From NCBI GenBank assembly GCA_021650895.1, contig CP091278.1, positions 2,385,659-2,449,658 on the forward strand: a stretch of 64,000 nucleotides of DNA. The letters are read 5' to 3'. The notes under the pieces were generated by a model. That model was not told the origin of the DNA. It made no database searches and saw nothing but the letters and a program-made list of their open reading frames with translations. The DNA comes from Candidatus Jettenia sp. GTDB lineage: Bacteria; Planctomycetota; Brocadiia; Brocadiales; Brocadiaceae. This document shows, piece after piece, positions 1 through 64,000 of the stretch (the first letter of the stretch is position 1; each line of letters begins with the position of its first letter). A program made the translations under genes and the position numbers.

Positions 1-1
1 A

Positions 2-598
2 AGCGCAACAATTACCATATCTAGTGAACTGGAAAAAGGGACAATGATGACCTTGTTGTGCAAGCCGGTAAATAAAAAATCCATCCTTTTCGGTAAGTTT
101 TTTGGCATACTAACTATTGTTTTCCTGTCCTGCGGAATGATGGGACTTTTTTTAACTGCCTCGTTGAGCATCAAAGATTCTTTGGAATATCATAAAGGAT
201 TGTTAAGCTCCTTTGCTGATATTGGCTATTCTATATTTTTTGAGTTAGTATGCTCTTTTTTTCAAGCAGCCATAATTTGTTCAATTGCAATTGCAGGATC
301 CCTCTATATCCCTATGGTATCAAATTTGAGCTTGTGTCTGTTTATCTATGCTATGGGGAATTCAACGTATTTTTTCCAAAAGCTGTTTCAGGGCAATGAA
401 GAAGGTTTCCCTTGGTATGCATCAATTTTCTTTATATTTTTCCCGAACCTTAGTGGTTTAAACGCCATTGGCACAGGAATCGGATTCCAGAAGTTTAGTC
501 TCGCCTATGTAGCATTGTTAATAATATATGCTATTCTGTATATAACGCTTGTTATAATGTTAACGTGTGAGTTTTTTAATAAGAAAGAATGTAAATAA
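2..598 (+). CDS. ABC-2 type transporter permease, C-terminal part
   Basis: The reading frame is open from base 2, so the gene starts before the window; the first internal ATG (44) is not the real start. The visible start of the protein, ISSELEKGTMMTLLCKPV followed by a lysine-rich stretch and GKFFG, is the typical cytoplasmic segment of ABC-2 permeases (exporters of the YhaP/NosY type). About five hydrophobic segments follow, ending in a strongly hydrophobic helix before a short charged tail. The ATPase partner is presumably upstream and out of view. The substrate cannot be told. Confidence 0.8.
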   Translation, partial: SATITISSELEKGTMMTLLCKPVNKKSILFGKFFGILTIVFLSCGMMGLFLTASLSIKDSLEYHKGLLSSFADIGYSIFFELVCSFFQAAIICSIAIAGSLYIPMVSNLSLCLFIYAMGNSTYFFQKLFQGNEEGFPWYASIFFIFFPNLSGLNAIGTGIGFQKFSLAYVALLIIYAILYITLVIMLTCEFFNKKECK

Positions 599-634
599 AT
601 GAAAGGCGGGATGTCTGTAGGAAAGGATGTGTGA

Positions 635-1366
635 TTGATCTACGGTATAATAGGTGATATTCATAGTAATTATGATGCCTTAACAGCGGTTATTAATGAG
701 CTTCGACTAGAACAAGTCGATAAGATATTATGTGTCGGAGATATCATTGGCTATGCCGCTGAACCAGTAAAGTGCATAGATTTGCTCCGTGAGCTAAATT
801 GTATAAGCGTAGCCGGAAACCACGATTATGCCGTGGTGGGGAAATTCCCCCTAGGTTATTTCCATGCTGATGCAAGATCTGCCGTTTTATGGACAGCAAA
901 ACAACTTTCCGATGAGCATATAAGTTTTTTAGAGAATTTACCCTTGATTGAAAAATTAGAAGGTATTACCCTTGTCCATGGAGCATTAAACCACCCGGAA
1001 TTTTTTGATTATATAATAACAGGTCCTGATGCACAATTAAACCTCGATATTTTAAAAACGCCGGTTTGTTTCTATGGCCATACTCATGTGCCGTTAGGAA
1101 TTCTTTTAGATAAAGGAGGGACTATGCATATTGAGAGAGGGAATATTTTTGACTTAAATGGCGCAGAAAAGGCACTGATAAATGTAGGAAGTGTAGGACA
1201 GCCACGGGATTGGGATCTCAGGGCTTCTTGTGCTATTTACTACGTAGAAGAAAAGATGGTAAAAATTAAGCGTGTAAAATATAACATCAACGAAGCCGTA
1301 GAGAAGATATATTCAGCGCATTTGCCAGGGATAAACGCCTTGCGGTTAAGGGAACATATTATTTAA
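635..1366 (+). CDS. Calcineurin-like metallophosphoesterase
   Basis: Cytoplasmic protein of 243 aa with all the metal-binding blocks of the family in order: GDIHSN (D8, H10), VGD (D36), GNHD (61-64), VHG near 114 and GHTH near 147. This is the YfcE/MJ0936-like group of phosphodiesterases; the natural substrate is unknown. The start is TTG at 635, because the upstream in-frame GTG (629) runs at once into a stop. A GAAAGGA stretch lies just upstream. It follows the ABC permease by 36 bp and may be cotranscribed. Confidence 0.85.
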   Translation: MIYGIIGDIHSNYDALTAVINELRLEQVDKILCVGDIIGYAAEPVKCIDLLRELNCISVAGNHDYAVVGKFPLGYFHADARSAVLWTAKQLSDEHISFLENLPLIEKLEGITLVHGALNHPEFFDYIITGPDAQLNLDILKTPVCFYGHTHVPLGILLDKGGTMHIERGNIFDLNGAEKALINVGSVGQPRDWDLRASCAIYYVEEKMVKIKRVKYNINEAVEKIYSAHLPGINALRLREHII

Positions 1367-1452
1367 TACTATTGATATAGATAGTGTGCATCTTATCGAA
1401 ATAAGGGCAGAAAAAACGAGTACATAAAATACTTATATACCGCTTCACACTC

Positions 1453-1470
1453 TAGTTGAATATTCAACTA
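1453..1470. repeat. Perfect 18-bp palindrome between convergent genes
   Basis: TAGTTGAATATTCAACTA reads the same on both strands. It lies about 85 bp beyond the phosphoesterase stop and before the end of serA. No U-tract follows on either strand, so it is not a classical terminator. Confidence 0.5.
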
Positions 1471-1550
1471 TTTATCTTGAATAGTCTTAGATATGTTTTG
1501 TACCATAAAGTTTATTAAGCTGTTTTTCTATAGAGTAAATATGGCTAAAT

Positions 1551-3131
1551 TTACAGATGGATCAGGTTGGCCGATTCTATATGACCCAGCTTCTCAATCT
1601 CTTGGAGGCATTCTAAGGGCAATGGTGCATCTACATTTAAAATTGTAATAGCGTTGCCGCCAATCTCTTTCCTTCCAAATGCCATCTGTGCTATATTTAT
1701 TTTTTTACGACCGAGAAGAGATCCAATATCACCAATCAAGCCTGGTTTATCTTTTCCAAAAAGAACAAGCATGTGTTCGTTCAGCGAAGCTTCTACACCG
1801 TAGCCGTTGATATCAACAATTCTTGGCTCATTCTTACCAAATACTGCTCCTGAGATTGTCAGTTCATCTTTTGTTGTAGTTATTTTTGCAGTTACCAAAC
1901 TAGTAAAATCGCTGATAATATTACTCGTAGTTACATCAACCTTAATACCACGCTCCGCTAAAAGAATAGGCGCACTAACAAGATTGACACCGTCTTCAAG
2001 AGAAGGTTTGAGCAATCCTACAAGCAAACTATCAGTAACGAGCCGAACATTCTTCTTGCATATTTCTCCTGCATAAGTAATGTGTATTGCCCGTATATTT
2101 TCTTTCGCAATTTGAATAAGGAGCGACCCCATTTTCTCTGCAAGAATGGTATAGGGTTTCAGGTTGATATATTCTTCGGGATTGTAAGGCGGAAGATTTA
2201 CCGCGTTTCTAAATCCCTTTCCCGTAAGCGCATCAGCCATTTGTTCGGCAGCTTCAACGGCTACAGCAAATTGAGCCTCTTCTGTTGATGCCCCTAAATG
2301 AGGAGTCGCAATTACTTGGTCTAATTCGAGTAATTTGTTGCCTACCGGTGGTTCTACATCGAATACATCTATAGCAGCTCCTGCTACCTGACCATTTTTT
2401 ATGGCATTGTAAAGGTCTTCTTCAGAAATAATCCCTCCCCGTGCGCAGTTGATAATTCGAACACCCTTTTTCATGCAAGAAAATTCAGGTTGCCTTATAA
2501 GGTTTTTAGTCTCACTATTGAAAGGTACGTGGATTGTTATATAATCAGCCTGAGAAAGCAATTCTTTAAGATTTCTGGTAATGTTGATGCTATATTGAGA
2601 TGTGATTTCTTGGGAAATAAATGGATCATACCCGATTACCTTCATTTCTAGGGCATTGGCACGTTTTGCAACCTGCCTTCCCACCCTGCCAAGTCCAATG
2701 ATACCGATAGTCTTTCCGGCAATTTGAAAACCGGTATACTGTTTTCTTTCCCACTTTCCTGCTTTTACCGACGAGCATGCCTGTGGTATAAAACGTGAAA
2801 GAGAAAATAGTAAAGCCACCGTATGTTCGGCGGTTGAAGTAATATTTCCTTCCGGTGTATTCATGACTACGATACCTTTTTTGGTAGCAGCGGAAACATC
2901 TACGTTGTCAACTCCGACTCCAGCACGACAAACTGCCTTTAATTTTTGAGCATTTTCAAGTAAGGCTGCTGTAATCTTTGTGCCACTGCGCAGGATAATT
3001 CCATCACAGGTGTGGATGATTGTTTTTAATTCATCTGCTTTTATGCCGGGTTTTTTTAAAACCTCAAGGCCAGCTTTTTCAAGTATTTCAATACATATAT
3101 CGGGAAGTTCATCAGCAATCAAAACCAGCAT
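1551..3131 (-). CDS. serA: D-3-phosphoglycerate dehydrogenase
   Basis: First step of serine synthesis: 3-phosphoglycerate to 3-phosphohydroxypyruvate with NAD. The protein of 526 aa has the full long form: substrate domain, Rossmann motif GKTIGIIGLGRVGRQ near 145, catalytic His block ATPHLGAST near 280, an intervening (ASB) domain, and a C-terminal ACT domain starting near LVLFGKDKPGLIG that normally binds serine. I place the start at the ATG at 3131 because AAAGAGGTC lies at the right distance before it; a TTG five codons upstream would destroy that site. Monocistronic, divergent from the next gene. Confidence 0.95.
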   Translation of the reverse strand: MLVLIADELPDICIEILEKAGLEVLKKPGIKADELKTIIHTCDGIILRSGTKITAALLENAQKLKAVCRAGVGVDNVDVSAATKKGIVVMNTPEGNITSTAEHTVALLFSLSRFIPQACSSVKAGKWERKQYTGFQIAGKTIGIIGLGRVGRQVAKRANALEMKVIGYDPFISQEITSQYSINITRNLKELLSQADYITIHVPFNSETKNLIRQPEFSCMKKGVRIINCARGGIISEEDLYNAIKNGQVAGAAIDVFDVEPPVGNKLLELDQVIATPHLGASTEEAQFAVAVEAAEQMADALTGKGFRNAVNLPPYNPEEYINLKPYTILAEKMGSLLIQIAKENIRAIHITYAGEICKKNVRLVTDSLLVGLLKPSLEDGVNLVSAPILLAERGIKVDVTTSNIISDFTSLVTAKITTTKDELTISGAVFGKNEPRIVDINGYGVEASLNEHMLVLFGKDKPGLIGDIGSLLGRKKINIAQMAFGRKEIGGNAITILNVDAPLPLECLQEIEKLGHIESANLIHL

Positions 3132-3371
3132 TTCGACCTCTTTCAAAATAACAAACCATAAATATAATTATTTTCAATTAGACCGTATTTTCTCAGACGT
3201 ATAAAATTAATCTCTTCAATAATAACAATTTTATCAGATAAAATCAATTTGAAACTAATCAAGCCTTTCTGCTTTTGTGTGTTGATAAATATTTGCGATG
3301 TATAAGAATATTTGTTAAACTACTACTGTTTATTTTATGAATTATATAGCTATCAAACGGAGTTCCATTCA

Positions 3372-4421
3372 ATGAAAGGTATAATTGCCATAGTATTAAG
3401 TATGTTTCTCCTGTTTACTATTCCTGTTACAAAGAGTGCTTATGCTAAGGATGGATCGCAAGAAGTCTTAAATAATTTGGAGAATTTCCAAAAATCTCTC
3501 TCTGGCTGGATGAAGAATTTCGATACCTTGAGCAGTCAATTTGAGACGCTTCAGAAGAATGTAAACGAGAGTTTAGCTCCTCTTGGTGGAATTTCGAAAG
3601 ATATTAAAGGGATGCAAGAGAGGTTGGATTCAGTTCTTCCAAGAGTAATGGCCATTGAGAGAAGCGCCTCTGTAGCAGAGATTGGCGCCACGCTTACTTC
3701 TTTTAACGAAACCCTTGCTGTCTTAAAAAAATTACTATCTGATTTGACAAAACGCGTTGAGGATCAAGAGGTAAAAACCGCTGTGCTTGAAAAGAGATAT
3801 CAAGAGGCACAAAGACCGTTAGAACCAATAAAAAAAGCTATCGATGACCTCAGCAGATTAGTGACAGAAAAACTAGGTGAACAGGAAAAAAAGGTGACCG
3901 CTGTTGAAGAAAGCATGAAAACACGTGTGCAATCTTTCGAAGATCAAATGAAGACCCTTGGTGATTTACAAAAACAGGTAAAAAAGCTGGAAAAAGGAGT
4001 TCCGCCCCCTACCGGAACAGTAACAGCCGAGGCAGCGCAACCCCCCGTAGGCACAGAAACGGTAAAAATCGTTGAAGGCACAGAAACTGCTAGGGTGGTT
4101 GAGGAAGAGCGTGTGCCAACCCCAGAAGAAGAGGGTTTCGAAGAACTTGGGGATGATTTTTACCTGAGAAATGTAAAACTTCTTCCTTTTGGATCTTCCT
4201 CTCAGATTAGAGGCGAGATTAAGAATGTATCAGATAGAGACCAGAGCATTGTAAGATTCGCAATTAAGATTTACAACGCCTCAGACATGCTTCTCTTTAC
4301 ACAGGATTTTGCAATCAAGACTTTTAAGAAGGGTGAAATTCGAACCTTTAATGAAATTATCAGTGGATATGCACCGGTGGATATTGCAAAATACGAAATC
4401 GTTCCGAAAGGGAGATATTGA
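3372..4421 (+). CDS. Exported coiled-coil protein with C-terminal FxLYD-like domain
   Basis: 349 aa. The N-terminus (MKGIIAIVLSMFLLFTIPV... ending SAYAKD) is a Sec signal peptide, which is why the ATG at 3372 is chosen over the upstream frame extension. Residues about 30-220 are rich in heptad-like Leu/Val/Lys/Glu and should form coiled coils; a Pro/Thr/Glu linker follows; the last 90 residues (LRNVKLLPFGSSSQIRG onward, with NVSDRDQSI) resemble the immunoglobulin-like FxLYD/DUF3426 beta-sandwich. Likely periplasmic. It lies 3 bp before the FGE-like gene, so the two probably act together. Confidence 0.75.
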   Translation: MKGIIAIVLSMFLLFTIPVTKSAYAKDGSQEVLNNLENFQKSLSGWMKNFDTLSSQFETLQKNVNESLAPLGGISKDIKGMQERLDSVLPRVMAIERSASVAEIGATLTSFNETLAVLKKLLSDLTKRVEDQEVKTAVLEKRYQEAQRPLEPIKKAIDDLSRLVTEKLGEQEKKVTAVEESMKTRVQSFEDQMKTLGDLQKQVKKLEKGVPPPTGTVTAEAAQPPVGTETVKIVEGTETARVVEEERVPTPEEEGFEELGDDFYLRNVKLLPFGSSSQIRGEIKNVSDRDQSIVRFAIKIYNASDMLLFTQDFAIKTFKKGEIRTFNEIISGYAPVDIAKYEIVPKGRY

Positions 4422-4424
4422 AAA

Positions 4425-5216
4425 TTGGTTAAGCATACATATCTCATAGTATGGATTTTGTTCTGTTCTCTTTATATTCATACTTTAAAAGAATCATTGG
4501 CTGCTGAAGAGAAATATCCTGATATGGTTTTGGTACCTGCCGGTGAATTTATCATGGGTGATAGTACCTACTATGATTGGACTTTTCTCCTGGCTTATAA
4601 TATTTACGACGGGCCTGAGCACCGTGTCTATCTGGATGCTTTTTATATAGATAAATATGAAGTAACCAATGAACAATATAAGAAATTTGTAGAAGAAACG
4701 GGGCATCGCATGCCACGTTGCTGGAATGATGTCAGATTCAATCAGCCCAAGCAGCCGATTGTCGGTATTACCTGGGAAGATGCTGTTGCATATGCAACCT
4801 GGGCTGGAAAACGATTACCCACGGAGGCAGAATGGGAAAAAGCTGCACGTGGTACGGATAAGCGTGTATGGCCGTGGGGGAACAAATTTGACAAAGAGAA
4901 ATGTAATGTGTGGGAATCTGTGATCAAAGCAACAACACCGGTTGGAAAATATGAGAATGGTAAAAGCCCTTACGGATGTTATGATATGGCAGGGAATGCC
5001 TGGGAATGGTGTGCTGATTATTATGATCAAAATTATTATTACGTATCTTTACAAAAAAATCCTGCAGGTCCTGATTCCGGTCTGCAAAGGGTTGTCCGTG
5101 GTGGTAGCTTCCTATATTTTGGACATTATGCACGGTGCGCGGCGCGCTATCGGGTGCCTTGGTATGCCGAGAGTCCGCAAATTGGGTTTCGTTGTGTAAA
5201 ATCAGCGGAAAAATAA
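4425..5216 (+). CDS. Exported formylglycine-generating-enzyme (SUMF1) family protein
   Basis: 263 aa with an N-terminal hydrophobic signal (about 1-27) and a full FGE-sulfatase domain: MVLVPAGEFIMGD, GKRLPTEAEWEKAARG, YDMAGNAWEWCADYYD, RVVRGGSF and the terminal GFRCVKS. Family members include true formylglycine synthases and many with unknown roles; no sulfatase gene is nearby, so the enzymatic role is open. The start is TTG at 4425, with GGGAGAT overlapping the end of the preceding gene as ribosome binding site. Tightly coupled to the coiled-coil protein. Confidence 0.85.
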   Translation: MVKHTYLIVWILFCSLYIHTLKESLAAEEKYPDMVLVPAGEFIMGDSTYYDWTFLLAYNIYDGPEHRVYLDAFYIDKYEVTNEQYKKFVEETGHRMPRCWNDVRFNQPKQPIVGITWEDAVAYATWAGKRLPTEAEWEKAARGTDKRVWPWGNKFDKEKCNVWESVIKATTPVGKYENGKSPYGCYDMAGNAWEWCADYYDQNYYYVSLQKNPAGPDSGLQRVVRGGSFLYFGHYARCAARYRVPWYAESPQIGFRCVKSAEK

Positions 5217-5375
5217 TACGTTGGAATTCCTGTATACATACAGAATGATTTATAATATTTCAAAGCTTATCGCAGATAATTTCAGTCAAGCAAGACAACC
5301 TCGCCTTGTAATTATTTATTCAAACACTAATCCCCTAAGCATTTCCCCATACGTTCTTTCGCTCTGAAACGTTGA

Positions 5376-5939
5376 TCAGGGTATTTTCTCAAACCGAACC
5401 TTTGGTTTTTCTTCCGTTGTTAAAGACTCTATAAATAAATCCACCTCAAGCGTGGGATATCTTTCTATTAATAATTCTCTGGCATTTCTTAAATCTGTAC
5501 AAAGGGTCTCATATTCAGCTATTTCAGAACCGAACGATACAGATCCTCCGTATCCTCCACAATCTTTATGGCTAATAATAACAACTCGTTTTATAAGATG
5601 AAGGCTTACCGAGAGAGAAAACTTACTAAAGAGCAGTGCCCGTGTTTCCGGATTTACCAGATTGTAGATACTACCAGGTATAGAAATGTGATCATAATTA
5701 TCTTTTAATCCTAAGGTATTGTTTATAAACTCTTGGTTTGCTATCGCAAACCGATAATCAATGCAGGTGATTACTAAGGTATCACAATCATTTCTTGCCG
5801 CATCGGGGTTTGCAGTGATGGCTATTTGCTGGTTGTCCACAAGTAAATCGGGTAAAGATGATTTATCATAGGCACAACCTGGAGAAATGATAAAAGACAA
5901 GATAATGCCCAGGCATACGAATTTCCAGTTTTTATTCAT
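5376..5939 (-). CDS. Exported beta-carbonic-anhydrase-like protein (copy 1)
   Basis: The beta-CA zinc site is present as C-x-D-x-R (CIDYRF) and H-x-x-C (HKDCGGYGG). Cys, His, Cys bind zinc and Asp/Arg form the gate in the family. The N-terminus from the ATG at 5939 is a hydrophobic signal ending SPGC, a weak lipobox, so the product is probably periplasmic or lipid-anchored. The frame is open for 27 more codons upstream (to 6020), but that stretch has no better start. A paralogue lies immediately upstream in transcription order. Confidence 0.75.
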   Translation of the reverse strand: MNKNWKFVCLGIILSFIISPGCAYDKSSLPDLLVDNQQIAITANPDAARNDCDTLVITCIDYRFAIANQEFINNTLGLKDNYDHISIPGSIYNLVNPETRALLFSKFSLSVSLHLIKRVVIISHKDCGGYGGSVSFGSEIAEYETLCTDLRNARELLIERYPTLEVDLFIESLTTEEKPKVRFEKIP

Positions 5940-5955
5940 TTGAAATATTTCAAAT
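5938..5955. promoter_or_regulatory. 18-bp perfect palindrome overlapping a start codon
   Basis: ATTTGAAATATTTCAAAT is perfectly self-complementary and overlaps the proposed ATG (5937-5939, minus strand) of the first carbonic-anhydrase-like gene. It could be an operator or simply AT-rich chance; if translation starts upstream it is coding. Confidence 0.3.
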
Positions 5956-6046
5956 AGTAAGGTTAGAAAATAAAATACAAAAGATCGATATTGTAATACA
6001 CAACGAATGAACGCTGCCATAAGATGAATACGAAAATAATTAATAA

Positions 6047-6643
6047 TTATAAAATTTGTTTAAAATTATATATGCGTTGATGATCTTTAAACAAAACAGT
6101 ACCGTAGTATAGATATACTTTTAAGTGAGGATATCTTATACGCATGAGCCTTCGGGCTTTTTTTAAATCCTTACAAATTGCCTTATATTCTGCCGCAGGT
6201 TCAGAAAAACTTTTAGAACCTCCGTAGCCCGCGTTACAGTCCTGATGTCCGAGAATAATGATACGTTTCACATGGTGTAATCGAACAGAAACGCCAAAAG
6301 TATTCAAGACTATGCTTCTTGTTTTTGAATTCAAGAGGTTATGAATAGAGCCAGGTATGGAGATATAATCATAGTTGCCTTTTAATCCAAGCCTGTCATT
6401 AATAAATTCCTGCGTAGCGGTAGTAAATCGGAAATCGCTGCACGTAATTACCAGGGCGTCACACCAATGCGCTTTCTCATCAAAAAATTTTAAGTATTTG
6501 GTCGATTTTTTTATTTTCCCGACGTCTTTAGATTCTGTGTTTGCAGATACATCGTTTGTTTTGGCGATATTCATTATCGTAATGAACAGTACTATGATAT
6601 GGAAAGCTTTAAATTTCTTTAGTATTTTTTTTATGTAATACAT
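6047..6643 (-). CDS. Exported beta-carbonic-anhydrase-like protein (copy 2)
   Basis: 198 aa paralogue of the next gene downstream. It shares ITCSDFRF (C-x-D-x-R), the block INDRLGLKGNYDYISIPGSI, and GHQDCNAGYGG (H-x-x-C), so the zinc and gating residues are intact. The N-terminus (MYYIKKILKKFKAFHIIVLF...) is a Sec signal. The two copies lie in the same orientation about 100 bp apart and look like a tandem duplication that has diverged well beyond the active-site blocks. Expected role: CO2/bicarbonate interconversion outside the cytoplasm; activity is not shown by sequence. Confidence 0.8.
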   Translation of the reverse strand: MYYIKKILKKFKAFHIIVLFITIMNIAKTNDVSANTESKDVGKIKKSTKYLKFFDEKAHWCDALVITCSDFRFTTATQEFINDRLGLKGNYDYISIPGSIHNLLNSKTRSIVLNTFGVSVRLHHVKRIIILGHQDCNAGYGGSKSFSEPAAEYKAICKDLKKARRLMRIRYPHLKVYLYYGTVLFKDHQRIYNFKQIL

Positions 6644-6811
6644 AATTATTATCTTCTAAAATTTAGTTAAAATAATATGAGAATATAAGTAAAGTTAATG
6701 AATTTAATCACGTTTAAGTATATTAGCAAGTTTTATTCCATATAATGGCAATATCTTAACTACACGATTAACAATGGGATAGAAAAAAAGAGATGAGTTT
6801 TAATTTATACA

Positions 6812-6851
6812 GGAGCATATAAATGGCTTAATTCAACCATTTATATGCTCC
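6812..6851 (-). terminator. Strong hairpin after the SPFH operon
   Basis: Arms GGAGCATATAAATGG (6812-6826) and CCATTTATATGCTCC (6837-6851) pair perfectly over 15 bp with a 10-nt loop, 22 nt past the stop of the SPFH gene. The U-run on the minus strand is poor, so it may act as a transcript-end stabiliser as well as a terminator. Confidence 0.6.
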
Positions 6852-6872
6852 GAAAAAGCGAACGGGCGAGTG

Positions 6873-8048
6873 TTATTTTGGTTTTGCAGTATCAGGAGTT
6901 TTTGGTTGATTTAACATCTCTTGAATTTGCTTAAATGTTTTTGGATCTACACGAAGTATTCCTCTTGTATCTGATACACCAAGCCGGGTTGCCATATCAT
7001 CAACATCAAGGAGATTCAAATCAAGACTTGAGATATTAACATCTGCTAAATTCATATTTCTTGCTGCTTCCATAGCAATAATAATATCACCGCCTAAACC
7101 AGAAAGGGCTTCCCTTCTTAATCCTTCTCCTTCTGCCTGTGACTTCTTAATTAACAATGTTCCATCAGCTATACGCTGCTGCTTATAAAGGTCGGCTTCT
7201 GCTTTCTTTTGTACCAGGTATTTATCAGCTTCAGCGAGGAGTTCAATCGTTGTTTTCGTCGTTTCAGCATCAAGTACGGTAATTGCTCTTTCCTTATCAC
7301 CGACGATTTTCTGCGCAAGGGCTTCTGTATCAGCTTCTATAGTTTGGGTAATACCACGTTGTTCAGCGGCAAGGGCTTTTGATTTGTTTAATACATTGTC
7401 AAGTTCAGCTAATTTAATATTTTTGATCTTTCTCTCAAGCTGCGGATCGAACCTCATTTCCAGGATAAGCACATCGATAATATTTACGTGGCGCGGCGAA
7501 AGTCTTTCCATGAGTTGTATTTTGCATTCTTCCGCCCTTTTTCTTTTTTCGTCAGGGTTGTATAAATCACGCTCCACCATTCTACCAAATATACTTCTCG
7601 CAACGTCACGCGCTTCATTCTCAACGATAACTTTGTAGCGTTCACCAGTACCTAAATCCTGTCTTAATTTCCACGCCTCACCTTCTTTTATTTGATACTT
7701 AACAATCATATCTACCGATACATCATAGTCATCTGCAGTTCGTATTGCGGCCTCTCTTCTTTCATCATGTCCTATACGGGAAGGTTCCTTCGCAAGTTCT
7801 AGTGTTTGGACGGTACCGTCGTAAAGATCCCACTGGTCAATAGCAGTAATTGCCCTGTGCCATCCCGGCCCATAGTCCCTTTGGACAATACCTCTTTTTA
7901 CACCCCAGATAATTGTCCTTACTCCTACTTGGTCAACGCCAACCTTAATTACGAAAAATTTTACACCAATAACAAAAATAGCGATAAATACAAGAATACC
8001 TATAGGAATTATATATTTCGCGGTAAATTTTCCTATGTGCATTTTCAC
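6873..8048 (-). CDS. SPFH/band-7 (prohibitin/stomatin-like) membrane protein
   Basis: 391 aa. One N-terminal transmembrane helix (about 11-33), then an SPFH domain (about 35-215, with VGVRTIIWGVKRGI) and a long Ala/Glu/Lys-rich coiled coil (about 220-330) in which KKAEADLYKQQRIADG and KSQAEGEGLRREALSGLGG are typical of the flotillin/HflK type. Such proteins form large membrane rings that organise lipid domains or hold back proteases. It is the second gene of a two-gene unit, 111 bp after a paralogue; no FtsH gene is visible. Confidence 0.85.
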   Translation of the reverse strand: MKMHIGKFTAKYIIPIGILVFIAIFVIGVKFFVIKVGVDQVGVRTIIWGVKRGIVQRDYGPGWHRAITAIDQWDLYDGTVQTLELAKEPSRIGHDERREAAIRTADDYDVSVDMIVKYQIKEGEAWKLRQDLGTGERYKVIVENEARDVARSIFGRMVERDLYNPDEKRKRAEECKIQLMERLSPRHVNIIDVLILEMRFDPQLERKIKNIKLAELDNVLNKSKALAAEQRGITQTIEADTEALAQKIVGDKERAITVLDAETTKTTIELLAEADKYLVQKKAEADLYKQQRIADGTLLIKKSQAEGEGLRREALSGLGGDIIIAMEAARNMNLADVNISSLDLNLLDVDDMATRLGVSDTRGILRVDPKTFKQIQEMLNQPKTPDTAKPK

Positions 8049-8159
8049 CTCTTTAACAAATGTATTAATTTATGATGTACGATTTCACGAAAGCAAATGT
8101 TGTTAAAAATTTTTTCGCAGTGAAGAAATCTTTATTACAAAAATGTACCGTTAATTCTC

Positions 8160-9344
8160 TTACGGAGATTTATCGGGCCCAGGCTTTAAAGGACTTACCA
8201 AAGCAGCATCGGGTGGTTCCGGGAACATGTAATCAATCTTTGGCGCATCCTCAATATATTTGAACCTCTGTATGCTTTGGGGAGTTTCAATACCTTGTCT
8301 AATAATAGGTGTGCTTCTTACAATTGCTTGTTTTAAACGTTTTGCATATTCAAGCCTAACCAGATTGCGCCCTCCATCTCCCTCTAGCGCTATACGTAAC
8401 GCCTTAATACCTTCTGCTTCGGCTTTTACCGTGGCGAGAACAGCATCTGCCTGCTTTGCAAGCCTTTCAAATTCTGCGTCAGCTTCATATCTTTTCTGAA
8501 TTATGTAAGCATCGGCATCCTGTTTTTTCGCTTCAGAGCTACCTCTTGCATCCATGATGCGTTTATCGCATTCTCCTCGAAACCGCGCTACTTCTACCTC
8601 AAGCTTTTTTGTTTCCTCAACTACAACCCTTCTTTGATTTTCCATTGCGGCAGAGGCTCGTGTCTTTTGTTCTTCAACCTCTTTATCAGCCAGTCTTCGT
8701 TCCTGTATTTTTTCAGCATATTCCCGATAGTAACGGTAGTCAGAAAGGTTAATAGAAGTAACGTAAAGACCATGTGGATCAAGCATTTTATTCATCTCTT
8801 CACGTGCCTTTTGTGCCTTTATGTCACGCTTGGAAGCGATGGGGAATTCGCCTAACGTTAATTCGCCAAAATTATAATAACATACAGTTCGTGCATAATC
8901 GTAAAGCCATTTTCTTTTAAATACATCTCCAACACCGGTATTTTGAACAATAAACATCGCAAATTCAGGTTTCAACATATATTGAATCTGTAAATCTAAC
9001 ACGACGTCTCCACCATCGATCGTTTTAATAGTTAACGGGTTACCTTGAGGATGTTTTTCATCTATTTCTGCGGATGTCATCTTTAAGACCTGTTCACGCT
9101 TATCCAGTACATATATATCTTGAATAAAAGGATAATAAAGAACAGCGCCTGCCCTGTTAATAAGCTTTATCCCCCCTGTGAGATTATTTACAACCACAGC
9201 CACTTCGTCAGCTGCGATCTCTTTCCAACTTAATTCTCTGCCGCCATATATACCACCAGCTATAATCATTAATGCAATAAGTGCTACAATGATATTCCGA
9301 TACATATGATGAAACCTGGCTTTTGGTTTAAAGTCTTTGTCCAT
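8160..9344 (-). CDS. SPFH/band-7 membrane protein, first of pair
   Basis: 394 aa. N-terminal cytoplasmic stub, transmembrane helix about 15-33, SPFH domain (ISWKEIAADEVAVVVNNLTGG-type start), and a coiled coil with repeated KRYEADAEFERLAKQADA and VKAEAEGIKALRIALEG-like blocks, which match the segments of the next gene. It probably forms a hetero-oligomer with that gene product, as HflK and HflC do, though assignment to HflK/HflC is not supported by context. Transcription starts somewhere in the AT-rich region above 9344. Confidence 0.85.
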   Translation of the reverse strand: MDKDFKPKARFHHMYRNIIVALIALMIIAGGIYGGRELSWKEIAADEVAVVVNNLTGGIKLINRAGAVLYYPFIQDIYVLDKREQVLKMTSAEIDEKHPQGNPLTIKTIDGGDVVLDLQIQYMLKPEFAMFIVQNTGVGDVFKRKWLYDYARTVCYYNFGELTLGEFPIASKRDIKAQKAREEMNKMLDPHGLYVTSINLSDYRYYREYAEKIQERRLADKEVEEQKTRASAAMENQRRVVVEETKKLEVEVARFRGECDKRIMDARGSSEAKKQDADAYIIQKRYEADAEFERLAKQADAVLATVKAEAEGIKALRIALEGDGGRNLVRLEYAKRLKQAIVRSTPIIRQGIETPQSIQRFKYIEDAPKIDYMFPEPPDAALVSPLKPGPDKSP

Positions 9345-9920
9345 AAACTACCTTTAATGAGTATGCTTAAGTTATTTATCAGTAAGAGATAATAAACCTA
9401 GATTATAAAAGTGTGCCATTTGTGGTTCAAGAAAATTATAAGAGTGTGTCGTGCTAAGGTCAATAAAAAATTAAAAATAAAAAAAGTTATATTTTTTCAG
9501 TATTGCAAATTATATTAATGATACTTAACTTTATTTATAACTTTAAGTAACTACTAATTTGAATAAGTATTGATGCACAATGTAAAAAATATTTCACTTG
9601 TGAAATATTGAGGTATGTATTTTGGCATATCTCATTATAAACAAAGTAGTATTACCTTTTGCTATAAATAATTGTTATGTAATTACTAATGTAATATTTA
9701 ACCAAGAATAATGTTTTGGGAATGATATTTGTCTTTATTGCATGTACCGACTAAATTCCATAATTAAGAAGCAGTTTAATTAATGATATACAGGTATTTT
9801 ATAAATTACCAATTTTAATAGGATGATTAACATAATTTCTTATAAATATTGTCAAAAACCAGTGTTTATCTATGCTCTTTGCCTAGCTGCCGGCTGCAAT
9901 TTTAGGTTTTATAAAAAGGC
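9345..9920. other. AT-rich intergenic region with one hairpin
   Basis: No supportable gene in about 575 bp between divergent genes. The only clear structure is an inverted repeat, AATATTTCA-CTTG-TGAAATATT (9588-9609), a perfect 9-bp stem with a 4-nt loop. The region should carry the promoter of the minus-strand SPFH pair; I see no convincing single site. Confidence 0.5.
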
Positions 9921-9948
9921 TTGACTTTTTTAGTTTTATTACTATAAT
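9921..9948 (+). promoter_or_regulatory. Sigma-70 type promoter for the outer-membrane barrel gene
   Basis: TTGACT (9921-9926), a 16-bp AT-rich spacer, then TATAAT (9943-9948). Transcription would begin near 9955, giving a 5' leader of about 145 nt before the gene at 10099. Confidence 0.75.
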
Positions 9949-9954
9949 GTCCCG

Positions 9955-10098
9955 CTTTGCTAAAATGCTTTTTTAGAAAAGAAAGAGGAGGAGAAAGGAG
10001 GCTAACTACTCTAAAATTAATTTTTAGTAGTATTTAGGTTTTATTGACTGATTCTCGTTTAGCTTGGGGTTCTATTTATCCTTTTATAAGGAGGGAGA
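9955..10098 (+). promoter_or_regulatory. Long 5' leader of the barrel gene
   Basis: The leader contains a purine-rich GAGGAGGAGAAAGGAGG stretch (9985-10001) that is a ribosome-binding-like sequence with no good start after it, followed by a hairpin 10005-10031 (ACTACT ... AAAATTAATTTT ... AGTAGT). The true Shine-Dalgarno, GGAGGGAG, sits just before 10099. A role in mRNA stability or translation control of an abundant outer-membrane protein is inferred. Confidence 0.45.
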
Positions 10099-11775
10099 AT
10101 GATGAAGAAAGCTTTGTGGAAGACCTGTATGGGCGGTTTTGCTACCGCCGTCTTCTGTGTTGCAACCTGTACCCAGTCGTTTGGGGCGGATGGAAAGTCT
10201 ATAGAAGACATGGAAAAGGAGTTAAATGCTTTAAAGGCATCTGTTTCAAGCCTAACGGAGCAGATTGAATCTGTTAAGCAGGAGAAATTGGCGGCAGATG
10301 CTTCATCTGATGCAAAAGAAGATGTTGAGGCGTTAAGAAATGAGGTTAATACATTAAAGGAAGAAATGAAAACCGCTGCCCAGGCGGAGCCTACCCTAAA
10401 GGCTGAAGATATAACAGGAAATGTTTACTCCGAGTTTGCAAAGAGGGTAAAGCTCGGTGGCCAGATCAGAACAAGGGCGGAATATGCAAACGGTTTTTAC
10501 CAAGTACCAACAAGTAATGCAACTCTGCCTGGTGGTACAGGGCCTGCTACTACAAGGAACAGGTCAGTAGATGATGATTATATCTTGAACCAGACAAGGC
10601 TCTGGGCAGATGCTGATGTAAATGAGCATTTAAGGGTATTTATCCAGCTTCAAGATGCAAGGACATTTGGTGCAGAAGGCACTACGGTTGGCTTTGCGCA
10701 TGCTTATGATGAGAATACCATTTTAGATATTCATCAAGGTTATTTTGATTTAAAAAAGTTATTTGATCTTCCATTAACGGTAAGGGTTGGTCGTCAGGAG
10801 ATTATATGGGGAGATCATAGGGTTATTGGTAACTTTGTATGGTCTAACGTTGGCCGTACATTCGATGGTGGACGTTTTATGTGGGATACGGATGCCATAC
10901 ATGCTGAGGCGTTTGCCGCAAAGGTAGATGAAGATGGCTGGACGACTGCAGAAACTGATAACGATGGCAATTCTGATGAAAATATTTATGCAGCACAGTT
11001 AGGATTCAAAAAGCTTATACCCGGCGCTTTATTGGAGCTTATGTATATTCAGAAAAACGACCAGGACAGTGTCACTAATAGTGCTACCGCAACAGGATTT
11101 GATCCTGTAGGAGCTTCAGATGACGTTGTCATCCACGATTTTGGTATAAGAATCGATGGAAAGGTTCCAGGTTTAGATGCTATAGATTATACGGTAGAAT
11201 CACATTTCCAGGGTGGAGAGTATGGAACTCAGGACCAGGAGGCATGGGCGCTTGCTGCCAGGGTAGGTTATACCTTTAAAGAATTGCCATGGACGCCCCG
11301 TATTGGTGTTGAATATGATTATGCTTCAGGTGATGATGATCCTGCGGATAATGACCACGAGACGTTTGATAATCTCTATCCGACAAACCACTGGCAGGGA
11401 AACTATGGTTTTATCGATTTGATTTCCTGGCAAAACATACATGACTTCAGGGGTAACATAAAGGTTGTACCTACAAACAAATTGACGGTACAGGTCGATT
11501 ATCATTATTTCTTGCTGGACGAAGAGGAAGATGGTTGGTATTTTGCTAATGGTTTACTTGCTACCGGTACAAGGCCTGGCGGTGTTGGTGGCAGTTATGC
11601 AAGTAACGATGATAACCTGGCACAAGAAATAGATTTAACCGTAAGCTACGACCTGTATAAAAACGTTAAAATCCTTGCTGGATATTCCTTTTTCAGACCA
11701 GAGGATTGGATCGAGGATGAAATCGATGATATTGATACCCACTGGGGTTATCTGCAAACCACGGTTACGTTCTAA
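10099..11775 (+). CDS. Outer-membrane beta-barrel protein (alginate-export/porin type)
   Basis: 558 aa. Sec signal (about 1-30, cleaved near SFGA-DG), then a coiled coil (about 35-90) with LNALKASVSSLTEQIESVKQ that may anchor to the cell wall or form trimers, and from about 115 a barrel of alternating strands: VKLGGQIRTRAEYANG, LNQTRLWADADVNEHLRVF, RVGRQEIIWGDHRVIG. It ends in Phe (YLQTTVTF), the usual outer-membrane insertion signal. Strong promoter, strong ribosome site and a neat terminator suggest high expression. The start may equally be the adjacent ATG at 10102. Substrate unknown. Confidence 0.85.
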   Translation: MMKKALWKTCMGGFATAVFCVATCTQSFGADGKSIEDMEKELNALKASVSSLTEQIESVKQEKLAADASSDAKEDVEALRNEVNTLKEEMKTAAQAEPTLKAEDITGNVYSEFAKRVKLGGQIRTRAEYANGFYQVPTSNATLPGGTGPATTRNRSVDDDYILNQTRLWADADVNEHLRVFIQLQDARTFGAEGTTVGFAHAYDENTILDIHQGYFDLKKLFDLPLTVRVGRQEIIWGDHRVIGNFVWSNVGRTFDGGRFMWDTDAIHAEAFAAKVDEDGWTTAETDNDGNSDENIYAAQLGFKKLIPGALLELMYIQKNDQDSVTNSATATGFDPVGASDDVVIHDFGIRIDGKVPGLDAIDYTVESHFQGGEYGTQDQEAWALAARVGYTFKELPWTPRIGVEYDYASGDDDPADNDHETFDNLYPTNHWQGNYGFIDLISWQNIHDFRGNIKVVPTNKLTVQVDYHYFLLDEEEDGWYFANGLLATGTRPGGVGGSYASNDDNLAQEIDLTVSYDLYKNVKILAGYSFFRPEDWIEDEIDDIDTHWGYLQTTVTF

Positions 11776-11827
11776 TTGTTGATTCGGTTATCTTTAATTT
11801 TTAATGTAGTATCTGTTTATACCTATA

Positions 11828-11860
11828 ATGGGTGTTGCATACGCAACACCCATTTTTTTT
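11828..11860 (+). terminator. Rho-independent terminator of the barrel gene
   Basis: ATGGGTGTTGC, loop, GCAACACCCAT, followed by eight T. It lies about 53 bp after the stop codon at 11775. Confidence 0.92.
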
Positions 11861-12048
11861 GCTAAAATTGTAATCGGCAAAATAAAATAATTTCTTGAGA
11901 TTAAATTATTTGGTATACTTGTATTTTATTTGTTTTGTTGTTAGACGTATAGTAGCGTAGTTAGGTTAAGGTATTAATATGTTATAATGAACTAAGGGAC
12001 ATTTTGTAATCAACCCATGGAAAATGGAAAAAGGTAGTTAATGTAGGG

Positions 12049-12178
12049 CAAGGCTTTAGAGCTTGTGCAAAAAGTCCTAAGCGGGGTCATATACAGTATC
12101 AATCTAAATGAGAAAATACCACATAGTGTATTGTGACTAAAAATAGTCATACTTTTTGCACAAGCTTTTTAGCCTTGC
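12049..12178. mobile_element. 130-bp inverted-repeat (MITE-like) element upstream of trpE
   Basis: The outer arms GCAAGGCT-(ttaga)-GCTTGTGCAAAAAGT (12049-12074) and ACTTTTTGCACAAGC-(tttt)-AGCCTTGC (12151-12178) are complementary over about 23 positions. An inner perfect hairpin TGACTA-AAAA-TAGTCA lies at 12134-12149. The outermost GTAGGGCAAGGCTTTAG matches the dispersed palindrome family seen at nine other places. No coding sequence is inside. It lies 50 bp before trpE, so it would be part of its leader if transcription starts upstream. Confidence 0.65.
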
Positions 12179-12228
12179 AGAACAACCCTGATAGGGCACT
12201 CTACATAATAGATGGAAATTCCTAAAAT

Positions 12229-13725
12229 ATGAACAATAGATATTTTCCCACCTTTGACGAATTTAAGCAGTTGGCCAAAACCGGAAAAGGTAATATTATT
12301 CCTGTCTATCGGCAATTATTTGCAGATACCCTCACACCGGTATCTGCATTTCAGAAGATTTCAGATACCAACTGTGCGTTTTTACTTGAAAGCGCTGCGG
12401 GCGGAGAAAAGATTGCCCGCTATTCGCTTCTTGGCTCAGACCCGTTTATTGAATTTACTTCGTTTGGTAATCGTGTAGAGATAAAACGAGGTGCTCATAA
12501 GCAAGAAATATTATATGCAGAAGACCCTTTAGAAGTTTTACATAAGGAAATGAAGGCCTTTATCCCTGTTCAGATACAGGGTCTACCAAAATTTTTTAGC
12601 TGTGCAGTTGGTTATCTTGGGTACGATACAGCACGCTATTTTGAGCGGCTTCCCAATCCGCCTCATGATGATCTGTCACTCCCTGATATACAGGTGATGT
12701 TTTATAATACTATAATTATATTCGATCATGTAACAAAAACTATTAAGGTTGTTTGTACGGCACACATTCATAAAGAATATGGAGAGGATATATATACAGA
12801 AGTAACACAAAAGATCGATCGTATCATCGAAAAACTTCGGACACCGGTAACATCTTTAAGTGATGATATTACGACTCATGGAGAAGTCAATATTTCGTTT
12901 TCTTCAAATTTCCCAAAGGCTGGCTTTCTGAAAGCTGTAGATCGGTGCAAGGAATATATTCGTGCGGGGGATATATTCCAGGTAGTCATCTCTCAACGCT
13001 TAAAGACACAAACGCAGGCGGATCCATTTGATATCTACCGCGTTTTGCGAGTGATCAATCCATCCCCCTATATGTTTTATTTAAAGTTGGGGAATCTGAA
13101 ACTCATTGGGTCTTCACCTGAAGTTATGGTAAAGGTGGAAGATGCTAAAATTACCGTAAGACCTATCGCCGGCACGAGAAAAAGAGGGAAAGATGATACA
13201 GAAGATACAACATTTGCACAGGAATTGATTACAGACCCTAAAGAGCGCGCTGAGCATATCATGCTTTTAGACCTGGGAAGGAATGATGTGGGAAGGGTGT
13301 CGCGCTATGGTAGCGTACATATTGAAGAAAAGATGGTAATTGAAAAATATTCACATGTAATGCATATAACATCCAGTGTATGTGGTGTATTGCGGGAAGA
13401 TAAAAATGCCTTTGATTCTTTAAAAGCATGTTTACCTGCTGGTACCTTGTCTGGCGCACCGAAAATAAGGGCGATGGAAATTATTGATGAAATCGAGCCT
13501 ACGAAGCGAGGTCCCTATGGAGGGGCTGTTGGATATTTCGATTTCTTTGGAAACGTAAATACGTGTATCACGATCCGTACTATTCTCTTAAAAGACAGCG
13601 ATGCTTATATTCAGGCCGGTGCCGGAATTGTTGCAGATTCTATCCCGGAGCGGGAATATGAAGAGACTTTAAATAAGGCTAAGGGCCTATTGAAAGCGAT
13701 AGAACTTGCAGAAAAATTGGGTTAA
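12229..13725 (+). CDS. trpE: Anthranilate synthase component I
   Basis: 498 aa. Chorismate to anthranilate, first step of tryptophan synthesis. The N-terminal domain carries the LLES element (FLLESAAGGEKIARYS, about 48) that binds tryptophan for feedback inhibition; the C-terminal chorismate-binding domain has LLDLGRNDVGRVS, PAGTLSGAPKIRAMEIIDE, GGAVGYFDFFGNV and IQAGAGIVADSIPE-like blocks. The glutaminase partner trpG is not adjacent, so it must be elsewhere. No trp leader peptide with tandem Trp codons is visible upstream. Confidence 0.95.
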   Translation: MNNRYFPTFDEFKQLAKTGKGNIIPVYRQLFADTLTPVSAFQKISDTNCAFLLESAAGGEKIARYSLLGSDPFIEFTSFGNRVEIKRGAHKQEILYAEDPLEVLHKEMKAFIPVQIQGLPKFFSCAVGYLGYDTARYFERLPNPPHDDLSLPDIQVMFYNTIIIFDHVTKTIKVVCTAHIHKEYGEDIYTEVTQKIDRIIEKLRTPVTSLSDDITTHGEVNISFSSNFPKAGFLKAVDRCKEYIRAGDIFQVVISQRLKTQTQADPFDIYRVLRVINPSPYMFYLKLGNLKLIGSSPEVMVKVEDAKITVRPIAGTRKRGKDDTEDTTFAQELITDPKERAEHIMLLDLGRNDVGRVSRYGSVHIEEKMVIEKYSHVMHITSSVCGVLREDKNAFDSLKACLPAGTLSGAPKIRAMEIIDEIEPTKRGPYGGAVGYFDFFGNVNTCITIRTILLKDSDAYIQAGAGIVADSIPEREYEETLNKAKGLLKAIELAEKLG

Positions 13726-13854
13726 TGTAAGAAATACTACGGAATTCTTTTTTAGTAACAAGGCAATTTTAGGGAAAAATATAAACGGCGAAAACGATTT
13801 ATTTGAATACATAGAGTATACAGGCCCGTTCAAATTAGTATCGAGGTTAATTTA

Positions 13855-14013
13855 ATGACCCTTGGCAGGATTATACAAATTGTTGGTATGATTGTTGTAT
13901 TAGATGCACTGTATTTTGGGATCGCCCGGGATTCTATGAAGCTAGAAGTTCTTTTGCTGTTTATCGGCGCGGTAATATTTTATTTGGGGCGCAGTTTTGA
14001 AAAAAAGAGGTAA
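13855..14013 (+). CDS. Small two-helix membrane protein
   Basis: 52 aa, beginning MTLGRIIQIVGMIVVLDALY and ending GRSFEKKR. Two hydrophobic stretches (about 5-22 and 29-45) are joined by a short loop GIARDSMK, with a basic tail. GAGG lies 8 bp before the ATG. It sits between trpE and a convergent AMMECR1 gene. Function unknown; coding is supported by the ribosome site, the coherent transmembrane pattern and the basic end. Confidence 0.65.
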   Translation: MTLGRIIQIVGMIVVLDALYFGIARDSMKLEVLLLFIGAVIFYLGRSFEKKR

Positions 14014-14035
14014 ATAGTTTTTTTGTTTAAGAAAA

Positions 14036-14593
14036 CTAAACTTTATCTTTTTCCTCAATAATCTCAACGGTAAAGGTGGATATTTCAATATCTTTAGATT
14101 TCCAGGCATCAGAAGGCAAATTTGCCTTACCCGAACAGCAGTAAGAGAGTAATTTTGCTTTATTCCACCCGGTCTCTACAGCTACTTGTGGCAATAAACA
14201 TCCTATCTGAGCCCCTCTTTTTATGAATATGCCATGTTTCCCAAGCTCAAAATCGAAGGGATTGTTAATAGGCTTTAATTCTGATACGATAGATATTTCG
14301 ATTTCCAGGTTGGTTAATTCAGACAATTTAATACGATTAGATTCGAATCGGAAGTCTTCTGTTGCTGAGGAAATAGCAAGTTCAGAGATTAATTGGTAGA
14401 GTGGTATATCTGATATAAAACGGCCGATGCAACCTCTGAGTTCTCCGTGTGTTCTTAAGGTTACAAAAGCGCCTTCTCTTCCCTGAAGATCAGAATGGTC
14501 ACAGAGAATAAAAGGCATAGGCTCTTGTTTTACCGCAGCCTCAATTTGTTTCCGGGCAATTTGTAGGAGAATTTTCTTTGCCTGACTATCCAA
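14036..14593 (-). CDS. AMMECR1-domain protein
   Basis: 185 aa, a single AMMECR1 domain: AFVTLRTHGELRGCIGRFI (near 40-58), EISIVSELKPI, GKHGIFIKRGAQIGCLLPQVAVETGWNKAKLLSYCC-type end. The domain is found in bacteria and archaea, often as part A of the AmmeMemoRadiSam system, and its chemistry is unknown. The start is TTG at 14593 (no ATG is available). It follows a gene that also carries an AMMECR1 domain fused to MEMO; no radical SAM partner is adjacent. Confidence 0.8.
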   Translation of the reverse strand: MDSQAKKILLQIARKQIEAAVKQEPMPFILCDHSDLQGREGAFVTLRTHGELRGCIGRFISDIPLYQLISELAISSATEDFRFESNRIKLSELTNLEIEISIVSELKPINNPFDFELGKHGIFIKRGAQIGCLLPQVAVETGWNKAKLLSYCCSGKANLPSDAWKSKDIEISTFTVEIIEEKDKV

Positions 14594-14655
14594 GACTAAA
14601 CACCACGTATTGTAAACCGAAGGGAAAAATATAATCGATTGTAGAGAATTGCATG

Positions 14656-16254
14656 TTAAATAGTATCTACTTCGTTAAATACATTTGTGGTAAAAACATA
14701 AAATTCCATTCCATCGTCTTTCCATGCGTCTTTTGGCAATCCCGCTTTTTGGCAAAGATGCTGTAAGGTTTCTATTCTGTCCCATCCTTCCTCAATCGCA
14801 ATTTGTGGCAAAAATACGGCATGAGCAAGCCCTTTACGTATAAGAATACCTTCTTTACCCGGGAGAAAATCAACGGGCCTGTTAATCTTTTTTAGCTCAC
14901 TCAAAACTGAAATCTCTATAATAATATCAGATATCTCTTGAGTCTCTACAGGATTAAATCGGCGGTCACCGGAAGATGAGTTGATGGTATTTTCTACTAC
15001 GCCTTGGAAGAGTGCTCTCTTCGGCAGAACATATCCCATACACCCCCGAAGTTCACCGCGTTTTTTTAGTGTTACAAAAACTCCATAGTTCTTTTTTAAT
15101 TTTGGTGTAACGGTACGCTCTATAGGGGTTAAATCGGGCGGAATACCTGTTCTTAGGTAAGTTTGCAAGGTATTTCTGGCAAGAGACAATAAACGTATTT
15201 TTTCTTCACTTGTTAAACAAAAAGGTGGATGTTTTTCCGAAGGATCTAAAGAATCTAATGATGGTGCATAATGACCAGATTTAGTTTCCGGAAGTTTTGT
15301 AAATATAATTGATGCATAGCTTACCGAAAAAGAAAAGTTGTTGGATTGGCGTCCGGATGTATCATAGTTTAAAATTTCACCCTGTGCATTTTCAGGTAAT
15401 AATTTTAAAAGCAAAGCGATTGGGATGATACCGCATGTGTTTATTCCTGTTTCCTTTCTGTATGTTCTTAATCCATGAAAATCTTTTGAAAGAATTTTTT
15501 CAAATGCCCCATAATCCAAGGCTTTGATATTTTTTTCAATATTTGTTTTAAAGGGAACATAGCCGTACCCTTCTCCATAATGGGTAAAATCAGAACTTAC
15601 TACTACCAGTGTTTTATCATTTAGTAATGGCCGAATAGCATTAGCAATCTGATCAAAATCGCCATCTACTAATATACCGACCATAATAGGGACTAAGGTA
15701 AAATTACCCAGAGATAGCTGCAAAAAGGGCAATTGTGTTTCTAAAGAATGTTCTCCGCTATATGCCCCTTCATATGATCCAAAAAGCGTTGTAGTTTTTT
15801 GAGGTGTGGTTGGTGATGAGCCTTTTGCGAAGGTAAATAAATAGTTACATGCTTCCTGATCGACAGGGATAAGACCTAAGGGTGTTTTAAAATTTTTTGC
15901 CTTAAGAATTGAAACGCCCCGGAAACGCTTGCCACTCGAGAAATGGCTGGGGGATAATAAGATAACCCGGGTAAACTCGTAGCCTTTAATGCTTTTATAT
16001 CCATATGCTGCTACCTGGCCGGAATATTGATATCCGGCGTGGGGAGAAATGACAGCCAGGGGTTTACCTTTGTCTGGTTGCTTCGGTATGTTCTTGAAGA
16101 AAGTATTAATTTGTCCTTTTAAGACATTTTCATTTTCAGAATAGAAACGTCCTGCTACCTGAGGCTCCCAAACTTCTTGTAGTTCTGTCTGTGCAAATAA
16201 GATAGAATTTGATAAGACTATGAGAAAAAAAACAAAAAGGGATAAAGATCTCAT
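14656..16254 (-). CDS. Exported MEMO-AMMECR1 fusion protein
   Basis: 532 aa. After a clear signal peptide (MRSLSLFVFFLIVLSNSILF-AQ) comes a MEMO domain (about 30-310) with the conserved His-bearing blocks SPHAGYQYSG, LSPSHFSSGKRF and SDFTHYGEGYGY, then an AMMECR1 domain (about 365-530) with GVFVTLKKRGELRGCMGY. MEMO and AMMECR1 are parts B and A of the AmmeMemoRadiSam set; here they are one polypeptide that appears to be exported. The ATG at 16254 is chosen because AAGGA precedes it and it begins the signal. It follows the DedA-like gene by 10 bp. Confidence 0.85.
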   Translation of the reverse strand: MRSLSLFVFFLIVLSNSILFAQTELQEVWEPQVAGRFYSENENVLKGQINTFFKNIPKQPDKGKPLAVISPHAGYQYSGQVAAYGYKSIKGYEFTRVILLSPSHFSSGKRFRGVSILKAKNFKTPLGLIPVDQEACNYLFTFAKGSSPTTPQKTTTLFGSYEGAYSGEHSLETQLPFLQLSLGNFTLVPIMVGILVDGDFDQIANAIRPLLNDKTLVVVSSDFTHYGEGYGYVPFKTNIEKNIKALDYGAFEKILSKDFHGLRTYRKETGINTCGIIPIALLLKLLPENAQGEILNYDTSGRQSNNFSFSVSYASIIFTKLPETKSGHYAPSLDSLDPSEKHPPFCLTSEEKIRLLSLARNTLQTYLRTGIPPDLTPIERTVTPKLKKNYGVFVTLKKRGELRGCMGYVLPKRALFQGVVENTINSSSGDRRFNPVETQEISDIIIEISVLSELKKINRPVDFLPGKEGILIRKGLAHAVFLPQIAIEEGWDRIETLQHLCQKAGLPKDAWKDDGMEFYVFTTNVFNEVDTI

Positions 16255-16264
16255 GATGTTTTCC

Positions 16265-16894
16265 TTATGTGAGTAATTTGATGACGACAAAACCAGCAAC
16301 CAGTAATATTACAAAAGCGATAGAGATTATATTAAAGTATTTATCTATAAAATCCTTAATTTTTGGTCCAAACACATAGGTAAGTGCTGCTATGATGAAA
16401 AACCGTCCGGAACGGCTCACTACTGATGCTATGATAAATGTCCAAATATTGATCTTACAGACGCCTGCTGCAATAGTAAAGACCTTGTAAGGAATAGGCG
16501 TGAATCCGGCTATGGCTACAGCAATAAAGGCGTTAGTATTATATTTTTCTTTGACAAAATTAAATTTATCGGTTATCCCATAGAAATTAAGGATAGGCAG
16601 CCCCAGGTATTCAAAGAATTGATATCCAATAAAATAACCAAAACAGCCACCTAATACAGATCCGGCAGAGCAGATTGCCGCATATTTGAAAGATTTTTTG
16701 GGAATTGAGAATGCAAGCGCCATAAGGAGCACATCAGGGGGTATCGGAAAAAAGGATGATTCGCAAAAAGCCAGTGCAAAAAGAGCAAAAGCCCCATAAG
16801 GGGTATGGGCCCAGTGCAGTGTCCACTCATAAAGCCTTCTGTGCAGACCTGCTTTTTTAACCTGTGATAATTCCACAGCTTCTTCATACTTCAT
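16265..16894 (-). CDS. DedA/VTT-domain membrane protein (YqaA-like)
   Basis: 209 aa with about five hydrophobic segments. The VTT core is seen in SSFFPIPPDVLLMALAF (near 48), GSVLGGCFGYFIGYQFFEY, FTPIPYKVFTIAAGV and SRSGRFFIIAALTYVFG. Family members move lipids or help maintain membrane potential. GAGGG precedes the ATG. It is first in a three-gene minus-strand unit with the MEMO-AMMECR1 and AMMECR1 genes. Confidence 0.85.
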   Translation of the reverse strand: MKYEEAVELSQVKKAGLHRRLYEWTLHWAHTPYGAFALFALAFCESSFFPIPPDVLLMALAFSIPKKSFKYAAICSAGSVLGGCFGYFIGYQFFEYLGLPILNFYGITDKFNFVKEKYNTNAFIAVAIAGFTPIPYKVFTIAAGVCKINIWTFIIASVVSRSGRFFIIAALTYVFGPKIKDFIDKYFNIISIAFVILLVAGFVVIKLLT

Positions 16895-17215
16895 AGAATA
16901 TCCCTCAAATGGTATAGATAGAAATGTAGACTTTATTAATGAGTGAATAAAAGAATAGAGAAAGGTTTTTAGATTTTTCTACCATAGAATCTTTTATTCA
17001 AGAATTATTGTAATATGTTATAGTCTGAAATTAAATAGAAATTAGTTTAATATTTTTTTGGAATAGTATTGTAGAATACAAATAGTATTATCTCTTGTTG
17101 AAAAATCTTCACCCTGATAAATTCTTTCCATACCAAAGGGTTCTTGCGTTCAAAGACCCCTTTTTCTCGTTATGAGATAATTCTTTTTGGAGAAAAAGGC
17201 GCGAGGAGTTTTAAT
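16895..17215. other. AT-rich spacer between divergent genes
   Basis: No gene is supportable. The stretch is AT-rich, with a T-rich GAGATAATTC segment and GGAGAAAAAGGCGCGAGGAG just before the ilvD promoter. The minus-strand promoter of the DedA-like unit must be here but no clear box stands out. Confidence 0.4.
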
Positions 17216-17243
17216 TTGACAATAAAAAGCTTTTCGCTATAAT
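17216..17243 (+). promoter_or_regulatory. Consensus sigma-70 promoter for ilvD
   Basis: TTGACA (17216-17221), 16-bp spacer, TATAAT (17238-17243): a perfect match at both boxes. It is 57 bp before the start codon and may also serve the tRNA and the genes beyond it. Confidence 0.85.
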
Positions 17244-17299
17244 AAAAAGGCTTGATGTTATATAATGATAATAGTTTACAATTGAAAGGTGAATAATCT

Positions 17300-18958
17300 T
17301 TGCGAAGTGACACGATTACGAAGGGTCTCGAGCGGGTTCCGGCCCGGGCGCTCTTATACGCAACAGGTTTGAGCAGGGAAGATTTGGGAAAACCCTTTAT
17401 AGGAATAGCGAGTAGTTTTACAGACCTTATTCCCGGACATGTGCATATGCGGTCTTTGGAAAGGGCGATTGAAAAGGGGATTCATGCTGGTGGTGGTATT
17501 AGCTTCATCTTTGGTGTGCCTGGTATTTGTGATGGGATTGCAATGGGGCATGATGGTATGCGTTATTCGCTTGCTTCCAGGGACCTTATTGCTGATATTA
17601 TCGAATGTGTAGTAAGCGCCCATTGTTTGGATGGGCTGATAATGCTGACAAATTGCGATAAAATTACCCCTGGTATGTTGATGGGTATTGCCCGGTTAGA
17701 TATACCGGGAATTGTTGTAACGGCTGGGCCTATGATCTCTGGGCGTTATGGAAAGCAAAAGTTATCGTTAGTGAAGGATACCTTTGAAGCAGTAGGAAGG
17801 CGACGGAGGGGCGAGATTAATGACAATGAGTTATCCTGTTTGGAGATGGATGCTTGTCCGGGGCCTGGTTCCTGTCAGGGGCTCTATACGGCCAATACTA
17901 TGGCTTGTGTGTCTGAAGCGCTTGGAATGTCATTGCCGCGGTGTGCTGCGTCATTAGCAATTTCTTCTGAAAAGGAGCGGATTGCATATAAAAGCGGGCA
18001 GCAGGTGGTGGAGCTTGTGAGAAATGGTGTTACTGCCAGAAAAATTATGATTCAAAAAGCGTTTGAAAATGCTATTATGGTTGATATGGCGTTAGGCGGT
18101 TCTACAAATAGCTGTTTACATATTCCCGCCATTGCAAAAGAGGCTGGCATAGAGATGGATCTGAAATTGTTTGATACAATCAGTGCAAGAACCCCTCATA
18201 TAACGAGCTTACAGCCAGGCGGTGAATACTTACTGGAAGATTTATATTATGCTGGCGGTATTCCGGCGGTTATGAAGCGTTTGTATAATGATCTGCACGA
18301 TTGCTCAACGGTGAGCGGCTTAAGCATAAAGGAAATTGCAAAAGCAGCGGAAATTTGCGATGGAGATATTATTCAAACAAAAGAAAAGGCATATCACAAA
18401 GAGGGTGGAATCGCCATTTTATACGGAAATTTAGCTCCTGATGGCGCTGTGGTTAAACAGAGCGCTGTATCAGAAAAGATGATGCGATTTCGTGGTACGG
18501 CTAAAGTATTTGATAGTGAAGAAGTTGCAATGAAGGCAATTATGGGTTCGCAAATCAGCAAAGGTACTGTGGTGGTAATACGCTACGAGGGACCACGCGG
18601 GGGACCGGGAATGAGAGAGATGTTGGCTCCTACAGCGGCGCTTGTGGGTATGGGTTTAGATGAATCTGTAGCATTAATTACTGATGGCCGATTTTCGGGA
18701 GGAACTCAGGGTCCCTGTATTGGTCATATATCTCCGGAGGCAATGATTGGCGGGCCTATTGCGCTGGTAGAGGACGGCGATGAGATAACTATCGATATTC
18801 CAAATCGGAAATTAGATTTGCATGTAACGGAGGAGGTGCTTGCACAACGCAAGGCAAGATGGATACCTCCTAAACCAAGGATAACCCGAGGCCTATTAGC
18901 TCGATATGCAAAATGTGTAACATCTGCGGATAAAGGGGCTGTGTTGATGGCGGACTAG
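17300..18958 (+). CDS. ilvD: Dihydroxy-acid dehydratase
   Basis: 552 aa, the usual length. Converts 2,3-dihydroxy-3-methylbutanoate (or its methylpentanoate homologue) to the keto acid in branched-chain amino acid synthesis. The Fe-S ligating blocks [14 protein letters not shown] and [18 protein letters not shown] are intact, as are [12 protein letters not shown] and [15 protein letters not shown]. The start is TTG at 17300, with GAAAGGTG before it. Other ilv/leu genes are not nearby. Confidence 0.95.
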
Positions 18959-18992
18959 AAAGTCCTGTATGTAAAACCTCTAAAATTATTGC

Positions 18993-19066
18993 TACCCGGT
19001 GGTGTAATGGTAACACTAGAGATTTTGGCTCTCTCATTGGAGGTTCGAGTCCTCCCCGGGTAGCCA
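18993..19066 (+). tRNA. tRNA-Gln (anticodon UUG)
   Basis: A complete cloverleaf: acceptor UACCCGG/CCGGGUA, D-stem GUGU/ACAC, anticodon stem AGAGA/UCUCU with loop UUUUGGC (anticodon UUG), 4-nt variable region, T-stem GGAGG/CCUCC with loop UUCGAGU, discriminator G and an encoded CCA at 19064-19066. It lies 34 bp after ilvD. Confidence 0.93.
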
Positions 19067-19130
19067 TTATATTTTATGGAAGAGAATAAAGCAGAGTACC
19101 CTTTTATACTCTTCACAGGAAACAGCAAAA

Positions 19131-19661
19131 ATGAGAAAGACCACAGCAATCATGCTTGCCGCGGGAAAAGGAACACGTATGCGGTCGTCGAGACCCAAAG
19201 TATTGCACGAGGTATGTGGCACGCCCTTTTTAGAATATGTGATTGAAGTTGTACAGGAGGCCGGGTTCTCGCAAATAATCGTTGTTGCAGGAGATAAAAA
19301 AGAATCAGTAAAAGATAATCTTAAAAAGATGTCCGTTGAAATTGCAGAGCAGTATGAGCAATTAGGAACCGCACACGCCGTCATGTCTGTTAGACACCTT
19401 CTTCCAAACAGGACGGATGCTATCATAGTATTGAATGGTGATACTCCTCTCGTCAAGCCTCAAACGTTGAAAAAATTAATCACTATAAATACCGAGACAG
19501 AAGCAGATGTAACATTATTAACGGCTTGCCTGGATAAATCACGAGGATATGGCAGGATTTCCAGAGATTTACACGGCTGTATAAAAGGGATTATAGAAGA
19601 AAGCGAGGCGAGTGCAGAGGGGTTAAAAATTAAAGAAATTAAGGCAGGGCTTTTTTCGTAG
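19131..19661 (+). CDS. Truncated GlmU-type nucleotidyltransferase
   Basis: 176 aa. The N-terminus is a good uridyltransferase domain: MLAAGKGTRMRSSRPKVLHE (the LxxGxGTxM...PK signature), QLGTAHAVMS and VLNGDTPLV. The protein stops at EIKAGLFS, where GlmU normally reads E-I/V-N-T-G; the second half of the uridyltransferase domain and the whole left-handed beta-helix acetyltransferase are missing, since prs starts 9 bp later. Position before prs-rplY-pth matches the gcaD(glmU)-prs-ctc-pth order of Bacillus. It is either a specialised short protein or a decayed glmU; a full enzyme is presumably elsewhere. Confidence 0.7.
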   Translation: MRKTTAIMLAAGKGTRMRSSRPKVLHEVCGTPFLEYVIEVVQEAGFSQIIVVAGDKKESVKDNLKKMSVEIAEQYEQLGTAHAVMSVRHLLPNRTDAIIVLNGDTPLVKPQTLKKLITINTETEADVTLLTACLDKSRGYGRISRDLHGCIKGIIEESEASAEGLKIKEIKAGLFS

Positions 19662-19670
19662 AAGGATAAC

Positions 19671-20639
19671 ATGGATAAAAAAAGAAGGCTCGAAGAGATA
19701 AATAATTTAAAGATATTTTCGGGAAATGCAAATTCTGTATTGGCAGAAAAAATTTGCGAACATTTATCAATTCGTCTGGGTAATGCATATGTAGGTCGTT
19801 TTCCGGACGGAGAAATTGATCTGAAGGTAAATGAGGATGTCCGTGGCGCTGATGTGTTTCTTGTACAACCGACATGTCCTCCGGTGAATGAAAATTTAGC
19901 AGAATTGCTTATATTTATAGACTGTTTAAAAAGGGCATCAGCAGCACGTATTACGGCGGTATTGCCCTATTATGGGTATGCCAGAAAAGACAGAAAAGAC
20001 GAGGGCCGTGTACCAATAACAGCAAAATTAGTGGCAAATCTTATCACAGAGTCAGGCGCCGACCGCGTGCTTACCGTTGATTTGCATGCAGCTCAAATAC
20101 AGGGGTTTTTTGATATACCTGTAGACCATTTGCTTGCTTTCCCTGTACTCTCGAAGTATTTCGAAAGGCTAAAATCAGAAGATCTGGTAGTGGTAACACC
20201 TGATGTGGGTGGAATAAAACTTGCTAGAAATTATTCCAAAAAACTGGGAATAAAAATGGCTATTGTCGACAAACGAAGGGTAGGGCCGGACGAAACACAA
20301 ATTGGCTTTGTTATAGGAGATGTAAATAATAAGGATGTAATAATGATTGATGATTTAATTGCTACCGGCGGTTCCATTGTTCAGGCGGCAAATGTATTAA
20401 AAGAAAGGGGCGCAAAGGATATTTATGTTGGTGCTACCCATCCTGTATTTTGCGGGAGTGCCGTAGAAAAGCTTTCTGCTGCGCCAATAAAAGAGATTAT
20501 TGTAACCGATACGATACCGCTTACGGAAAAGGCAAAAAGTTGTCATGATAAAATTAAGGTATTATCAATTTCTGAACTTTTAGGAGATGCGATTATGAGG
20601 ATTCATCGGCACGAGTCTGTGAGTTCTCTCTTTGTTTAA
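19671..20639 (+). CDS. prs: Ribose-phosphate pyrophosphokinase
   Basis: 322 aa, full length. Makes PRPP from ribose 5-phosphate and ATP for nucleotide, His and Trp synthesis. Key blocks: VGRFPDGEIDLKV, YARKDRKDEGRVPITAKL, TVDLHAAQIQGFFDIP and the PRPP loop VIMIDDLIATGGSIVQAA. GAAGGA precedes the ATG, 9 bp after the truncated glmU gene. Confidence 0.96.
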   Translation: MDKKRRLEEINNLKIFSGNANSVLAEKICEHLSIRLGNAYVGRFPDGEIDLKVNEDVRGADVFLVQPTCPPVNENLAELLIFIDCLKRASAARITAVLPYYGYARKDRKDEGRVPITAKLVANLITESGADRVLTVDLHAAQIQGFFDIPVDHLLAFPVLSKYFERLKSEDLVVVTPDVGGIKLARNYSKKLGIKMAIVDKRRVGPDETQIGFVIGDVNNKDVIMIDDLIATGGSIVQAANVLKERGAKDIYVGATHPVFCGSAVEKLSAAPIKEIIVTDTIPLTEKAKSCHDKIKVLSISELLGDAIMRIHRHESVSSLFV

Positions 20640-20671
20640 TTATTATTTTATGTTTTAGGGAGCAAATAGAG

Positions 20672-21313
20672 ATGGAAATCTTAGAATTAAAGGCAGAAAA
20701 AAGAACAACAAAAGGGAAAAAGGTAATGAAAAGATTGCGAGAGGAAAGCCAAATCCCGGCTATTTTATATGGTCATAAATTAGATAATGTCATGCTGTGT
20801 TTTGAAGAAGGTCAATTTGCCCGTATACTCAATACTGGAGCAAGAATGGTCCGTTTAGCGTTTGATGATAAAAAAGAATCCGTACTTATAAAGGATATTC
20901 AGTATGATTACATTTCAGATCGTGTAATCCATGTGGATTTCTCCCGGATTGATCTGGATGAAAGGATTAAACTGCGGGTACCCATCGAACTCTTTGGTGA
21001 ATCTGCCGGAGTAAAGGAAGGCGGTGTGCTGACTTATGTTATGAAGGATGTAGAAGTAGAATGTCTGCCAATTGCCATACCTGAAAAAATAAAAGTAAAT
21101 ATATCGGATTTAAATCTGGGAAAAGCAATTCATGTCAAAGAATTACCTGTGCTGGAGGGTATTCAATACATATCGGATCCCGACGCAGTGATTGTATCTG
21201 TGCATCAGCCTGCAGCGGAAAAAGTTGTGCCAGAGGAAGAACTATTGGCTGAGCCTGAAGTTATTACCAAGAAGCCGAAAGAAGGGGAAGAAACAGAAGC
21301 GAAATCTGCATAA
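20672..21313 (+). CDS. rplY: Ribosomal protein L25 (Ctc/TL5 form)
   Basis: 213 aa. An N-terminal 5S-rRNA-binding L25 domain (EILELKAEKRTTKGKK, IPAILYGH, IKDIQYDYISDRVIHVDF) is followed by the C-terminal TL5 beta-domain (IELFGESAGVKEGGVL, ELPVLEGIQYISDPDAVIVS) and an acidic tail. The long form is the general-stress (Ctc) type and sits between prs and pth as in Bacillus. Confidence 0.94.
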   Translation: MEILELKAEKRTTKGKKVMKRLREESQIPAILYGHKLDNVMLCFEEGQFARILNTGARMVRLAFDDKKESVLIKDIQYDYISDRVIHVDFSRIDLDERIKLRVPIELFGESAGVKEGGVLTYVMKDVEVECLPIAIPEKIKVNISDLNLGKAIHVKELPVLEGIQYISDPDAVIVSVHQPAAEKVVPEEELLAEPEVITKKPKEGEETEAKSA

Positions 21314-21335
21314 AAATAGAGCATGGTATGTTTTC

Positions 21336-21890
21336 ATGAAGATCATTGTTGGTCTGGGCAATCCTGGGAAAAAATATGTAAAAACAAGGCACAACCTGGG
21401 TTTTATGGTAATCGATCAATTTGCCCTGCAATTTGATATGGAATGTAATAACAAAAGATTTCAATCTCTTTTTGGTAAGAAGGTACTGGAAGATGAAGAG
21501 ATTATACTATTAAAACCACAGACATTTATGAACTTGAGCGGAGTTGCTGTAAAGGAAGCTGTAAATATGTATAAATGCGCGTTTCAAGATCTTATGATTA
21601 TCGGTGATGATTTAGATATGCCTTTAGGAAAAATGCGTATCAGGCGCTGTGGTGGTTGTGGAGGACACAGGGGCCTGGAATCTGTCGCGGCGAGCCTGGG
21701 GTCCACAAATTTTCCTCGTTTAAGGGTTGGAATAGGGAGGCCATCTGCGGGTGATCCGGGTAATTATGTCCTGTCCCCATTTCCCGGAGAAGAGGAAACT
21801 ATAGTAAAGGAATCTTTAGATAAAGCTTGTCAGGCCTTAAAAATCTGGATTTTTGAAGGGATTGAGGCGTGTATGAATAAGTTTAATTAA
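21336..21890 (+). CDS. pth: Peptidyl-tRNA hydrolase
   Basis: 184 aa from the ATG at 21336. Releases tRNA from stalled peptidyl-tRNA. Active-site residues are all visible: GLGNPGKKY (Asn10 equivalent), KTRHNLGF (catalytic His), KPQTFMNLSG (Asn68), IIGDDLDMPLGK (Asp93). The frame is open further upstream inside rplY, but the conserved MKIIVGLGNPG start fixes the gene. Confidence 0.95.
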   Translation: MKIIVGLGNPGKKYVKTRHNLGFMVIDQFALQFDMECNNKRFQSLFGKKVLEDEEIILLKPQTFMNLSGVAVKEAVNMYKCAFQDLMIIGDDLDMPLGKMRIRRCGGCGGHRGLESVAASLGSTNFPRLRVGIGRPSAGDPGNYVLSPFPGEEETIVKESLDKACQALKIWIFEGIEACMNKFN

Positions 21891-21974
21891 TTAATCTTTT
21901 TATCGTGTATGAAAATAGTATAAAATAGTTTTGTAATTTTTATAGTAAAATAGAAAAAGTAGGAGGTAAAGAAT

Positions 21975-22391
21975 TTGAGGATGTACGAAGGATTGTTCTT
22001 AATTGATAACACCCATGCCAGCATGGAATGGGATAATGTGGTAAGGCATATCCATGATATTCTGCAAAAAAATGGAGCGGAGATTCTGAAAACAGAGAAA
22101 TGGGGTGAAAAAAAATTAGCATATAAGATCAAAGGACATAAACGTGGGACTTATCTGCTTATCCATTTTAACGCTAAAAGCGGGGCTATCGCAGCAATAA
22201 AAAGGGATTTCCAGCTTTCTGATTATGTCATCCGTTCTTTAATCGTAAAAGATGATAAAATTGAGGAGGTATCTCAGATCGGTGTAATTGAGCCAATACC
22301 CGGAAGAAACACGGGCACTACTCCTGAAATAAAAGATGCAGAATTATTGGAAAAAACAGATATGGCAATCAATGTTACAGGCGAAGTATAG
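21975..22391 (+). CDS. rpsF: Ribosomal protein S6
   Basis: 138 aa, with MYEGLFLIDNTHASMEW at the N-terminus, GEKKLAYKIKGHKRGTYLLIHF and FQLSDYVIRSLIVKDD in the core. An acidic extension follows. AGGAGG (21961-21966) lies 8 bp before TTG 21975, which fits better than the ATG two codons later. First of the conserved rpsF-ssb-rpsR-rplI cluster. Confidence 0.94.
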   Translation: MRMYEGLFLIDNTHASMEWDNVVRHIHDILQKNGAEILKTEKWGEKKLAYKIKGHKRGTYLLIHFNAKSGAIAAIKRDFQLSDYVIRSLIVKDDKIEEVSQIGVIEPIPGRNTGTTPEIKDAELLEKTDMAINVTGEV

Positions 22392-22486
22392 CATCTCCAG
22401 GGCTCGGGTCGTACCCAGGGACTCATCAAACCGGCATCAAGGTTTGTAGCAATATATTTATGGAAGAATTTTTAAAGGAGTAACGT

Positions 22487-22927
22487 ATGGCAAGTCTTAA
22501 TAAGGTTTTTCTTATGGGGAATCTTACTCGAGACCCGGAGTTAAGATATACCCCGGCAGGATTAGCAGTCGCAAGTTTCGGGATTGCAATCAATAGTGCT
22601 TGGACAGCTAAAAGTGGAGAAAAGAAAGAAGAAGTGTGCTACGTTGATATTAATATTTTTGGGCGTAGAGCAGAGGTTGTTGGTGAATATTTTAGTAAAG
22701 GGAATCCGATTTTTATAGAAGGACGTTTACAGTTTAATCAATGGGAAACCAAAGAGGGACAAAAAAGGAACACGCTTCGCGTTGTTGCAGACAACTTTCA
22801 ATTCATTGGAGGTTTAACGAAACGTCCGGAAGAAGGGGCTGGAATATCATCTAAAGAAGGTAAACAATCAGGCGATACGCCGGAAGATGTTAATCTTGAT
22901 ATAAATCATGAGGATATACCGTTTTAA
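22487..22927 (+). CDS. ssb: Single-stranded DNA-binding protein
   Basis: 146 aa. OB-fold core with NKVFLMGNLTRDPELRYTP, VDINIFGRRAEVVGEYFSKG and IEGRLQFNQWETKEGQKR; the C-terminus ends in DINHEDIPF, the acidic D-I-P-F tip that recruits partner proteins. AAAGGAG precedes the ATG. Between rpsF and rpsR as in many bacteria. Confidence 0.96.
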   Translation: MASLNKVFLMGNLTRDPELRYTPAGLAVASFGIAINSAWTAKSGEKKEEVCYVDINIFGRRAEVVGEYFSKGNPIFIEGRLQFNQWETKEGQKRNTLRVVADNFQFIGGLTKRPEEGAGISSKEGKQSGDTPEDVNLDINHEDIPF

Positions 22928-22969
22928 GATCGTTTCATAAAATTTTTATAAGGATAAAAAGGATTAAAC

Positions 22970-23191
22970 ATGAGTAAAAAGAGGTTTAACAGAACAAGTA
23001 AGTGCCGGTTTTGCAGGATGGGGATTGAAGAGTTAGATTACAAGGATACTCAAAACCTGGTAAAACTTACAACAAATCAGGGAAAACTTTTTTCAAGAAA
23101 ACGTTCTGGAAATTGCGCTCATCATCAGCACTCAGTAAAGCTTTCTGTTAAAAGGGCAAGATTTATGGCGCTGCTTCCCTATGTAGCGTAA
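22970..23191 (+). CDS. rpsR: Ribosomal protein S18
   Basis: 73 aa, usual size. The order, the basic composition, CRFCRMGIEELDYKDTQNL near the start and SVKLSVKRARFMALLPYVA at the end fit S18. Two Cys in CRFC suggest the zinc-type N-terminus. Confidence 0.95.
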   Translation: MSKKRFNRTSKCRFCRMGIEELDYKDTQNLVKLTTNQGKLFSRKRSGNCAHHQHSVKLSVKRARFMALLPYVA

Positions 23192-23291
23192 TCGTTACAA
23201 AAAAGAAGGAACGATAATTGCGGAATCATAAAATATTCTGTTATTTGTAATTAAGCTTGAAATTTGAGTTACCGAGGAGGAAATAAAACGT

Positions 23292-23759
23292 ATGGAATTG
23301 TTGTTGAAGAAGAACGTAGATAAGCTGGGCATGATTGGTGATATCGTAAAGGTAAAGGAAGGGTATGCAAGAAACTATTTATTGCCCAGAGGGTTAGCGA
23401 CAACCGTTTCTCCGGCTAATGTAAAACAGATAGAGAAAGAAAAGATAAAGATGACCTTGCAGTTGAAAGAAGAGAGTGAACGATTGCGGGGGGTACTCGA
23501 TAAAATTGCTGCTGCTTCTTGTATAATTCCTGCGAAGGCAAATGAAGAAGGCAAGCTCTTTGGTTCTGTTACCAGTGCTCAAATTGCAGAAGCATTGGCA
23601 AAAGAAGGCTATCCGGTAGATAAAGAAATGGTAAAATTAGATAGTCCGATAAAAGTTTGTGGTGTATATGATGTTGTAGTCGCCGTGAATATGGAATTAC
23701 AAACAAAGTGTAAAGTAACGGTGGTAAGCGAGGATGCCGATCAGCCAAAGAACGCTTAA
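23292..23759 (+). CDS. rplI: Ribosomal protein L9
   Basis: 155 aa. N-terminal LGMIGDIVKVKEGYARNYLL and PRGLATTVSPANV are diagnostic; a connecting helix rich in Lys/Glu follows, then a C-terminal domain with ANEEGKLFGSVTSAQIAEAL. GAGGAGG precedes the ATG. Confidence 0.96.
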   Translation: MELLLKKNVDKLGMIGDIVKVKEGYARNYLLPRGLATTVSPANVKQIEKEKIKMTLQLKEESERLRGVLDKIAAASCIIPAKANEEGKLFGSVTSAQIAEALAKEGYPVDKEMVKLDSPIKVCGVYDVVVAVNMELQTKCKVTVVSEDADQPKNA

Positions 23760-23780
23760 TTTCTTTTCGGAGAAGTAATC

Positions 23781-25115
23781 ATGGCTGCTGAGTCCATACT
23801 TGAACGCACCCTACCTCAAAGTATCGAGGCCGAGATGAGTGTTCTGGGCGCGATGTTACTGGATAATGAGGTAATTAGTATCGTAATTCCCATTCTAAGC
23901 AAAAATAGTTTTTATAAAACGGCACATCAGGAATTATTTCAAACCATAGTAGAACTCTACGATAAAGGACAAACGGTTGATTTAGTTATTCTCAGAGAAG
24001 AACTGAAGAAGCGTTCATTATTAGAGAAGGTCGGTGGGATAGAATATATAATAGGATTAGAAGAGTCTGTCCCTACGATAGGAAATGTAGAATATTACGC
24101 AAATATAGTTCGCGAAAAAGCCATTAAAAGAAATTTAATTGAAGTGGCAGCAAATATTCAAAAGGAAGCTTTTCTTGATACTTTAGACACTGATAATTTA
24201 CTCGATACGTCAGAAAGAGCAATTTTTGATATTACCCAAAAAAAATTTAATACAGCTTCTACGAGACTGAACGAAGTTCTTAAATTAACCTTTAATCGTA
24301 TTGAAAATTTACATGACAGGCAAAACAGATTAACGGGATTGTCTACAGGATTTTACGATTTAGATGACATTACGTGTGGATTACAAGCCTCTGAACTTAT
24401 CATTGTCGCTGCAAGACCGAGTATGGGCAAGACGAGTCTTGCTCTCAATATTATTGAACATGTGGGAGTTGTTGAGAAAAAGCCTGCTGTCATATTTTCT
24501 CTGGAAATGTCAGCACAGCAGGTAGCCCAGAACATGCTGTGCTCCCATGCGCAGGTAGATGCACATAAACTACGTATGGGTTTCTTAGATGATAAACAAT
24601 GGAGTAATCTTTCCTTTGGATTGGGATCCTTGTCTGAAGCGCCAATATTTATCGATGATACTCCTGGCCTTACTGTTCTGGAAGTGCGTGCAAAGGCGCG
24701 CAGGTTAAAGGCTCAATATGATATTCAAGTAGTAGTAGTAGATTATTTACAGTTGATGGAATCGCCACGGGCGGAAAGTCGACAACAAGAAATTTCTATT
24801 ATATCTCGTGGCCTTAAATCACTCTCCAGGGAATTATCGATTCCGGTGATTGCTGTATCGCAGTTAAATAGGTCTGTGGAGGCAAGAGAAGGGCATAAAC
24901 CAAGGATGTCAGATTTACGTGAATCAGGATCAATTGAACAAGATGCAGATGTCATTATCCTTTTGCACAGGGATAGTTATTACGATCCGGAAAAGGACAA
25001 CACCGCAGAGCTTATTATTGCCAAACAACGAAACGGGCCCACCGGAACAGTGAAACTGGCGTTTCGTTCTCATATTATGCGTTTTGAGAGTTTGGCCTCT
25101 GCAGGTAACAAATGA
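23781..25115 (+). CDS. dnaB: Replicative DNA helicase
   Basis: 444 aa. N-terminal domain (LPQSIEAEMSVLGAMLLDN) and a RecA-type C-terminal domain with Walker A ARPSMGKTSLALNI, Walker B VVVVDYLQLM and the downstream block ISRGLKSLSRELSIPVIAVS. Unwinds DNA at the replication fork. No intein insertion. It overlaps bamA by 4 bp (ATGA), so the replication and envelope genes are translationally coupled. Confidence 0.97.
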   Translation: MAAESILERTLPQSIEAEMSVLGAMLLDNEVISIVIPILSKNSFYKTAHQELFQTIVELYDKGQTVDLVILREELKKRSLLEKVGGIEYIIGLEESVPTIGNVEYYANIVREKAIKRNLIEVAANIQKEAFLDTLDTDNLLDTSERAIFDITQKKFNTASTRLNEVLKLTFNRIENLHDRQNRLTGLSTGFYDLDDITCGLQASELIIVAARPSMGKTSLALNIIEHVGVVEKKPAVIFSLEMSAQQVAQNMLCSHAQVDAHKLRMGFLDDKQWSNLSFGLGSLSEAPIFIDDTPGLTVLEVRAKARRLKAQYDIQVVVVDYLQLMESPRAESRQQEISIISRGLKSLSRELSIPVIAVSQLNRSVEAREGHKPRMSDLRESGSIEQDADVIILLHRDSYYDPEKDNTAELIIAKQRNGPTGTVKLAFRSHIMRFESLASAGNK

Positions 25116-27484
25116 GATATAAAGTTTTACTGCGTGAGACAGGGATAATTCTATTGCTGGTTTTAACTTTTTGTCTTGTATATACGAAAGTTTTATGTGC
25201 CGAAGCATCAGAAAAAATCTCAAGGATCATCAAAAAAGTTGAAATTAAAGGGAATCAACGTATTAGTACGGCTGCAATAAAAAGCAGTATTCGGGTAAAA
25301 GAAGGCGATACGTATGATCCACAGATAGTAAGTCAGGATGTCGATGCAATTTGGTCAATGGGGTTCTTTGATAATATAGAAGTAGAGTTGGAAGAGATTC
25401 CTGGAGGATTGAAGCTTATATTTGCTGTTACTGAGCGTACCATAATTGATGAAATACAGTTTGATGGTAATGAGAAAATTAAGACAAAAAAACTGAAAAA
25501 GCAAATTGAGATCAAAGAGGGGGATTATTTAAAGCATTATCTTTTAAAGCTGGATGAGGATAAGATTAGGGAGTTTTACATCAAAAAGTGTTTTCCCCGA
25601 GTACAGGTGCATGCAGAAAGTAAAATAGCAGATGGCAGAAGTATAGTAGTCTTTCATATTGACGAGGGTCCGAAAATCCGTATCGCAAAGATAAAGTTTG
25701 GAGGGAATACAGGTTTTAAACGTAAAAAACTTCTGAAACAAATGGAAATACGGCGGAAACGCTTCCCAACCCTTATATTCCCGGGTAGGTTTGATAAGAA
25801 AATATTTGAGTCTGATATTAATAAACTGAAAGAATTTTACATGAATAATGGATGGCTAGATGTCGAGATTGGATGGGAAATAACCTACAAGAATCATAAT
25901 AAGATGTATATTATTATCCATATAAAAGAGGGCGAACGATACTATGTGGAAAATGTCAAGATAGAAGGAGAAAACCTGTTTACCGAAGAGGAATTAAAGG
26001 AAAAGCTAAAGTTAAAAGAGGGCGGCCCCTTCTTTTTGGATGCCGTCGATAAAGATACCTATCAAATTCGTTTGGCTTATGGAGAACAGGGATATATTGG
26101 CGCCCGTGTTGAGGAAAGACATACCTTTAGTTCGGAAGGTACAAAGGTAAATGTCTTTTTTACTATAGACGAAAAAAACAGACATTATATAGAAAAGATT
26201 AAAATACTCGGTAATGATAAAACGCGGGACAATGTTATTCGAAGGCAATTGACATTCTATCCCGGAGAAAAGTTAGATACAGAAAAGATACGTGATAGCC
26301 AGAGGCGTCTCACTAATACGGGATATTTTGATATGGAATCGGGCGTGCCAGCAGGAATTAACTTTGAACCAGGTTCTGAAGCCGATAAACAAAATATCCT
26401 GGTGGAGGTTAAAGAGGGAAGAACCGGAATGTTGCGGTTTGGTGGTGGGTACGGCGCAAACGTTGGGGCCTTTGGTGATATTTCTTATACTGATAGAAAT
26501 TTCGATGTTACGGATTTACCAAAAAGCTGGAATGATTTCCTGGAAGGTAATGCCTTCCGTGGCGCAGGCGAGGTGTTAACGTTGCGATTCAGCCCTGGTT
26601 TCCAGAGGACGGAAATCCTGGCATCTTTAACGAATCCAGCCGTATTCGATTCTCCCTACAGCGCTGGATTAAGCTTATTCAGCTATCTGAGATGGTACGA
26701 GGAGTATCAGCAGCAAAGCAGCGGCTCAAGGGTTTCTTTGGGAAGAGAGATTCAGAGGGATTTTTTTGTAAGATTAAGTCCGGAGTTTAGTGTTATAAAT
26801 ATTAAAAGACAGGACGAGAAAGAGGATACGCCGCAAGATGTACTGGATGTTGAGGGAAGTCATTTGAAGGCTGGCATTACCTTATCTGCGCTTATAAACA
26901 AGACTGATAATATCTATGCACCAATGAGAGGCTACGAGGGAGATTCCTCGCTAGAGTATGCAGGGATGGATGTGGATATCGTTAAGTATAAAATCCAAAC
27001 GACGAGATACCACCCACTCTTTGATGTTCCAAAGTGGGGAAAACATGTCATTATGTATGGAGGTACATTTGGTGTTGTGGAATCAACTTCCGGAGAAGAT
27101 GTGCCAATATTTGAAAGGTTTTTTGCTGGTGGTTATGGCTCATTGAGAGGGTTTGACTATAGAGGGGTAGCGCCTATTGATGAAAAAACAGAAGATCAAA
27201 TTGGTGGAAATTTATTGATGTTGATGAATGCAGAGTATATTGTCCCCCTCTATAAAGATATTATTCGGGCAGCTTTTTTTATTGATAGCGGAAAGGCAGA
27301 CCGAGGAATTAGTGATATTAATTTCGATCGTTTCAGGGTATCAATGGGAGTTGGATTAAGGTTGAGCATTCCCTTTCTTGGCCGTTCTACGATATCGATA
27401 GATTACGGTATTCCTATTATGAAAGAAGCTGCAGATGAGGTTGAGGCGTTTTCATTTAATTTTGGAGGAGGCGGTAGCTACTAA
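25112..27484 (+). CDS. bamA: Outer-membrane assembly factor BamA
   Basis: 790 aa. Signal peptide about 1-30, five POTRA repeats (from KKVEIKGNQRIST, then IDEIQFDGNEKIKTKKL, IAKIKFGGNTGFKRKKL, VENVKIEGENLFTEEEL, IEKIKILGNDKTRDNVI) and a C-terminal 16-strand barrel with FERFFAGGYGSLRGFDYRG, the VRGF-like lid motif. Inserts barrel proteins into the outer membrane, here including the 10.1-kb barrel. Ends GGGSY rather than in Phe. Followed after 2 bp by the Skp-like chaperone gene. Confidence 0.95.
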   Translation: MRYKVLLRETGIILLLVLTFCLVYTKVLCAEASEKISRIIKKVEIKGNQRISTAAIKSSIRVKEGDTYDPQIVSQDVDAIWSMGFFDNIEVELEEIPGGLKLIFAVTERTIIDEIQFDGNEKIKTKKLKKQIEIKEGDYLKHYLLKLDEDKIREFYIKKCFPRVQVHAESKIADGRSIVVFHIDEGPKIRIAKIKFGGNTGFKRKKLLKQMEIRRKRFPTLIFPGRFDKKIFESDINKLKEFYMNNGWLDVEIGWEITYKNHNKMYIIIHIKEGERYYVENVKIEGENLFTEEELKEKLKLKEGGPFFLDAVDKDTYQIRLAYGEQGYIGARVEERHTFSSEGTKVNVFFTIDEKNRHYIEKIKILGNDKTRDNVIRRQLTFYPGEKLDTEKIRDSQRRLTNTGYFDMESGVPAGINFEPGSEADKQNILVEVKEGRTGMLRFGGGYGANVGAFGDISYTDRNFDVTDLPKSWNDFLEGNAFRGAGEVLTLRFSPGFQRTEILASLTNPAVFDSPYSAGLSLFSYLRWYEEYQQQSSGSRVSLGREIQRDFFVRLSPEFSVINIKRQDEKEDTPQDVLDVEGSHLKAGITLSALINKTDNIYAPMRGYEGDSSLEYAGMDVDIVKYKIQTTRYHPLFDVPKWGKHVIMYGGTFGVVESTSGEDVPIFERFFAGGYGSLRGFDYRGVAPIDEKTEDQIGGNLLMLMNAEYIVPLYKDIIRAAFFIDSGKADRGISDINFDRFRVSMGVGLRLSIPFLGRSTISIDYGIPIMKEAADEVEAFSFNFGGGGSY

Positions 27485-27486
27485 TT

Positions 27487-28149
27487 ATGGAATTAGAAAC
27501 AGTATTGAAGCATGGCAGGAAAATAAACAATCTTTTATGTATTGCAGCAATGTTTACCTGTTTGTATCTCTTTTCGCTGTCGGGTTTGTCGCTTGTACAA
27601 GCAAAAGAAGCAGGTGGGGATAATGTGCCTTCAAGAAACCTGAAATTAGGAGTGGTTGATTTAAATAGTGTGTTTGAGAAGTATGAAAAGAGAAAGAATT
27701 TTGATGCACAGCTTAAAGAACAGGAGAAGAAGCATCAAAAAATTATTAATGATAAAAAGAAAGAGCTGGTAAGCTTGAATGAGAAGATACAACTCCTCGA
27801 TTTAGGAAGTGAAGCAAGGAGAAAAGACGAAGAGGCTTTTGAAAAGAAAAATATAGAATTAGAATCATATGCGAAGTTTGCTGAGAAAAGTTTGATGAAG
27901 AAGTATAAGGATTATTTTGAAAATCTTTACACGGAGGTATGTAAGGAAGTAGAAAATATAGGTAAGCTTGAACAATATGATCTGATTATTAAGAAAGAAG
28001 AGCCTGAATTGCAGAGCGGGGGAATCTCAGAGCTGCAGTTTAAGGTTGGAATAAAAGCAGTCTTATACCATTCTGATGAAATTGATATTACCAACCGGGT
28101 AATTGAGACCTTAAACAAAAAATATTCAGAAGCTAGCAAGGGAAAATAA
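27487..28149 (+). CDS. OmpH/Skp-like periplasmic chaperone
   Basis: 220 aa. Hydrophobic signal (about 18-38), then KLGVVDLNSVFEKYEKRKNF, the typical Skp start, and a long Lys/Glu coiled coil that would form the tentacles, ending in a beta-rich segment YDLIIKKEEPEL. Position directly after bamA is the classic context. Carries unfolded outer-membrane proteins across the periplasm. Confidence 0.88.
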   Translation: MELETVLKHGRKINNLLCIAAMFTCLYLFSLSGLSLVQAKEAGGDNVPSRNLKLGVVDLNSVFEKYEKRKNFDAQLKEQEKKHQKIINDKKKELVSLNEKIQLLDLGSEARRKDEEAFEKKNIELESYAKFAEKSLMKKYKDYFENLYTEVCKEVENIGKLEQYDLIIKKEEPELQSGGISELQFKVGIKAVLYHSDEIDITNRVIETLNKKYSEASKGK

Positions 28150-28152
28150 TGC

Positions 28153-29052
28153 GTGGATAACAGACAAAAGACAATTGAACAAGAAATAGAGTACTCTGGT
28201 GTAGGGTTGTTTCGGGGAGAAAGTACAAAGCTTCGTTTTAAGCCAGCACCGTTAAACTCGGGTATATATTTTGTTCGTGTAGATATGCCTGGCAAACCCA
28301 GAATTCCTGCTCATGTTTGTTCCTTATCGAGTAATTATAAACGTATATTTTTGAAACAGAAAGAGGCTGAGGTTGAGTGCGTAGAGCATCTTATGGCGGC
28401 ATTAGCAGGTTTAGGCATAGATAATATAGAGATTGAAATTAACGGTCGGGAAATTCCTTGTGCGGATGGAAGCGCTAAGCTATTTTTAGAAATTCTCAAA
28501 AAAGCAGGGATTGTTGTGCTCGGCGGTAAAAAGAAACTCTATATCGTAACAGATCCAATCATTGTGCAGAATGGGAATGCAAGTGTTATGGCGCTACCGT
28601 GTGAAAAAGGTTTGATATTTTCTTATACCCTTGATTTTGATGGCTCTTTTATCCCTCAGCAAACATACGATATTGAATTTACGCAGGATAACTTTTGTAG
28701 GGAGATTGCACCAGCAAGGACATTTGGCTTAAGCACCAATGTCGAAGAATTTAAAATGCTTGGTTTGGGGAAAGGGATTACAGATTTCAACAGCGTCATT
28801 GTGCATCAAGATGGCAAGATAACAAGACCCATTTCTATGGAGCCTGCGGAATTACGGTTTCCCAATGAGTTTGTAAGGCATAAAATTTTAGACCTTGTGG
28901 GAGATCTTTACCTTGCCAATGTAGTAATTCAAGGCCATATTGTTGCACACAGATCTGGTCACTCCCTCAATGTTCAGATGGCAGAAAAGATTGCACAAGG
29001 AGTGCTTGATTTAGAGAATATGGTTGCTCATAGTGACATTTTAAAAACATAA
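28153..29052 (+). CDS. lpxC: UDP-3-O-acyl-N-acetylglucosamine deacetylase
   Basis: 299 aa, usual length. Committed step of lipid A synthesis. The zinc enzyme's blocks are present: VECVEHLMAALAGLGIDN (His ligand), FVRHKILDLVGDLYL (His and Asp ligands) and HIVAHRSGHSLN (catalytic His). It begins IEQEIEYSGVGLFRGES, the family start. GTG start at 28153, 3 bp after the Skp gene. The fused FabZ domain found in some phyla is absent. Confidence 0.95.
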   Translation: MDNRQKTIEQEIEYSGVGLFRGESTKLRFKPAPLNSGIYFVRVDMPGKPRIPAHVCSLSSNYKRIFLKQKEAEVECVEHLMAALAGLGIDNIEIEINGREIPCADGSAKLFLEILKKAGIVVLGGKKKLYIVTDPIIVQNGNASVMALPCEKGLIFSYTLDFDGSFIPQQTYDIEFTQDNFCREIAPARTFGLSTNVEEFKMLGLGKGITDFNSVIVHQDGKITRPISMEPAELRFPNEFVRHKILDLVGDLYLANVVIQGHIVAHRSGHSLNVQMAEKIAQGVLDLENMVAHSDILKT

Positions 29053-29082
29053 GGAATGTACGAAGAAAAGGAAAGAAATGGG

Positions 29083-29973
29083 ATGAGAATTCATAAGTCT
29101 GCTATTGTGCATCCGGATGCTGTTGTAGGTAATGATGTTGAAATCGGGCCTTTTTCAGTTATAGGAGCAAGTGTTACTATTGGAGATGGGACGATTATTA
29201 AAAATCATGTCACCATTACAGGAAATACTACGATAGGAAAAAATAATATTATCCATCCCAACGCTGTTTTGGGCGCTGAACCGCAAGATCTTAAATACCA
29301 CGGTGAATGCACTTCTCTTTTCTTAGGAAATAACAACGTAGTTCGGGAGGGCGTGACCATTAATATAGGTACAGCGGTCGGGGGAGGAAAGACCGTAATT
29401 GGCGATAGTAACTTTTTTATGGCGTATGCACATATTGCCCATGATTGTATCATAGAAGATAATGTTCTTCTGGCGAACGGAGTATTACTCGGTGGGCATG
29501 TTATTATTGAAAGAGGCGCAAAATTGATGGGTCTTGTTGGTATACAGCCTTTTGTAACTATTGGACGGTATGCCTATGTAGGAGGTCATACCCGAATTGT
29601 CCAGGATGTGCCGCCGTATGTAATTATTGAGGGTCATCCTGCAAGGATTCGGCAAGTGAATGTTATTGGGCTGGAGAGAGAAGGTTTTAAGAAAGAGCAG
29701 GTTGACGAAATCAAAAAGGCATTTCGGACATTGTTTCGCAGGAATGAATCAGGCAGGAATAAAAATTTAGAAATGTTGGAGAAGCAAAAAGACATCTCCT
29801 CAGAGGTCAGTTATCTGATTACTTTCCTGAGAAATTCTGATAAAGGCAAGTTTGGAAGATATCGGGAGGCATTCCGATATTCATCATGTAACGATAAATT
29901 AAGTACTACATCTGATCCAGAAGAAGATAAAAAAGAGGCCGAGTTGGCGACAGATAAATCTACGATAGTTTAG
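29083..29973 (+). CDS. lpxA: Acyl-[ACP]-UDP-N-acetylglucosamine O-acyltransferase family protein
   Basis: 296 aa from the ATG at 29083, which has AAGGAAAG at a good distance; the upstream ATG (29056) has the ribosome site too close. Left-handed beta-helix hexapeptide repeats run from IHKSAIVHPDAVVGNDVEIG to FVTIGRYAYVGGHTRIVQ, with the catalytic-His region AYAHIAHDCIIEDNVLLANG. The C-terminus is about 35 residues longer than usual and hydrophilic. It could transfer to the 3-amino sugar analogue instead, given the oxidoreductase that follows. Confidence 0.92.
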   Translation: MRIHKSAIVHPDAVVGNDVEIGPFSVIGASVTIGDGTIIKNHVTITGNTTIGKNNIIHPNAVLGAEPQDLKYHGECTSLFLGNNNVVREGVTINIGTAVGGGKTVIGDSNFFMAYAHIAHDCIIEDNVLLANGVLLGGHVIIERGAKLMGLVGIQPFVTIGRYAYVGGHTRIVQDVPPYVIIEGHPARIRQVNVIGLEREGFKKEQVDEIKKAFRTLFRRNESGRNKNLEMLEKQKDISSEVSYLITFLRNSDKGKFGRYREAFRYSSCNDKLSTTSDPEEDKKEAELATDKSTIV

Positions 29974-30012
29974 ATTGAACGGATTCATGGTAAGGACTAC
30001 CAGGCGAGGGGA

Positions 30013-31047
30013 ATGCGGAGATTAAAAGTTGCAGTTGTTGGTGTTGGGCATTTAGGGAAAGAGCATGCAAGGGTATGTGCCGAGCTGCCCGGAGTAGAAC
30101 TGGTTGGTGTAGTCGATATACATATTGGTCAAGCAGAGAAAATTGCTCAACTGCACAATACGTGCTATTTTACAAATTATAAGGACATAATCGGTAAAGT
30201 TTCGGCCGTAAGTATCGCAGTACCTACGAAATCGCATTATGCTATTGCAAAGGAATTTCTGCAGAATGGCATACACGTTATGATCGAAAAGCCAATGACA
30301 GGGACGATACCTGAGGCGAAGGAATTAATACATATCAGTAAAACAAAAGGCGTGATACTTCAGGCAGGATATATTGAACGATTTAATCCTGCTATAGCTG
30401 CGATTAAAAAATTTTCTATTAATCCAAAATTTATTGAATGTCATCGTCTAAGCCCATTTACCTTCCGTTCGGCAGATATTGGTGTGGTATTAGATCTGAT
30501 GATACATGATATTGATATCATTTTACATATCACAGGTTCTAAAGTAAAAAAATTCGATGCTGTAGGAGTAAATGTTATCTCCGATAAAGAAGATATAGCG
30601 AATGTTCGTCTTCAGTTTGAAAACGGATGCGTGGCAAATATAACAGCAAGCCGCGTCTCTCTTACCCCTATGCGTAAAATGAGATTATTCTCTGAGGATT
30701 CATATATTTCTGTTGATTATCAGAAAAAGGATGCGTTACTATATAAAAAATCACCTAAATTAACCTTAAAGGCATTGAATGTCTCTGAGATGGATGTTTC
30801 TACTATCGCAGATCTGAAAAGTTATGTATTTGGCGACCTGTTAAAGATAGAGCATATCAAGATGGATGACTATGAACCGCTCAAAAAAGAGCTGGAATCT
30901 TTTGTGAATTGTATTGTAGAGCATAAAGAGCCTCTTGTTTCAGGTGAAGAAGGCTTAAAAGCTATACAGGTCGCAAACGATATTGTATGCGAGATAGAAA
31001 GAAATCTTAAGCTGGCCCATATGCCAAGTATGGAGGACGAATTATGA
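30013..31047 (+). CDS. Gfo/Idh/MocA-family NAD(P)-dependent oxidoreductase
   Basis: 344 aa. N-terminal Rossmann fold KVAVVGVGHLGKEHARVCAE, the EKPMTGT block (Lys of the E-K-P motif, near 94) and a C-terminal alpha/beta domain with QAGYIERFNPAI and DLMIHDIDI. Position right after lpxA resembles GnnA, which oxidises UDP-GlcNAc at C3 for 3-amino-lipid A in some bacteria; no GnnB aminotransferase is adjacent, so this is an inference. Overlaps the radical SAM gene by 4 bp. Confidence 0.85.
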   Translation: MRRLKVAVVGVGHLGKEHARVCAELPGVELVGVVDIHIGQAEKIAQLHNTCYFTNYKDIIGKVSAVSIAVPTKSHYAIAKEFLQNGIHVMIEKPMTGTIPEAKELIHISKTKGVILQAGYIERFNPAIAAIKKFSINPKFIECHRLSPFTFRSADIGVVLDLMIHDIDIILHITGSKVKKFDAVGVNVISDKEDIANVRLQFENGCVANITASRVSLTPMRKMRLFSEDSYISVDYQKKDALLYKKSPKLTLKALNVSEMDVSTIADLKSYVFGDLLKIEHIKMDDYEPLKKELESFVNCIVEHKEPLVSGEEGLKAIQVANDIVCEIERNLKLAHMPSMEDEL

Positions 31048-32285
31048 CATCATTTGATTTTTTGCATATCGATGCTGAAATTATTGGAGGAAAGGTTGTT
31101 GGGAAGGCAGGAGGGGTGCTGGGCAAGATGCTACAGCCCTATGTAGATCAATTTTTTGAAAAGATCAATTCCTTAAAAGTAATTGCAAAAAAGAATGGAA
31201 TGCAGGTATATAATCTCTATAATCCGCCATTCCCCAGTCAGGCAGGAATGAGATTTCTGGAAAGAAAGTTAAGAATGATGCTCTCTAAAATGGCATTCCC
31301 TGTTACCGCTAATTTAGCCATAACGCATAAATGCCAGTGCCAGTGTATTCACTGCAGTGCAGATCCATTTATTGACCCCGCCAAGAAAGAGCTTACGGTC
31401 GAGGAGATAAAAAAAGTTGTTGATGGTGCATTAGACCTTGGCGCAAGTCTGGTTATTTATGTAGGCGGAGAGCCTTTGCTTCGCGAAGAGCTTTATGAAC
31501 TCATTCATTATGTAGATAAGACCAAGGCTATTCCTATGATATTTACGAACGGATTGCTCCTGACGGAAGAGAATGTCCAGAAGCTTGCCAATGCAGGCCT
31601 ATTCTCGCTCAATATTTCTATAGATAGCAGTGAACCTGAACTACACAATGAGTTCAGAGCGGTACCCGGTTGTTATCAAAAAGCATTTGAAGGAGCTGAA
31701 CGTTGCCGGAGAGCTGGCATCTTAACAGGTATTTCTACCTATGCGACCGGCGAAAGTATCAAGACAGGCAAGGTCGAAAAGCTTTTAAAGATCGCGCAGG
31801 AGCAGGGTTTTTCTGAGGTTACTATTTTTGATTGCATACCTTCAGGCCGATTCTTAAAAGATACATCAAAAATACTGACAGCGGAAGACCGGAAACAATT
31901 GATTGCGCTTACAAAGAAATATCACGAGATGGATCATCCCATGGGGATCAATTGCATGTCAATTATTAATTCTCCAAGGGGAGTGGGCTGCTATGGAGCA
32001 CAATCGCAATTTTATATGACAGCATATGGCGATATCAATCCCTGTGATTTCAACCCGATTAATTTCGGAAATGTACGTGAGATGTCTATTCAGGAAATAT
32101 GGAAAAAGATGGTCACGCATCCGGATTTTAGCAAGAGATATCCTACATGCCGGATGCAAAGTAAGGCATACCGAAAGAAGTATATTGATCCACTTCCGAA
32201 AGATGTAAGACTACCGGTAAAAATAGAAGATATTGCGCCTGTTGAGCTGGCGGAACAGGAGACTAATCTTGCAGGAGTTCGTTAG
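31044..32285 (+). CDS. Radical SAM/SPASM-like protein
   Basis: 413 aa. The first ~85 residues form a separate N-terminal region (GGKVVGKAGGVLGKMLQPYV). The radical SAM core follows with HKCQCQCIHC (C-x3-C-x2-C, near 95), VIYVGGEPLLREEL and LFSLNISIDSSEPELH. C-terminal cysteines in GVGCYGAQ, DINPCDF and YPTCRMQ are arranged as in SPASM-type auxiliary Fe-S domains. It is translationally coupled to the oxidoreductase in the lipid A operon, so an envelope lipid or sugar substrate is possible but unproven. Confidence 0.85.
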   Translation: MTSFDFLHIDAEIIGGKVVGKAGGVLGKMLQPYVDQFFEKINSLKVIAKKNGMQVYNLYNPPFPSQAGMRFLERKLRMMLSKMAFPVTANLAITHKCQCQCIHCSADPFIDPAKKELTVEEIKKVVDGALDLGASLVIYVGGEPLLREELYELIHYVDKTKAIPMIFTNGLLLTEENVQKLANAGLFSLNISIDSSEPELHNEFRAVPGCYQKAFEGAERCRRAGILTGISTYATGESIKTGKVEKLLKIAQEQGFSEVTIFDCIPSGRFLKDTSKILTAEDRKQLIALTKKYHEMDHPMGINCMSIINSPRGVGCYGAQSQFYMTAYGDINPCDFNPINFGNVREMSIQEIWKKMVTHPDFSKRYPTCRMQSKAYRKKYIDPLPKDVRLPVKIEDIAPVELAEQETNLAGVR

Positions 32286-32441
32286 CTCTGTAAGATTCCG
32301 AGTGTTCATTGCACCATTTTTTTATAAAAAGTTGTGAAATTGCATGATATAGCATCCAAGAGATGAAACCGAACAGAATGTAGCGAAAGTTGATCTTTGA
32401 TTGTATGCAGATGTATGAAATATACGGAATCCCTAAAAATA

Positions 32442-32518
32442 TCATTGCGAGGGTCTTGTCCGAAGCAATTTCTTCTGAAACATGCAAAGGATTGCTTCGG
32501 GAAAAACCCTCGCAATGA
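32442..32518. repeat. 77-bp inverted repeat after the radical SAM gene
   Basis: Arms TCATTGCGAGGG-(t/cttgt)-CCGAAGCAAT and ATTGCTTCGG-(gaaaaa)-CCCTCGCAATGA pair over 22 positions around a 23-nt loop. A partial copy (GTCATTGCGAGGGT) is at 47117-47130. The 359 bp between the radical SAM gene and the DUF1858-like gene hold no other feature. Confidence 0.75.
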
Positions 32519-32644
32519 CCATCGAGGTAGTCTTTCCTCTGTTGAGGTTATGTTCGTTTCATCCTTAAAGTACTATATATCGCACAGAACAAAAATGAAA
32601 GCAGTTTTTTATCCTTTGAATTATTTCTATGATCGGAGGTAACT

Positions 32645-32875
32645 ATGGGTAATGAGATTCTTATCACGAAGAAAATGAGCACGGGAGAAGTGACAAAGAA
32701 ATACCCAGCAACAAAAGCGGTTTTCACAAAATATTTTGGGAAAGGATGTTTTGATTGCCCTTCCTTTGGCACAGAGGATATCAATCTTGCATGCATGATG
32801 CATAATACAGATGTTGATAAATTTGTCAAGGAACTAAACGAAGCGGCGAAACAAGAGGCAAATAAAACCTCATAA
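32645..32875 (+). CDS. DUF1858-like (hybrid-cluster-associated redox disulfide) protein
   Basis: 76 aa. ITKKMSTGEVTKKYPATKAVF and the Cys-bearing GKGCFDCPSFGTE match the small DUF1858 helical domain, whose CxxC is thought to be a redox disulfide; it often accompanies hybrid-cluster protein or nitrogen-oxide genes. GGAGG precedes the ATG. First of a five-gene unit ending with the octaheme cytochrome. Confidence 0.8.
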   Translation: MGNEILITKKMSTGEVTKKYPATKAVFTKYFGKGCFDCPSFGTEDINLACMMHNTDVDKFVKELNEAAKQEANKTS

Positions 32876-32936
32876 ACGATCTCGTATATATCTTTAAAGA
32901 AACCCGAAAATCTGATGAGGAGGTTGATAAATACAT

Positions 32937-33239
32937 TTGGAGCCAATACATCTGGAAGAAAAGATAAAATTTAATAAAGAGCATTTTATCCCAAATATCC
33001 TTTATGCCTCTCCGAAGGTAAAAATGCCCCTTATTTGTATGGAACCCGGACAGGAAATTCCATCTCATGGAGGGCACAGCGTGGGCATATTTTATGTGAA
33101 GGAAGGTAAAGGGATCTTCACCCTCGATAATCAGAAAATTGATATGGAAAAAGGAACCGTAGTTATTGCTCCGGAAGGCGCATCCAGGGGAATGAGATGT
33201 GTGGAACGAATGGTTGTTTTAGCTATGAGTGCGGGGTAA
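32937..33239 (+). CDS. Single-domain cupin, first of tandem pair
   Basis: 100 aa cupin. Motif 1, GQEIPSHGGHSVGIFYVKEGKG, has two His but motif 2, GTVVIAPEGASRGM, has Ser/Arg where the metal-binding His should be. TTG start at 32937: the frame is closed two codons upstream and no ATG is available; GAGGAGG lies about 15 bp before. It lies 4 bp before a paralogous cupin. No substrate can be assigned. Confidence 0.75.
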   Translation: MEPIHLEEKIKFNKEHFIPNILYASPKVKMPLICMEPGQEIPSHGGHSVGIFYVKEGKGIFTLDNQKIDMEKGTVVIAPEGASRGMRCVERMVVLAMSAG

Positions 33240-33243
33240 AAGA

Positions 33244-33552
33244 ATGGGAAAAATTGATGTAAAAGAACAGATAGAATTTTCAAAAGAAAAATATGTATCA
33301 AAGATCCTGTTTGATAGTGATAAAGCACGGGTTGTATTGTTCTGTTTGGAGAAAGGGCAGGAGGTGCCTTTGCATACAGTGGAACCTCAGGTGATAATGC
33401 TGGTAATTTCAGGAAAAGGTTCATTTACTGTAGGAGACAAGATATATAAAGTTAAACCAGATTCTGTAGCGATTTGTGAGAGCATGGAAGCGCACGGGAT
33501 GAAGGCTGATGAGCAGATGGTTGTCCTTGCTTCAATCGTACCGCGGCCATAA
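33244..33552 (+). CDS. Single-domain cupin, second of tandem pair
   Basis: 102 aa, similar along its length to the preceding cupin (IDVKEQIEFSKEKYVSKIL versus IHLEEKIKFNKEHFIPNIL). Motif 1 keeps one His (GQEVPLHTVEPQV) and motif 2 has a His (CESMEAHGMKA). The two copies thus split the usual metal ligands between them. The ATG at 33244 is preferred, with GGGGTAAAAG before it. Confidence 0.78.
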   Translation: MGKIDVKEQIEFSKEKYVSKILFDSDKARVVLFCLEKGQEVPLHTVEPQVIMLVISGKGSFTVGDKIYKVKPDSVAICESMEAHGMKADEQMVVLASIVPRP

Positions 33553-33579
33553 TGAAAGATTTTTAGACAAGGAGTAGTC

Positions 33580-33816
33580 ATGAGTGAGAAATCACCCGTT
33601 ACGTTAGATGTTAGAAATATTGTGCCCAGAGAAAGACATCCGAAGATTTTTAATACTTTTGATGGCCTCAAAAAAGGAGAGATGATGGTCCTGATAAACG
33701 ATCATGACCCCAAGCCGTTAAAGTATCAGCTTGATGCAGAACGAAAGGGGCAAATGGATTGGAAGTATATTGAACAAGGACCGGAAATGTGGAAGGTAGA
33801 AATAACAAAAAAATAA
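33580..33816 (+). CDS. DUF2249-domain protein
   Basis: 78 aa. TLDVRNIVPRERHPKIFNTF, LKKGEMMVLINDHDPKPLKY and WKVEITKK match the DUF2249 domain closely. This domain is common next to nitric oxide/nitrous oxide reduction genes and hemerythrin-like proteins; its chemistry is not known. AAGGAG precedes the ATG. Between the cupins and the HAO-like cytochrome. Confidence 0.88.
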   Translation: MSEKSPVTLDVRNIVPRERHPKIFNTFDGLKKGEMMVLINDHDPKPLKYQLDAERKGQMDWKYIEQGPEMWKVEITKK

Positions 33817-33898
33817 CACAAGTTATAATCTTGCGTAGTGAAAAATCTATTTTTTGTGTATGTGTATGTTGTTTGAATTTAAGGAGGGAAAGGTTTAT

Positions 33899-35638
33899 AT
33901 GATCAAGGAAGTAAGATGTATCGTCTCTATAATAATGATTGCTCTGTTTGCCTGTATCGGTTTTGGCTGCGAAAATACGAGTGCGAGAAAAGCAGAAGCT
34001 GTTACCGCGCCCAAAACAACGAAAGGGACAATAGAAAAGCCGGTAGTTACTCAAGCTGTTCAGGAATCAGTTGCTGCTCAACCGAAGGAAGAAGTAAAAA
34101 AGGAAGAAGTAAAACAAGAAGCTCCTGCCCCTGAGGAGCAGGAGGAGCGTAAGGAATCGCATGCCGGCTGCCCATCAAAACAGGAAGAAATGGCTTCTCA
34201 TCCAAAAGATACGAGGACAATTCAGGAAATTATTTCTCAGATAACAGGGGAAAAAATAGGCCCTGATAACTCTGGTGATCTCTATCACAACGGATTAACA
34301 GCAACCTATACAGGACCAAAAGAGGTATTCCCCGGTGAAGGTAAATTCGGGAAGTTATTCAGCTTTTTGCCTATTATAAGGTGGTATGATCCGGACCATT
34401 ATTATACGCCAAATATGGCAATTTCAGGAGAGTTTAAACACGAAGAATGTATTATGTGCCATACGGTGCAAACGCCGGGTATTGTTGCACAGTGGAAGAA
34501 AAGCAAGCATGCATCAACAGAAAAGGGTGTAGTGGGATGTGATAAATGCCATGGGAACAATCATCAGCAGCTCTACATGCCTTCCTGGCGACACTGCGGT
34601 GAATGTCATCCGGAGCAGCAATCAGGCCATCGTGATGGCAAGTTAGGCTCACACGCATATGCGTTTCACGTAAATGTAGTAGAGACCCCGTGGCAGATAG
34701 CAAAACCGGCAGAAGAGGTAACCGCCTGTGCGACGTGCCATGGTATAGCTGAAAATCGGTGTGATGGATGCCACACAAGACATGACTTTTCTCTGGCGGA
34801 GGCAAGAAAGCCCAATAACTGCGGTATCTGTCATACAGGTTTGGACCACTATGAGTATGAGATGTACAAGGAATCATACCACGGGATGATTTATGAATCT
34901 GAACAACATACCTGGGATTGGACGAAACCTCTGAAACCGGCAAACTACAAGACCCCTACCTGTGCATTTTGTCATATGAAGGATGGTGAACACAACGCAC
35001 AGAAGGCGTCTACCATCTACAGTCATATGGGTACATCTCTGGTAGACCGGGGAGCGCCGAAATTTAAAGAGGAGAGACAAAATTGGATTAATACCTGTAA
35101 GGGATGTCACTCACCCAGATTTGCAGCAGATCAGCTAAATGCTATGGATGAGGCCGTAAAGCTCAGTTTTACCAAATGGCGTGAGGCTATGAAGGTCGTA
35201 ATGGATCTTTACAATGATGGCATGCTGGATCCCATGCCAAACGATTTGGCGCCCGACTATGCTGGACATTATACCTTTAGTCTGTTAGGTGGCGAGGGAA
35301 GAATGTATAACGTTTCCGACATAGAGCGAACCTCCTTTGAGATGCTTGTCTATGTAACCAATGCCGTGTACAAGGCGATGGCGCATGGCGCTATGTATGG
35401 TGCTACTTACGGGAAAGGCGCTTTCTTGCAAGATCGTTGGCTTGTTCAGGTGAAGAGCGAGGCCAGCCGGTTAAGAAGATTAAGGGCGCTGGAAGATAAG
35501 GTAGGTATAAAACATAAGGCATATGATTTCTGGAAGCACGGCGAGTATACCGATTTACTTTTAGGTTGGAGAAGAAAGCCAGGCGATGTAGATAAATCAG
35601 CTTGTAAACATGAGGGTGAAAATTGTCTGGTTGATTAA
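33899..35638 (+). CDS. Octaheme cytochrome c of the hydroxylamine oxidoreductase family
   Basis: 579 aa from the ATG at 33899, preceded by AAGGAGGGAAAGG. N-terminal signal ending FGC (weak lipobox), then a charged low-complexity linker (about 25-100) and eight CxxCH motifs with first Cys at about 184, 214, 233, 277, 288, 308, 355 and 400, the HAO count and order. After the last heme come helices with AVYKAMAHGAMYGATYG (about 491-505). Oxidative HAOs covalently tie heme 4 to a C-terminal Tyr; members without it can reduce nitrite. Whether Tyr500/504 or another residue fills that place needs a structural alignment. Likely located in the anammoxosome lumen. A nitrite- or N-oxide-handling role fits the neighbouring FNT channels. 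Confidence 0.88.
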   Translation: MIKEVRCIVSIIMIALFACIGFGCENTSARKAEAVTAPKTTKGTIEKPVVTQAVQESVAAQPKEEVKKEEVKQEAPAPEEQEERKESHAGCPSKQEEMASHPKDTRTIQEIISQITGEKIGPDNSGDLYHNGLTATYTGPKEVFPGEGKFGKLFSFLPIIRWYDPDHYYTPNMAISGEFKHEECIMCHTVQTPGIVAQWKKSKHASTEKGVVGCDKCHGNNHQQLYMPSWRHCGECHPEQQSGHRDGKLGSHAYAFHVNVVETPWQIAKPAEEVTACATCHGIAENRCDGCHTRHDFSLAEARKPNNCGICHTGLDHYEYEMYKESYHGMIYESEQHTWDWTKPLKPANYKTPTCAFCHMKDGEHNAQKASTIYSHMGTSLVDRGAPKFKEERQNWINTCKGCHSPRFAADQLNAMDEAVKLSFTKWREAMKVVMDLYNDGMLDPMPNDLAPDYAGHYTFSLLGGEGRMYNVSDIERTSFEMLVYVTNAVYKAMAHGAMYGATYGKGAFLQDRWLVQVKSEASRLRRLRALEDKVGIKHKAYDFWKHGEYTDLLLGWRRKPGDVDKSACKHEGENCLVD

Positions 35639-35694
35639 CAGGCTATGTAAAACCTCTGATTTGCTCGTAACCGGGCTTTTCAGAAAAATTAATG

Positions 35695-35735
35695 AAAAGG
35701 CTTAATCCCCTGATAAGGATTAAGCCTTTTTTATT
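35695..35735 (+). terminator. Rho-independent terminator of the HAO-like operon
   Basis: AAAAGGCTTAATCC, 8-nt loop, GGATTAAGCCTTTT followed by a T-rich tract, 57 bp after the stop codon. Confidence 0.93.
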
Positions 35736-35789
35736 TTAATTCTTTTTCTTTAGTTGAGATAAAATAATCTTTAACTTAATGACATTGCC

Positions 35790-35880
35790 TGTCATTCCCG
35801 AACGTCTTTATTGGGAATCCAGCATGGGGAAGAGAACAGGAAAGGTACTGGATTCCCGATAAAAGCATTCGGGAATGACA
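35790..35880. repeat. 91-bp inverted repeat
   Basis: TGTCATTCCCGAA...GGGAATCCAG pairs with CTGGATTCCC...TTCGGGAATGACA around a GC-rich centre. It is followed directly by a copy of the dispersed palindrome family. The stretch between the operon terminator and the next gene contains nothing else. Confidence 0.75.
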
Positions 35881-35890
35881 AGTTGTCCTT

Positions 35891-35916
35891 GGCAAGGCTA
35901 AAGCCTCGCCCTACAT
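35891..35916. repeat. Dispersed palindrome family member
   Basis: GGCAAGGCTAAAGCCTCGCC followed by CTACAT. Core GGCAAGGCTAAAGCC recurs with small changes at ten places in the window. Confidence 0.75.
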
Positions 35917-35930
35917 GCGTACTACACAGT

Positions 35931-36137
35931 TTATTTACCAGATGCTACGACAACTTTATTAAGCTCTGTAAGGAGTGAATTCATATCTATTCCGCTCGCT
36001 CCAGCCGTTTTTTCAATGCTAAATCCACCTCCGCAACAAGCATCTACCTTAAATTTACTAAAAACCGTAATTGTTTTTGGGTATTTTTTTATAACATCAT
36101 TAATCACCATATTTTTTGTAATAATTTCTTTTTCCAT
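35931..36137 (-). CDS. ScdA_N (DUF542)-like small protein
   Basis: 68 aa: ITKNMVINDVIKKYPKTITVF, then FKVDACCGGGFSIEKTA and helical LLTELNKVVV. The paired-Cys motif CCGG is that of the N-terminal domain of the iron-sulfur repair protein RIC/ScdA/YtfE, which helps repair Fe-S centres damaged by nitric oxide; the hemerythrin half is missing. GGAGGTAAAGATCT before the ATG is a strong ribosome site. It resembles the DUF1858-like gene at 32.6 kb. Confidence 0.82.
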   Translation of the reverse strand: MEKEIITKNMVINDVIKKYPKTITVFSKFKVDACCGGGFSIEKTAGASGIDMNSLLTELNKVVVASGK

Positions 36138-36462
36138 AGATCTTTACCTCCAAAAATTTGCTTACTCAAATAACTATACTCAGAAAACAGGTAGTTACGA
36201 AAACACTATGATTATGATAACGTATAAGAGAATCAAAAATCAAAGGCTTTCTATCACAGCGCAGCGAAAATACAATCGCTTCATCTATTAAATTTTGAAA
36301 TAAGCATATCATATTTGAAATACCATCTTACCATTTCCTAACAATAAAATTTTTTTATATTTTATAAGTTTCATGTTTATGGATAGTTACATTAAATTAT
36401 TAAATATTAATGAATTTATTTATTTGGAATGCCAGTTGTGATCAGTATAAAATACCCTTATG

Positions 36463-36479
36463 GGTTGCAAATTGCAACC
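36463..36479. promoter_or_regulatory. 17-bp palindrome upstream of the TDT transporter
   Basis: GGTTGCAA-A-TTGCAACC, 109 bp before the ATG at 36588. It has the form of a dimeric-regulator site (TTG...CAA); the 450-bp divergent region (36138-36587) is otherwise AT-rich with one dispersed palindrome copy. Confidence 0.4.
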
Positions 36480-36488
36480 ACAGGCAAT

Positions 36489-36551
36489 GCAGGACAAGGC
36501 TTTAGCCTTGCCAAAGGCTTAAAGGTTTGCCCTGCGAAATTGAAATTCCTA
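36489..36551. repeat. Dispersed palindrome family member with AATTGAAATTCCT flank
   Basis: GGACAAGGCTTTAGCCTTGCC followed by AAAGGCTTAAAGGTTTGCCC and AAATTGAAATTCCT. The flank is the reverse complement of the AGGAATTTCAATT flank at 43.5, 46.8 and 52.7 kb. Confidence 0.75.
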
Positions 36552-36587
36552 AATGTCCAGCTTCTTTAAATAGTGAGGTATTTGGCA

Positions 36588-37682
36588 ATGAGTGTTATGA
36601 GAAATACAATCAAGACATTCCATCCTGCTTATTTTGCAATGGTAATGTCAACAGGCATAATTTCGATCGCTTCTAATCTTCTTGGTTTTAACGGTATTGC
36701 GTATGGACTCTTTTACTTAAATATCGTTGCATATACAATTATTGTATCGCTGCAATTATTGCGGGTAAGGATGTTTTGGAGCAATTTATACAGCGACCTT
36801 TCTAATCCCAAATTAAGTCTGGTATTTTTTACCACAGTTGCAGCCACCAATGTGCTTGGGGCACAGTTTGTTACGGTATTTAATCAGCCGGAAATTGCCA
36901 AGGTGTTCTGGTATTTTGGCATATTTTTATGGACATCGGTTTCTCTATCCACATTCAGTATTCTCTTTATAAAATGTGACCAAAGAATTGAGGTGGTGTT
37001 GCATGGCGGATGGCTTATAGCTACCGTAGGCACCCAGTCTCTGGCGGTTTTGGGTGCATTGCTTGCGCCTAAATATGGGGATGCCGGCAGTTTTGTGTTG
37101 TTTTCTTCTTTTGCCTGGTGGATGATCGGCTCATTTCTGTATATGATACTCATTACCTTAATCATTTACCGGCTCGTATTCTTTAAAGTATCTCCCGATG
37201 CGTTAGTACCACCCTACTGGATTAATATGGGTGCACTCGCCATAACAACCCTGGCAGGCTCAATCTTATGCATACAGATTCCTAAAATAGGCGGTCCCTA
37301 TACTGATTTCCTGGGATTTACAAAAGGATTTACCCTGCTTTTCTGGTCATTTGGCACCTGGTGGATACCATTCCTGATAATTATGGGGATATGGAAATAT
37401 ATCTTCAATAAAACACAATTTAAGTACACGCCGCTTTACTGGGGTATGGTCTTCCCTTTAGGCATGTATACAGCGTGTACCATAAGGCTTTCACAAGCCA
37501 TTCAAATACCCTTTATTGCCAATATCTCAAAATATTTTATCTACGCCGCATTTATTGCATGGGCTTTTATATTTTATAGTATGATACGTTCCATGATAAA
37601 AGCAATTATCACAAAAGAACCTGTTGCACAAAAAGAGGGAAAGATTGCCGAACCTCAAATGATCCCTGTTGGTAAGGGTTAA
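36588..37682 (+). CDS. TDT/SLAC1-TehA family transporter
   Basis: 364 aa with about ten transmembrane segments. It begins TIKTFHPAYFAMVMSTGIISI, the conserved first helix of the TDT (TehA/Mae1/SLAC1) family, and has typical blocks such as GTWWIPFLIIMGIWK. Family members carry C4-dicarboxylates, sulfite or small anions such as nitrate and chloride. The ATG at 36588, with GAGG 9 bp before it, is preferred over the upstream GTG. Its place between an Fe-S-repair-like gene and two FNT channels suggests an anion linked to nitrogen metabolism (inference). Confidence 0.82.
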   Translation: MSVMRNTIKTFHPAYFAMVMSTGIISIASNLLGFNGIAYGLFYLNIVAYTIIVSLQLLRVRMFWSNLYSDLSNPKLSLVFFTTVAATNVLGAQFVTVFNQPEIAKVFWYFGIFLWTSVSLSTFSILFIKCDQRIEVVLHGGWLIATVGTQSLAVLGALLAPKYGDAGSFVLFSSFAWWMIGSFLYMILITLIIYRLVFFKVSPDALVPPYWINMGALAITTLAGSILCIQIPKIGGPYTDFLGFTKGFTLLFWSFGTWWIPFLIIMGIWKYIFNKTQFKYTPLYWGMVFPLGMYTACTIRLSQAIQIPFIANISKYFIYAAFIAWAFIFYSMIRSMIKAIITKEPVAQKEGKIAEPQMIPVGKG

Positions 37683-38065
37683 AATTCATAGTAAGATCTT
37701 ATGGGCAAACTTGCTTTTACATTAAGTTGTCTTTAGCCTTGCCTACGTGTAATTGAAATTCCTATGCATTTACATGAGACCTTTGCCGACTTTTTGGATA
37801 AAATATTTCAGTGTAGGGGCTGGAAATCTTCGGCCTCTGCAAAGTAACTTGTTCTTGTTTCTCATACTACTACAATCATTCTTGCAAGCCTGCTCAGCAA
37901 AGCAATCTGTGTTTTTTGATGTATTTTCTATAAGCATTCTTGAAATTTGCACTAAATATTTAGTATAAATAAATTATTTATAAATATTTATTAAAGAAAG
38001 GTTGTGCCGTGTGATAGAAATGTTCATGTTCCGTAATCTCATACTACAATAGAAAGGAGGGGTTT
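37683..38065. other. Intergenic region before the FNT genes
   Basis: Contains a half copy of the dispersed palindrome (CTTTAGCCTTGCCTACGTG then AATTGAAATTCCT, 37731-37763), a perfect palindrome ACTAAATATTTAGT (37951-37964) and, directly before the gene, AGAAAGGAGGGG. No gene is supportable here. Confidence 0.5.
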
Positions 38066-38965
38066 ATGTCCAATGCGCAGAATGCAAATCCAGGCAGTCA
38101 GGAGTATGCTATACCTGTCATAGAGATCGATGCCTATGCGCCGGCAAAAATGGCGGATAGAGTAGGAATGATAGGGGTTGCGAAATCAAAGCTCAGTACC
38201 TTAACATTGCTTGCTCTCAGCATCCTTGCCGGTGTTTTTATTGCGTTAGGCACACAACTTGCGATGCTTGTAACTCATACAGCGACCTCTAATTATGGTC
38301 TTAATCAGTTAGTAGGCGGGGCTGCTTTTACTATGGCCTTAATTTTAATCGTAATTGCCGGTGCAGAGCTTTTTACGGGAAATTGCCTTATTGCAATGTC
38401 CTTTATGGCACGGAAAATTACTGGCAGAGACCTTACGAGAAATCTTATTATTGCGTTTATTGGTAATTTTATCGGTGCGCTAACCCTTGTGTTGTGGATA
38501 TACAATTCCGGACAATGGATGATAAACAATCATCTCTTAGGCGCTAAGATTGTTCTTGCTGCCAATGATAAAGTAAATATACCATTTAGTGCTGCTTTTG
38601 CAAGGGGCGTGCTTTGCAATGCCCTCGTATGTTTAGGTATCTGGCTCTCGTATAGTGGTAGAAGTAATATGGATAAAATATTGGCGCTACTATGGCCTAT
38701 ATCCTGTCTCATAGCATCCGGATTTGAGCATTGTGTTGTGAATATGTGGCTTATTCCTATGGCGCTTGTTCTCAAGGGTAATGGCTCAGTGCTGGCTGCC
38801 GCCGAGAAAATACAGGACGGAAAATTGGATCTTTCAAACCTTACTTTTTTCAAAGGATTTTTGATTGATAATATGGTTCCTGTTGTTCTTGGAAATTTAT
38901 TCGGTGGTATAGTTCTCGTTGCAGGTGTGTACTGGTTTATATACTTACGTCCATCAAAGAGATAA
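38066..38965 (+). CDS. Formate/nitrite transporter (FNT) family channel, copy 1
   Basis: 299 aa with six transmembrane helices. Signatures: GAELFTGNCLIAMSF, ARGVLCNALVCLGIWLS and SGFEHCVVNMWLIP, the last with the central pore His. FNT channels (FocA, NirC, HCN/HSC) move formate, nitrite or hydrosulfide. AAAGGAGGGG precedes the ATG. The N-terminal extension of about 40 residues (VIEIDAYAPAKMADRVG) is shared with copy 2. In an anammox-like cell nitrite is the likely substrate. Confidence 0.9.
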   Translation: MSNAQNANPGSQEYAIPVIEIDAYAPAKMADRVGMIGVAKSKLSTLTLLALSILAGVFIALGTQLAMLVTHTATSNYGLNQLVGGAAFTMALILIVIAGAELFTGNCLIAMSFMARKITGRDLTRNLIIAFIGNFIGALTLVLWIYNSGQWMINNHLLGAKIVLAANDKVNIPFSAAFARGVLCNALVCLGIWLSYSGRSNMDKILALLWPISCLIASGFEHCVVNMWLIPMALVLKGNGSVLAAAEKIQDGKLDLSNLTFFKGFLIDNMVPVVLGNLFGGIVLVAGVYWFIYLRPSKR

Positions 38966-38984
38966 GAGAAAAGGAGAACTAAGA

Positions 38985-39905
38985 ATGGCAGAAAATAATG
39001 TTCCGAAAGCTATACAAATAATAGATATAGATGCATATTCACCTCCGCAGATTGCGACCCGCATCGATAAGGTTGCTGCTTTAAAGGCAAAATTAAGTTT
39101 CGCACAAACCTTTTTGCTGGGTATTTTAGCTGGAGTTTATATCGGTATCGGCGCACAATTTGCCACATTAGTTATCAGTGATTCTACTTTGCACTTCGGA
39201 CTGAATGCAGTAATAGCAGGTATTGTCTTCTCTCTTGGACTTATGCTTGTAGTCATCGGCGGTGCAGAGCTTTTTACAGGAAACAGTCTGATGATTATGG
39301 GATACGTGAGCAAGAGGATTTCAACACGTGATATGATGAATAACTGGATTATAGCGTATACAGGGAATTTTATTGGTAGTCTTACCATGGTCTATTGGAT
39401 GTACAATGCACATCAATTTGAATTCTTTCATAATATGGTTGGCGCAAAGGCATTGCTCATCGCTCATACAAAAGTTAATTTGCCTTTTAAAGCAGTCCTT
39501 GCAAGAGGCGTTCTTTGTAACGCTATGGTATGCCTGGCTGTCTGGCTCTGTTTTAGCGGTAGAAGCGTTGCAGATAAGGTGCTCTCCATTGTCTTCCCTA
39601 TTGGTGGATTCGTTGCCAGCGGCTTTGAACACTGTGTCGCAAATATGTATTTTATTCCCATGGGTGTAGTGTTACGAAACAATGCTGCTGTCGTTGCTGC
39701 AGCCGAAAAAATGGCAGGAAAAACCCTGGATCTTTCTCAACTTACCTGGAAGGGGTTTTTTATCAATAATCTTATTCCTGTCACTTTCGGAAATATCGTG
39801 GGTGGAGTTGTTCTGGTTGGTATCGTATTCTGGTTTGTTTATTTGCGGCCGCACATCAGTGTGTCTCTGAATGTCAAACAGGACTTTTTTAACGAAAATA
39901 AATAG
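38985..39905 (+). CDS. Formate/nitrite transporter (FNT) family channel, copy 2
   Basis: 306 aa, a close paralogue of the gene ending 19 bp upstream: IIDIDAYSPPQIATRIDKV matches its N-terminus, and GAELFTGNSLMIMGY, ARGVLCNAMVCLAVWLC and SGFEHCVANMYFIP match its signatures. The ATG at 38985, after AAGGAG, is preferred to a start inside the previous gene. The pair looks like a tandem duplication; both keep the pore His. Confidence 0.9.
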   Translation: MAENNVPKAIQIIDIDAYSPPQIATRIDKVAALKAKLSFAQTFLLGILAGVYIGIGAQFATLVISDSTLHFGLNAVIAGIVFSLGLMLVVIGGAELFTGNSLMIMGYVSKRISTRDMMNNWIIAYTGNFIGSLTMVYWMYNAHQFEFFHNMVGAKALLIAHTKVNLPFKAVLARGVLCNAMVCLAVWLCFSGRSVADKVLSIVFPIGGFVASGFEHCVANMYFIPMGVVLRNNAAVVAAAEKMAGKTLDLSQLTWKGFFINNLIPVTFGNIVGGVVLVGIVFWFVYLRPHISVSLNVKQDFFNENK

Positions 39906-39932
39906 ATTCTTTTTGTAGTAATAATTATCTTG

Positions 39933-39979
39933 AAAAAATCCCGGTATAAAATAAACTATGCTTATACTGGGATTTTTTT
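39933..39979 (+). terminator. Rho-independent terminator after the FNT pair
   Basis: AAAAATCCCGGTATAA, 11-nt loop, TTATACTGGGATTTTTTT: a long stem with one G-T pair followed by T's, about 28 bp after the stop. Confidence 0.88.
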
Positions 39980-40032
39980 GAGGATACGCAGATGTTTTAC
40001 TTTTCGCTGTCTACAGAGAATTTGGAGTTTAT

Positions 40033-40389
40033 GTGTTCCTTTCTGCATTGCTCATTACGGCATTTGTATCTTTCGTAACATCTGCGGTAACGTATTTTTT
40101 TGCTAAAATAAAGATATTTTCCTGTGCACTTCTTTTGTTCTATGGAGCGAACTCTTTCCTCTCTTTTTTCCTGCTTAACACCCACATTACCTTCTTTATT
40201 ATCATCATAATACTTTTTCTTGCCTTTCCCATCATCTGCTTGCTAATCTTTGTTGTTGATACGTACCGTGCATTATTTTGTACAGACACTTCCTTTGTTC
40301 TCGTAATTGTTTGGTTACTCATGCCGCCATTTTTTATGATAAACCTTATTGTGTATACCGTTAGGATAATCCATGCCGGAAATGTATAA
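40033..40389 (+). CDS. Small integral membrane protein overlapping lpxB
   Basis: 118 aa, almost entirely hydrophobic, with three to four transmembrane stretches. GTG start after TTGGAG. It overlaps the first 17 bp of lpxB in another frame. The family is not recognised; the lack of charged residues outside the ends supports a membrane protein, but a spurious frame in AT-rich DNA is possible. Confidence 0.5.
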   Translation: MFLSALLITAFVSFVTSAVTYFFAKIKIFSCALLLFYGANSFLSFFLLNTHITFFIIIIILFLAFPIICLLIFVVDTYRALFCTDTSFVLVIVWLLMPPFFMINLIVYTVRIIHAGNV

Positions 40390-41533
40390 AAAAATATTCA
40401 TAAGCGCCGGAGACTCATCAGGAGATATCCATGGCGCCAATCTTATGCGTTGCATGCTTGAGAAAGACCCACATATAAAATTTTATGGACTTGGAAGAGA
40501 GAACATGAACCATGCTGGTTTGCATTGCCTTCATGACATGTCTAAAAAGTCCTTAATGTGGCTCCATGTTTTGAAGGAATTGTCAGCTTTTTTAAGGATG
40601 AAAAAGGACTGTATTCATTTTTTTAAAAAGGAAATGCCGCAGGCAGTTATTCTGATTGATTATTGCGGTTTCAATTTCCATCTGGCAAAGGCAGCTAAAA
40701 AGTGCAAGATTCCGGTAATTTATTATATTAGTCCACAGATCTGGGCGCATGGGCCCTGGCGTGTAAAGAAGATGAAGAAGTTAGTAGATAAGGTAATAGT
40801 CATTTACCCTTTTGAGAAACAGTTTTATGAAAATGCAGGCATCTCTGCCACGTATGTAGGACACCCTCTCTTTGATGAGATTCATAAATCAGGTGTTGAC
40901 GAAAAAATCGTTTCGGAACTAAAAGAGCAATGGGGAGACAACATAATTTCCTTAATTCCTGGCAGTCGTAAGCAGGAAATTGTTCGGTTGTTGCCATTGT
41001 TATTACAATCTGCTCTCCAGATACAGCAGGCAATTCCTTCCGTACAATTTGTCGTTTCTTGTAGCAATGAGCAGCATTTTGATCTCATACATACTCTTGT
41101 AGAAGACTCTAAGATTTGTTGCAAGATTATCGTAGGAAACATCCATGAGATAATCAAGGCATCCAAGCTTTGTATAGCAGGCGCAGGAACTGTCACATTA
41201 CAGGTTGCTTACTATCTCAAGCCGATGATTATTGTTTATAAAATTTCTCCTTTCGCCTATTTTATCGCTAAGCCATTCCTGACTACCCCCTACATTGGGC
41301 TTGTAAATAAACTCGCTAACAAGATGATCGTTCCAGAACTCCTCATGTACAGGGAGAACTATACGTGGTTGGCACATGAAGCAGTTCAACTCCTTAATAA
41401 TACTCAAAAAAGAGAAGCTTGCATTCGTGATTTGTCCTTACTTATTCATGAAATTGCTAAGCCGGGAGCGTCTGAGCATGCAGCAGATAGCATACTCAAT
41501 CTTCTCAATTCTAAATCCCTGCCCAGATTATAG
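40373..41533 (+). CDS. lpxB: Lipid-A-disaccharide synthase
   Basis: 386 aa. N-terminal FISAGDSSGDIHGANLMRCML is the diagnostic start; PVIYYISPQIWAHGPWRVKK, YVGHPLFDEI, SLIPGSRKQEIVRLLPL and AGAGTVTLQVAYYLKPMIIVY follow. A GT-B glycosyltransferase that joins UDP-2,3-diacylglucosamine and lipid X at the membrane. Separate from the lpxC-lpxA operon. The C-terminus is complete (ASEHAADSILNLL). Confidence 0.94.
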   Translation: MPEMYKKIFISAGDSSGDIHGANLMRCMLEKDPHIKFYGLGRENMNHAGLHCLHDMSKKSLMWLHVLKELSAFLRMKKDCIHFFKKEMPQAVILIDYCGFNFHLAKAAKKCKIPVIYYISPQIWAHGPWRVKKMKKLVDKVIVIYPFEKQFYENAGISATYVGHPLFDEIHKSGVDEKIVSELKEQWGDNIISLIPGSRKQEIVRLLPLLLQSALQIQQAIPSVQFVVSCSNEQHFDLIHTLVEDSKICCKIIVGNIHEIIKASKLCIAGAGTVTLQVAYYLKPMIIVYKISPFAYFIAKPFLTTPYIGLVNKLANKMIVPELLMYRENYTWLAHEAVQLLNNTQKREACIRDLSLLIHEIAKPGASEHAADSILNLLNSKSLPRL

Positions 41534-41614
41534 AGATAATTTAAAGAGAAACACCCCTGATTATTGTTCTCTTACTCGGTACTTACATGAATCATGCATG
41601 AAACTACCTTTAGC

Positions 41615-41645
41615 AGGAGAGACGTAAAATTTTACGGTCTCTCCT
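41615..41645. repeat. Palindrome after lpxB
   Basis: AGGAGAGACGTAAAA/TTTTACGGTCTCTCCT forms a near-perfect stem, 82 bp past the lpxB stop. The short T-run means it may terminate only weakly. Confidence 0.5.
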
Positions 41646-41664
41646 CATGAAAAAACAGGGTCGA

Positions 41665-41689
41665 TGTAGGGCGAGGCTTTAGCCTTGCC
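41665..41689. repeat. Dispersed palindrome family member
   Basis: TGTAGGGCGAGGCTTTAGCC followed by TTGCC. The 2-kb stretch 41534-43573 holds this, a short tandem repeat, a degenerate gene, a palindrome array and a second member; I see no ordinary gene. Confidence 0.75.
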
Positions 41690-41990
41690 GAGAGCAATTA
41701 AGATATACCATAATTCTCATGTAATTACTCAAAATAAGATGCAAAACCTGACCCGAGAGCTATCCAAAAAGGTTATCTTTTCACAATCATTGCGGGCAAG
41801 CCAAAGCTCAGAGCAAAGTAAAGAAGAAGTAATCCCCCTTGGTCCCCCTTTAAAAAACTTATCCTTACCCACATCTTTAAATACCACAAAGAGCACGAAG
41901 TACACGAAGAATAAGAGAGTTCCAAATCTCAATAAATTCTTTTTATGATGGATCCCTTCTTGAGGCGATGTGAGTGTGAGTGAGAAAACA

Positions 41991-42018
41991 CTGATACTGA
42001 TACTGACACTGACACTAA
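41991..42018. repeat. Short hexamer tandem repeat
   Basis: CTGATACTGATACTGACACTGACACT: units of CTGATA/CTGACA. It can vary in length by slippage, but no reading frame is attached. Confidence 0.55.
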
Positions 42019-42053
42019 ACAAAAAGCAACACACCCCTACCTCAATTGTAAAA

Positions 42054-42170
42054 GCGCAAAATCTTGCTTCTCTCCGTTCTTCTTTCTTCGTGTACTTCGT
42101 GGTTTACCTTGCTTCTACCTTCGCTCCCTACCTAACTTGTGGGTAAGGATAAGTTAAAAAAGGGGGAAAA
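42054..42170. repeat. Direct repeat copy 1 (partner at 47136)
   Basis: GCAAAATCTTGCTTCTCTCC...TTCTTTCTTCGTGTACTTCG...CTTCTACCTTCGCTCCCTAC...TTGTGGGTAAGGATAAG is closely matched at 47136-47245 in the same orientation. Both are followed by GTGTGAGTG-TTTAA, so the copy extends further. No coding capacity. Confidence 0.7.
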
Positions 42171-42442
42171 ATGTGTGAGTGTTTAAGAAAAGGGAAAAAT
42201 GGGCAAGTGATTTACAAGGGGGGAAATGCATGAGTATTGAGAAAGTAAGAAATAATGAGGTTATTTCTTTCGTTTCGGAAAGAGGATTAATAACCCCTGT
42301 ATCCCCTTTGATAAGGTTTTTCAAGCTCTCCTTTTTCACATCTTCCCCTTTTCTAAATCATTCACACGTCTCCCCTTTTTTAAAGGGGGATCAAGGGGAA
42401 TTACGATGCTCCAGTCGTTCCTCCTTTGCAAATGATCCGATA

Positions 42443-42796
42443 CTACCTATTACACTTTTGGACAGCCCCTATCCATACCACCCTTACGATCCAACAATAT
42501 TTTGAGCAACTGCAATCCCTCGAGGAAAAACCTTCGGAAAGGAAAGAAAAAGATATGCCGAGAGAGTGATGCTTTTGAAATGCTTGCTGCCAGGAGGCGG
42601 GATCATCTGAGGTAAGCGGCTTTTGAGGTAACAGGGCAATGTCATTAAGTATTTTTATTAAGGGAAGTGTAGTGGTCTGAAAATGAAATTGCTGAAGAAA
42701 AAGGGAATTTTGAATGAATTCCGAAAGCTGATTGCAGTTTTCCGTACAACAAGAAAATGGATTGTGGTCTATAATCAGGATATTTTGTTGTACCAT
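42443..42796 (-). pseudogene. Degenerate gene copy 1, no recognised family
   Basis: A 117-aa frame on the minus strand begins MVQQNILIIDHNPFS, a receiver-like start, after GGAGGATAT. The middle, LPLIKILNDIALLPQKPLTS then DDPASWQQAFQKH, is matched by a second degraded copy at 45.1-45.6 kb (IPVIKMLNDI, LPPQKSLTPDDLVSWQQGFQKH across frameshifts). The end (SSRDCSCSKYCWIV) does not look natural, so the frame is probably a remnant of a longer gene. The family cannot be named by eye. Confidence 0.45.
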
Positions 42797-43185
42797 ATAT
42801 CCTCCATTTCTAAAACAATATTACTCAACTAATAATTTAACTACATGAGTAAGCATTTAGTTTTGTCTGTGATAATTATTACAATCAAAAAATATACCAA
42901 AAGATAAAGATTTATACTGAATAGTAATTCAGGATCTCCTTTTGTGCGGAAATAAGCAAAAGCCCTTATAGAAATGTACGTTACATGAGTATAACAGATA
43001 TTGAGATACTTTATCTTTATTTCACATAAGCCCCCGTTAAACAAATACATAATTGAAAATACTTCTCAAATTTAAGCGTATTTTTAGGAAAAAATTACTA
43101 TCTTAATTGACAAACATTGCTTGAGAAAAATATTTACCTCTGAAAAGAAAAATACTATGTTATTAAATTATTTAAATACAATAAA

Positions 43186-43233
43186 TGTCTCGTGAGACAA
43201 AAGTGTCTTGAGACAAAGGTGTCTCATGATACA
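43186..43233. promoter_or_regulatory. Array of three 14-bp (12-bp) palindromes upstream of pyk
   Basis: TGTCTCGTGAGACA (43186-43199), TGTCTTGAGACA (43204-43215) and TGTCTCATGATACA (43220-43233), each separated by 4 bp (AAAG, AAGG). A fourth weaker half-site (CGTCTT) follows after AAAG. Spacing of about 16-18 bp suggests cooperative binding by a regulator. Related arrays lie at 51151 and 54544. Confidence 0.6.
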
Positions 43234-43448
43234 AAAGCGTCTTCCTTTGCAACACCCTCATTCCTATCCACAAGTTGGGTAAAAATGATACGTGTAAAGT
43301 ACGATGTGAGGGAACAAAAAGTACATGAAACCCATCAAAGATATTCAGTTTTCCTTTCCTATAAAACCCTTGAAATCCCCCCATCTTTGTTAGATAATTG
43401 TTTTGTTACATCTGTATAAACTGATTTTCTTTGCTTTATGAGATAAGC

Positions 43449-43560
43449 ATAGATACCTTTATGAGAATTATGGTATATCCTGGTTTCCTGTTGAGGAATT
43501 TCAATTCTGTAGGGCAAACCTTTAGGTTTGCCTTCTGCAAGGCTAAAGCCTCGCCCTACA
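43449..43560. repeat. Long form of the dispersed palindrome family
   Basis: Starts ATAGATACCT-TTATGAGAATTATGGTATATCC, then GAGGAATTTCAATTCTGTAGGGCAAACCTTTAGGTTTGCC and GGCAAGGCTAAAGCCTCGCC. The same order is found at 52696-52787, so the family has a defined long form of about 90-110 bp. It ends 14 bp before the pyk start. Confidence 0.75.
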
Positions 43561-43573
43561 AGGTTAGGTTCTC

Positions 43574-44995
43574 ATGATAGACTATTTTTCAAGAACAAAA
43601 ATTGTATGCACTATTGGACCCGCTTGTAGCTCCGCATCCATGATTGAGGGTTTAATCCATGCGGGCATGGATGTTGCGCGGTTAAATTTCTCTCATGGAG
43701 CCCTATCGGAACATGAGGCCACTATTAAGAATATACGCCTCGTTTCTCAGCAACTCAACAGGCCAATTGCTATCCTTCAAGATCTATCAGGGCCAAAAGT
43801 TAGAATAAAATCTCTCTATAAAGATACAATTACCTTGAATGCTAACGATGTATTTACTCTCACCAGTAAGAACGTGGAAGGAAATGAAAAAATAGCATCA
43901 ATTACCTACACGTGTTTACCGGACATCGTTTTCCCTGGCGATACTATCTTTCTCTGTGATGGCGAAATAGAATTAAGGGTCGTCAGTAAGGATAGTACGG
44001 ATATTATCTGTCAGGTTATTGTCGGTGGTGTTTTACCATCGGGAAAAGGAATTAACATACCCAAAAGGAGTCTGCCAATACCTTCTCTTACGGAAAAAGA
44101 TAAAAGTGATCTTGAATTCGGGATTGAGCACGATGTAGATTACGTGGCTCTGTCATTTGTAAAAAATAAGGATGATATTCTTGAGCTTAAGGAAATTATA
44201 CGCGAGAAAAACAAAGATATTCCCGTTATTGCTAAGATTGAAAAGCATGAAGCGCTGAATAATCTTGAGGATATTATAAAAACCGCAGATGCTATTATGG
44301 TAGCCAGGGGAGATTTGGGCGTTGAAATACCGCTAGAACAGGTCCCCTTGGCTCAAAAAAAGATCATTCATCTGGCTAATTCTTACTGTAAACCTGTTAT
44401 TACCGCAACCCAAATGTTAGGCTCTATGGTCACAAATTATAGACCAACCCGTGCGGAGGTTACTGACGTAGCTAATGCTATTTTTGATGGAAGCGATGCG
44501 GTTATGCTTTCCGAGGAAACAGCAAAAGGTCAATATCCCATCGCATCCGTCATTATGCTATCAAAAATTGCTAATGAAATAGAACCTGCTTTAGTGAGAA
44601 AAGAAAACTTCGAGACGTTACGGATACCGGATAGTCCGATTACCATACCCGATGCAATAAGTATTGCAACATGCCAGGTTTCTAATAATCTCAACACAAA
44701 AGTTATCATTACCGCTACACAGACAGGAAGTACTGCACGATTTATTTCTAAATACCGTCCCAAGCAACATATTCTTGCAGTAACTACATCATTACATACC
44801 TATAGAAGGCTTGCACTCGTATGGGGAGTTACTCCTATCGTTACGGAACCTATACAAAATACCGATGATATGATGAAAAAAAGTATAGAAGCCGCTAAGC
44901 AAGCTGGTTATATCAAAGAGGGTGAAATGATTGCCTTCACCGGTGGAGTTCCCATCTGGAAGCCAGGCTCTACTAATTTGTTAAGGGTTTTTTAG
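43574..44995 (+). CDS. pyk: Pyruvate kinase
   Basis: 473 aa. TKIVCTIGPACSSASMI at the N-terminus, VARLNFSHG, LSGPKVRI, KIEKHEALNNLEDII, MVARGDLGVEIPLEQVPLAQ and the active-site MLGSMVTNYRPTRAEVTDVANA are all intact. The C-terminal allosteric domain is present (TARFISKYRP). It makes pyruvate and ATP from phosphoenolpyruvate and ADP. The ribosome site is weak (AGGTTCTC). Upstream lie a palindrome array and a repeat. Confidence 0.95.
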   Translation: MIDYFSRTKIVCTIGPACSSASMIEGLIHAGMDVARLNFSHGALSEHEATIKNIRLVSQQLNRPIAILQDLSGPKVRIKSLYKDTITLNANDVFTLTSKNVEGNEKIASITYTCLPDIVFPGDTIFLCDGEIELRVVSKDSTDIICQVIVGGVLPSGKGINIPKRSLPIPSLTEKDKSDLEFGIEHDVDYVALSFVKNKDDILELKEIIREKNKDIPVIAKIEKHEALNNLEDIIKTADAIMVARGDLGVEIPLEQVPLAQKKIIHLANSYCKPVITATQMLGSMVTNYRPTRAEVTDVANAIFDGSDAVMLSEETAKGQYPIASVIMLSKIANEIEPALVRKENFETLRIPDSPITIPDAISIATCQVSNNLNTKVIITATQTGSTARFISKYRPKQHILAVTTSLHTYRRLALVWGVTPIVTEPIQNTDDMMKKSIEAAKQAGYIKEGEMIAFTGGVPIWKPGSTNLLRVF

Positions 44996-45218
44996 GCTTG
45001 GTTGTGTTGGTATGGTTGCGTTTTATCTGAAATTCAGGAGGTTTTCACGAGTATCTATAAATGTTGATTGACTTTTGAGATGGTTACATGAATTTCCCTG
45101 GTAAAAATCTTCGGAAAGGAAAAGGTATGGCGGAGGATTGATGCTTTTGAAATCCTTGTTGCCAAGAGACTAGATCATCTGGGGTAAGCGATTTTTGAGG
45201 TGGCAGGGAATGTCATTA

Positions 45219-45506
45219 GAGGTCATCCCAAAACCTCAATTTAGTATCGAGAATCATTTGAGACATAGTAGGTATAAGGAGAGAATTTTTCATACTCTGT
45301 AGGCCGTTACCTGGGGTGGCACTGACAAACTTTGTTTGTCAGTGTTTTGTAATCCATATCCATGTACGCAGGTAAATAAGCACGGACAAACGAAGTTTGT
45401 CCGTGCCACCCGGTCTGGAGAGTTATCTAAAAACCTCACTGTTAGTATTTAGAATCATTTGAAGATAGAGAGGTTCCCGTACAGAAATAGGTTTTGGGAT
45501 AGCTTC
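45219..45506. mobile_element. 288-bp MITE-like element with TA target duplication
   Basis: Terminal inverted repeats GAGGTCATCCCAAAACCT (left) and the reverse complement GAAGCTATCCCAAAACCT (right), 15 of 18 identical. Flanked by TA on both sides (45217-45218, 45507-45508); the uninterrupted homologue reads TCATTAAG at the same place. Inside are two direct repeats (CCTCA...TTAGTAT...AGAATCATTTG) and a two-hairpin unit. No transposase is inside. TA duplication points to an IS630/Tc1-mariner-type helper, by analogy. Confidence 0.75.
45315..45410. repeat. Two-hairpin element, copy 1
   Basis: GGTGGCACTGACAAAC...GTTTGTCAGTG, a 36-nt spacer, then CACGGACAAAC...GTTTGTCCGTGCCACC. Each half is a hairpin and the outermost GGTGGC/GCCACC also pair. 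It lies within the MITE-like element; an inverted copy is at 56101-56222. Confidence 0.75.
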
Positions 45507-45586
45507 TAAGCATCTTTATTACGGGAATGGTAAAAATGCTAAAAGGTTGTCTGCAAAGTTCATATTCATGTTTAGAATTTATCCCT

Positions 45587-45666
45587 TTGGTGGATTCGCT
45601 CCGCTTAATTCACCCTACTCACTTGACTAGAATAAATTAGGGTGGATTAAACGAAGTGCATCCACT
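45587..45666. repeat. Inverted repeat family GGTGGATT-CGCT
   Basis: GGTGGATTCGCTCCGCTTAA...TTCACCCTAC pairs with AGGGTGGATTAAACGAAGTG...CATCCAC. Another copy is at 63899-63985, and a partial one (GGGTTTGCTTCGCTTAACC) at 49101-49120. The 44996-45934 gap holds only this, the pseudogene and the MITE. Confidence 0.7.
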
Positions 45667-45934
45667 ATTGCATCGTAATGGCATTGATTTGCAGGGGTGA
45701 ACACAAGGTTTGCCCCTGCACCGCACAGTTTTGCACCTCATTTTGAGTCATTACCGCTTATCTAAAATCAAAAGTCAAATATACATTAAAGCAATAATAT
45801 CAATTCACTCAAATATAATTGAATTTGCTATTCTATTCTGTTAAAATTTTTCGTTAGATCATTATTATCCTTAAGCTTATAAAAAACATACGTGTTTACA
45901 ACAATTTATTTCTTAGAGAAGATGCTACGATTAA

Positions 45935-46750
45935 ATGTCTAGAGAAGAATTTAACCCATCGAATTTCTTTAGTAAAGCGCGAATCCATGTTTTGCTCTTT
46001 ATTGCAACGTTCCTGACGACATATTATGTGAATGGAATATGGTATTCGATTACCATAATGACAATCCTTCTTTCTCATGAATTGGGACATTTTTTTATGT
46101 GTCGCAAATACCATGTAGATGCCACAATGCCCTATTTTTTACCCCTTCCGTTTCCACCTTTCGGCACCTTTGGTGCTGTAATAAAGATGAAGGGGCTTAT
46201 GCCTGATAAAAAGGCTTTATTCGACATCGGCGCAGCTGGCCCAATGACTGGGCTTTTGTTTTCCATACCTGCTATCATTATTGGACTTTATCTTTCCGAT
46301 ATAGGCCCTGTGCCCAGCGATCCTTCTCTGTATCTTGGACTTGGAGAACCGATTTTATTCATTTGTATCACGAAACTTATATTTGGAAATCTGCCTCAGG
46401 GGATGGACATTTACCTCCATCCTGTTGCCTTTGCCGGCTGGGCAGGCCTGTTTGTCACGGCGCTTAATCTCTTGCCCATTGGACAACTTGACGGTGGGCA
46501 TGTCATGTATGCCCTGTTAGGCAAAAAGAGTAAAGTCGTTTATCGTATCGGTATCTTTATTTTTTGCGTAATTGCAATCTTATTGTATCCAGGCTGGCTG
46601 GTCTTTGCCATACTGCTCCTGCTTTTTGGTTTTCGGCATCCCGCTCCAGTAGATGAGCTTACCACACTCGATTCCAAGCGTAAGATATTGGGCATTATCC
46701 TGTTTATCATATTTTTGATATCTTTTACCCCTGTACCGCTTAAGCTTTAA
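45935..46750 (+). CDS. Site-2 protease family (M50) membrane metalloprotease
   Basis: 271 aa with six to seven transmembrane segments. Zinc motif HELGH at 48-52 and the second motif LLPIGQLDGGHVMYALLG near 190, whose Asp is the third ligand. PFPPFGTFGAVIKMKG (near 75) is a typical conserved loop. No PDZ or CBS domain, so it belongs to the compact S2P group. Cleaves transmembrane peptides in signalling in known members; the target here is unknown. Confidence 0.88.
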   Translation: MSREEFNPSNFFSKARIHVLLFIATFLTTYYVNGIWYSITIMTILLSHELGHFFMCRKYHVDATMPYFLPLPFPPFGTFGAVIKMKGLMPDKKALFDIGAAGPMTGLLFSIPAIIIGLYLSDIGPVPSDPSLYLGLGEPILFICITKLIFGNLPQGMDIYLHPVAFAGWAGLFVTALNLLPIGQLDGGHVMYALLGKKSKVVYRIGIFIFCVIAILLYPGWLVFAILLLLFGFRHPAPVDELTTLDSKRKILGIILFIIFLISFTPVPLKL

Positions 46751-46762
46751 TATTTTCAGTAC

Positions 46763-46800
46763 AGGAATTTCAACTACGTAGGGCAATCCTTTAGGATTGC
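46763..46800. repeat. Dispersed palindrome family member (short)
   Basis: AGGAATTTCAACTACGTAGGGC then AATCCTTTAGGATTGC. Same flank as the long forms, with a changed but still self-complementary core. It begins 13 bp after the protease stop. Confidence 0.7.
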
Positions 46801-46959
46801 TACCTTGGTTAAGTATTCAGCAGGAAAGCAAAGCTTAGCAGGTTGTCCAGAGATAGGTATTTTAGCAAACGCTCATGTCATATAAATCCTTGCATATCAA
46901 TATCTGATTTTTGCATTGTGCATTCTCAAACGGCCTGATGAACACACGCTTCTTTTCCG

Positions 46960-47030
46960 GCATATGCCGTTCGGTTTTTAATCATTGATCACAATAATTC
47001 AAGCCCGAGGGGTGGAATTATGCTAGTACA
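46960..47030. repeat. Repeat shared with 56383-56452
   Basis: ATATGCCGTTCGGTTTTTAA-TCATTGATCACAATAATTCA-AGCCCGAGGG is matched by the reverse complement of the 56.4-kb region (GCCCTTCGGGCTTGCATTAT...TGATCAATGATC...ACCGAACAGCATAT). No coding capacity. Confidence 0.65.
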
Positions 47031-47135
47031 GCGTCAAGATAATTTATTATAGTACGGCTGGCTCAATCTTCCACGACTGAATCGAGACGTTGAGCATTTC
47101 TCTAAGGTATTATCTTGTCATTGCGAGGGTAGAAA

Positions 47136-47245
47136 CGCAAAATCTTGCGTCTCTACGTCCTTCTTTCTTCGTGTACTTCATGGTTCACTTTGCTTCTACC
47201 TTCGCTCCCTACTCAACTTGTGAGTAAGGATGAGCTTTAGAAAAG
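47136..47245. repeat. Direct repeat copy 2 (partner at 42054)
   Basis: CGCAAAATCTTGCGTCTCTA...TTCTTTCTTCGTGTACTTC...CTTCTACCTTCGCTCCCTAC...TTGTGAGTAAGGATGAG. The 840-bp gap before the antitoxin has only repeats. Confidence 0.7.
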
Positions 47246-47611
47246 GGGAAGATGTGTGAGTGGTTTAAAAAAGAGAACTTGAAAAACCTTATCAAAGGGA
47301 AAATACAGGGATTATTAATCCCTTTTCCGAAAAGAACAGAAGTGAGTATCAAGGCATCTCTGTTAAACCGTATGATGAAATTAGGAATGCCGGAAAGTTA
47401 CGCAATAGCATAAATTGCATAATACAGAGAAAAACTACTTTTTTATCGGATTTGTGCAACAAAGCCCTTTTGACTTTTAAAGACCATCTCATTCAGTAAG
47501 CATTTGTTAAAGAAAAGATATGAGTTATGATGTTCTTGTATTGGAATTGACAATTGTTTTTAAATGGATTATATTCATGAAAATAAGTTCATGGTAATTT
47601 TGGAGTTTAAA

Positions 47612-47791
47612 ATGATAAGCAAAGAGAAGGTTAAAGAAGAAATAGAGAAGATGCCGGACGATTTGGTTGAAGAAGTATATAGATTCATAAATACTATAAA
47701 AATAACGAAAATCAGGAAAAGAAAAATACATACCTTTCATTTGAAGGGAAGGTTTGATAACCTGAATATCCGTAAAAAGGCCTATGAGTAA
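47612..47791 (+). CDS. Probable antitoxin of a VapBC-like pair
   Basis: 59 aa: MISKEKVKEEIEKMPDDLVE, EVYRFINTIK, then a basic tail KITKIRKRKI and HLKGRFDN. The start and MPDDL/FINTI are like the DUF2281 antitoxin group. The ATG at 47612 has TTTTGGAG before it. It overlaps the toxin gene by 8 bp, the usual arrangement for translational coupling. Confidence 0.75.
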   Translation: MISKEKVKEEIEKMPDDLVEEVYRFINTIKITKIRKRKIHTFHLKGRFDNLNIRKKAYE

Positions 47792-48197
47792 GGTCTTATT
47801 AGATACAAATGTTTTGATTTATTCCATCGATAAAGAATCAAAATATTTTCAAAAAGCACAACAACTAATCTCTGATATAAATATAGAGCTATTTACAACA
47901 TCTAAAAATTTAATTGAATTTTTAACGGTAATTACAAGAATTCCCGGGAATTCAATATCTTTAGAAGATGCTTTAACCGTCATTCAAGATTTCAAAACCA
48001 TTACGACCATCCTCTATCCTACCGAAAAATCATATACAATCTTTACCGATCTACTCAAAAAATATAAGCCAACGGGTCTTCAAATACATGATTTTGAAAT
48101 TATAAGTATTGGTTTTGCAAGCCAAATAAATACTATTGCAACTTTCAATAGTAAAGATTTTGAAAAAGTTGAAGAAGTAAATTTGTATCCTTTCTAA
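47784..48197 (+). CDS. PIN-domain toxin (VapC-like ribonuclease)
   Basis: 137 aa. The acidic PIN residues are visible: VLLDTNVLIYSIDKES (D7), TTSKNLIEFLTVI (Glu near 44), HDFEIISIG (Asp near 103) and NTIATFNSKDF (Asn/Asp near 122). Should cut RNA, with the preceding small protein as antidote. It sits in a repeat-rich region, a common location for such cassettes. Confidence 0.85.
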   Translation: MSKVLLDTNVLIYSIDKESKYFQKAQQLISDINIELFTTSKNLIEFLTVITRIPGNSISLEDALTVIQDFKTITTILYPTEKSYTIFTDLLKKYKPTGLQIHDFEIISIGFASQINTIATFNSKDFEKVEEVNLYPF

Positions 48198-48351
48198 AAA
48201 GAAAACTGGGTAAAGTAATTCGGGAAGAACTAAAAGTGATTACGAAATAATTTGCTAATCATACTGGTTTGATTGATGATAGTCCTTATTTTCAGATACG
48301 CTTTTAATCATTTAGTTTTCTCAATAACAAAAGCGATATTTTGGTGTTTTA

Positions 48352-48903
48352 ATGAATAAATCTTATGGAACGATTTTTATTGATTCCAGCTACAATCCAG
48401 ACAGAAAACTTGGGGTAGGGGGATTTTTGTGTATTCCGAATTGCCCTGACGAAGTGCTGGCGAATAAGAATGCGTTAGAGGAATTGTATTCTCCGGATGT
48501 CGTGAAAACAAGGATTGTGGAGCATACAACAAATACACGGCTGGAACTTCAGACGCTTCTCTGGGCTCTCGAATCTCTCAGATTAGATATCAAGACCAAA
48601 ACCTCTGAGAAAATGGGATCGATAACCATTTATACAGACTGCCGTACCGCAGTTGATTTGCTGCGACGGAGAAAGAGGCTTGAGCGTACTCATTATCGCA
48701 GTAAAAGAAAAGGCACAATTTTGGGAAATGCAGATATCTACAAAAGCATTTTTACGCTCTATGATGAGTTCTCACCAAAGCTCATATGGATTAAAGGACA
48801 TACCTCGGGAAAAGACCGTGTTGGTATACAGAAGATATTTTCGGAAGTAGATAAATTAGTCAGAAATGTATTGAGAAGTTACATCGCTTGTAACTTCTCA
48901 TGA
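48352..48903 (+). CDS. RNase H-like fold protein
   Basis: 183 aa. FIDSSYNPDRKLGVGGFL (first Asp, 11), TRLELQTLLWALESL (Glu), ITIYTDCRTAVDLLRRRKRL (second Asp) and LIWIKGHTS...SEVDKLVRNVL (His and the last Asp) reproduce the D-E-D-D order of RNase HI. The block between Asp and Glu is longer than in standard RNase HI. It is standalone; no ribosome site is obvious before the ATG. Confidence 0.78.
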   Translation: MNKSYGTIFIDSSYNPDRKLGVGGFLCIPNCPDEVLANKNALEELYSPDVVKTRIVEHTTNTRLELQTLLWALESLRLDIKTKTSEKMGSITIYTDCRTAVDLLRRRKRLERTHYRSKRKGTILGNADIYKSIFTLYDEFSPKLIWIKGHTSGKDRVGIQKIFSEVDKLVRNVLRSYIACNFS

Positions 48904-49049
48904 TTTTTGGCAGAGATATTTGTCTTAGAGACTGTCTGAAAAGTCCAGAATTAAACTGGGGAAAAGGTTCTCCTGCAAAATTTGCTGAAACATGTCCTAC
49001 AGAATACTTCATTAGTATTTTCAGATAGGTTTGGTTCTCTGTAATGGGT

Positions 49050-49073
49050 GCAAGGCTAAAGCCTCGCCCTACA
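49050..49073. repeat. Dispersed palindrome family member
   Basis: GCAAGGCTAAAGCCTCGCCC then TACA. It lies in the 240-bp gap between the RNase H-like gene and the convergent lipoprotein gene. Confidence 0.75.
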
Positions 49074-49143
49074 TTTCTTCTCCGATCAGAATTTTATTGT
49101 TGGGTTTGCTTCGCTTAACCTATATAATTAAGCGCTTATCCGA

Positions 49144-49797
49144 TTATGGTTTATCTTGTTGATCATTTTTACCTTCTTCTTTTAGTACTTCATCCAGAAT
49201 TTTCCCCAATTTTTCAATGCTTTTCTTAATCTCTGCTACCTGTCGTTGCCATACTTCTTCCATTTTTTTCGATGCTGCCTCACCTAATTCTCTTATTTTT
49301 TCCTCATATTCGGGAATTTTCTGTTTTATTTCTCCAAGGGCTTCATCCATATGATCTGATAATTTTTTACCGAGTTCTTGTATGTCTTTCGCAATATCAG
49401 GAAGAGTATCGGTTTCTTTTATACTCTGTCTTGTCTGTTGATAATCTACTTTCCACTCTCCATGTTCCTTTTTTAGGATTGTTTGCAACGGAAGCGTAGT
49501 TTCAGTACCATTTTTATCCATGTGCAATGTTGTTTCGATGGTAGTTGTGTCGCCATCGATGAGGATTTTACCAAATGTGACATTTATATCACGAAATTGT
49601 CCACGGGAAGCGTCTATCAAACCGCGTGTTTCTACTGTAGCGTACTTACGGGCATTTTCAATGTCCTGGATCTTTATAGCATCCCAAAATTTTTGGGCTA
49701 CTTCCTGTGGAGGCTTTTCAGTGGAACAACCTGATATTACTATGATGGATAAAACAGATACATAAATCCAACTCCAACGAAATTGTTGCGAAATCAT
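49144..49797 (-). CDS. Lipoprotein with NTF2/DUF4878-like domain
   Basis: 217 aa. Signal ending IIVISGCSTEKPP (lipobox IS-G-C, Cys near 24). Residues 30-125 look like the DUF4878/NTF2-like fold (EVAQKFWDAIKIQDIENARK, TILKKEHGEWKVDY); the last 80 residues are a Lys/Glu-rich helix. Membrane-anchored, function unknown. Downstream of the aldo/keto reductase by 36 bp and in the same direction. Confidence 0.75.
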   Translation of the reverse strand: MISQQFRWSWIYVSVLSIIVISGCSTEKPPQEVAQKFWDAIKIQDIENARKYATVETRGLIDASRGQFRDINVTFGKILIDGDTTTIETTLHMDKNGTETTLPLQTILKKEHGEWKVDYQQTRQSIKETDTLPDIAKDIQELGKKLSDHMDEALGEIKQKIPEYEEKIRELGEAASKKMEEVWQRQVAEIKKSIEKLGKILDEVLKEEGKNDQQDKP

Positions 49798-49833
49798 TTT
49801 TATTCCCGAATTTGAGTTTTTGCGTCTTTTATA

Positions 49834-50859
49834 TTAATGCACCGGTTGTGCAGGACAAACGCGCCAGTTTTGGGATGGGTGTTTATAAAATTCTCTCTCA
49901 ATTCCGCCAAAAGGTTCTGTCCGGACGAGTAATTGAGATTGCTCCTCTTCTGAAAGTTCCTTAAACTGCCGTGCAAGGGTTATATTTTCTTTAAGCTGTT
50001 CAATACTGTCCATACCCGAAACTAAGGTACTGATAGGTTGATTCCAGGCAAAATATAAACACTCTTTTATCGTGGCTACATTATCTTCTAGTAATATGCC
50101 ATTTGCAACTGTTTTCATTGCAAGAATTCCAATATCGTATTCTATAGCTTTAGGAATGACCTGCTGAACAAAGCTGAAATAGTGCGGGTCTACAAGATTC
50201 ACCGGCATTTGTACAGTATCAATATGATTGTGGTACTTTTGAATGGCTTCTAAAAGTACTTCTGGATTTCTATGTCCCGTAAATCCCACGTAACGTACCT
50301 TCCCTTCTTTTTTAGCTTGAAGAGCTACTTCAATGGCGCCACCTTCCCGAAAGATGGATTCAACTTCCTCCCTTGTTTGTAAATTATGGAATTGTAATAA
50401 ATCGATGTGATCGGTTTGTAGCCGAAGGAGACTTTCATGTAATTGGTATGAGGCTGTGTCAACATCGCGTCCATGATTTTTCGTCATAATGAATGCCTTA
50501 TCCCGACGAGATTTCAACGCTTTCCCAAGTCTCCGCTCACTTTCGCCATTATTGTAACACCAGGCAGAATCGAAAAAATTGGCGCCTTCGTCAATGGCAG
50601 CATGTAACATACGGATAGCATAGTGTTCATCATACATCCGACCAATATGGTATCCACCTATACAAAGCATGGAAACCATTTCTTCAGTTTTTCCCAGACG
50701 GCGTTTTGGTATGCCTTCTATCTCTGTAGGTAGAGAAGATACAGGACTTCTATGAAGTATTGTATTCAAATTCTTGGTAAATCCAAGGCCAACAGCAATA
50801 GAAAAGGTATCTTTAAGAAAATCTCTCCGATTTGTGAATCTGTTTTTTTCAAGAGTCAT
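49834..50859 (-). CDS. Aldo/keto reductase with twin-Arg type N-terminus
   Basis: 341 aa. An N-terminal RFTNRRDFLKDTFSIAVGLG looks like a Tat signal. The reductase has the catalytic tetrad: Asp and Tyr in FDSAWCYNNGESERRLGKAL, Lys in FIMTKNHGRD and His in LLQFHNLQT. The family reduces aldehydes or ketones with NADPH. If exported it would be an unusual site for an NADPH-dependent enzyme; some members are electron-transfer homologues. Confidence 0.85.
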   Translation of the reverse strand: MTLEKNRFTNRRDFLKDTFSIAVGLGFTKNLNTILHRSPVSSLPTEIEGIPKRRLGKTEEMVSMLCIGGYHIGRMYDEHYAIRMLHAAIDEGANFFDSAWCYNNGESERRLGKALKSRRDKAFIMTKNHGRDVDTASYQLHESLLRLQTDHIDLLQFHNLQTREEVESIFREGGAIEVALQAKKEGKVRYVGFTGHRNPEVLLEAIQKYHNHIDTVQMPVNLVDPHYFSFVQQVIPKAIEYDIGILAMKTVANGILLEDNVATIKECLYFAWNQPISTLVSGMDSIEQLKENITLARQFKELSEEEQSQLLVRTEPFGGIEREFYKHPSQNWRVCPAQPVH

Positions 50860-51150
50860 TTTTGGTAGTTCCCTTTTGGATTTAAGTTGTTGGTTCGGAT
50901 TTGCCAGTAATCAATGAAAATAATTGCATTTACTCAGGGGTAAGTAGGATTCTATTGAAGAATATTTATCAAAGTAAGGAGAAAATAGTTTTAGCTTTTG
51001 CTATATTTAAAGTATCAAAAAATATACCATTGTAATAGGGAAAGGTGATTTTTATAGTATTTTAATGAATAAAAATAGATTTTTCATCGGGGAGAACAAA
51101 ACAAGCTATAACATGAAAGCGGTAAAAGTGTGACATGGAGGCGAAATTTA

Positions 51151-51198
51151 TGTGCCGTGACACACAAGTGTGTCTTGGTGTATGTGTGACATGTCACA
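51151..51198. promoter_or_regulatory. Palindrome array upstream of the radical SAM gene
   Basis: TGTGCCGTGACACA (51151-51164), spacer CAAG, TGTGTCTTGGTGTA, then the perfect TGTGACATGTCACA (51185-51198). It lies in the 860-bp divergent region 50860-51717, which otherwise is AT-rich and carries one repeat (51440-51520). Confidence 0.55.
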
Positions 51199-51439
51199 TT
51201 GTATAACTCTCGTGTAATTGCTTAAAATGATGCTGGATATTCATGGTATAATAAATAAAATGCAACCCGCATATTCTAACAGGATTTTATATATACTTTG
51301 CTTACCGTCAATTTTGCCTTATTTTGAGGAATTACACTCTTATAAAATTTTCCCATTGATTTAAATGGGTATGTTTATTATTTTGGTTTGTCAATAAAAA
51401 CAAACGTATTATAGAGATATCTCTCAACTCTAAAGGGAT

Positions 51440-51520
51440 GACATCTCAACACCGGTTTCCCCTATGCCACCCCTTCGGGGTTTGGGAATTTTTTCCTGTT
51501 TTTTGCTATAATCATGACAT
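51440..51520. repeat. Repeat shared with 56270-56345
   Basis: GACATCTCAACACCGGTTTC, CTATGCCACCCCTTCGGGGT, TTTTTTGCTATAATC. The reverse complement recurs at 56.3 kb (GCTATAATCC...ATAGCAAAAATCAGAAAAAA, CCCCGAAGGGATGGCATAG). No coding capacity. Confidence 0.65.
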
Positions 51521-51717
51521 CTCATGGGATTAAGTAGAGACGCAACATCTTGCGTCTGTACAATTGCAACATCTTGCTTCTCTACACTTGCTCTCATCGT
51601 TCAAATTTAATCCCATTGAGATGAGAAAACGGAAAAGATACTCTAACCTAAGCCCGAAGGTGAAATGATGAGAGAAATTTTGATGCTATTTTTCTGTCTA
51701 AGCAAAAGAGATATTCT

Positions 51718-52671
51718 ATGCACATAGGATATATCGAGCGTAAAGGACACATTCTTACCAGGCCCACGTTAAAATGTCTCAGCCAGGTGGCTGCTATTAA
51801 TCCAACTCTGGGATGTATTCATCAGTGTGCATATTGCTATGCAAGGGGTTATTCGATGTATCCGGGCGATGGTAATGTGTATATCTACAGGAATATGGTC
51901 GAAAAGTTAAAGAAAGAGTTGCTAACACGCCGAAAGTTGCCTGCCTATGTATTCTTTAGCCCAACCTGCGATGTCTTGCAGCCCGTACCGCAAGTGATTA
52001 ATATAACGTATGAATTGATGTGTGTATTATTTGAGCATGGTATTGGTATAAATTTACTTACAAAGGGTAGAATTCCCATAAAAATTTTACAGGTATTTCA
52101 GCAGTACAAAAAATTAGTGCATGTCCAAATTGGCATTACGACAATAAACCGGGATATTCAAAAGAGAATTGAGCCTTATGCCTCAACACCGCGCGAGAGG
52201 ATACAAAATATTGAACAGCTCTGTGCTATCGGTATTTTGCCGGAAATAAAATTAGATCCGCTAATTCCAGGCGTAACCGATACAAAGCCAAATCTAACGG
52301 CTTTATTTAAAATTCTCCAGGGATTTGGTGTGAATTCAACAGGTATTAACTATTTATTCCTGCGGCCGCAGATAAAGAAGAACCTCTGTAAGGCACTCAG
52401 AAATACATCGTTTTTGCAAACGATCCTCAGGCACTATGAGAAAGGAAAGTCTCTGAATTTATCGGCAGAAAAATCCCGCATATTTGTTCTGGATACGCAC
52501 TATAGAGAGCAGGCTTACCGGCAAATTACTGAGTGGGCAAGGGTCTTTGGTATCTATGCGTATGTATGCGGATGTAAAAATCCTGATATTACAGAAGAGC
52601 CTCTGTGTGGCACGAATTGGAACAAGCATTTCGAAGCGATCTTTGAAGAGAAGAAACGGGTGTTGTTTTAG
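51718..52671 (+). CDS. Radical SAM protein of the SPL/photolyase-like group (COG1533)
   Basis: 317 aa. LTRPTLKCLSQVAAINPTLG, then CIHQCAYCYARGY (C-x3-C-x2-C near 37) and FFSPTCDVLQPV. The Y-A-R-G ending is typical of the spore-photoproduct-lyase-like group, which includes many of unknown role. About 40 C-terminal residues contain CGCKNPD and EPLCGTNW, which may bind another Fe-S cluster. The ATG at 51718 follows AAAAGAGAT. Confidence 0.8.
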   Translation: MHIGYIERKGHILTRPTLKCLSQVAAINPTLGCIHQCAYCYARGYSMYPGDGNVYIYRNMVEKLKKELLTRRKLPAYVFFSPTCDVLQPVPQVINITYELMCVLFEHGIGINLLTKGRIPIKILQVFQQYKKLVHVQIGITTINRDIQKRIEPYASTPRERIQNIEQLCAIGILPEIKLDPLIPGVTDTKPNLTALFKILQGFGVNSTGINYLFLRPQIKKNLCKALRNTSFLQTILRHYEKGKSLNLSAEKSRIFVLDTHYREQAYRQITEWARVFGIYAYVCGCKNPDITEEPLCGTNWNKHFEAIFEEKKRVLF

Positions 52672-52695
52672 GTATGAATGTATGATTTTGAAAAT

Positions 52696-52787
52696 ATAGA
52701 TACCTCTATCGGAATTATGGTATATCCTTAACATTAAGGAATTTCAATTACGTAGGGCGCCTGGCAAGGCTAAAGCCTCGCCCTACA
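52696..52787. repeat. Long form of the dispersed palindrome family
   Basis: ATAGATACCTCTATCGGAAT, TATGGTATATCC, AAGGAATTTCAATTACGTAG, GGCAAGGCTAAAGCCTCGCC. Same order as 43449-43560. It lies between convergent genes. Confidence 0.78.
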
Positions 52788-52835
52788 TTGACCTTTGAGA
52801 GCACGGGCAACCAAAGCGCTGTGCTAAGGGCATAC

Positions 52836-54269
52836 TTATATTGCCATCCACAGAATAACGATAGTTACAATGGCTATTAATTTGCTGATTCGGTCTTTGA
52901 TGGCAAAAATTATAGGGTCATCATGTAGCTTGCCTCGTCCGGCAAGGAGCCAAATCCGGCTTATCCAATAGAGCACGAGAGGACATAACAGCCAGATCAT
53001 GGTGGGATGGGTGTACATCACCCGAATATCTTCACTATTGATATACAAGGCAAGTACAAGCACTGCCATGTGTCCACTTGAAATTCCCAGTCCCTTGAGC
53101 GTAGATAAATCGGATATATGATAATTGCGTCCCTTTATGAACTTCTCAAAAGGGCCCCGTAACCCAATTAATTCCGAATATCGTTTGATCATTGCCAGGC
53201 TGAGAAAGATAAATAAGGAGAAGGCCAGAAGCCAGAATGATGATACGATAAAGACTGTTGATGAGCCAGCAAGGATTCTCAGGGTATAAAGCGCTGTCAA
53301 TGCCAGTACATCTACGAGCATTTTCTTCTTCAGCCATAAGGAGTAAGCCAGGGTTAGAATATAGTAAGTACCCAGTATAGCGAGAAATTTTCCGGGTAGC
53401 GAGAGCGCGATGCCAAAGGATGCCAGAAGGAGTGCAGGAATTAGCAGCATGCCATGCTTAATGGGAATGGTACCCGCAGCAAAAGGCCGATATCGTTTTC
53501 GTGGATGTTTTCGGTCAACAGATAAGTCAAGCAGGTCATTGAGTAAGTAAACGCTGGAAGCGCACAGACTAAAAGCGAAAAATCCAATCGTGGTTTGTAA
53601 GAAAAGCGGGATATTATTAAGTTGATGGGCAGTAATCAAAGGTACGAATACCAGGAGATTCTTAAGCCACTGGTGTATGCGCAACGCATGCAGATAAACC
53701 CTGATATCCCGGTACCATCTGTGAAATATCTGTTTGATACTTGTTGTCTTTTCCGGAGGAGGACGAATAGTGGATTTGACGCGAGATCTTGGATTAATCG
53801 GAATTACCTGTCGTGCGTGCTGCCAAATCTCCAAATCGTTACGTAAATTGCCTGCGTAATCGAATCCTTTTACCCCAAAACTGTCTTTTAATTGCTTAAG
53901 CTTTCCATGGTTATTACTCGTTAAGACATGATCAAAAAAACCAATGTATTCGGCAATTTGATGAGCATACTTATCATTTAAGGTTGTGATCAGAATCAGG
54001 CATCGCCCTTCTTCGTGTTGTTCCTGCAAGTAGCTTATGAATTTCCTATTGTAAGGTAATGAATGGATATCCAGATCTACCCGATTAGTGATCTGTTGTA
54101 TGAAGTAAGATTTTCCCTTTAAGAGCCAAAGGGGAGCAATAAAGGCGAACAGGATGTTGCGTCTTAATAAGATAAAGAAGGCCTCGATCAGGATATCAGT
54201 TTTAATCAGCGTGCCATCCGGATCGACACAAAGGGGAACACTATTTTCCAAGTTATTATTTTTGTTCAT
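52836..54269 (-). CDS. HAD-UbiA fusion prenyltransferase family protein
   Basis: 477 aa from the ATG at 54269 (the frame is open 28 codons further to a TTG at 54353). Residues about 10-165: a HAD-like domain with VDPDGTLIKTD (D-x-D-G-T), a helical cap and LTSNNHGKLKQL. Residues about 195-475: a UbiA domain with seven to nine transmembrane helices, motif 1 NDLLDLSVDRKHPRKRYRPF and a second region near LLDWLAL-like AYSLWLKKKMLVDVLAL. This fusion resembles decaprenyl-phosphate phosphoribose synthases and 4-hydroxybenzoate-type transferases; the substrate is open. Confidence 0.82.
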   Translation of the reverse strand: MNKNNNLENSVPLCVDPDGTLIKTDILIEAFFILLRRNILFAFIAPLWLLKGKSYFIQQITNRVDLDIHSLPYNRKFISYLQEQHEEGRCLILITTLNDKYAHQIAEYIGFFDHVLTSNNHGKLKQLKDSFGVKGFDYAGNLRNDLEIWQHARQVIPINPRSRVKSTIRPPPEKTTSIKQIFHRWYRDIRVYLHALRIHQWLKNLLVFVPLITAHQLNNIPLFLQTTIGFFAFSLCASSVYLLNDLLDLSVDRKHPRKRYRPFAAGTIPIKHGMLLIPALLLASFGIALSLPGKFLAILGTYYILTLAYSLWLKKKMLVDVLALTALYTLRILAGSSTVFIVSSFWLLAFSLFIFLSLAMIKRYSELIGLRGPFEKFIKGRNYHISDLSTLKGLGISSGHMAVLVLALYINSEDIRVMYTHPTMIWLLCPLVLYWISRIWLLAGRGKLHDDPIIFAIKDRISKLIAIVTIVILWMAI

Positions 54270-54543
54270 GATTCTAAAACGAAGATGAAAAGCAAAGGGA
54301 AAGCTATTTTCCGAATTGTGCTTTTGAGATTTCGCTTCAAGAAGTAGTGACAATTATATTTTAAGCCTCAAAAAACATACCATACAAAAGAAAAAATAAA
54401 TAAAACTTTGTTGTGCAGGAGAATAGTTCTTTGATTTTATTGAAAATTATATTTTTAATCAGAAAAATAAGAGAAAATTATGGTAGAGGGTAAGGAAACG
54501 GATGAATAATAAAAATAGTCAATATTTATTATGTCACATAAAT

Positions 54544-54573
54544 GTGCCTTCACAAAAGTGTAACATGTCACGC
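54544..54573. promoter_or_regulatory. Palindrome pair between divergent genes
   Basis: TGTGCCTTCACA (54544-54555), AAAG, TGTAACATGTCACG (54560-54573), then CAAG. The same architecture as at 43186 and 51151. It lies about 210 bp before the membrane protein at 54783 and about 275 bp before the UbiA gene. Confidence 0.5.
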
Positions 54574-54732
54574 AAGAACAGAGATAAAAAGTGTGATATA
54601 TCGTGTTGTTGAAACGCAAGGGTTAAACAACTGATGAAATCTTTCATTTTCCCCAAAAAAGGAACATAAAATGCGAGGGAATTTATAAAGTATTATAAAA
54701 AATCTATTCTTTGATGGTACTAATGTGTAGTT

Positions 54733-54760
54733 TTGATGGAACTTAAAAGTACAGTATAAT
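54733..54760 (+). promoter_or_regulatory. Sigma-70 type promoter
   Basis: TTGATG (54733-54738), 16-bp spacer, TATAAT (54755-54760), 22 bp before the ATG of the membrane protein. The very short leader leaves no room for much regulation downstream. Confidence 0.65.
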
Positions 54761-54782
54761 TGGTTGTTGGGGCTAAATTCTG

Positions 54783-56030
54783 ATGGAAAGCCAAGAGATT
54801 ACCACGACAAAGATCGTTGTCATACAAGAGACAAGGTATGATTTACCAATCTTAATGTTTCTCATTGCGCTCATAACCCTTGTATCATATCAATTTTCAC
54901 AGTACATAGATGATTTCATATATCACAAATCAGATTTTTGGTTTGATACAGATGTTCTTCGCGTTACCAATGATATGACAAATCGATTTGGTAACCATTG
55001 GCGAACGAACGTACATCCATTATTTCCACTTATGACGTATCCGCCAACGAAAGCATTGCGTATTGTTTTTCAACTTACACCTGCCGAATCAGCAAGAACA
55101 ATCATTACTATAGTAGCTTCGCTTTGGATTAGCACCCTGTTTATACTTTTACGCCTCATCGGCTGCCGCCGTTTTGATGCAACGTTGTTTAGCATATTAG
55201 GAGCAATGAGTGCAGCCTCAGTTTTCTGGTTTACTGTTCCGGAAACTTTTTCTTTTGGCTCACTAAGTATCTTGTTATCTCTGGGAATTATTGTGCTAGC
55301 CCAACATCGAAAGATCTCCTCGTTTTGGTATGTCATTGTCAGCGTCCTGACCTTTAGTTTCACGATAACCAATTGGATGGCCGGAATCATCATGGCCTTT
55401 GTGAAATTTTCCCGGCAACGGGCTTTGATCATCACGGCTAGTGCATTTTGTGCTGTGGTCTTATTGTGGACAATACAATCTCATTTTTTCCCAAAAGTAC
55501 TACCTTTTCACAAAATTAGTGGCGAAAAAAGATATATGCTTCCTCCAAAATTCACTGATCGGGTACATGTTGCCAGGTCATTTGTATTCCATTCGATAGT
55601 AATGCCTGCCTTCAAGTTACAGGAGAAAGTAAAAGATAATAATAAGGTAATAACAATAATGGCTACACAGTCCTCTTCCCCAGGTTCAGGAAGTGTCTGG
55701 GGCGTTATTGCCGTTGGGCTATGGACACCACTGTTTGGTTTAGGTTTATGGAGCTTATTCTTTTCGAGACGAAACCAGCAACTGCGTATTGCTTTGGGTC
55801 TTATCTTATTAGGACAATTTGTCTTGCATCTTATGTACGGAACGGAAACATTTCTTTACTCGTTACATTTTGCGCCACTTTTAGTAATTCTCGCAGCATT
55901 AAGCACACAGACACGTGTACGCTTGATTGCCTTAACACTCACGGGGATACTCCTTGTGTTTCTCATGCTTAATAATATCATGCAATTCAACAGGGCTGTA
56001 GACGTTTTGCATAGTTTAGCTACTAAATAG
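54783..56030 (+). CDS. Polytopic membrane protein, glycosyltransferase-C-like
   Basis: 415 aa with about eight to nine transmembrane helices. After the first helix comes a large loop containing YQFSQYIDDFIYHKSDFWFD and VHPLFPLMTYPPTK, the type of luminal loop with acidic residues that binds lipid-linked sugar in GT-C enzymes (DPM/ALG and mannosyltransferase-like). HYP. Followed by a two-hairpin repeat. A role in cell-envelope glycosylation is inferred only. Confidence 0.6.
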   Translation: MESQEITTTKIVVIQETRYDLPILMFLIALITLVSYQFSQYIDDFIYHKSDFWFDTDVLRVTNDMTNRFGNHWRTNVHPLFPLMTYPPTKALRIVFQLTPAESARTIITIVASLWISTLFILLRLIGCRRFDATLFSILGAMSAASVFWFTVPETFSFGSLSILLSLGIIVLAQHRKISSFWYVIVSVLTFSFTITNWMAGIIMAFVKFSRQRALIITASAFCAVVLLWTIQSHFFPKVLPFHKISGEKRYMLPPKFTDRVHVARSFVFHSIVMPAFKLQEKVKDNNKVITIMATQSSSPGSGSVWGVIAVGLWTPLFGLGLWSLFFSRRNQQLRIALGLILLGQFVLHLMYGTETFLYSLHFAPLLVILAALSTQTRVRLIALTLTGILLVFLMLNNIMQFNRAVDVLHSLATK

Positions 56031-56100
56031 AAATAAATATATTTGTCCATGTCTGATTTATTCATGCGTGGGATTCTATGAAGTTATTGTTTAGTTAAGA

Positions 56101-56222
56101 GTGGCACGGACAAACCATGTCCCCGTACGTCTTGAACGGGGATCGTTTGTCCGTGCTTGTTTCAATACCCACATGGGCAGGGAATATAGCACACTGACAA
56201 ACAGGGTTTGTCAGTGCCACCC
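56101..56222. repeat. Two-hairpin element, copy 2 (inverted)
   Basis: GTGGCACGGACAAAC...GTTTGTCCGTGC, spacer, CACTGACAAACAGG-GTTTGTCAGTG-CCACC. Relative to the 45.3-kb copy it is inverted, with the same CGGACAAAC and CTGACAAAC hairpins. It begins 71 bp after the preceding gene and could end its transcript. Confidence 0.75.
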
Positions 56223-56269
56223 TGTCTAAAATAATATCCAGTTCACTTTTGCATGCTATAATCCCGTAG

Positions 56270-56452
56270 GGGTGTCGTGGTTATAGCAAAAATCAGAAAA
56301 AATCCCTTAAACCCCGAAGGGATGGCATAGAAGAAACCAGTGTTGAAATGTCATCTCTTCGGTGTTGTTTACTCGTGGTTGTTCATAGTCTATAATCATA
56401 TCAGCCCTTCGGGCTTGCATTATCGTGATCAATGATCGAAACCGAACAGCAT
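56270..56452. repeat. Composite of two repeat families
   Basis: 56270-56345 is the inverse of 51440-51520; 56383-56452 is the inverse of 46960-47030. The 800-bp stretch between the membrane protein and the Rieske gene has these repeats and no gene. Confidence 0.6.
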
Positions 56453-56834
56453 ATTACAGGAGAGATGCTGGATTTTGCTTCGCCCCGTATGGGTCGTATT
56501 CTGATACAGGATGGTCAGGTACTTATTTGATAGATGTCGATATTTTTAAATTTTACAAGAGAAAGAGCAAAGTAAACAATGAAGAATAATGGAAAGAAGG
56601 ATAATCTTATGGAGACCTTAATACTCAGATAAAGTAAACAGAATTCTCTCTCCGGATACGCAACTTAATATTTTTATATTTTTGGTTGTAAAATTCCAAA
56701 TTAACATTAAATTTTATGGACATACAGCCTTGTTGTTGTTATAAGAATATGATTGGCGTGAAAGAGTAAATAGAGTACCGATGAATGACTGCAAAACGAT
56801 AAACATTCTTATGAAAATGTAAATCAGAGGTGTT

Positions 56835-57341
56835 ATGTCAATAGCAATAAAAGAGAGAGAAACTCCGGTAAATCGCCGAAGATTCTTGTACTTTATCGGG
56901 TGGGGTTTTATAGGGGTATTTTTGACAACCGTATTGGGCACAGTTGTCAGGTTCTTTTACCCCAGGACTATCCTTGAACCACCAACGAGGTATACAATTG
57001 GGTACCCTTTTCAATACGCAACGGGAGTAAGCGAAAGGTTCAAAAAACAGTTCAGGATATGGATAATTAGAGAGGCTGATAAATTGTATGTAATCGAGGC
57101 AAAATGCACACATCTGGGTTGCACTCCTAACTGGCTTGCAGCAGAAGGAAAATTTAAATGCCCCTGCCACGGGAGCGGGTTTACTCCGGAAGGATTGAAT
57201 ATTGAGGGTCCTGCTCCAAGACCTTTGGAAAGATTTAAGGTTGCATTGGATGATAATGGCCAGATAATCGTTGATGAAGGAATAAGGTTCAGAGGCGAAC
57301 GGGGGGAATGGAATAAGACTGGCGCATTCTTAAAGGTGTAA
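56835..57341 (+). CDS. Rieske iron-sulfur protein of a bc-type complex
   Basis: 168 aa. An N-terminal transmembrane helix (about 18-42), then a Rieske domain with [10 protein letters not shown] and [12 protein letters not shown], the two Cys/His pairs binding the 2Fe-2S centre. Receives electrons from quinol at the membrane. AGAGGTG precedes the ATG. First of six genes of the complex; the next begins 1 bp later. Confidence 0.94.
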
Positions 57342-57342
57342 A

Positions 57343-58170
57343 ATGACTTATAAACCGAACAAAAATTTTTTGGAAAAATACAGAAACATGCTGAAAGAAA
57401 AGGGATTGCTTGGCATGTTAAAAGATGTAACCGTTCATTCTCAGGTCTGGAAATCTATTTTCAGACACACCTTTGCAGATACGCCCAAGAACCGCATGCT
57501 AAAGATTGTCTCAAACGTCTTTATGCATTTGCATCCGGCAAAGGTTAAAAGACATGCGCCCCAACTAAAATTCACCTGGTGTATGGGCGGTATCAGTTTC
57601 TTCTTGTTTCTGGTACTAACATTCACGGGCGTACTCTTGATGTTTTATTACCACCCTACCGTTCGTGATGCATATTGGGATATAAAGGACCTGGAGTCTC
57701 AAGTACCTTTCGGTGTAATTTTAAGGAATTTGCACCGATGGAGTGCTCATTTGATGATTATAACGGTATGGTTCCATATGTTTCGTGTATTTGCAACAGG
57801 GTCTTACAAACCACCAAGGGAATTTAACTGGTGTGTGGGTGTTGTTCTGCTTGTGCTTACCCTCCTTTTAAGTTTTACCGGCTACTTGCTTACCTGGGAT
57901 CAATTAGGATTTTGGGCTGTAACGGTAGGCACAAACATGGCCCGTTCGACGCCCTTGCTGGGCCACGAGGGACCTTTTGGAGAACAACTCGGAATGACGG
58001 CACATAATGATATACGATTTGCGCTCTTAGGCGGTTCAATCGTTGGTGGAAATGCCTTATTAAGGGCATACGTATGGCACTGTATAGGATTGCCGCTTAT
58101 CATAAGCGTGTTTATGATGGTGCACTTCTGGCGAATTCGCAAGGATGGAGGTATTTCTGGACCACTCTAA
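57343..58170 (+). CDS. Cytochrome b, N-terminal half (b6-like)
   Basis: 275 aa. The first pair of heme ligands is H131 and H145, 14 apart; the second, H246 and H261, is 15 apart, the spacing of cytochrome b6 rather than mitochondrial b. [20 protein letters not shown] and [20 protein letters not shown] are the diagnostic segments. It forms the quinol-oxidising core with the C-terminal half encoded at 60076. Confidence 0.94.
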
Positions 58171-58197
58171 CTATAAGGTAAATTTGAATAGGTAATC

Positions 58198-58350
58198 ATG
58201 GAACACATCTGGGCAATTATAACAAAACCTGATAACATTCCCATTGTCGGTCTCATACTCTTGCTATTTTTCTTTACATGGCTTACTTTCAAGCAAGCAT
58301 TCGAAAACGATAAGCAGATAGAACAGAAAAAGCATCAAAAAGGAGAATAG
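58198..58350 (+). CDS. 50-aa single-helix subunit of the Rieske/cytochrome b operon
   Basis: MEHIWAIITKPDNIPIVGLI then a hydrophobic helix LLLFFFTWLTF and a charged tail KQAFENDKQIEQKKHQKGE. The ATG follows ATAGGTAATC. It lies between the cytochrome b half and the NAD(P) module, 27 bp and 6 bp from its neighbours, so it is almost certainly cotranscribed. One membrane helix with a charged cytoplasmic tail would suit a docking subunit for the module encoded next. Confidence 0.78.
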   Translation: MEHIWAIITKPDNIPIVGLILLLFFFTWLTFKQAFENDKQIEQKKHQKGE

Positions 58351-58356
58351 CATCTC

Positions 58357-60063
58357 GTGAATTATAAGATAGTTAAAGCCAATGACCACTGGTTCAGGGA
58401 AAACATAAATTGCCAGTATGCATGCCCTGTCAATACGCCAGCCATGAATTACATAGAACGCATAGCTGAGGGGGACTTCGATGGTTCTTTGCATCTTAAT
58501 TTCATGGCAAATCTTTTCCCTCATATTCTCGGCAGGGTATGTACCCATCCCTGTGAAACTGCATGCCGCCGCGGCGTAATCGATAAGCCTATCGCCATAT
58601 GTTCGCTCAAGAGAAGCGCAGCAGATTTCGCCAGCAAAATGTTTCCTGGAAAACCAGGAAACAGAGAAAAAACAGGTAATCGTATTGCAATAATTGGCTC
58701 AGGCCCTTCAGGTCTTGCTGCAGCGAACGATTTGGCTTTTAAAGGGCACGATGTTGTTATTTACGAGGCTTTACCACTTGCTGGCGGCATGTTAAGTGTG
58801 GGTATCCCGCCTTACCGGTTACCTCGTAGTACTATAGAAGACGCTGTAAACCGGATAAAAGAGATTGGGGTCGATATCCGCTTAAACAGCTCTATCGATA
58901 CCTATGATAAGTTTAACATCTTGCTAAAGGAATTCGAAGCTGTGTACATTGCCACGGGCGCCCATAAATCACAGTCACTTGATATTCCCGGTGAAGATAT
59001 TTCTGGAGTAATGCATGGCATTACCTTTATGAAGAATACAAACCTCGGAATGATAAAAACTATCCCCGAAAAGGTTGTAGTGATTGGAGGGGGATTTACC
59101 GCTATAGATTGTGCACGCTCGTCGCTCAGGCTGGGCGCTCAGGAGGTTTCTATCGTTTATCGGAGAAGTTTAGAGGAGATGCCGGCCGGTGAAGCGGAGG
59201 TAAGCATGGCAGAGAAAGAGGGTATAAAGATATATTTTTTAACTTCGCCTATAAAGATCGTTGAAGGGCATGGCTCGAGGGTAACACATCTCGAATGTAT
59301 AAAAAATAGACTCGGCGAACCAGACGACAAAGGCCGAAGGCGTCCAGTACCTATTGAAGGAAGCAATTTTACGATACCGGTAAATGTGGTAATAGCAGCT
59401 ATTGGACAATCGCCAGATATAGGATTCCTTTCAGAAAAGTTTGGTATACAGGTGAATCACTGGGGGATGCCTACTATAGACCGGGAAAGTTTTATGACTA
59501 CAAGAAAAGGTGTATTTGCAGGCGGTGATTGTGTAACAGGCCCCAGAAATGTAATTGAAGTAATAGCAGACGGCAGAAAAGCTGCAAGGTCGATACATAA
59601 ATTCTTAACAGGGCAGGAAAGGACAGGATACAAATTTTATTATAAAGAGCAATTCCCTTCTGGAAGAATACCTAATTATGAGGCAATACCCAGGCAAGAG
59701 CAAGATAACATTCCCACGGAAGAAAGGTTGGATCTCCATACAGAGACAGAACTGGGGCTTTCGAAGGAAAATACCTTTAAGGAGGCCGGAAGGTGTCTGC
59801 TTTGCCATTTTAATATATTTATTGATGAAAAATGCATATTATGTGGTGGTTGTATTGATATTTGCCCACACAATTGTATATTTATGGTATCACGTGAATA
59901 TGTTGAGGATGCCGGTATTTTAGATAATAAAGATTCAGTCCCTGGCGATTGGGATGCCGTCATGGTTATCAATGAAGAAAAATGCATCCGGTGCGGATTA
60001 TGTGTTAATCGCTGTCCTGTAGATGCTATTACGATGAAACGCTTTGCCTATTCTGAAGGATAA
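58357..60063 (+). CDS. FAD/NAD(P)-binding Fe-S oxidoreductase (GltD/NfnB-like)
   Basis: 568 aa, GTG start. N-terminal 4Fe-4S Cys in CQYACPVNTPAMNYI and CTHPCETACRRG; FAD site GSGPSGLAAANDLAFKGHDV near 109; NAD(P) site GGGFTAIDCARSSLRLGA near 246; FAD block AGGDCVTGPRNVIEVIADGR near 392; and C-terminal ferredoxin-type CILCGGCIDICP and CIRCGLCVNRCP. No signal, so cytoplasmic. Such enzymes move electrons between NAD(P)H and Fe-S carriers. In this operon it would connect pyridine nucleotide to the cytochrome b complex. Confidence 0.9.
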   Translation: MNYKIVKANDHWFRENINCQYACPVNTPAMNYIERIAEGDFDGSLHLNFMANLFPHILGRVCTHPCETACRRGVIDKPIAICSLKRSAADFASKMFPGKPGNREKTGNRIAIIGSGPSGLAAANDLAFKGHDVVIYEALPLAGGMLSVGIPPYRLPRSTIEDAVNRIKEIGVDIRLNSSIDTYDKFNILLKEFEAVYIATGAHKSQSLDIPGEDISGVMHGITFMKNTNLGMIKTIPEKVVVIGGGFTAIDCARSSLRLGAQEVSIVYRRSLEEMPAGEAEVSMAEKEGIKIYFLTSPIKIVEGHGSRVTHLECIKNRLGEPDDKGRRRPVPIEGSNFTIPVNVVIAAIGQSPDIGFLSEKFGIQVNHWGMPTIDRESFMTTRKGVFAGGDCVTGPRNVIEVIADGRKAARSIHKFLTGQERTGYKFYYKEQFPSGRIPNYEAIPRQEQDNIPTEERLDLHTETELGLSKENTFKEAGRCLLCHFNIFIDEKCILCGGCIDICPHNCIFMVSREYVEDAGILDNKDSVPGDWDAVMVINEEKCIRCGLCVNRCPVDAITMKRFAYSEG

Positions 60064-60075
60064 AAATCAGAAAAT

Positions 60076-60909
60076 ATGGATACGAAAGAAGAAAAAACGA
60101 AAGAGAAGGGAAGATACAGGGCATTGACATTTATTAAAGGTCCTACACTTGCAAAGGAGAAGGATGCCGATATTTCCGAAAGCGAACTGCCCACATGGCC
60201 ATATCTGGTAAGAAAGGAATTTCTGGCGGTAATCATCTGTACAATCCTCCTCATTGTCTGGTCTGTTTTGCTTGATGCACCGCTTGAAGAGCATTCAGAT
60301 CCTACCATGACCCCAAATCCGGCAAAGGCGCCCTGGTATTTTTTAGGACTTCAGGAAATGCTTGTTTACTTTGATCCATGGATTGCCGGGGTCGTTTTTC
60401 CTATTCTCATAATTATAGGCTTGATGGCTATACCTTACGTAGATTTTAATCCCAAAGGCAACGGATATTATACCTTTAAGGAAAGAAAATTTGCCTTACT
60501 TACCTTCTGTTTTGGATTTCATATCTTATGGATATTGCTTATTATCATCGGCGTCTTTATGCGTGGGCCGGGTTGGCTTTGGTTCTGGCCGTGGCAAGAA
60601 TGGGATCCTCATCGGATCGTAGCTGAAACCAACTATGATCTGACCAGTTTTATAGGTATTGATTCGAAATCTTTGTTGGGCTTTATCATAGGTGGCGCAG
60701 TTGTGATTGGATACTTCTTCATGGGCATAACAATTCCGTATCGTCTTATGAAGGCAAAAGAAAGCGTAGCATTAGAAAAACTCGGCATTATCAAATACTC
60801 TATCGTGGCGTTTCTTTTCTTATCTATGATCGCACTGCCGATAAAGGTATTTCTGAGACTTGTATTTCATGTAAAATATATATGGGTAACACCGTGGTTT
60901 AATATATAA
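60076..60909 (+). CDS. Cytochrome b, C-terminal half (subunit IV-like)
   Basis: 277 aa. A hydrophilic N-terminus of about 50 residues, then a helix and NPAKAPWYFLGLQEMLVYFD, in which APWY replaces the PEWY of standard Qo sites. About five further helices follow, including GFHILWILLIIIGVFMRGPG. Together with the gene at 57343 it forms the complete membrane core. Confidence 0.92.
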   Translation: MDTKEEKTKEKGRYRALTFIKGPTLAKEKDADISESELPTWPYLVRKEFLAVIICTILLIVWSVLLDAPLEEHSDPTMTPNPAKAPWYFLGLQEMLVYFDPWIAGVVFPILIIIGLMAIPYVDFNPKGNGYYTFKERKFALLTFCFGFHILWILLIIIGVFMRGPGWLWFWPWQEWDPHRIVAETNYDLTSFIGIDSKSLLGFIIGGAVVIGYFFMGITIPYRLMKAKESVALEKLGIIKYSIVAFLFLSMIALPIKVFLRLVFHVKYIWVTPWFNI

Positions 60910-60950
60910 AATATAAATTAAGCCTTCGGCACTTTTATCTCTTACTCAAA

Positions 60951-61028
60951 ATGTAGGGCAAGGCTTTAGCCTTGCCTCTCCGCCTAAACATGTGCATGGG
61001 GATAGCACCCTGAAGGGTTGCCCTGCGT
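60951..61028. repeat. Dispersed palindrome family member inside the operon
   Basis: ATGTAGGGCAAGGCTTTAGC, CTTGCC, then GGTTGCCCTGCG. It lies between the cytochrome b half and the octaheme gene, so it is transcribed. Confidence 0.75.
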
Positions 61029-61054
61029 AATAAATCCTATACATTAAATAAATT

Positions 61055-63892
61055 ATGTCTGATAACAAAAATCTGCATCCCATGAAAAGAGAGGAAGATA
61101 AGTCTTACCTGATCATATATGTCATGGTGAGTTTTATCCTTGTAGCAGTCACCATATGGGCGCTCGTAAATGAGACTGTTGACAGACGGCCGTGGAAAAA
61201 ATATCAAAAGCAATTTTATCGCTTAGAGTTAGACAAAATCAAACAGGCATACGAAAAGGAACGTGCAATTTTTGAAAGCCCGGAAACCCAAAAGAACTAT
61301 GGAGAGGCAAAAAACAACCTGGAACATGCATGGGAAGACTTCAAAAAACCATCAATACAAAATGAATACAAAAAGTTATTAGAAGAACAAACGGTATTGA
61401 ATAAAATATTAGAATCCTTACGGTTTAAGGCAATTGTGGCGCGGAATGAAAGCATGGAGAAGGAATATCTCTTTGGAAAAAATCCGAGTGAATATATCAT
61501 ACATGAAATTGCTGCGCTGGAGGAAAAGAGTAAGGATCTTGCTGTAAAGGTAAAAGAGGCTGAAGACAATTTAGTTTCTGTAGAGACGAGATTGACTGAA
61601 CTGAAGCATGGCATTACTACCTATACCGAGGAATTAGATTCTTATACATCAGGAATGGAAAAATACAAAGCGCAATTAAAAAATTTCAAAAAAACCCGGC
61701 CGAGTCTGCAAATATACCAAATGTATCTGGAGGACTTATCTATTGTAGACCGGTGTATGTCGTGCCATGTGGGTATTACCAAGACAGAAAATGTATCCAC
61801 AGAGCAACCGTATGCAAGTCATCCTAATCGTGATTTATATTTAGGTAATCATCCACCAGAAAGATTCGGCTGCGTGCTTTGTCACGAGGGACAGGCTAAT
61901 GCTACATCAGGGGTAAAAAAGGCACATGGAGAGGTTGAATACTGGCTTACACCGATATGCCGGGGCAAGTCCGCTCAGGGATCATGCATCCGGTGTCATA
62001 ACGAAGGCAAAGAAGTAAAAGGCGCAGAAATTCTCTGGCAAGGGAGAAGGCTATTCGAAGAGCTTGGATGCCATGGATGTCACGAAACAATGGGTTTCGG
62101 TAAAGATAAACACAGAATGATAGGTCCTGGTCTGAGAAATATAAAGAATAAAGTAAAACCTGACTGGATTACGAAATGGATAAAGGATCCAAAATCCTTC
62201 CGCCCTACCACGTTGATGCCCAATTTCAAACTCTCAGAAGAGGAATCTCAATCCATAGCAGCTTATCTGTGGCAACATGCAGACGAGAGAAATATACATG
62301 ATGAGGTACCCAAATTTGATGAGGGACAATTATCTCGTGGAGATTTTATCTTTGAGCATATTGGATGCATGGCATGCCATTCTTATGAGAAAGATACAGA
62401 GCATGGATTTGCACCTAATCTGGCAAAAATAGGAGAGAAGATAAACTATGGGTATTTGGTAGAGTGGATTATGAACCCGAAAGGAAAAGAGCCGCTCACC
62501 CGTATGCCAAACTTCAGGCTTAATCAGGAAAAAGCAAGTTTGGTTGCTGGATACCTGATAAGTAAGACAGCTATGGGTTTTACAAGAGAAGGATTAACAG
62601 ATGTGGCGTGGTTAGAGGATAAGGAACGGGCACGTGCAGGAGAGGCCTTGATTAAGAAATATGGTTGTTTTAGCTGTCATGAAATACAGGGTATGGAAGG
62701 GCAAGGTAAGATTGGAGTCGAATTATCGGCTATCGGGTCTAAACATGTCGAATTACTCGATTTTGGACTTTTGGAAAAAAAGATATTGGGCGAAGTTGGG
62801 CTTAAGCATATCTCAGAGAATATAGGTGAGGCAAGGCGGGCATGGCTACGGGCAAAATTGCAAGATCCGAGACAATTTGATAAAGGAAAGTACAAAAAAC
62901 CTGAGGATCAATTGAAGATGCCTGATTTCGAATTAACGGGTGAAGAAGTAGAATCATTGCTCGTGCTGCTCACCGGACTGAGAGAGGAAAAACTTCCCGA
63001 TGTGTATATCGATAGGCTCACAGAGAGCGAACGGGGCATAACAGAGGGGAAGAGACTCATTGGAAAGTACCATTGTACCGGATGCCATCAGCTTGATGTA
63101 GACAGATTGTATGTTGACGGAGGAATAGAACTTACGGGAATGGTAAAGCTGGATGAGGAAGATGGGGTATATTTTCAACTTATGGAAGATAGCGGTGAAC
63201 TTAAGCAAAAGGCGGGCGAGACTGTCTTCATTGATAAAGAACAAATTGTACGTAAGGAATGGGCTAAGAAGGTTGATTTTGCATCGTCGATTATAGAATA
63301 CCATGTCGATAATGAGGGTCTTGTGCCTGAAGAGGCAAGGGTATTCGCTCCGCCCTTGTTATATGGTGAAGGTAAGAAGGTTCAGCCTGCGTGGGCATTT
63401 GAATTCTTAAAAGATCCCATAGATCTGAGGCCATGGCTGGATGTAAAGATGCCGTCGTTTAGTTTACCAAATGAGGAGGCTGCCAGCCTTGTCAGATTTT
63501 TTGCTATGAGGGAAAACGAAGAGTATCCTTATGAGTATGTAGCCGAAACAAAGAAAGAGTATAGAGAGGAAAAAGAGGCAAGATCACCGGGTTATCTCTT
63601 AGCAGCAAAGAAGCTATTTGAATCCAAAGATGTCAACTGTACATTATGTCATGTAAAAGGAGAAAAAATGCCGGAAGGTGACCCAACGGGCTGGGCGCCT
63701 GATCTTATGCTTGCCAGGACAAGATTAAAACCGGACTGGATAAAGAGGTGGTTGCTTGATCCGCAATCAATCCAGCCAGGCACAAAAATGCCAAAGTTTT
63801 TCAGAGAGGGAGAGTTCCAGGATTATATTCCGGGAACACCACAGGAACAAGCAGAAGCAATGAAGGATTATTTAATGAATCTACAGGAATAG
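61055..63892 (+). CDS. Octaheme membrane-anchored cytochrome c of the bc-type operon
   Basis: 945 aa. One N-terminal transmembrane helix (about 24-44), then a long coiled coil (about 55-220), then eight CxxCH with first Cys at about 234, 273, 311, 339, 438, 538, 674 and 862. The spacing widens along the chain, and monoheme-like units (about 320-420, 430-510, 530-650, 665-, 850-945) each end with an M-P-x-F motif (LMPNFKLSEEE, RMPNFRLNQEK, KMPDFELTGEE, KMPSFSLPNEE, KMPKFFREGE) supplying a Met ligand. It is the electron exit or entry of the complex. Confidence 0.9.
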   Translation: MSDNKNLHPMKREEDKSYLIIYVMVSFILVAVTIWALVNETVDRRPWKKYQKQFYRLELDKIKQAYEKERAIFESPETQKNYGEAKNNLEHAWEDFKKPSIQNEYKKLLEEQTVLNKILESLRFKAIVARNESMEKEYLFGKNPSEYIIHEIAALEEKSKDLAVKVKEAEDNLVSVETRLTELKHGITTYTEELDSYTSGMEKYKAQLKNFKKTRPSLQIYQMYLEDLSIVDRCMSCHVGITKTENVSTEQPYASHPNRDLYLGNHPPERFGCVLCHEGQANATSGVKKAHGEVEYWLTPICRGKSAQGSCIRCHNEGKEVKGAEILWQGRRLFEELGCHGCHETMGFGKDKHRMIGPGLRNIKNKVKPDWITKWIKDPKSFRPTTLMPNFKLSEEESQSIAAYLWQHADERNIHDEVPKFDEGQLSRGDFIFEHIGCMACHSYEKDTEHGFAPNLAKIGEKINYGYLVEWIMNPKGKEPLTRMPNFRLNQEKASLVAGYLISKTAMGFTREGLTDVAWLEDKERARAGEALIKKYGCFSCHEIQGMEGQGKIGVELSAIGSKHVELLDFGLLEKKILGEVGLKHISENIGEARRAWLRAKLQDPRQFDKGKYKKPEDQLKMPDFELTGEEVESLLVLLTGLREEKLPDVYIDRLTESERGITEGKRLIGKYHCTGCHQLDVDRLYVDGGIELTGMVKLDEEDGVYFQLMEDSGELKQKAGETVFIDKEQIVRKEWAKKVDFASSIIEYHVDNEGLVPEEARVFAPPLLYGEGKKVQPAWAFEFLKDPIDLRPWLDVKMPSFSLPNEEAASLVRFFAMRENEEYPYEYVAETKKEYREEKEARSPGYLLAAKKLFESKDVNCTLCHVKGEKMPEGDPTGWAPDLMLARTRLKPDWIKRWLLDPQSIQPGTKMPKFFREGEFQDYIPGTPQEQAEAMKDYLMNLQE

Positions 63893-63898
63893 TATCTC

Positions 63899-63985
63899 TT
63901 TGGTGGATTTGCTCCGCTTAGTCCACCCTACTCATTACGGAACCACGGAGCAGGGTGGATGAGACGAAGTGGATCCTCCATTCCG
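63899..63985. repeat. Inverted repeat family GGTGGATT-CGCT, copy 2
   Basis: TTTGGTGGATTTGCTCCGC, GTCCACCCTACTCA and CAGGGTGGATGAGACGAAGTG-GATCC match the 45.6-kb copy in the same order. It starts 6 bp after the cytochrome stop codon and could mark the transcript end. Confidence 0.7.
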
Positions 63986-64000
63986 GACAATCTCGGGAAA

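What the first reader, a model, noticed from the sequence alone, without database searches (positions are those of the whole stretch)
19131..19661. GlmU cut short exactly before the N-T-G site
The protein ends at EIKAGLFS, where GlmU has E-I-N-T-G; prs starts 9 bp on, so there is no room for the rest. The uridyltransferase signature is intact but the sugar-binding Asn is Lys and the second Asn region is missing. Gene order glmU-prs-rplY-pth is otherwise ancient.
Basis: partly seen in the sequence, partly recalled or inferred. Interest (0 to 1): 0.5.

Follow-up and report, generated by a model that had tools for sequence, protein, structure and literature searches.

The report
Dying glmU gene, replaced elsewhere
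The short GlmU gene looks like a recently broken leftover in an anammox bacterium that carries a different, archaeal-style GlmU elsewhere in its genome, and relatives show the same old gene at several stages of decay.

Summary
In detail: a 176-codon GlmU-like ORF (19131-19661) stops 9 bp before prs and lacks the second half of the uridyltransferase. It is probably not a lysine variant or a trimmed enzyme. Relatives have a GlmU of about 315-327 codons at the same place; here about 147 internal codons are gone, so EIK-AGLFS is an N-terminal piece joined to the old C-terminus. Two sister species carry other deletions, one without a start. The genome encodes a full archaeal-type GlmU (TIGR03992, 395 aa) directly after glmM, 0.44 Mb away. 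Of 33 family genomes, 17 keep the prs-linked GlmU, 14 have the glmM - archaeal-type glmU pair, none both, 2 neither. Of the 16 without an intact copy, 12 keep glmU debris between tRNA-Gln and prs. Synonymous divergence of the pair between two genera (mean 0.38-0.40) is far below that of prs (0.69), so the pair probably moved laterally. Best reading: displacement of a normally essential gene, caught in mid-decay. The process is known; the parallel series in anammox bacteria is the interesting part. Caveats: the remnant has changed little, so its death is recent or some constraint remains; two genomes have neither gene.

The parts
19131..19661 (+). glmU remnant, 176 codons plus TAG
19131..19640 (+). 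Part collinear with codons 1-170 of intact relatives
19641..19658 (+). Junction codon and tail KAGLFS, matching the C-terminal end of the intact gene in G023 and G015
18993..19066 (+). tRNA-Gln (TTG), conserved left boundary of the glmU slot
17300..18958 (+). ilvD, conserved left neighbour
19671..20639 (+). prs, conserved right neighbour
20672..21313 (+). bL25 (rplY/ctc)
21336..21890 (+). pth

Best explanation
The ORF is a recent pseudogene. Shown: relatives encode at this site a GlmU of about 315-327 codons (uridyltransferase plus a short hexapeptide stub, no acetyltransferase); here about 147 internal codons are missing; the genome carries a full-length archaeal-type bifunctional GlmU directly downstream of glmM. 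Inferred: a two-gene glmM - archaeal-type glmU operon entered this genus laterally, probably from the lineage of another anammox genus, took over UDP-GlcNAc synthesis and freed the old gene from selection; the old gene then lost pieces by deletion, differently in each species, while the start region of prs was kept. The 176-aa product, if made, should lack uridyltransferase activity, because the GlcNAc-1-P-binding residues and the second magnesium-binding Asn (N169 and N227 in E. coli numbering, recalled) are missing.
For: Intact frames of 318-349 codons (stop to stop) at the same site in relatives. Own, G002 and G001 carry three deletion states; G001 lacks the start and both ends. Own genome: archaeal-type GlmU 474.7 bits (cut-off 292.1), GlmM 602.5 (cut-off 447.55), adjacent; best solved relatives 5z09 and 2ggo, E 1.5e-75 and 2.8e-75, residues 3-392 of 395. 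Exclusion: of 33 family genomes 17 have the prs-linked GlmU, 14 the archaeal type, 0 both, 2 neither; of 62 order genomes 28, 29, 0 and 5. Debris between tRNA-Gln and prs in 12 of the 16 family genomes without an intact copy. Lateral transfer: mean synonymous difference own genus against g11, 27 pairs: prs 0.69, archaeal-type glmU 0.40, glmM 0.38; within own genus, 3 pairs, the three genes agree (0.11-0.15). Relaxed selection: own against G002, codons 1-170, 12 nonsynonymous and 6 synonymous changes (ratio 0.59) against 2 and 26 in prs, Fisher p 3e-5; 15 pairs among six intact g9 genomes give 0.10-0.24 over codons 1-171. Own carries L33F and P137S at sites with Leu in 13 of 13 and Pro in 12 of 13 intact genomes.
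Against: The remnant keeps a start and an open frame in own and G002, and only 18 of 510 bases differ between them: dN 0.031 and dS 0.053, against dS 0.13-0.16 in prs and ilvD. A gene neutral since their split should have changed more, so death is recent or constraint remains. The 12:6 split fits neutrality (p 0.22) but also a ratio of 0.3 (p 0.12), and over codons 55-149 the own-G002 ratio is 0.21. G005 and G045 have a broken glmU and no archaeal-type gene. 3 of the 16 genomes show no debris and one only a weak hit. Within own genus the operon's flanks are also largely rearranged, so differing flanks are weak evidence of transfer. No expression data.
Confidence: 0.87

Rival explanations
1. 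The 176-aa protein is still made and has another role, for example as a nucleotide-binding or partner protein without catalysis.
For: Start and open frame kept in own and G002; low total divergence; ratio 0.21 over codons 55-149 between them.
Against: The C-terminal ends differ and are in different frames in own and G002; G001 has lost the start and both ends; ratio 0.59 over the whole piece; changes at near-invariant sites; other archaeal-type genomes keep only scraps.
Confidence: 0.07
2. Loss was permitted by the TIGR03991 protein (a Bacteroidetes-type alternative GlmU) and the archaeal-type operon is incidental.
For: Own has a TIGR03991 protein at 353 bits (cut-off 225.3); 29 of 33 family genomes have one, including G005 and G045, which have a broken glmU and no archaeal-type gene.
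Against: 15 of the 17 genomes with an intact prs-linked GlmU have it too, so its presence does not predict loss, whereas the archaeal-type gene and the intact prs-linked GlmU never occur together in 62 genomes.
Confidence: 0.12
3. Sequencing or assembly error, with an intact gene in the real genome.
For: Only one assembly of the own species was seen.
Against: Single-contig genome; two other species of the genus are truncated too, each with its own junction.
Confidence: 0.01

Closest known systems
Bacterial GlmU (TIGR01173), uridyltransferase domain
   Same: Remnant residues 5-175 match model positions 2-170; signature and NGD loop kept.
   Different: Lacks the rest of the sugar and metal site and all hexapeptide repeats; 176.8 bits against a cut-off of 366.85.
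Archaeal-type bifunctional GlmU (TIGR03992; Sulfolobus structures 2ggo, 5z09)
   Same: The 395-aa replacement scores 474.7 (cut-off 292.1) and aligns over residues 3-392. Positions H308, Y311, N331, K337 and K340, recalled as acetyltransferase residues of the Sulfolobus protein ST0452, are the same residues in the 5z09 alignment.
   Different: Sits behind a bacterial-type glmM (TIGR01455 602.5 bits, archaeal GlmM model 352.2 under its cut-off of 439) in an anammox bacterium; activity not tested.
Domain-essential GlmU of Planctopirus limnophila (PMC10632474, passages read)
   Same: There only the NTP-transferase domain is essential, which fits a family whose GlmU has lost the acetyltransferase part.
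   Different: In the window the essential domain itself is broken, with a replacement present.
Non-orthologous or xenologous gene displacement (general process, recalled)
   Same: Two analogous genes exclude each other and the displaced one leaves remnants.
   Different: Several species of one family show different stages of decay at one conserved site.

Membership tests
Functional bacterial GlmU | Nucleotide-binding signature and NGD loop | tested here: met
Functional bacterial GlmU | E-I-N-T-G sugar-binding region and second Mg-binding Asn (numbering recalled) | tested here: not met
   ends at EIKAGLFS; about 147 codons of the intact form are absent
Functional bacterial GlmU | Hexapeptide acetyltransferase domain | tested here: not met
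   absent; the intact 325-aa relative also covers only 2-308 of 452
Functional bacterial GlmU | Score over curated cut-off | tested here: not met
   176.8 against 366.85; the intact 325-aa relative also stays under it with 307.2
Pseudogene | Shortened against orthologues at the same site | tested here: met
Pseudogene | Different disabling changes in close relatives | tested here: met
   three deletion states in three congeners
Pseudogene | Relaxed selection | tested here: inconclusive
   ratio 0.59 over codons 1-170, but 0.21 over 55-149 and few changes in all
Pseudogene | No functional product | not testable with these tools
   needs proteomics or an assay
Archaeal-type GlmU (TIGR03992), the replacement | Full length and over cut-off | tested here: met
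   474.7 against 292.1, model 2-393 of 393
Archaeal-type GlmU (TIGR03992), the replacement | Makes UDP-GlcNAc in this organism | not testable with these tools

The most novel reading that the evidence does not exclude
A compact glmM - archaeal-type glmU operon (about 2.55 kb) has spread laterally through about a dozen anammox species of two genera and evicted the native prs-linked glmU separately in many of them, leaving a natural time series of one normally essential gene dying in parallel. In the protein tree these copies lie among those of another anammox family, a possible source.
Probability: 0.55. Interest if true: 0.5.

Novelty: new member of a known kind. Interest (0 to 1): 0.38.

Why it matters
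UDP-GlcNAc synthesis is normally essential, yet the classic gene is being lost repeatedly in this family. A series of decay states at one conserved site, with a likely replacement in hand, makes it possible to ask how fast and in what order an essential gene dies once a substitute arrives. It also matters for annotation: reconstructions of the anammox cell-wall pathway need the archaeal-type enzyme in such genomes, not the short prs-linked ORF. And it shows that an apparent active-site substitution at the end of a short gene can be a deletion junction.

Tried and rejected
Considered and rejected: an Asn-to-Lys variant (the lysine lies at a deletion junction); assembly error (sister genomes); an unrelated small NTP transferase (72% identity to the intact gene of G007, which lies beside prs there too).

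Led nowhere: the search for related loci with prs against genome contigs kept 80 loci of 51-59% identity, none with a title naming an anammox genus, so the genera could not be named that way. Seven literature searches listed no paper whose title or abstract start describes this loss; I read passages of PMC10632474 and PMC4432595 (no word beginning with 'glm' in its main text) and saw only listings of the others.

Not done: structure prediction (it would not separate the rivals); a species tree; the prs neighbourhood in family f4; inspection of the partial GlmU of G061 (211-aa frame), counted as present. G010, G014 and G047 were counted as intact although their genes run into contig ends. The tree holds 28 of the 29 archaeal-type genomes (G058 left out because its gene is split). 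The intact pairs come from six genomes of one genus.

Full report
What is in the window. A 176-codon ORF at 19131-19661 (+) ends with EIKAGLFS and TAG; prs starts at 19671. It matches positions 2-170 of the 452-position GlmU model TIGR01173, 176.8 bits against a cut-off of 366.85, and aligns to residue 174/175 with solved GlmU chains. To its left lie ilvD and tRNA-Gln(TTG), to its right prs, bL25 and pth. The genome is one contig of 3.82 Mb with two matches to the hydrazine synthase alpha domain PF18582, found in 40 of 62 genomes of the order and in none of 14 control genomes, so it is very probably an anammox bacterium. The tools gave no names; that the own genus is Jettenia, g11 Brocadia, g10 Kuenenia and f4 Scalinduaceae is a guess from recall and genome sizes.

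What the intact gene looks like. In seven family loci read from start to stop the gene has 315-327 codons: uridyltransferase domain plus a short hexapeptide stub, followed closely by prs. The G023 form covers only positions 2-308 of the GlmU model, so the acetyltransferase part is missing already there. This fits a report that in Planctopirus limnophila only the NTP-transferase domain of GlmU is essential (PMC10632474, passages). A TIGR03991 protein, over its cut-off in 29 of 33 family genomes, could supply the acetyltransferase (inference).

The deletion. Codons 1-170 of the ORF are collinear with intact relatives. The last codons, AAGGCAGGGCTTTTTTC, match the end of the intact gene in G023 and G015 (AAAGCAGGGCTTTTTTC, 16 of 17). 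About 147 codons are therefore missing, and the lysine in place of the sugar-binding Asn is a junction residue. Sister G002 (92.9% identical over 170 codons) breaks nearly at the same place but goes on with other bases and ends in another frame; sister G001 matches only codons 55 to about 144-149 and has lost the start. All three share TTTCGTAGAAGGATAACATGG up to the prs start. One ancestral deletion with later ones, or separate deletions, are both possible.

Decay series. Sixteen of 33 family genomes lack an intact copy: the 14 with the archaeal-type gene plus G005 and G045. In all 16, and in three intact genomes checked alike, tRNA-Gln precedes prs. Debris of glmU is found in 12 of the 16: G000, G001, G002, G005, G013, G022, G041, G042, G044 and G045, G039 and G043. 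G016 gives only a weak hit (E about 0.03); G009, G017 and G040 none. The distance from tRNA to prs is 1034-1044 bp in the three intact genomes and 143-679 bp in the 16. Different pieces survive, for example codons 5-42 and 268-322 in G013, 130-176 and 280-322 in G044, 5-35 in G045.

The replacement. The own genome encodes a 395-aa protein with 474.7 bits to the archaeal-type bifunctional GlmU model TIGR03992 (cut-off 292.1), directly downstream of a 452-aa GlmM (602.5 bits to TIGR01455, cut-off 447.55). Best solved relatives are Sulfolobus chains 5z09 and 2ggo (E 1.5e-75 and 2.8e-75). Of 33 family genomes, 17 have the prs-linked GlmU, 14 the archaeal type (E below 1e-100), none both, 2 (G005, G045) neither (Fisher p 1.5e-7). 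A close relative of the own GlmM (E at most 1e-40) is found in the same 14, next to the archaeal-type gene, with 238 bp between them in G017 and glmM in two frames in G039. Of 62 order genomes, 28 have the bacterial type (G061 only as a 211-aa frame; the four remnants of G000, G001, G002 and G005 not counted), 29 the archaeal type, none both, 5 neither (G005, G030, G045, G052, G053; p 7e-13). These p values ignore relatedness. G011 and G019, in the genus of G016, and G020, in genus g11, keep the old gene.

Lateral transfer. Between the own genome and nine g11 genomes, dS (Nei-Gojobori) is 1.3-2.4 for prs (two saturated) and 1.6-3.2 for ilvD, partly covered (two saturated), but 0.41-0.84 for the archaeal-type glmU and 0.36-0.84 for glmM (eight genomes). 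Controls: the proportion of synonymous sites that differ, for prs, archaeal-type glmU and glmM, is 0.12-0.13, 0.12-0.14 and 0.11-0.15 within the own genus (3 pairs), on average 0.69, 0.40 and 0.38 between own genus and g11 (27 pairs), 0.57, 0.39 and 0.39 within g11 (36 pairs, fewer for glmM), and 0.76, 0.75 and 0.75 for G016 against the other 12. So own-genus copies are no further from g11 copies than those are from each other; some close g11 pairs show no excess in prs (for example G022-G042 0.39, 0.40, 0.41). DNA similarity of the own region to G016, G040 and G037 covers only the operon of about 2.55 kb; G013, G022 and G042 add one or two pieces of 53-262 bp; G044 is only a 3-kb contig. This is weak evidence by itself, because the flanks are also largely rearranged between own, G001 and G002. 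In the protein tree (28 of 29 genomes) the own genus lies inside g11 (87/83, not starred), and in the midpoint-rooted drawing the joint g1+g11 group (100/99) lies among f4 branches (93/65 and 94/92, not starred). A step from g11 into the own genus and an f4-like source are therefore possible, not shown.

Selection on the remnant. Own against G002, codons 1-170: 12 nonsynonymous and 6 synonymous changes, ratio 0.59; prs 2 and 26, ratio 0.02; ilvD 6.3 and 35.7, ratio 0.05. Fifteen pairs among six intact g9 genomes give 0.10-0.24 over codons 1-171. The 12:6 split fits neutrality (p 0.22); it is unlikely at a ratio of 0.15 (p 0.004) or 0.2 (p 0.02), not at 0.3 (p 0.12). Against this, only 18 of 510 bases differ, fewer than expected for a gene neutral since the split, and over codons 55-149 the ratio is 0.21. 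I read this as recent death; lasting weak constraint is not excluded. Judged against 13 intact genomes, conserved sites are hit: L33F (13 of 13 Leu) and P137S (12 of 13 Pro) in own, E122G (13 of 13) in G002, G103D (13 of 13) and L107P (12 of 13) in G001.

Verdict. The ORF is most likely a young pseudogene left when a laterally acquired glmM - archaeal-type glmU pair displaced the prs-linked glmU. Shown: truncation, junction, sister states, replacement gene, mutual exclusion, debris, low divergence of the operon between genera. Inferred: cause, order of events and enzyme activities. Open: G005, with a broken glmU and no archaeal-type gene in a 60-contig assembly rated 99% complete, and G045 (510 contigs).

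Noticed in passing
14656-16299 (-): A 547-aa ORF joins a Memo-like domain (PF01875) to an AMMECR1 domain (PF01871).
   Followed up: no
L247 (G005:C58:40000-48000), about 3962-4581 (-): G005 has a broken glmU (codons 1-122, 125-148 and 278-322 recognisable) and no archaeal-type GlmU; it has a TIGR03991 protein.
   Followed up: partly
L237 7237-8229 and 3110-3505 (own genome, near the glmM - glmU pair): Two ORFs look by eye like REP- or IS200-type transposases; no family search was made.
   Followed up: no
own genome C1:582143-582457 and C1:1877131-1877445: Two hydrazine synthase alpha matches, one in a frame of 549 and one of 826 aa; several relatives also have two matches.
   Followed up: no
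G039:C127:17044-18398: The glmM beside the archaeal-type glmU is split into two frames in G039: frameshift or assembly error.
   Followed up: no

What the first reader, a model, noticed from the sequence alone, without database searches (positions are those of the whole stretch)
33899..35638. Does this HAO-family protein carry the heme-4 Tyr cross-link?
Oxidative HAO and hydrazine dehydrogenase have a C-terminal Tyr covalently tied to heme 4 (P460); members lacking it reduce nitrite. Here, after heme 8, the region AVYKAMAHGAMYGATYG offers Tyr500 and Tyr504. I cannot place them by eye. The direction of the reaction depends on this. It also has an unusually long charged linker (about 25-100) between a lipobox-like signal and the first heme.
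Basis: partly seen in the sequence, partly recalled or inferred. Interest (0 to 1): 0.6.

Follow-up and report, generated by a model that had tools for sequence, protein, structure and literature searches.

The report
Oxidative-type HAO, cross-link tyrosine present
This anammox-bacterium enzyme carries the tyrosine that in its studied relatives is welded to the catalytic heme, so it most likely strips electrons from hydroxylamine rather than reducing nitrite; it belongs to a recognised but still unassayed family.

Summary
The ORF at 33899-35638 (579 aa, good ribosome-binding site) is an octaheme HAO-family protein of a Brocadiaceae anammox genome. Four alignment methods place Tyr504 on the cross-linking Tyr467 of Nitrosomonas HAO; three of them also place it on Tyr451 of Kuenenia HAO and chain index 462 of hydrazine dehydrogenase. 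The nitrite-reducing HAOr has Trp there. Tyr500 is not the cross-link position. Eight CxxCH motifs, seven shared non-motif His (presumed distal ligands), the catalytic Asp316-His317 pair and the Kuenenia-type Met377 are kept. Tyr504 is present in every full-length orthologue but one. A nitrite-reductase role is therefore disfavoured, though not excluded: cross-linked Kuenenia HAO reduces nitrite in vitro. The protein is neither the genome's main HAO (a separate kustc1061 orthologue exists) nor HDH; it is the probable orthologue of uncharacterised kusta0043. The charged linker is a clade feature, poorly conserved in sequence; the lipobox is not conserved. Upstream genes (SPASM radical SAM, cupin, DUF2249) are syntenic across Brocadiaceae. 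The family's oxidative prediction is already published. Surprises lie outside the window: a sister paralogue with Asp-His replaced by Glu-Gln in 30/30 genomes, and one orthologue that lost active-site residues.

The parts
33899..35638 (+). octaheme HAO-family protein (probable kusta0043 orthologue), 579 aa
33881..33888 (+). ribosome-binding site AAGGAGGG upstream of ATG 33899
   Evidence: sequence
33899..33970 (+). N-terminal signal/anchor segment, residues 1-24; Cys19 and Cys24 fit the loose lipobox pattern, not conserved in all orthologues
33971..34213 (+). charged low-complexity linker, residues 25-105
   Evidence: 37% charged; median 42% identity to orthologues against 88% for the catalytic part
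34448..34462 (+). heme 1 CxxCH (C184-H188)
34538..34552 (+). heme 2 CxxCH (C214-H218)
34595..34609 (+). heme 3 CxxCH (C233-H237)
34727..34741 (+). heme 4 CxxCH (C277-H281), position of the catalytic P460 heme
   Evidence: alignment to NeHAO/KsHAO
34760..34774 (+). heme 5 CxxCH (C288-H292)
34820..34834 (+). heme 6 CxxCH (C308-H312)
34844..34849 (+). Asp316-His317, catalytic pair equivalent to NeHAO Asp267-His268
34961..34975 (+). heme 7 CxxCH (C355-H359)
35027..35029 (+). Met377, equivalent to Met323 of Kuenenia HAO (which replaces a Tyr of Nitrosomonas HAO)
35096..35110 (+). heme 8 CxxCH (C400-H404)
35396..35398 (+). Tyr500, not the cross-link position (Asn in HDH, Gly in NeHAO)
35408..35410 (+). 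Tyr504 (TAC), position of the heme-4 cross-link
35603..35626 (+). C-terminal CxHxGxxC motif, conserved in Brocadiaceae orthologues
31044..32285 (+). SPASM radical SAM protein (AhbD/NirJ-like, far below family cut-offs), syntenic upstream gene
32937..33239 (+). cupin 1, syntenic upstream gene
33229..33552 (+). cupin 2, present in some orthologous loci
33580..33816 (+). DUF2249 protein directly upstream of the HAO gene

Best explanation
It is a second, P460-type (oxidative) octaheme hydroxylamine dehydrogenase of an anammox bacterium, probably orthologous to Kuenenia kusta0043. Exported across a membrane (in anammox bacteria presumably into the anammoxosome) and carrying a flexible charged linker that may hold it off the membrane or a partner, it most likely forms a homotrimer in which Tyr504 of one subunit is covalently attached to heme 4 of its neighbour. 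With Asp316-His317 as the proton relay and Met377 over the heme as in Kuenenia HAO, it would oxidise hydroxylamine by three electrons to NO and pass the electrons through its hemes to a small cytochrome c. Shown here: the residues, the eight heme sites, the orthologue group, the conservation and the synteny. Inferred: the cross-link itself, the trimer, the substrate, the product, the location and the role of the linker.
For: HMMER, MAFFT, BLOSUM62 local and HHalign alignments all put Tyr504 on NeHAO Tyr467; HMMER, MAFFT and the local alignment do the same for KsHAO Tyr451 and HDH. Nitrite-reducing HAOr (6h5l) has Trp in that column. Tyr504 is in all full-length orthologues except L098 (28 of 30 rows in one set, 26 of 27 in the other, the remaining absences being truncated loci). 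Asp316, His317 and Met377 are conserved likewise. Seven non-motif His shared with NeHAO, KsHAO and HDH fit seven bis-His hemes, leaving heme 4 five-coordinate. Identity 58% to KsHAO, 33% to NeHAO, 32% to HAOr. [quoted passage not shown]
Against: No structure of this protein or of an orthologue was found; my AlphaFold model failed (mean pLDDT 35.8), so Tyr504 was placed by sequence alone. The sister paralogue keeps Tyr but has lost the Asp-His pair in 30/30 genomes, so Tyr alone does not define the chemistry. HOX, the closest studied enzyme, can reduce nitrite in vitro (PMC11897245). No published assay of kusta0043 was found in the held library.
Confidence: 0.72

Rival explanations
1. It works in vivo as an NO-forming nitrite reductase despite the Tyr, run in reverse by a low-potential donor.
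For: Cross-linked Kuenenia HOX reduces nitrite with methyl viologen and has been proposed as a nitrite reductase (PMC11897245). In this window two formate/nitrite transporter genes begin about 2.4 kb downstream.
Against: Tyr504 is present; the characterised nitrite-reducing member HAOr lacks it; HOX P460 is described as tuned to oxidation (PMC12485887). The transporters are not found next to the orthologues.
Confidence: 0.1
2. It is an additional hydrazine dehydrogenase, oxidising hydrazine to N2.
For: 48% identity to HDH and the same Tyr, Asp-His and Met residues; the NCBIfam HDH model matches at 3.3e-138.
Against: Scores 461.5 against the HDH equivalog cut-off of 900; lies outside the HDH clade; two true HDH genes already exist in the genome (L006, L007).
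Confidence: 0.12
3. It is a tethered electron-transfer cytochrome in which the active site is vestigial.
For: One orthologue (L098) lost Tyr, changed Asp to Glu and Met to Ala but keeps all eight heme motifs.
Against: The catalytic residues are kept in every other full-length orthologue examined, across several genera.
Confidence: 0.06

Closest known systems
kusta0043 of Kuenenia stuttgartiensis (probably family HAO4 or HAO9 of Okubo et al. 2021)
   Same: Probable orthologue: the matching gene in a Kuenenia-like single-contig genome (G013, L087) encodes 591 aa, the length listed for kusta0043 (PMC3482989); same domain order, linker and active site.
   Different: The Kuenenia-type protein has no lipobox Cys and a differently composed linker. 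The assignment rests on length and homology; the named sequence itself was not read.
Kuenenia HOX/HAO (kustc1061, PDB 4n4j)
   Same: 58% identity, Tyr, Asp-His, Met, eight hemes, HAO-type C-terminal domain.
   Different: Lacks the loop of about 14 residues between hemes 1 and 2, adds the linker and the C-terminal CxHxGxxC; separate clade; this genome has its own kustc1061 orthologue (L004).
Nitrosomonas europaea HAO (PDB 1fgj, 4fas)
   Same: Cross-link Tyr467, Asp267-His268, heme count.
   Different: 33% identity; distal Tyr (published as Tyr358) is Met here, as in Kuenenia HAO.
Kuenenia hydrazine dehydrogenase (kustc0694, PDB 6hif)
   Same: Tyr, Asp-His, Met, heme count; 48% identity.
   Different: Different clade, lacks this linker; the HDH equivalog score is not reached.
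Kuenenia HAOr nitrite reductase (kustc0458, PDB 6h5l)
   Same: Octaheme family, Asp-His pair.
   Different: Trp at the cross-link column; 32% identity; a separate orthologue is present in this genome (L001).

Membership tests
Oxidative (P460) octaheme HAO | eight c-type heme motifs | tested here: met
   8 CxxCH
Oxidative (P460) octaheme HAO | Tyr at the heme-4 cross-link position | tested here: met
   Tyr504 = NeHAO Tyr467 by four aligners
Oxidative (P460) octaheme HAO | Asp-His catalytic pair | tested here: met
   Asp316-His317
Oxidative (P460) octaheme HAO | seven distal His ligands, heme 4 without one | tested here: met
   seven conserved non-motif His besides His317 (204, 222, 252, 295, 328, 365, 496); ligand role inferred from alignment
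Oxidative (P460) octaheme HAO | covalent trimer and 460-nm band | not testable with these tools
   needs purified protein
Oxidative (P460) octaheme HAO | hydroxylamine or hydrazine oxidation | not testable with these tools
   needs an assay
HOX (kustc1061 orthologues) | falls in the clade with KsHAO | tested here: not met
   separate clade (SH-aLRT 99 for its own clade); L004 is the HOX orthologue
Hydrazine dehydrogenase | NCBIfam NF052343 equivalog cut-off 900 | tested here: not met
   461.5 bits; outside the HDH clade
HAOr-type nitrite reductase | absence of the cross-link Tyr | tested here: not met
   Tyr504 present; HAOr has Trp
Lipoprotein | conserved lipobox Cys | tested here: inconclusive
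   loose pattern fits in the window and many Brocadia orthologues; absent from Kuenenia-type L087 and L093

The most novel reading that the evidence does not exclude
The kusta0043 family is a distinct, tethered NO-forming hydroxylamine dehydrogenase whose charged linker and C-terminal Cys-His motif dock it to a membrane or partner complex, with the co-conserved radical SAM, cupin and DUF2249 genes serving its maturation or regulation: a division of labour from soluble HOX not yet described.
Probability: 0.15. Interest if true: 0.5.

Novelty: new member of a known kind. Interest (0 to 1): 0.27.

Why it matters
Anammox genomes carry about ten HAO-like paralogues, and which of them oxidise and which reduce is an open issue for how NO is made. 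Placing the cross-link Tyr moves this one to the oxidative side. The sister family that keeps Tyr but loses Asp-His, and the one orthologue that lost Tyr, Asp and Met together, are natural test cases of how far Tyr alone sets direction.

Tried and rejected
AlphaFold2 on a 16-row alignment gave mean pLDDT 35.8 and was not used for any structural claim; no fold search was run on it. Ferousi 2021, Maalcke 2014 and Okubo 2021 are not held, so the HAO4/HAO9 label could not be fixed. Tyr500 as cross-link candidate: rejected, since HDH has Asn and NeHAO Gly there. Lipoprotein anchoring as a family trait: rejected, not conserved. Nitrite transporters downstream as functional context: rejected as window-specific, since none of the longer orthologous loci has them. 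In the tree, NeHAO and the two outgroup rows have very long branches, so deep branching is not relied on. The HHalign comparison with HAOr is loose at its C-terminal end (offsets there differ from MAFFT) and was not used for the Trp statement.

Full report
What is there. The ORF 33899-35638 on the + strand encodes 579 aa from an ATG preceded by AAGGAGGG. The window lies at 2385659-2449658 of a 3.82-Mb single-contig genome. The genome is taken to be a Brocadiaceae anammox bacterium: its named orthologues come from Candidatus Brocadia, Kuenenia hertensis and Loosdrechtia, and it carries its own HDH and HAO genes. The genus was not established.

Identity. Against solved structures the protein matches Kuenenia-type HAO (6t5e, 4n4j; E about 1e-185), hydrazine dehydrogenase (6hif; 2e-126), Nitrosomonas HAO (4fas; 1e-49) and the HAOr structure 6h5l (1e-41). 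Pfam finds the multiheme domain and the HAO C-terminal domain. The NCBIfam HDH equivalog model is hit at half its cut-off, so it is not HDH.

The Tyr question. HMMER, MAFFT on 92 sequences, a plain BLOSUM62 local alignment and HHalign with an orthologue profile agree on NeHAO: window Tyr504 = Tyr467. HMMER, MAFFT and the local alignment give window Tyr504 = KsHAO Tyr451 = HDH chain index 462. KsHAO numbering was checked by recovering the published Met323 (PMC9500659); NeHAO numbering gives 467 for the Tyr, as in PMC11726666. HAOr has Trp in the column by the local alignment, and its segment there (AHAQQDVSWWWG) holds no Tyr. Tyr500 aligns with Tyr in KsHAO but Asn in HDH and Gly in NeHAO, so it cannot be the cross-link residue. 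In a 16-row orthologue alignment Tyr504, Asp316, His317 and Met377 are invariant. Across the wider sets Tyr504 is present in 28/30 and 26/27 rows, the exceptions being truncated loci and one real loss, L098.

Rest of the active site. Asp316-His317 equals NeHAO Asp267-His268. Met377 equals KsHAO Met323, which replaces a Tyr of NeHAO and is described as the only significant active-site difference between the two (PMC9500659). Eight CxxCH motifs and seven shared non-motif His (204, 222, 252, 295, 328, 365, 496) match the octaheme scheme with a five-coordinate heme 4; the ligand roles are inferred from the alignment.

Own-genome comparison. In the same genome Tyr is found in the HOX orthologue (L004), both HDH copies (L006, L007), the paralogue L003 and, by alignment, L008. 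It is missing in HAOr (L001), the cupredoxin fusion L005, the broken L037 and L038.

Which paralogue. A tree puts the window protein in its own clade (SH-aLRT 99) near the L003 family and a group from other Brocadiales families, separate from HOX (quick method, deep branches not relied on). The orthologue in a 4.4-Mb Kuenenia-like genome (G013) is 591 aa (L087), the length given for kusta0043 (PMC3482989). The 2025 reconstruction (PMC12758564) places HAO4, HAO9, HAO10, HDH and HOX in one subclade of the Tyr-bearing major clade, with reversion only in HAOr, HAO3 and HAO7. So the oxidative prediction for this family is already in print, although I could not fix whether it is HAO4 or HAO9. No published assay of kusta0043 was found; its transcript fell on hydrazine exposure (PMC12053348).

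Linker and N-terminus. Residues 25-105 are 37% charged. Median identity to orthologues is 42% against 88% for residues 107-566, and length varies. This is a tether-like segment conserved in kind, not in sequence. Cys19 and Cys24 fit the loose lipobox pattern, and many Brocadia orthologues fit at the first Cys, but Kuenenia-type L087 and L093 have no match and look like ordinary signal peptides. Tethering is therefore an inference. A C-terminal CxHxGxxC is present in the Brocadiaceae orthologues with an intact C-terminus and absent from L030-L033.

Neighbourhood. lpxC, lpxA, a Gfo/Idh oxidoreductase, a SPASM radical SAM protein, one or two cupins, DUF2249 and the HAO gene keep order and strand in loci L009-L029 and L036, as far as the contigs reach. 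The radical SAM protein is 88-95% identical, more than the full-length HAO. It resembles AhbD/NirJ heme enzymes but scores far below their cut-offs. The SLAC1-family and two formate/nitrite transporters downstream in the window are not found in the longer orthologous loci.

Interpretation. The best reading is a cross-linked P460 enzyme oxidising hydroxylamine to NO. The residues are shown; the covalent bond, trimer, substrate and location are inferred. Nitrite reduction is disfavoured but not excluded, since cross-linked HOX reduces nitrite in vitro and its in vivo role is disputed (PMC11897245 against PMC12485887). A quantum-chemical study in which removing the Tyr costs 6.8 kcal/mol of driving force for the first oxidation (PMC11726666) supports its role in oxidation.

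Verdict. A good question with a clear answer; ordinary within a recognised family.

Noticed in passing
L003/L042 (G000:C1:1334506-1336092, -) and orthologues L043-L071: Sister HAO paralogue keeps the cross-link Tyr in 30/30 genomes but has Glu-Gln instead of the catalytic Asp-His in 30/30; no orthologue was detected in the Kuenenia-like genome G013. It separates the Tyr from the proton relay and deserves its own study.
   Followed up: partly
L098 (G034:C1:694578-696245): One orthologue of the window protein in a single-contig genome has lost Tyr504, with Asp316 to Glu and Met377 to Ala, while all eight CxxCH remain; the sister-paralogue gene of the same genome has an in-frame TAG.
   Followed up: partly
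L039:1610-4120 (-) (same gene as L005): 837-aa open frame joining N-terminal cupredoxin (copper-oxidase/NirK-like, judged by eye) domains to a Tyr-less octaheme HAO; an 837-aa frame also occurs in two relatives, G025 and G047.
   Followed up: no
L037:1454-3252 (-): Another HAO-like gene is split into two overlapping open frames, as if frameshifted; it ends in a hydrophobic C-terminus.
   Followed up: no
window 31044-32285: SPASM radical SAM protein 88-95% identical across Brocadiaceae, more conserved than the HAO it travels with; closest named models are AhbD and NirJ2, far below cut-off.
   Followed up: partly
window 35603-35626: C-terminal CxHxGxxC motif conserved in Brocadiaceae orthologues of the HAO, not seen in the HOX copy L004; possible metal or disulfide site.
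   Followed up: no
window 36573-39905: SLAC1-family transporter and two tandem FocA-like formate/nitrite transporters downstream, not syntenic in the longer orthologous loci.
   Followed up: partly
L006 and L007 (G000:C1 around 1870319 and 2594959): Two near-identical hydrazine dehydrogenase copies that differ at the N-terminus and the extreme C-terminus.
   Followed up: no
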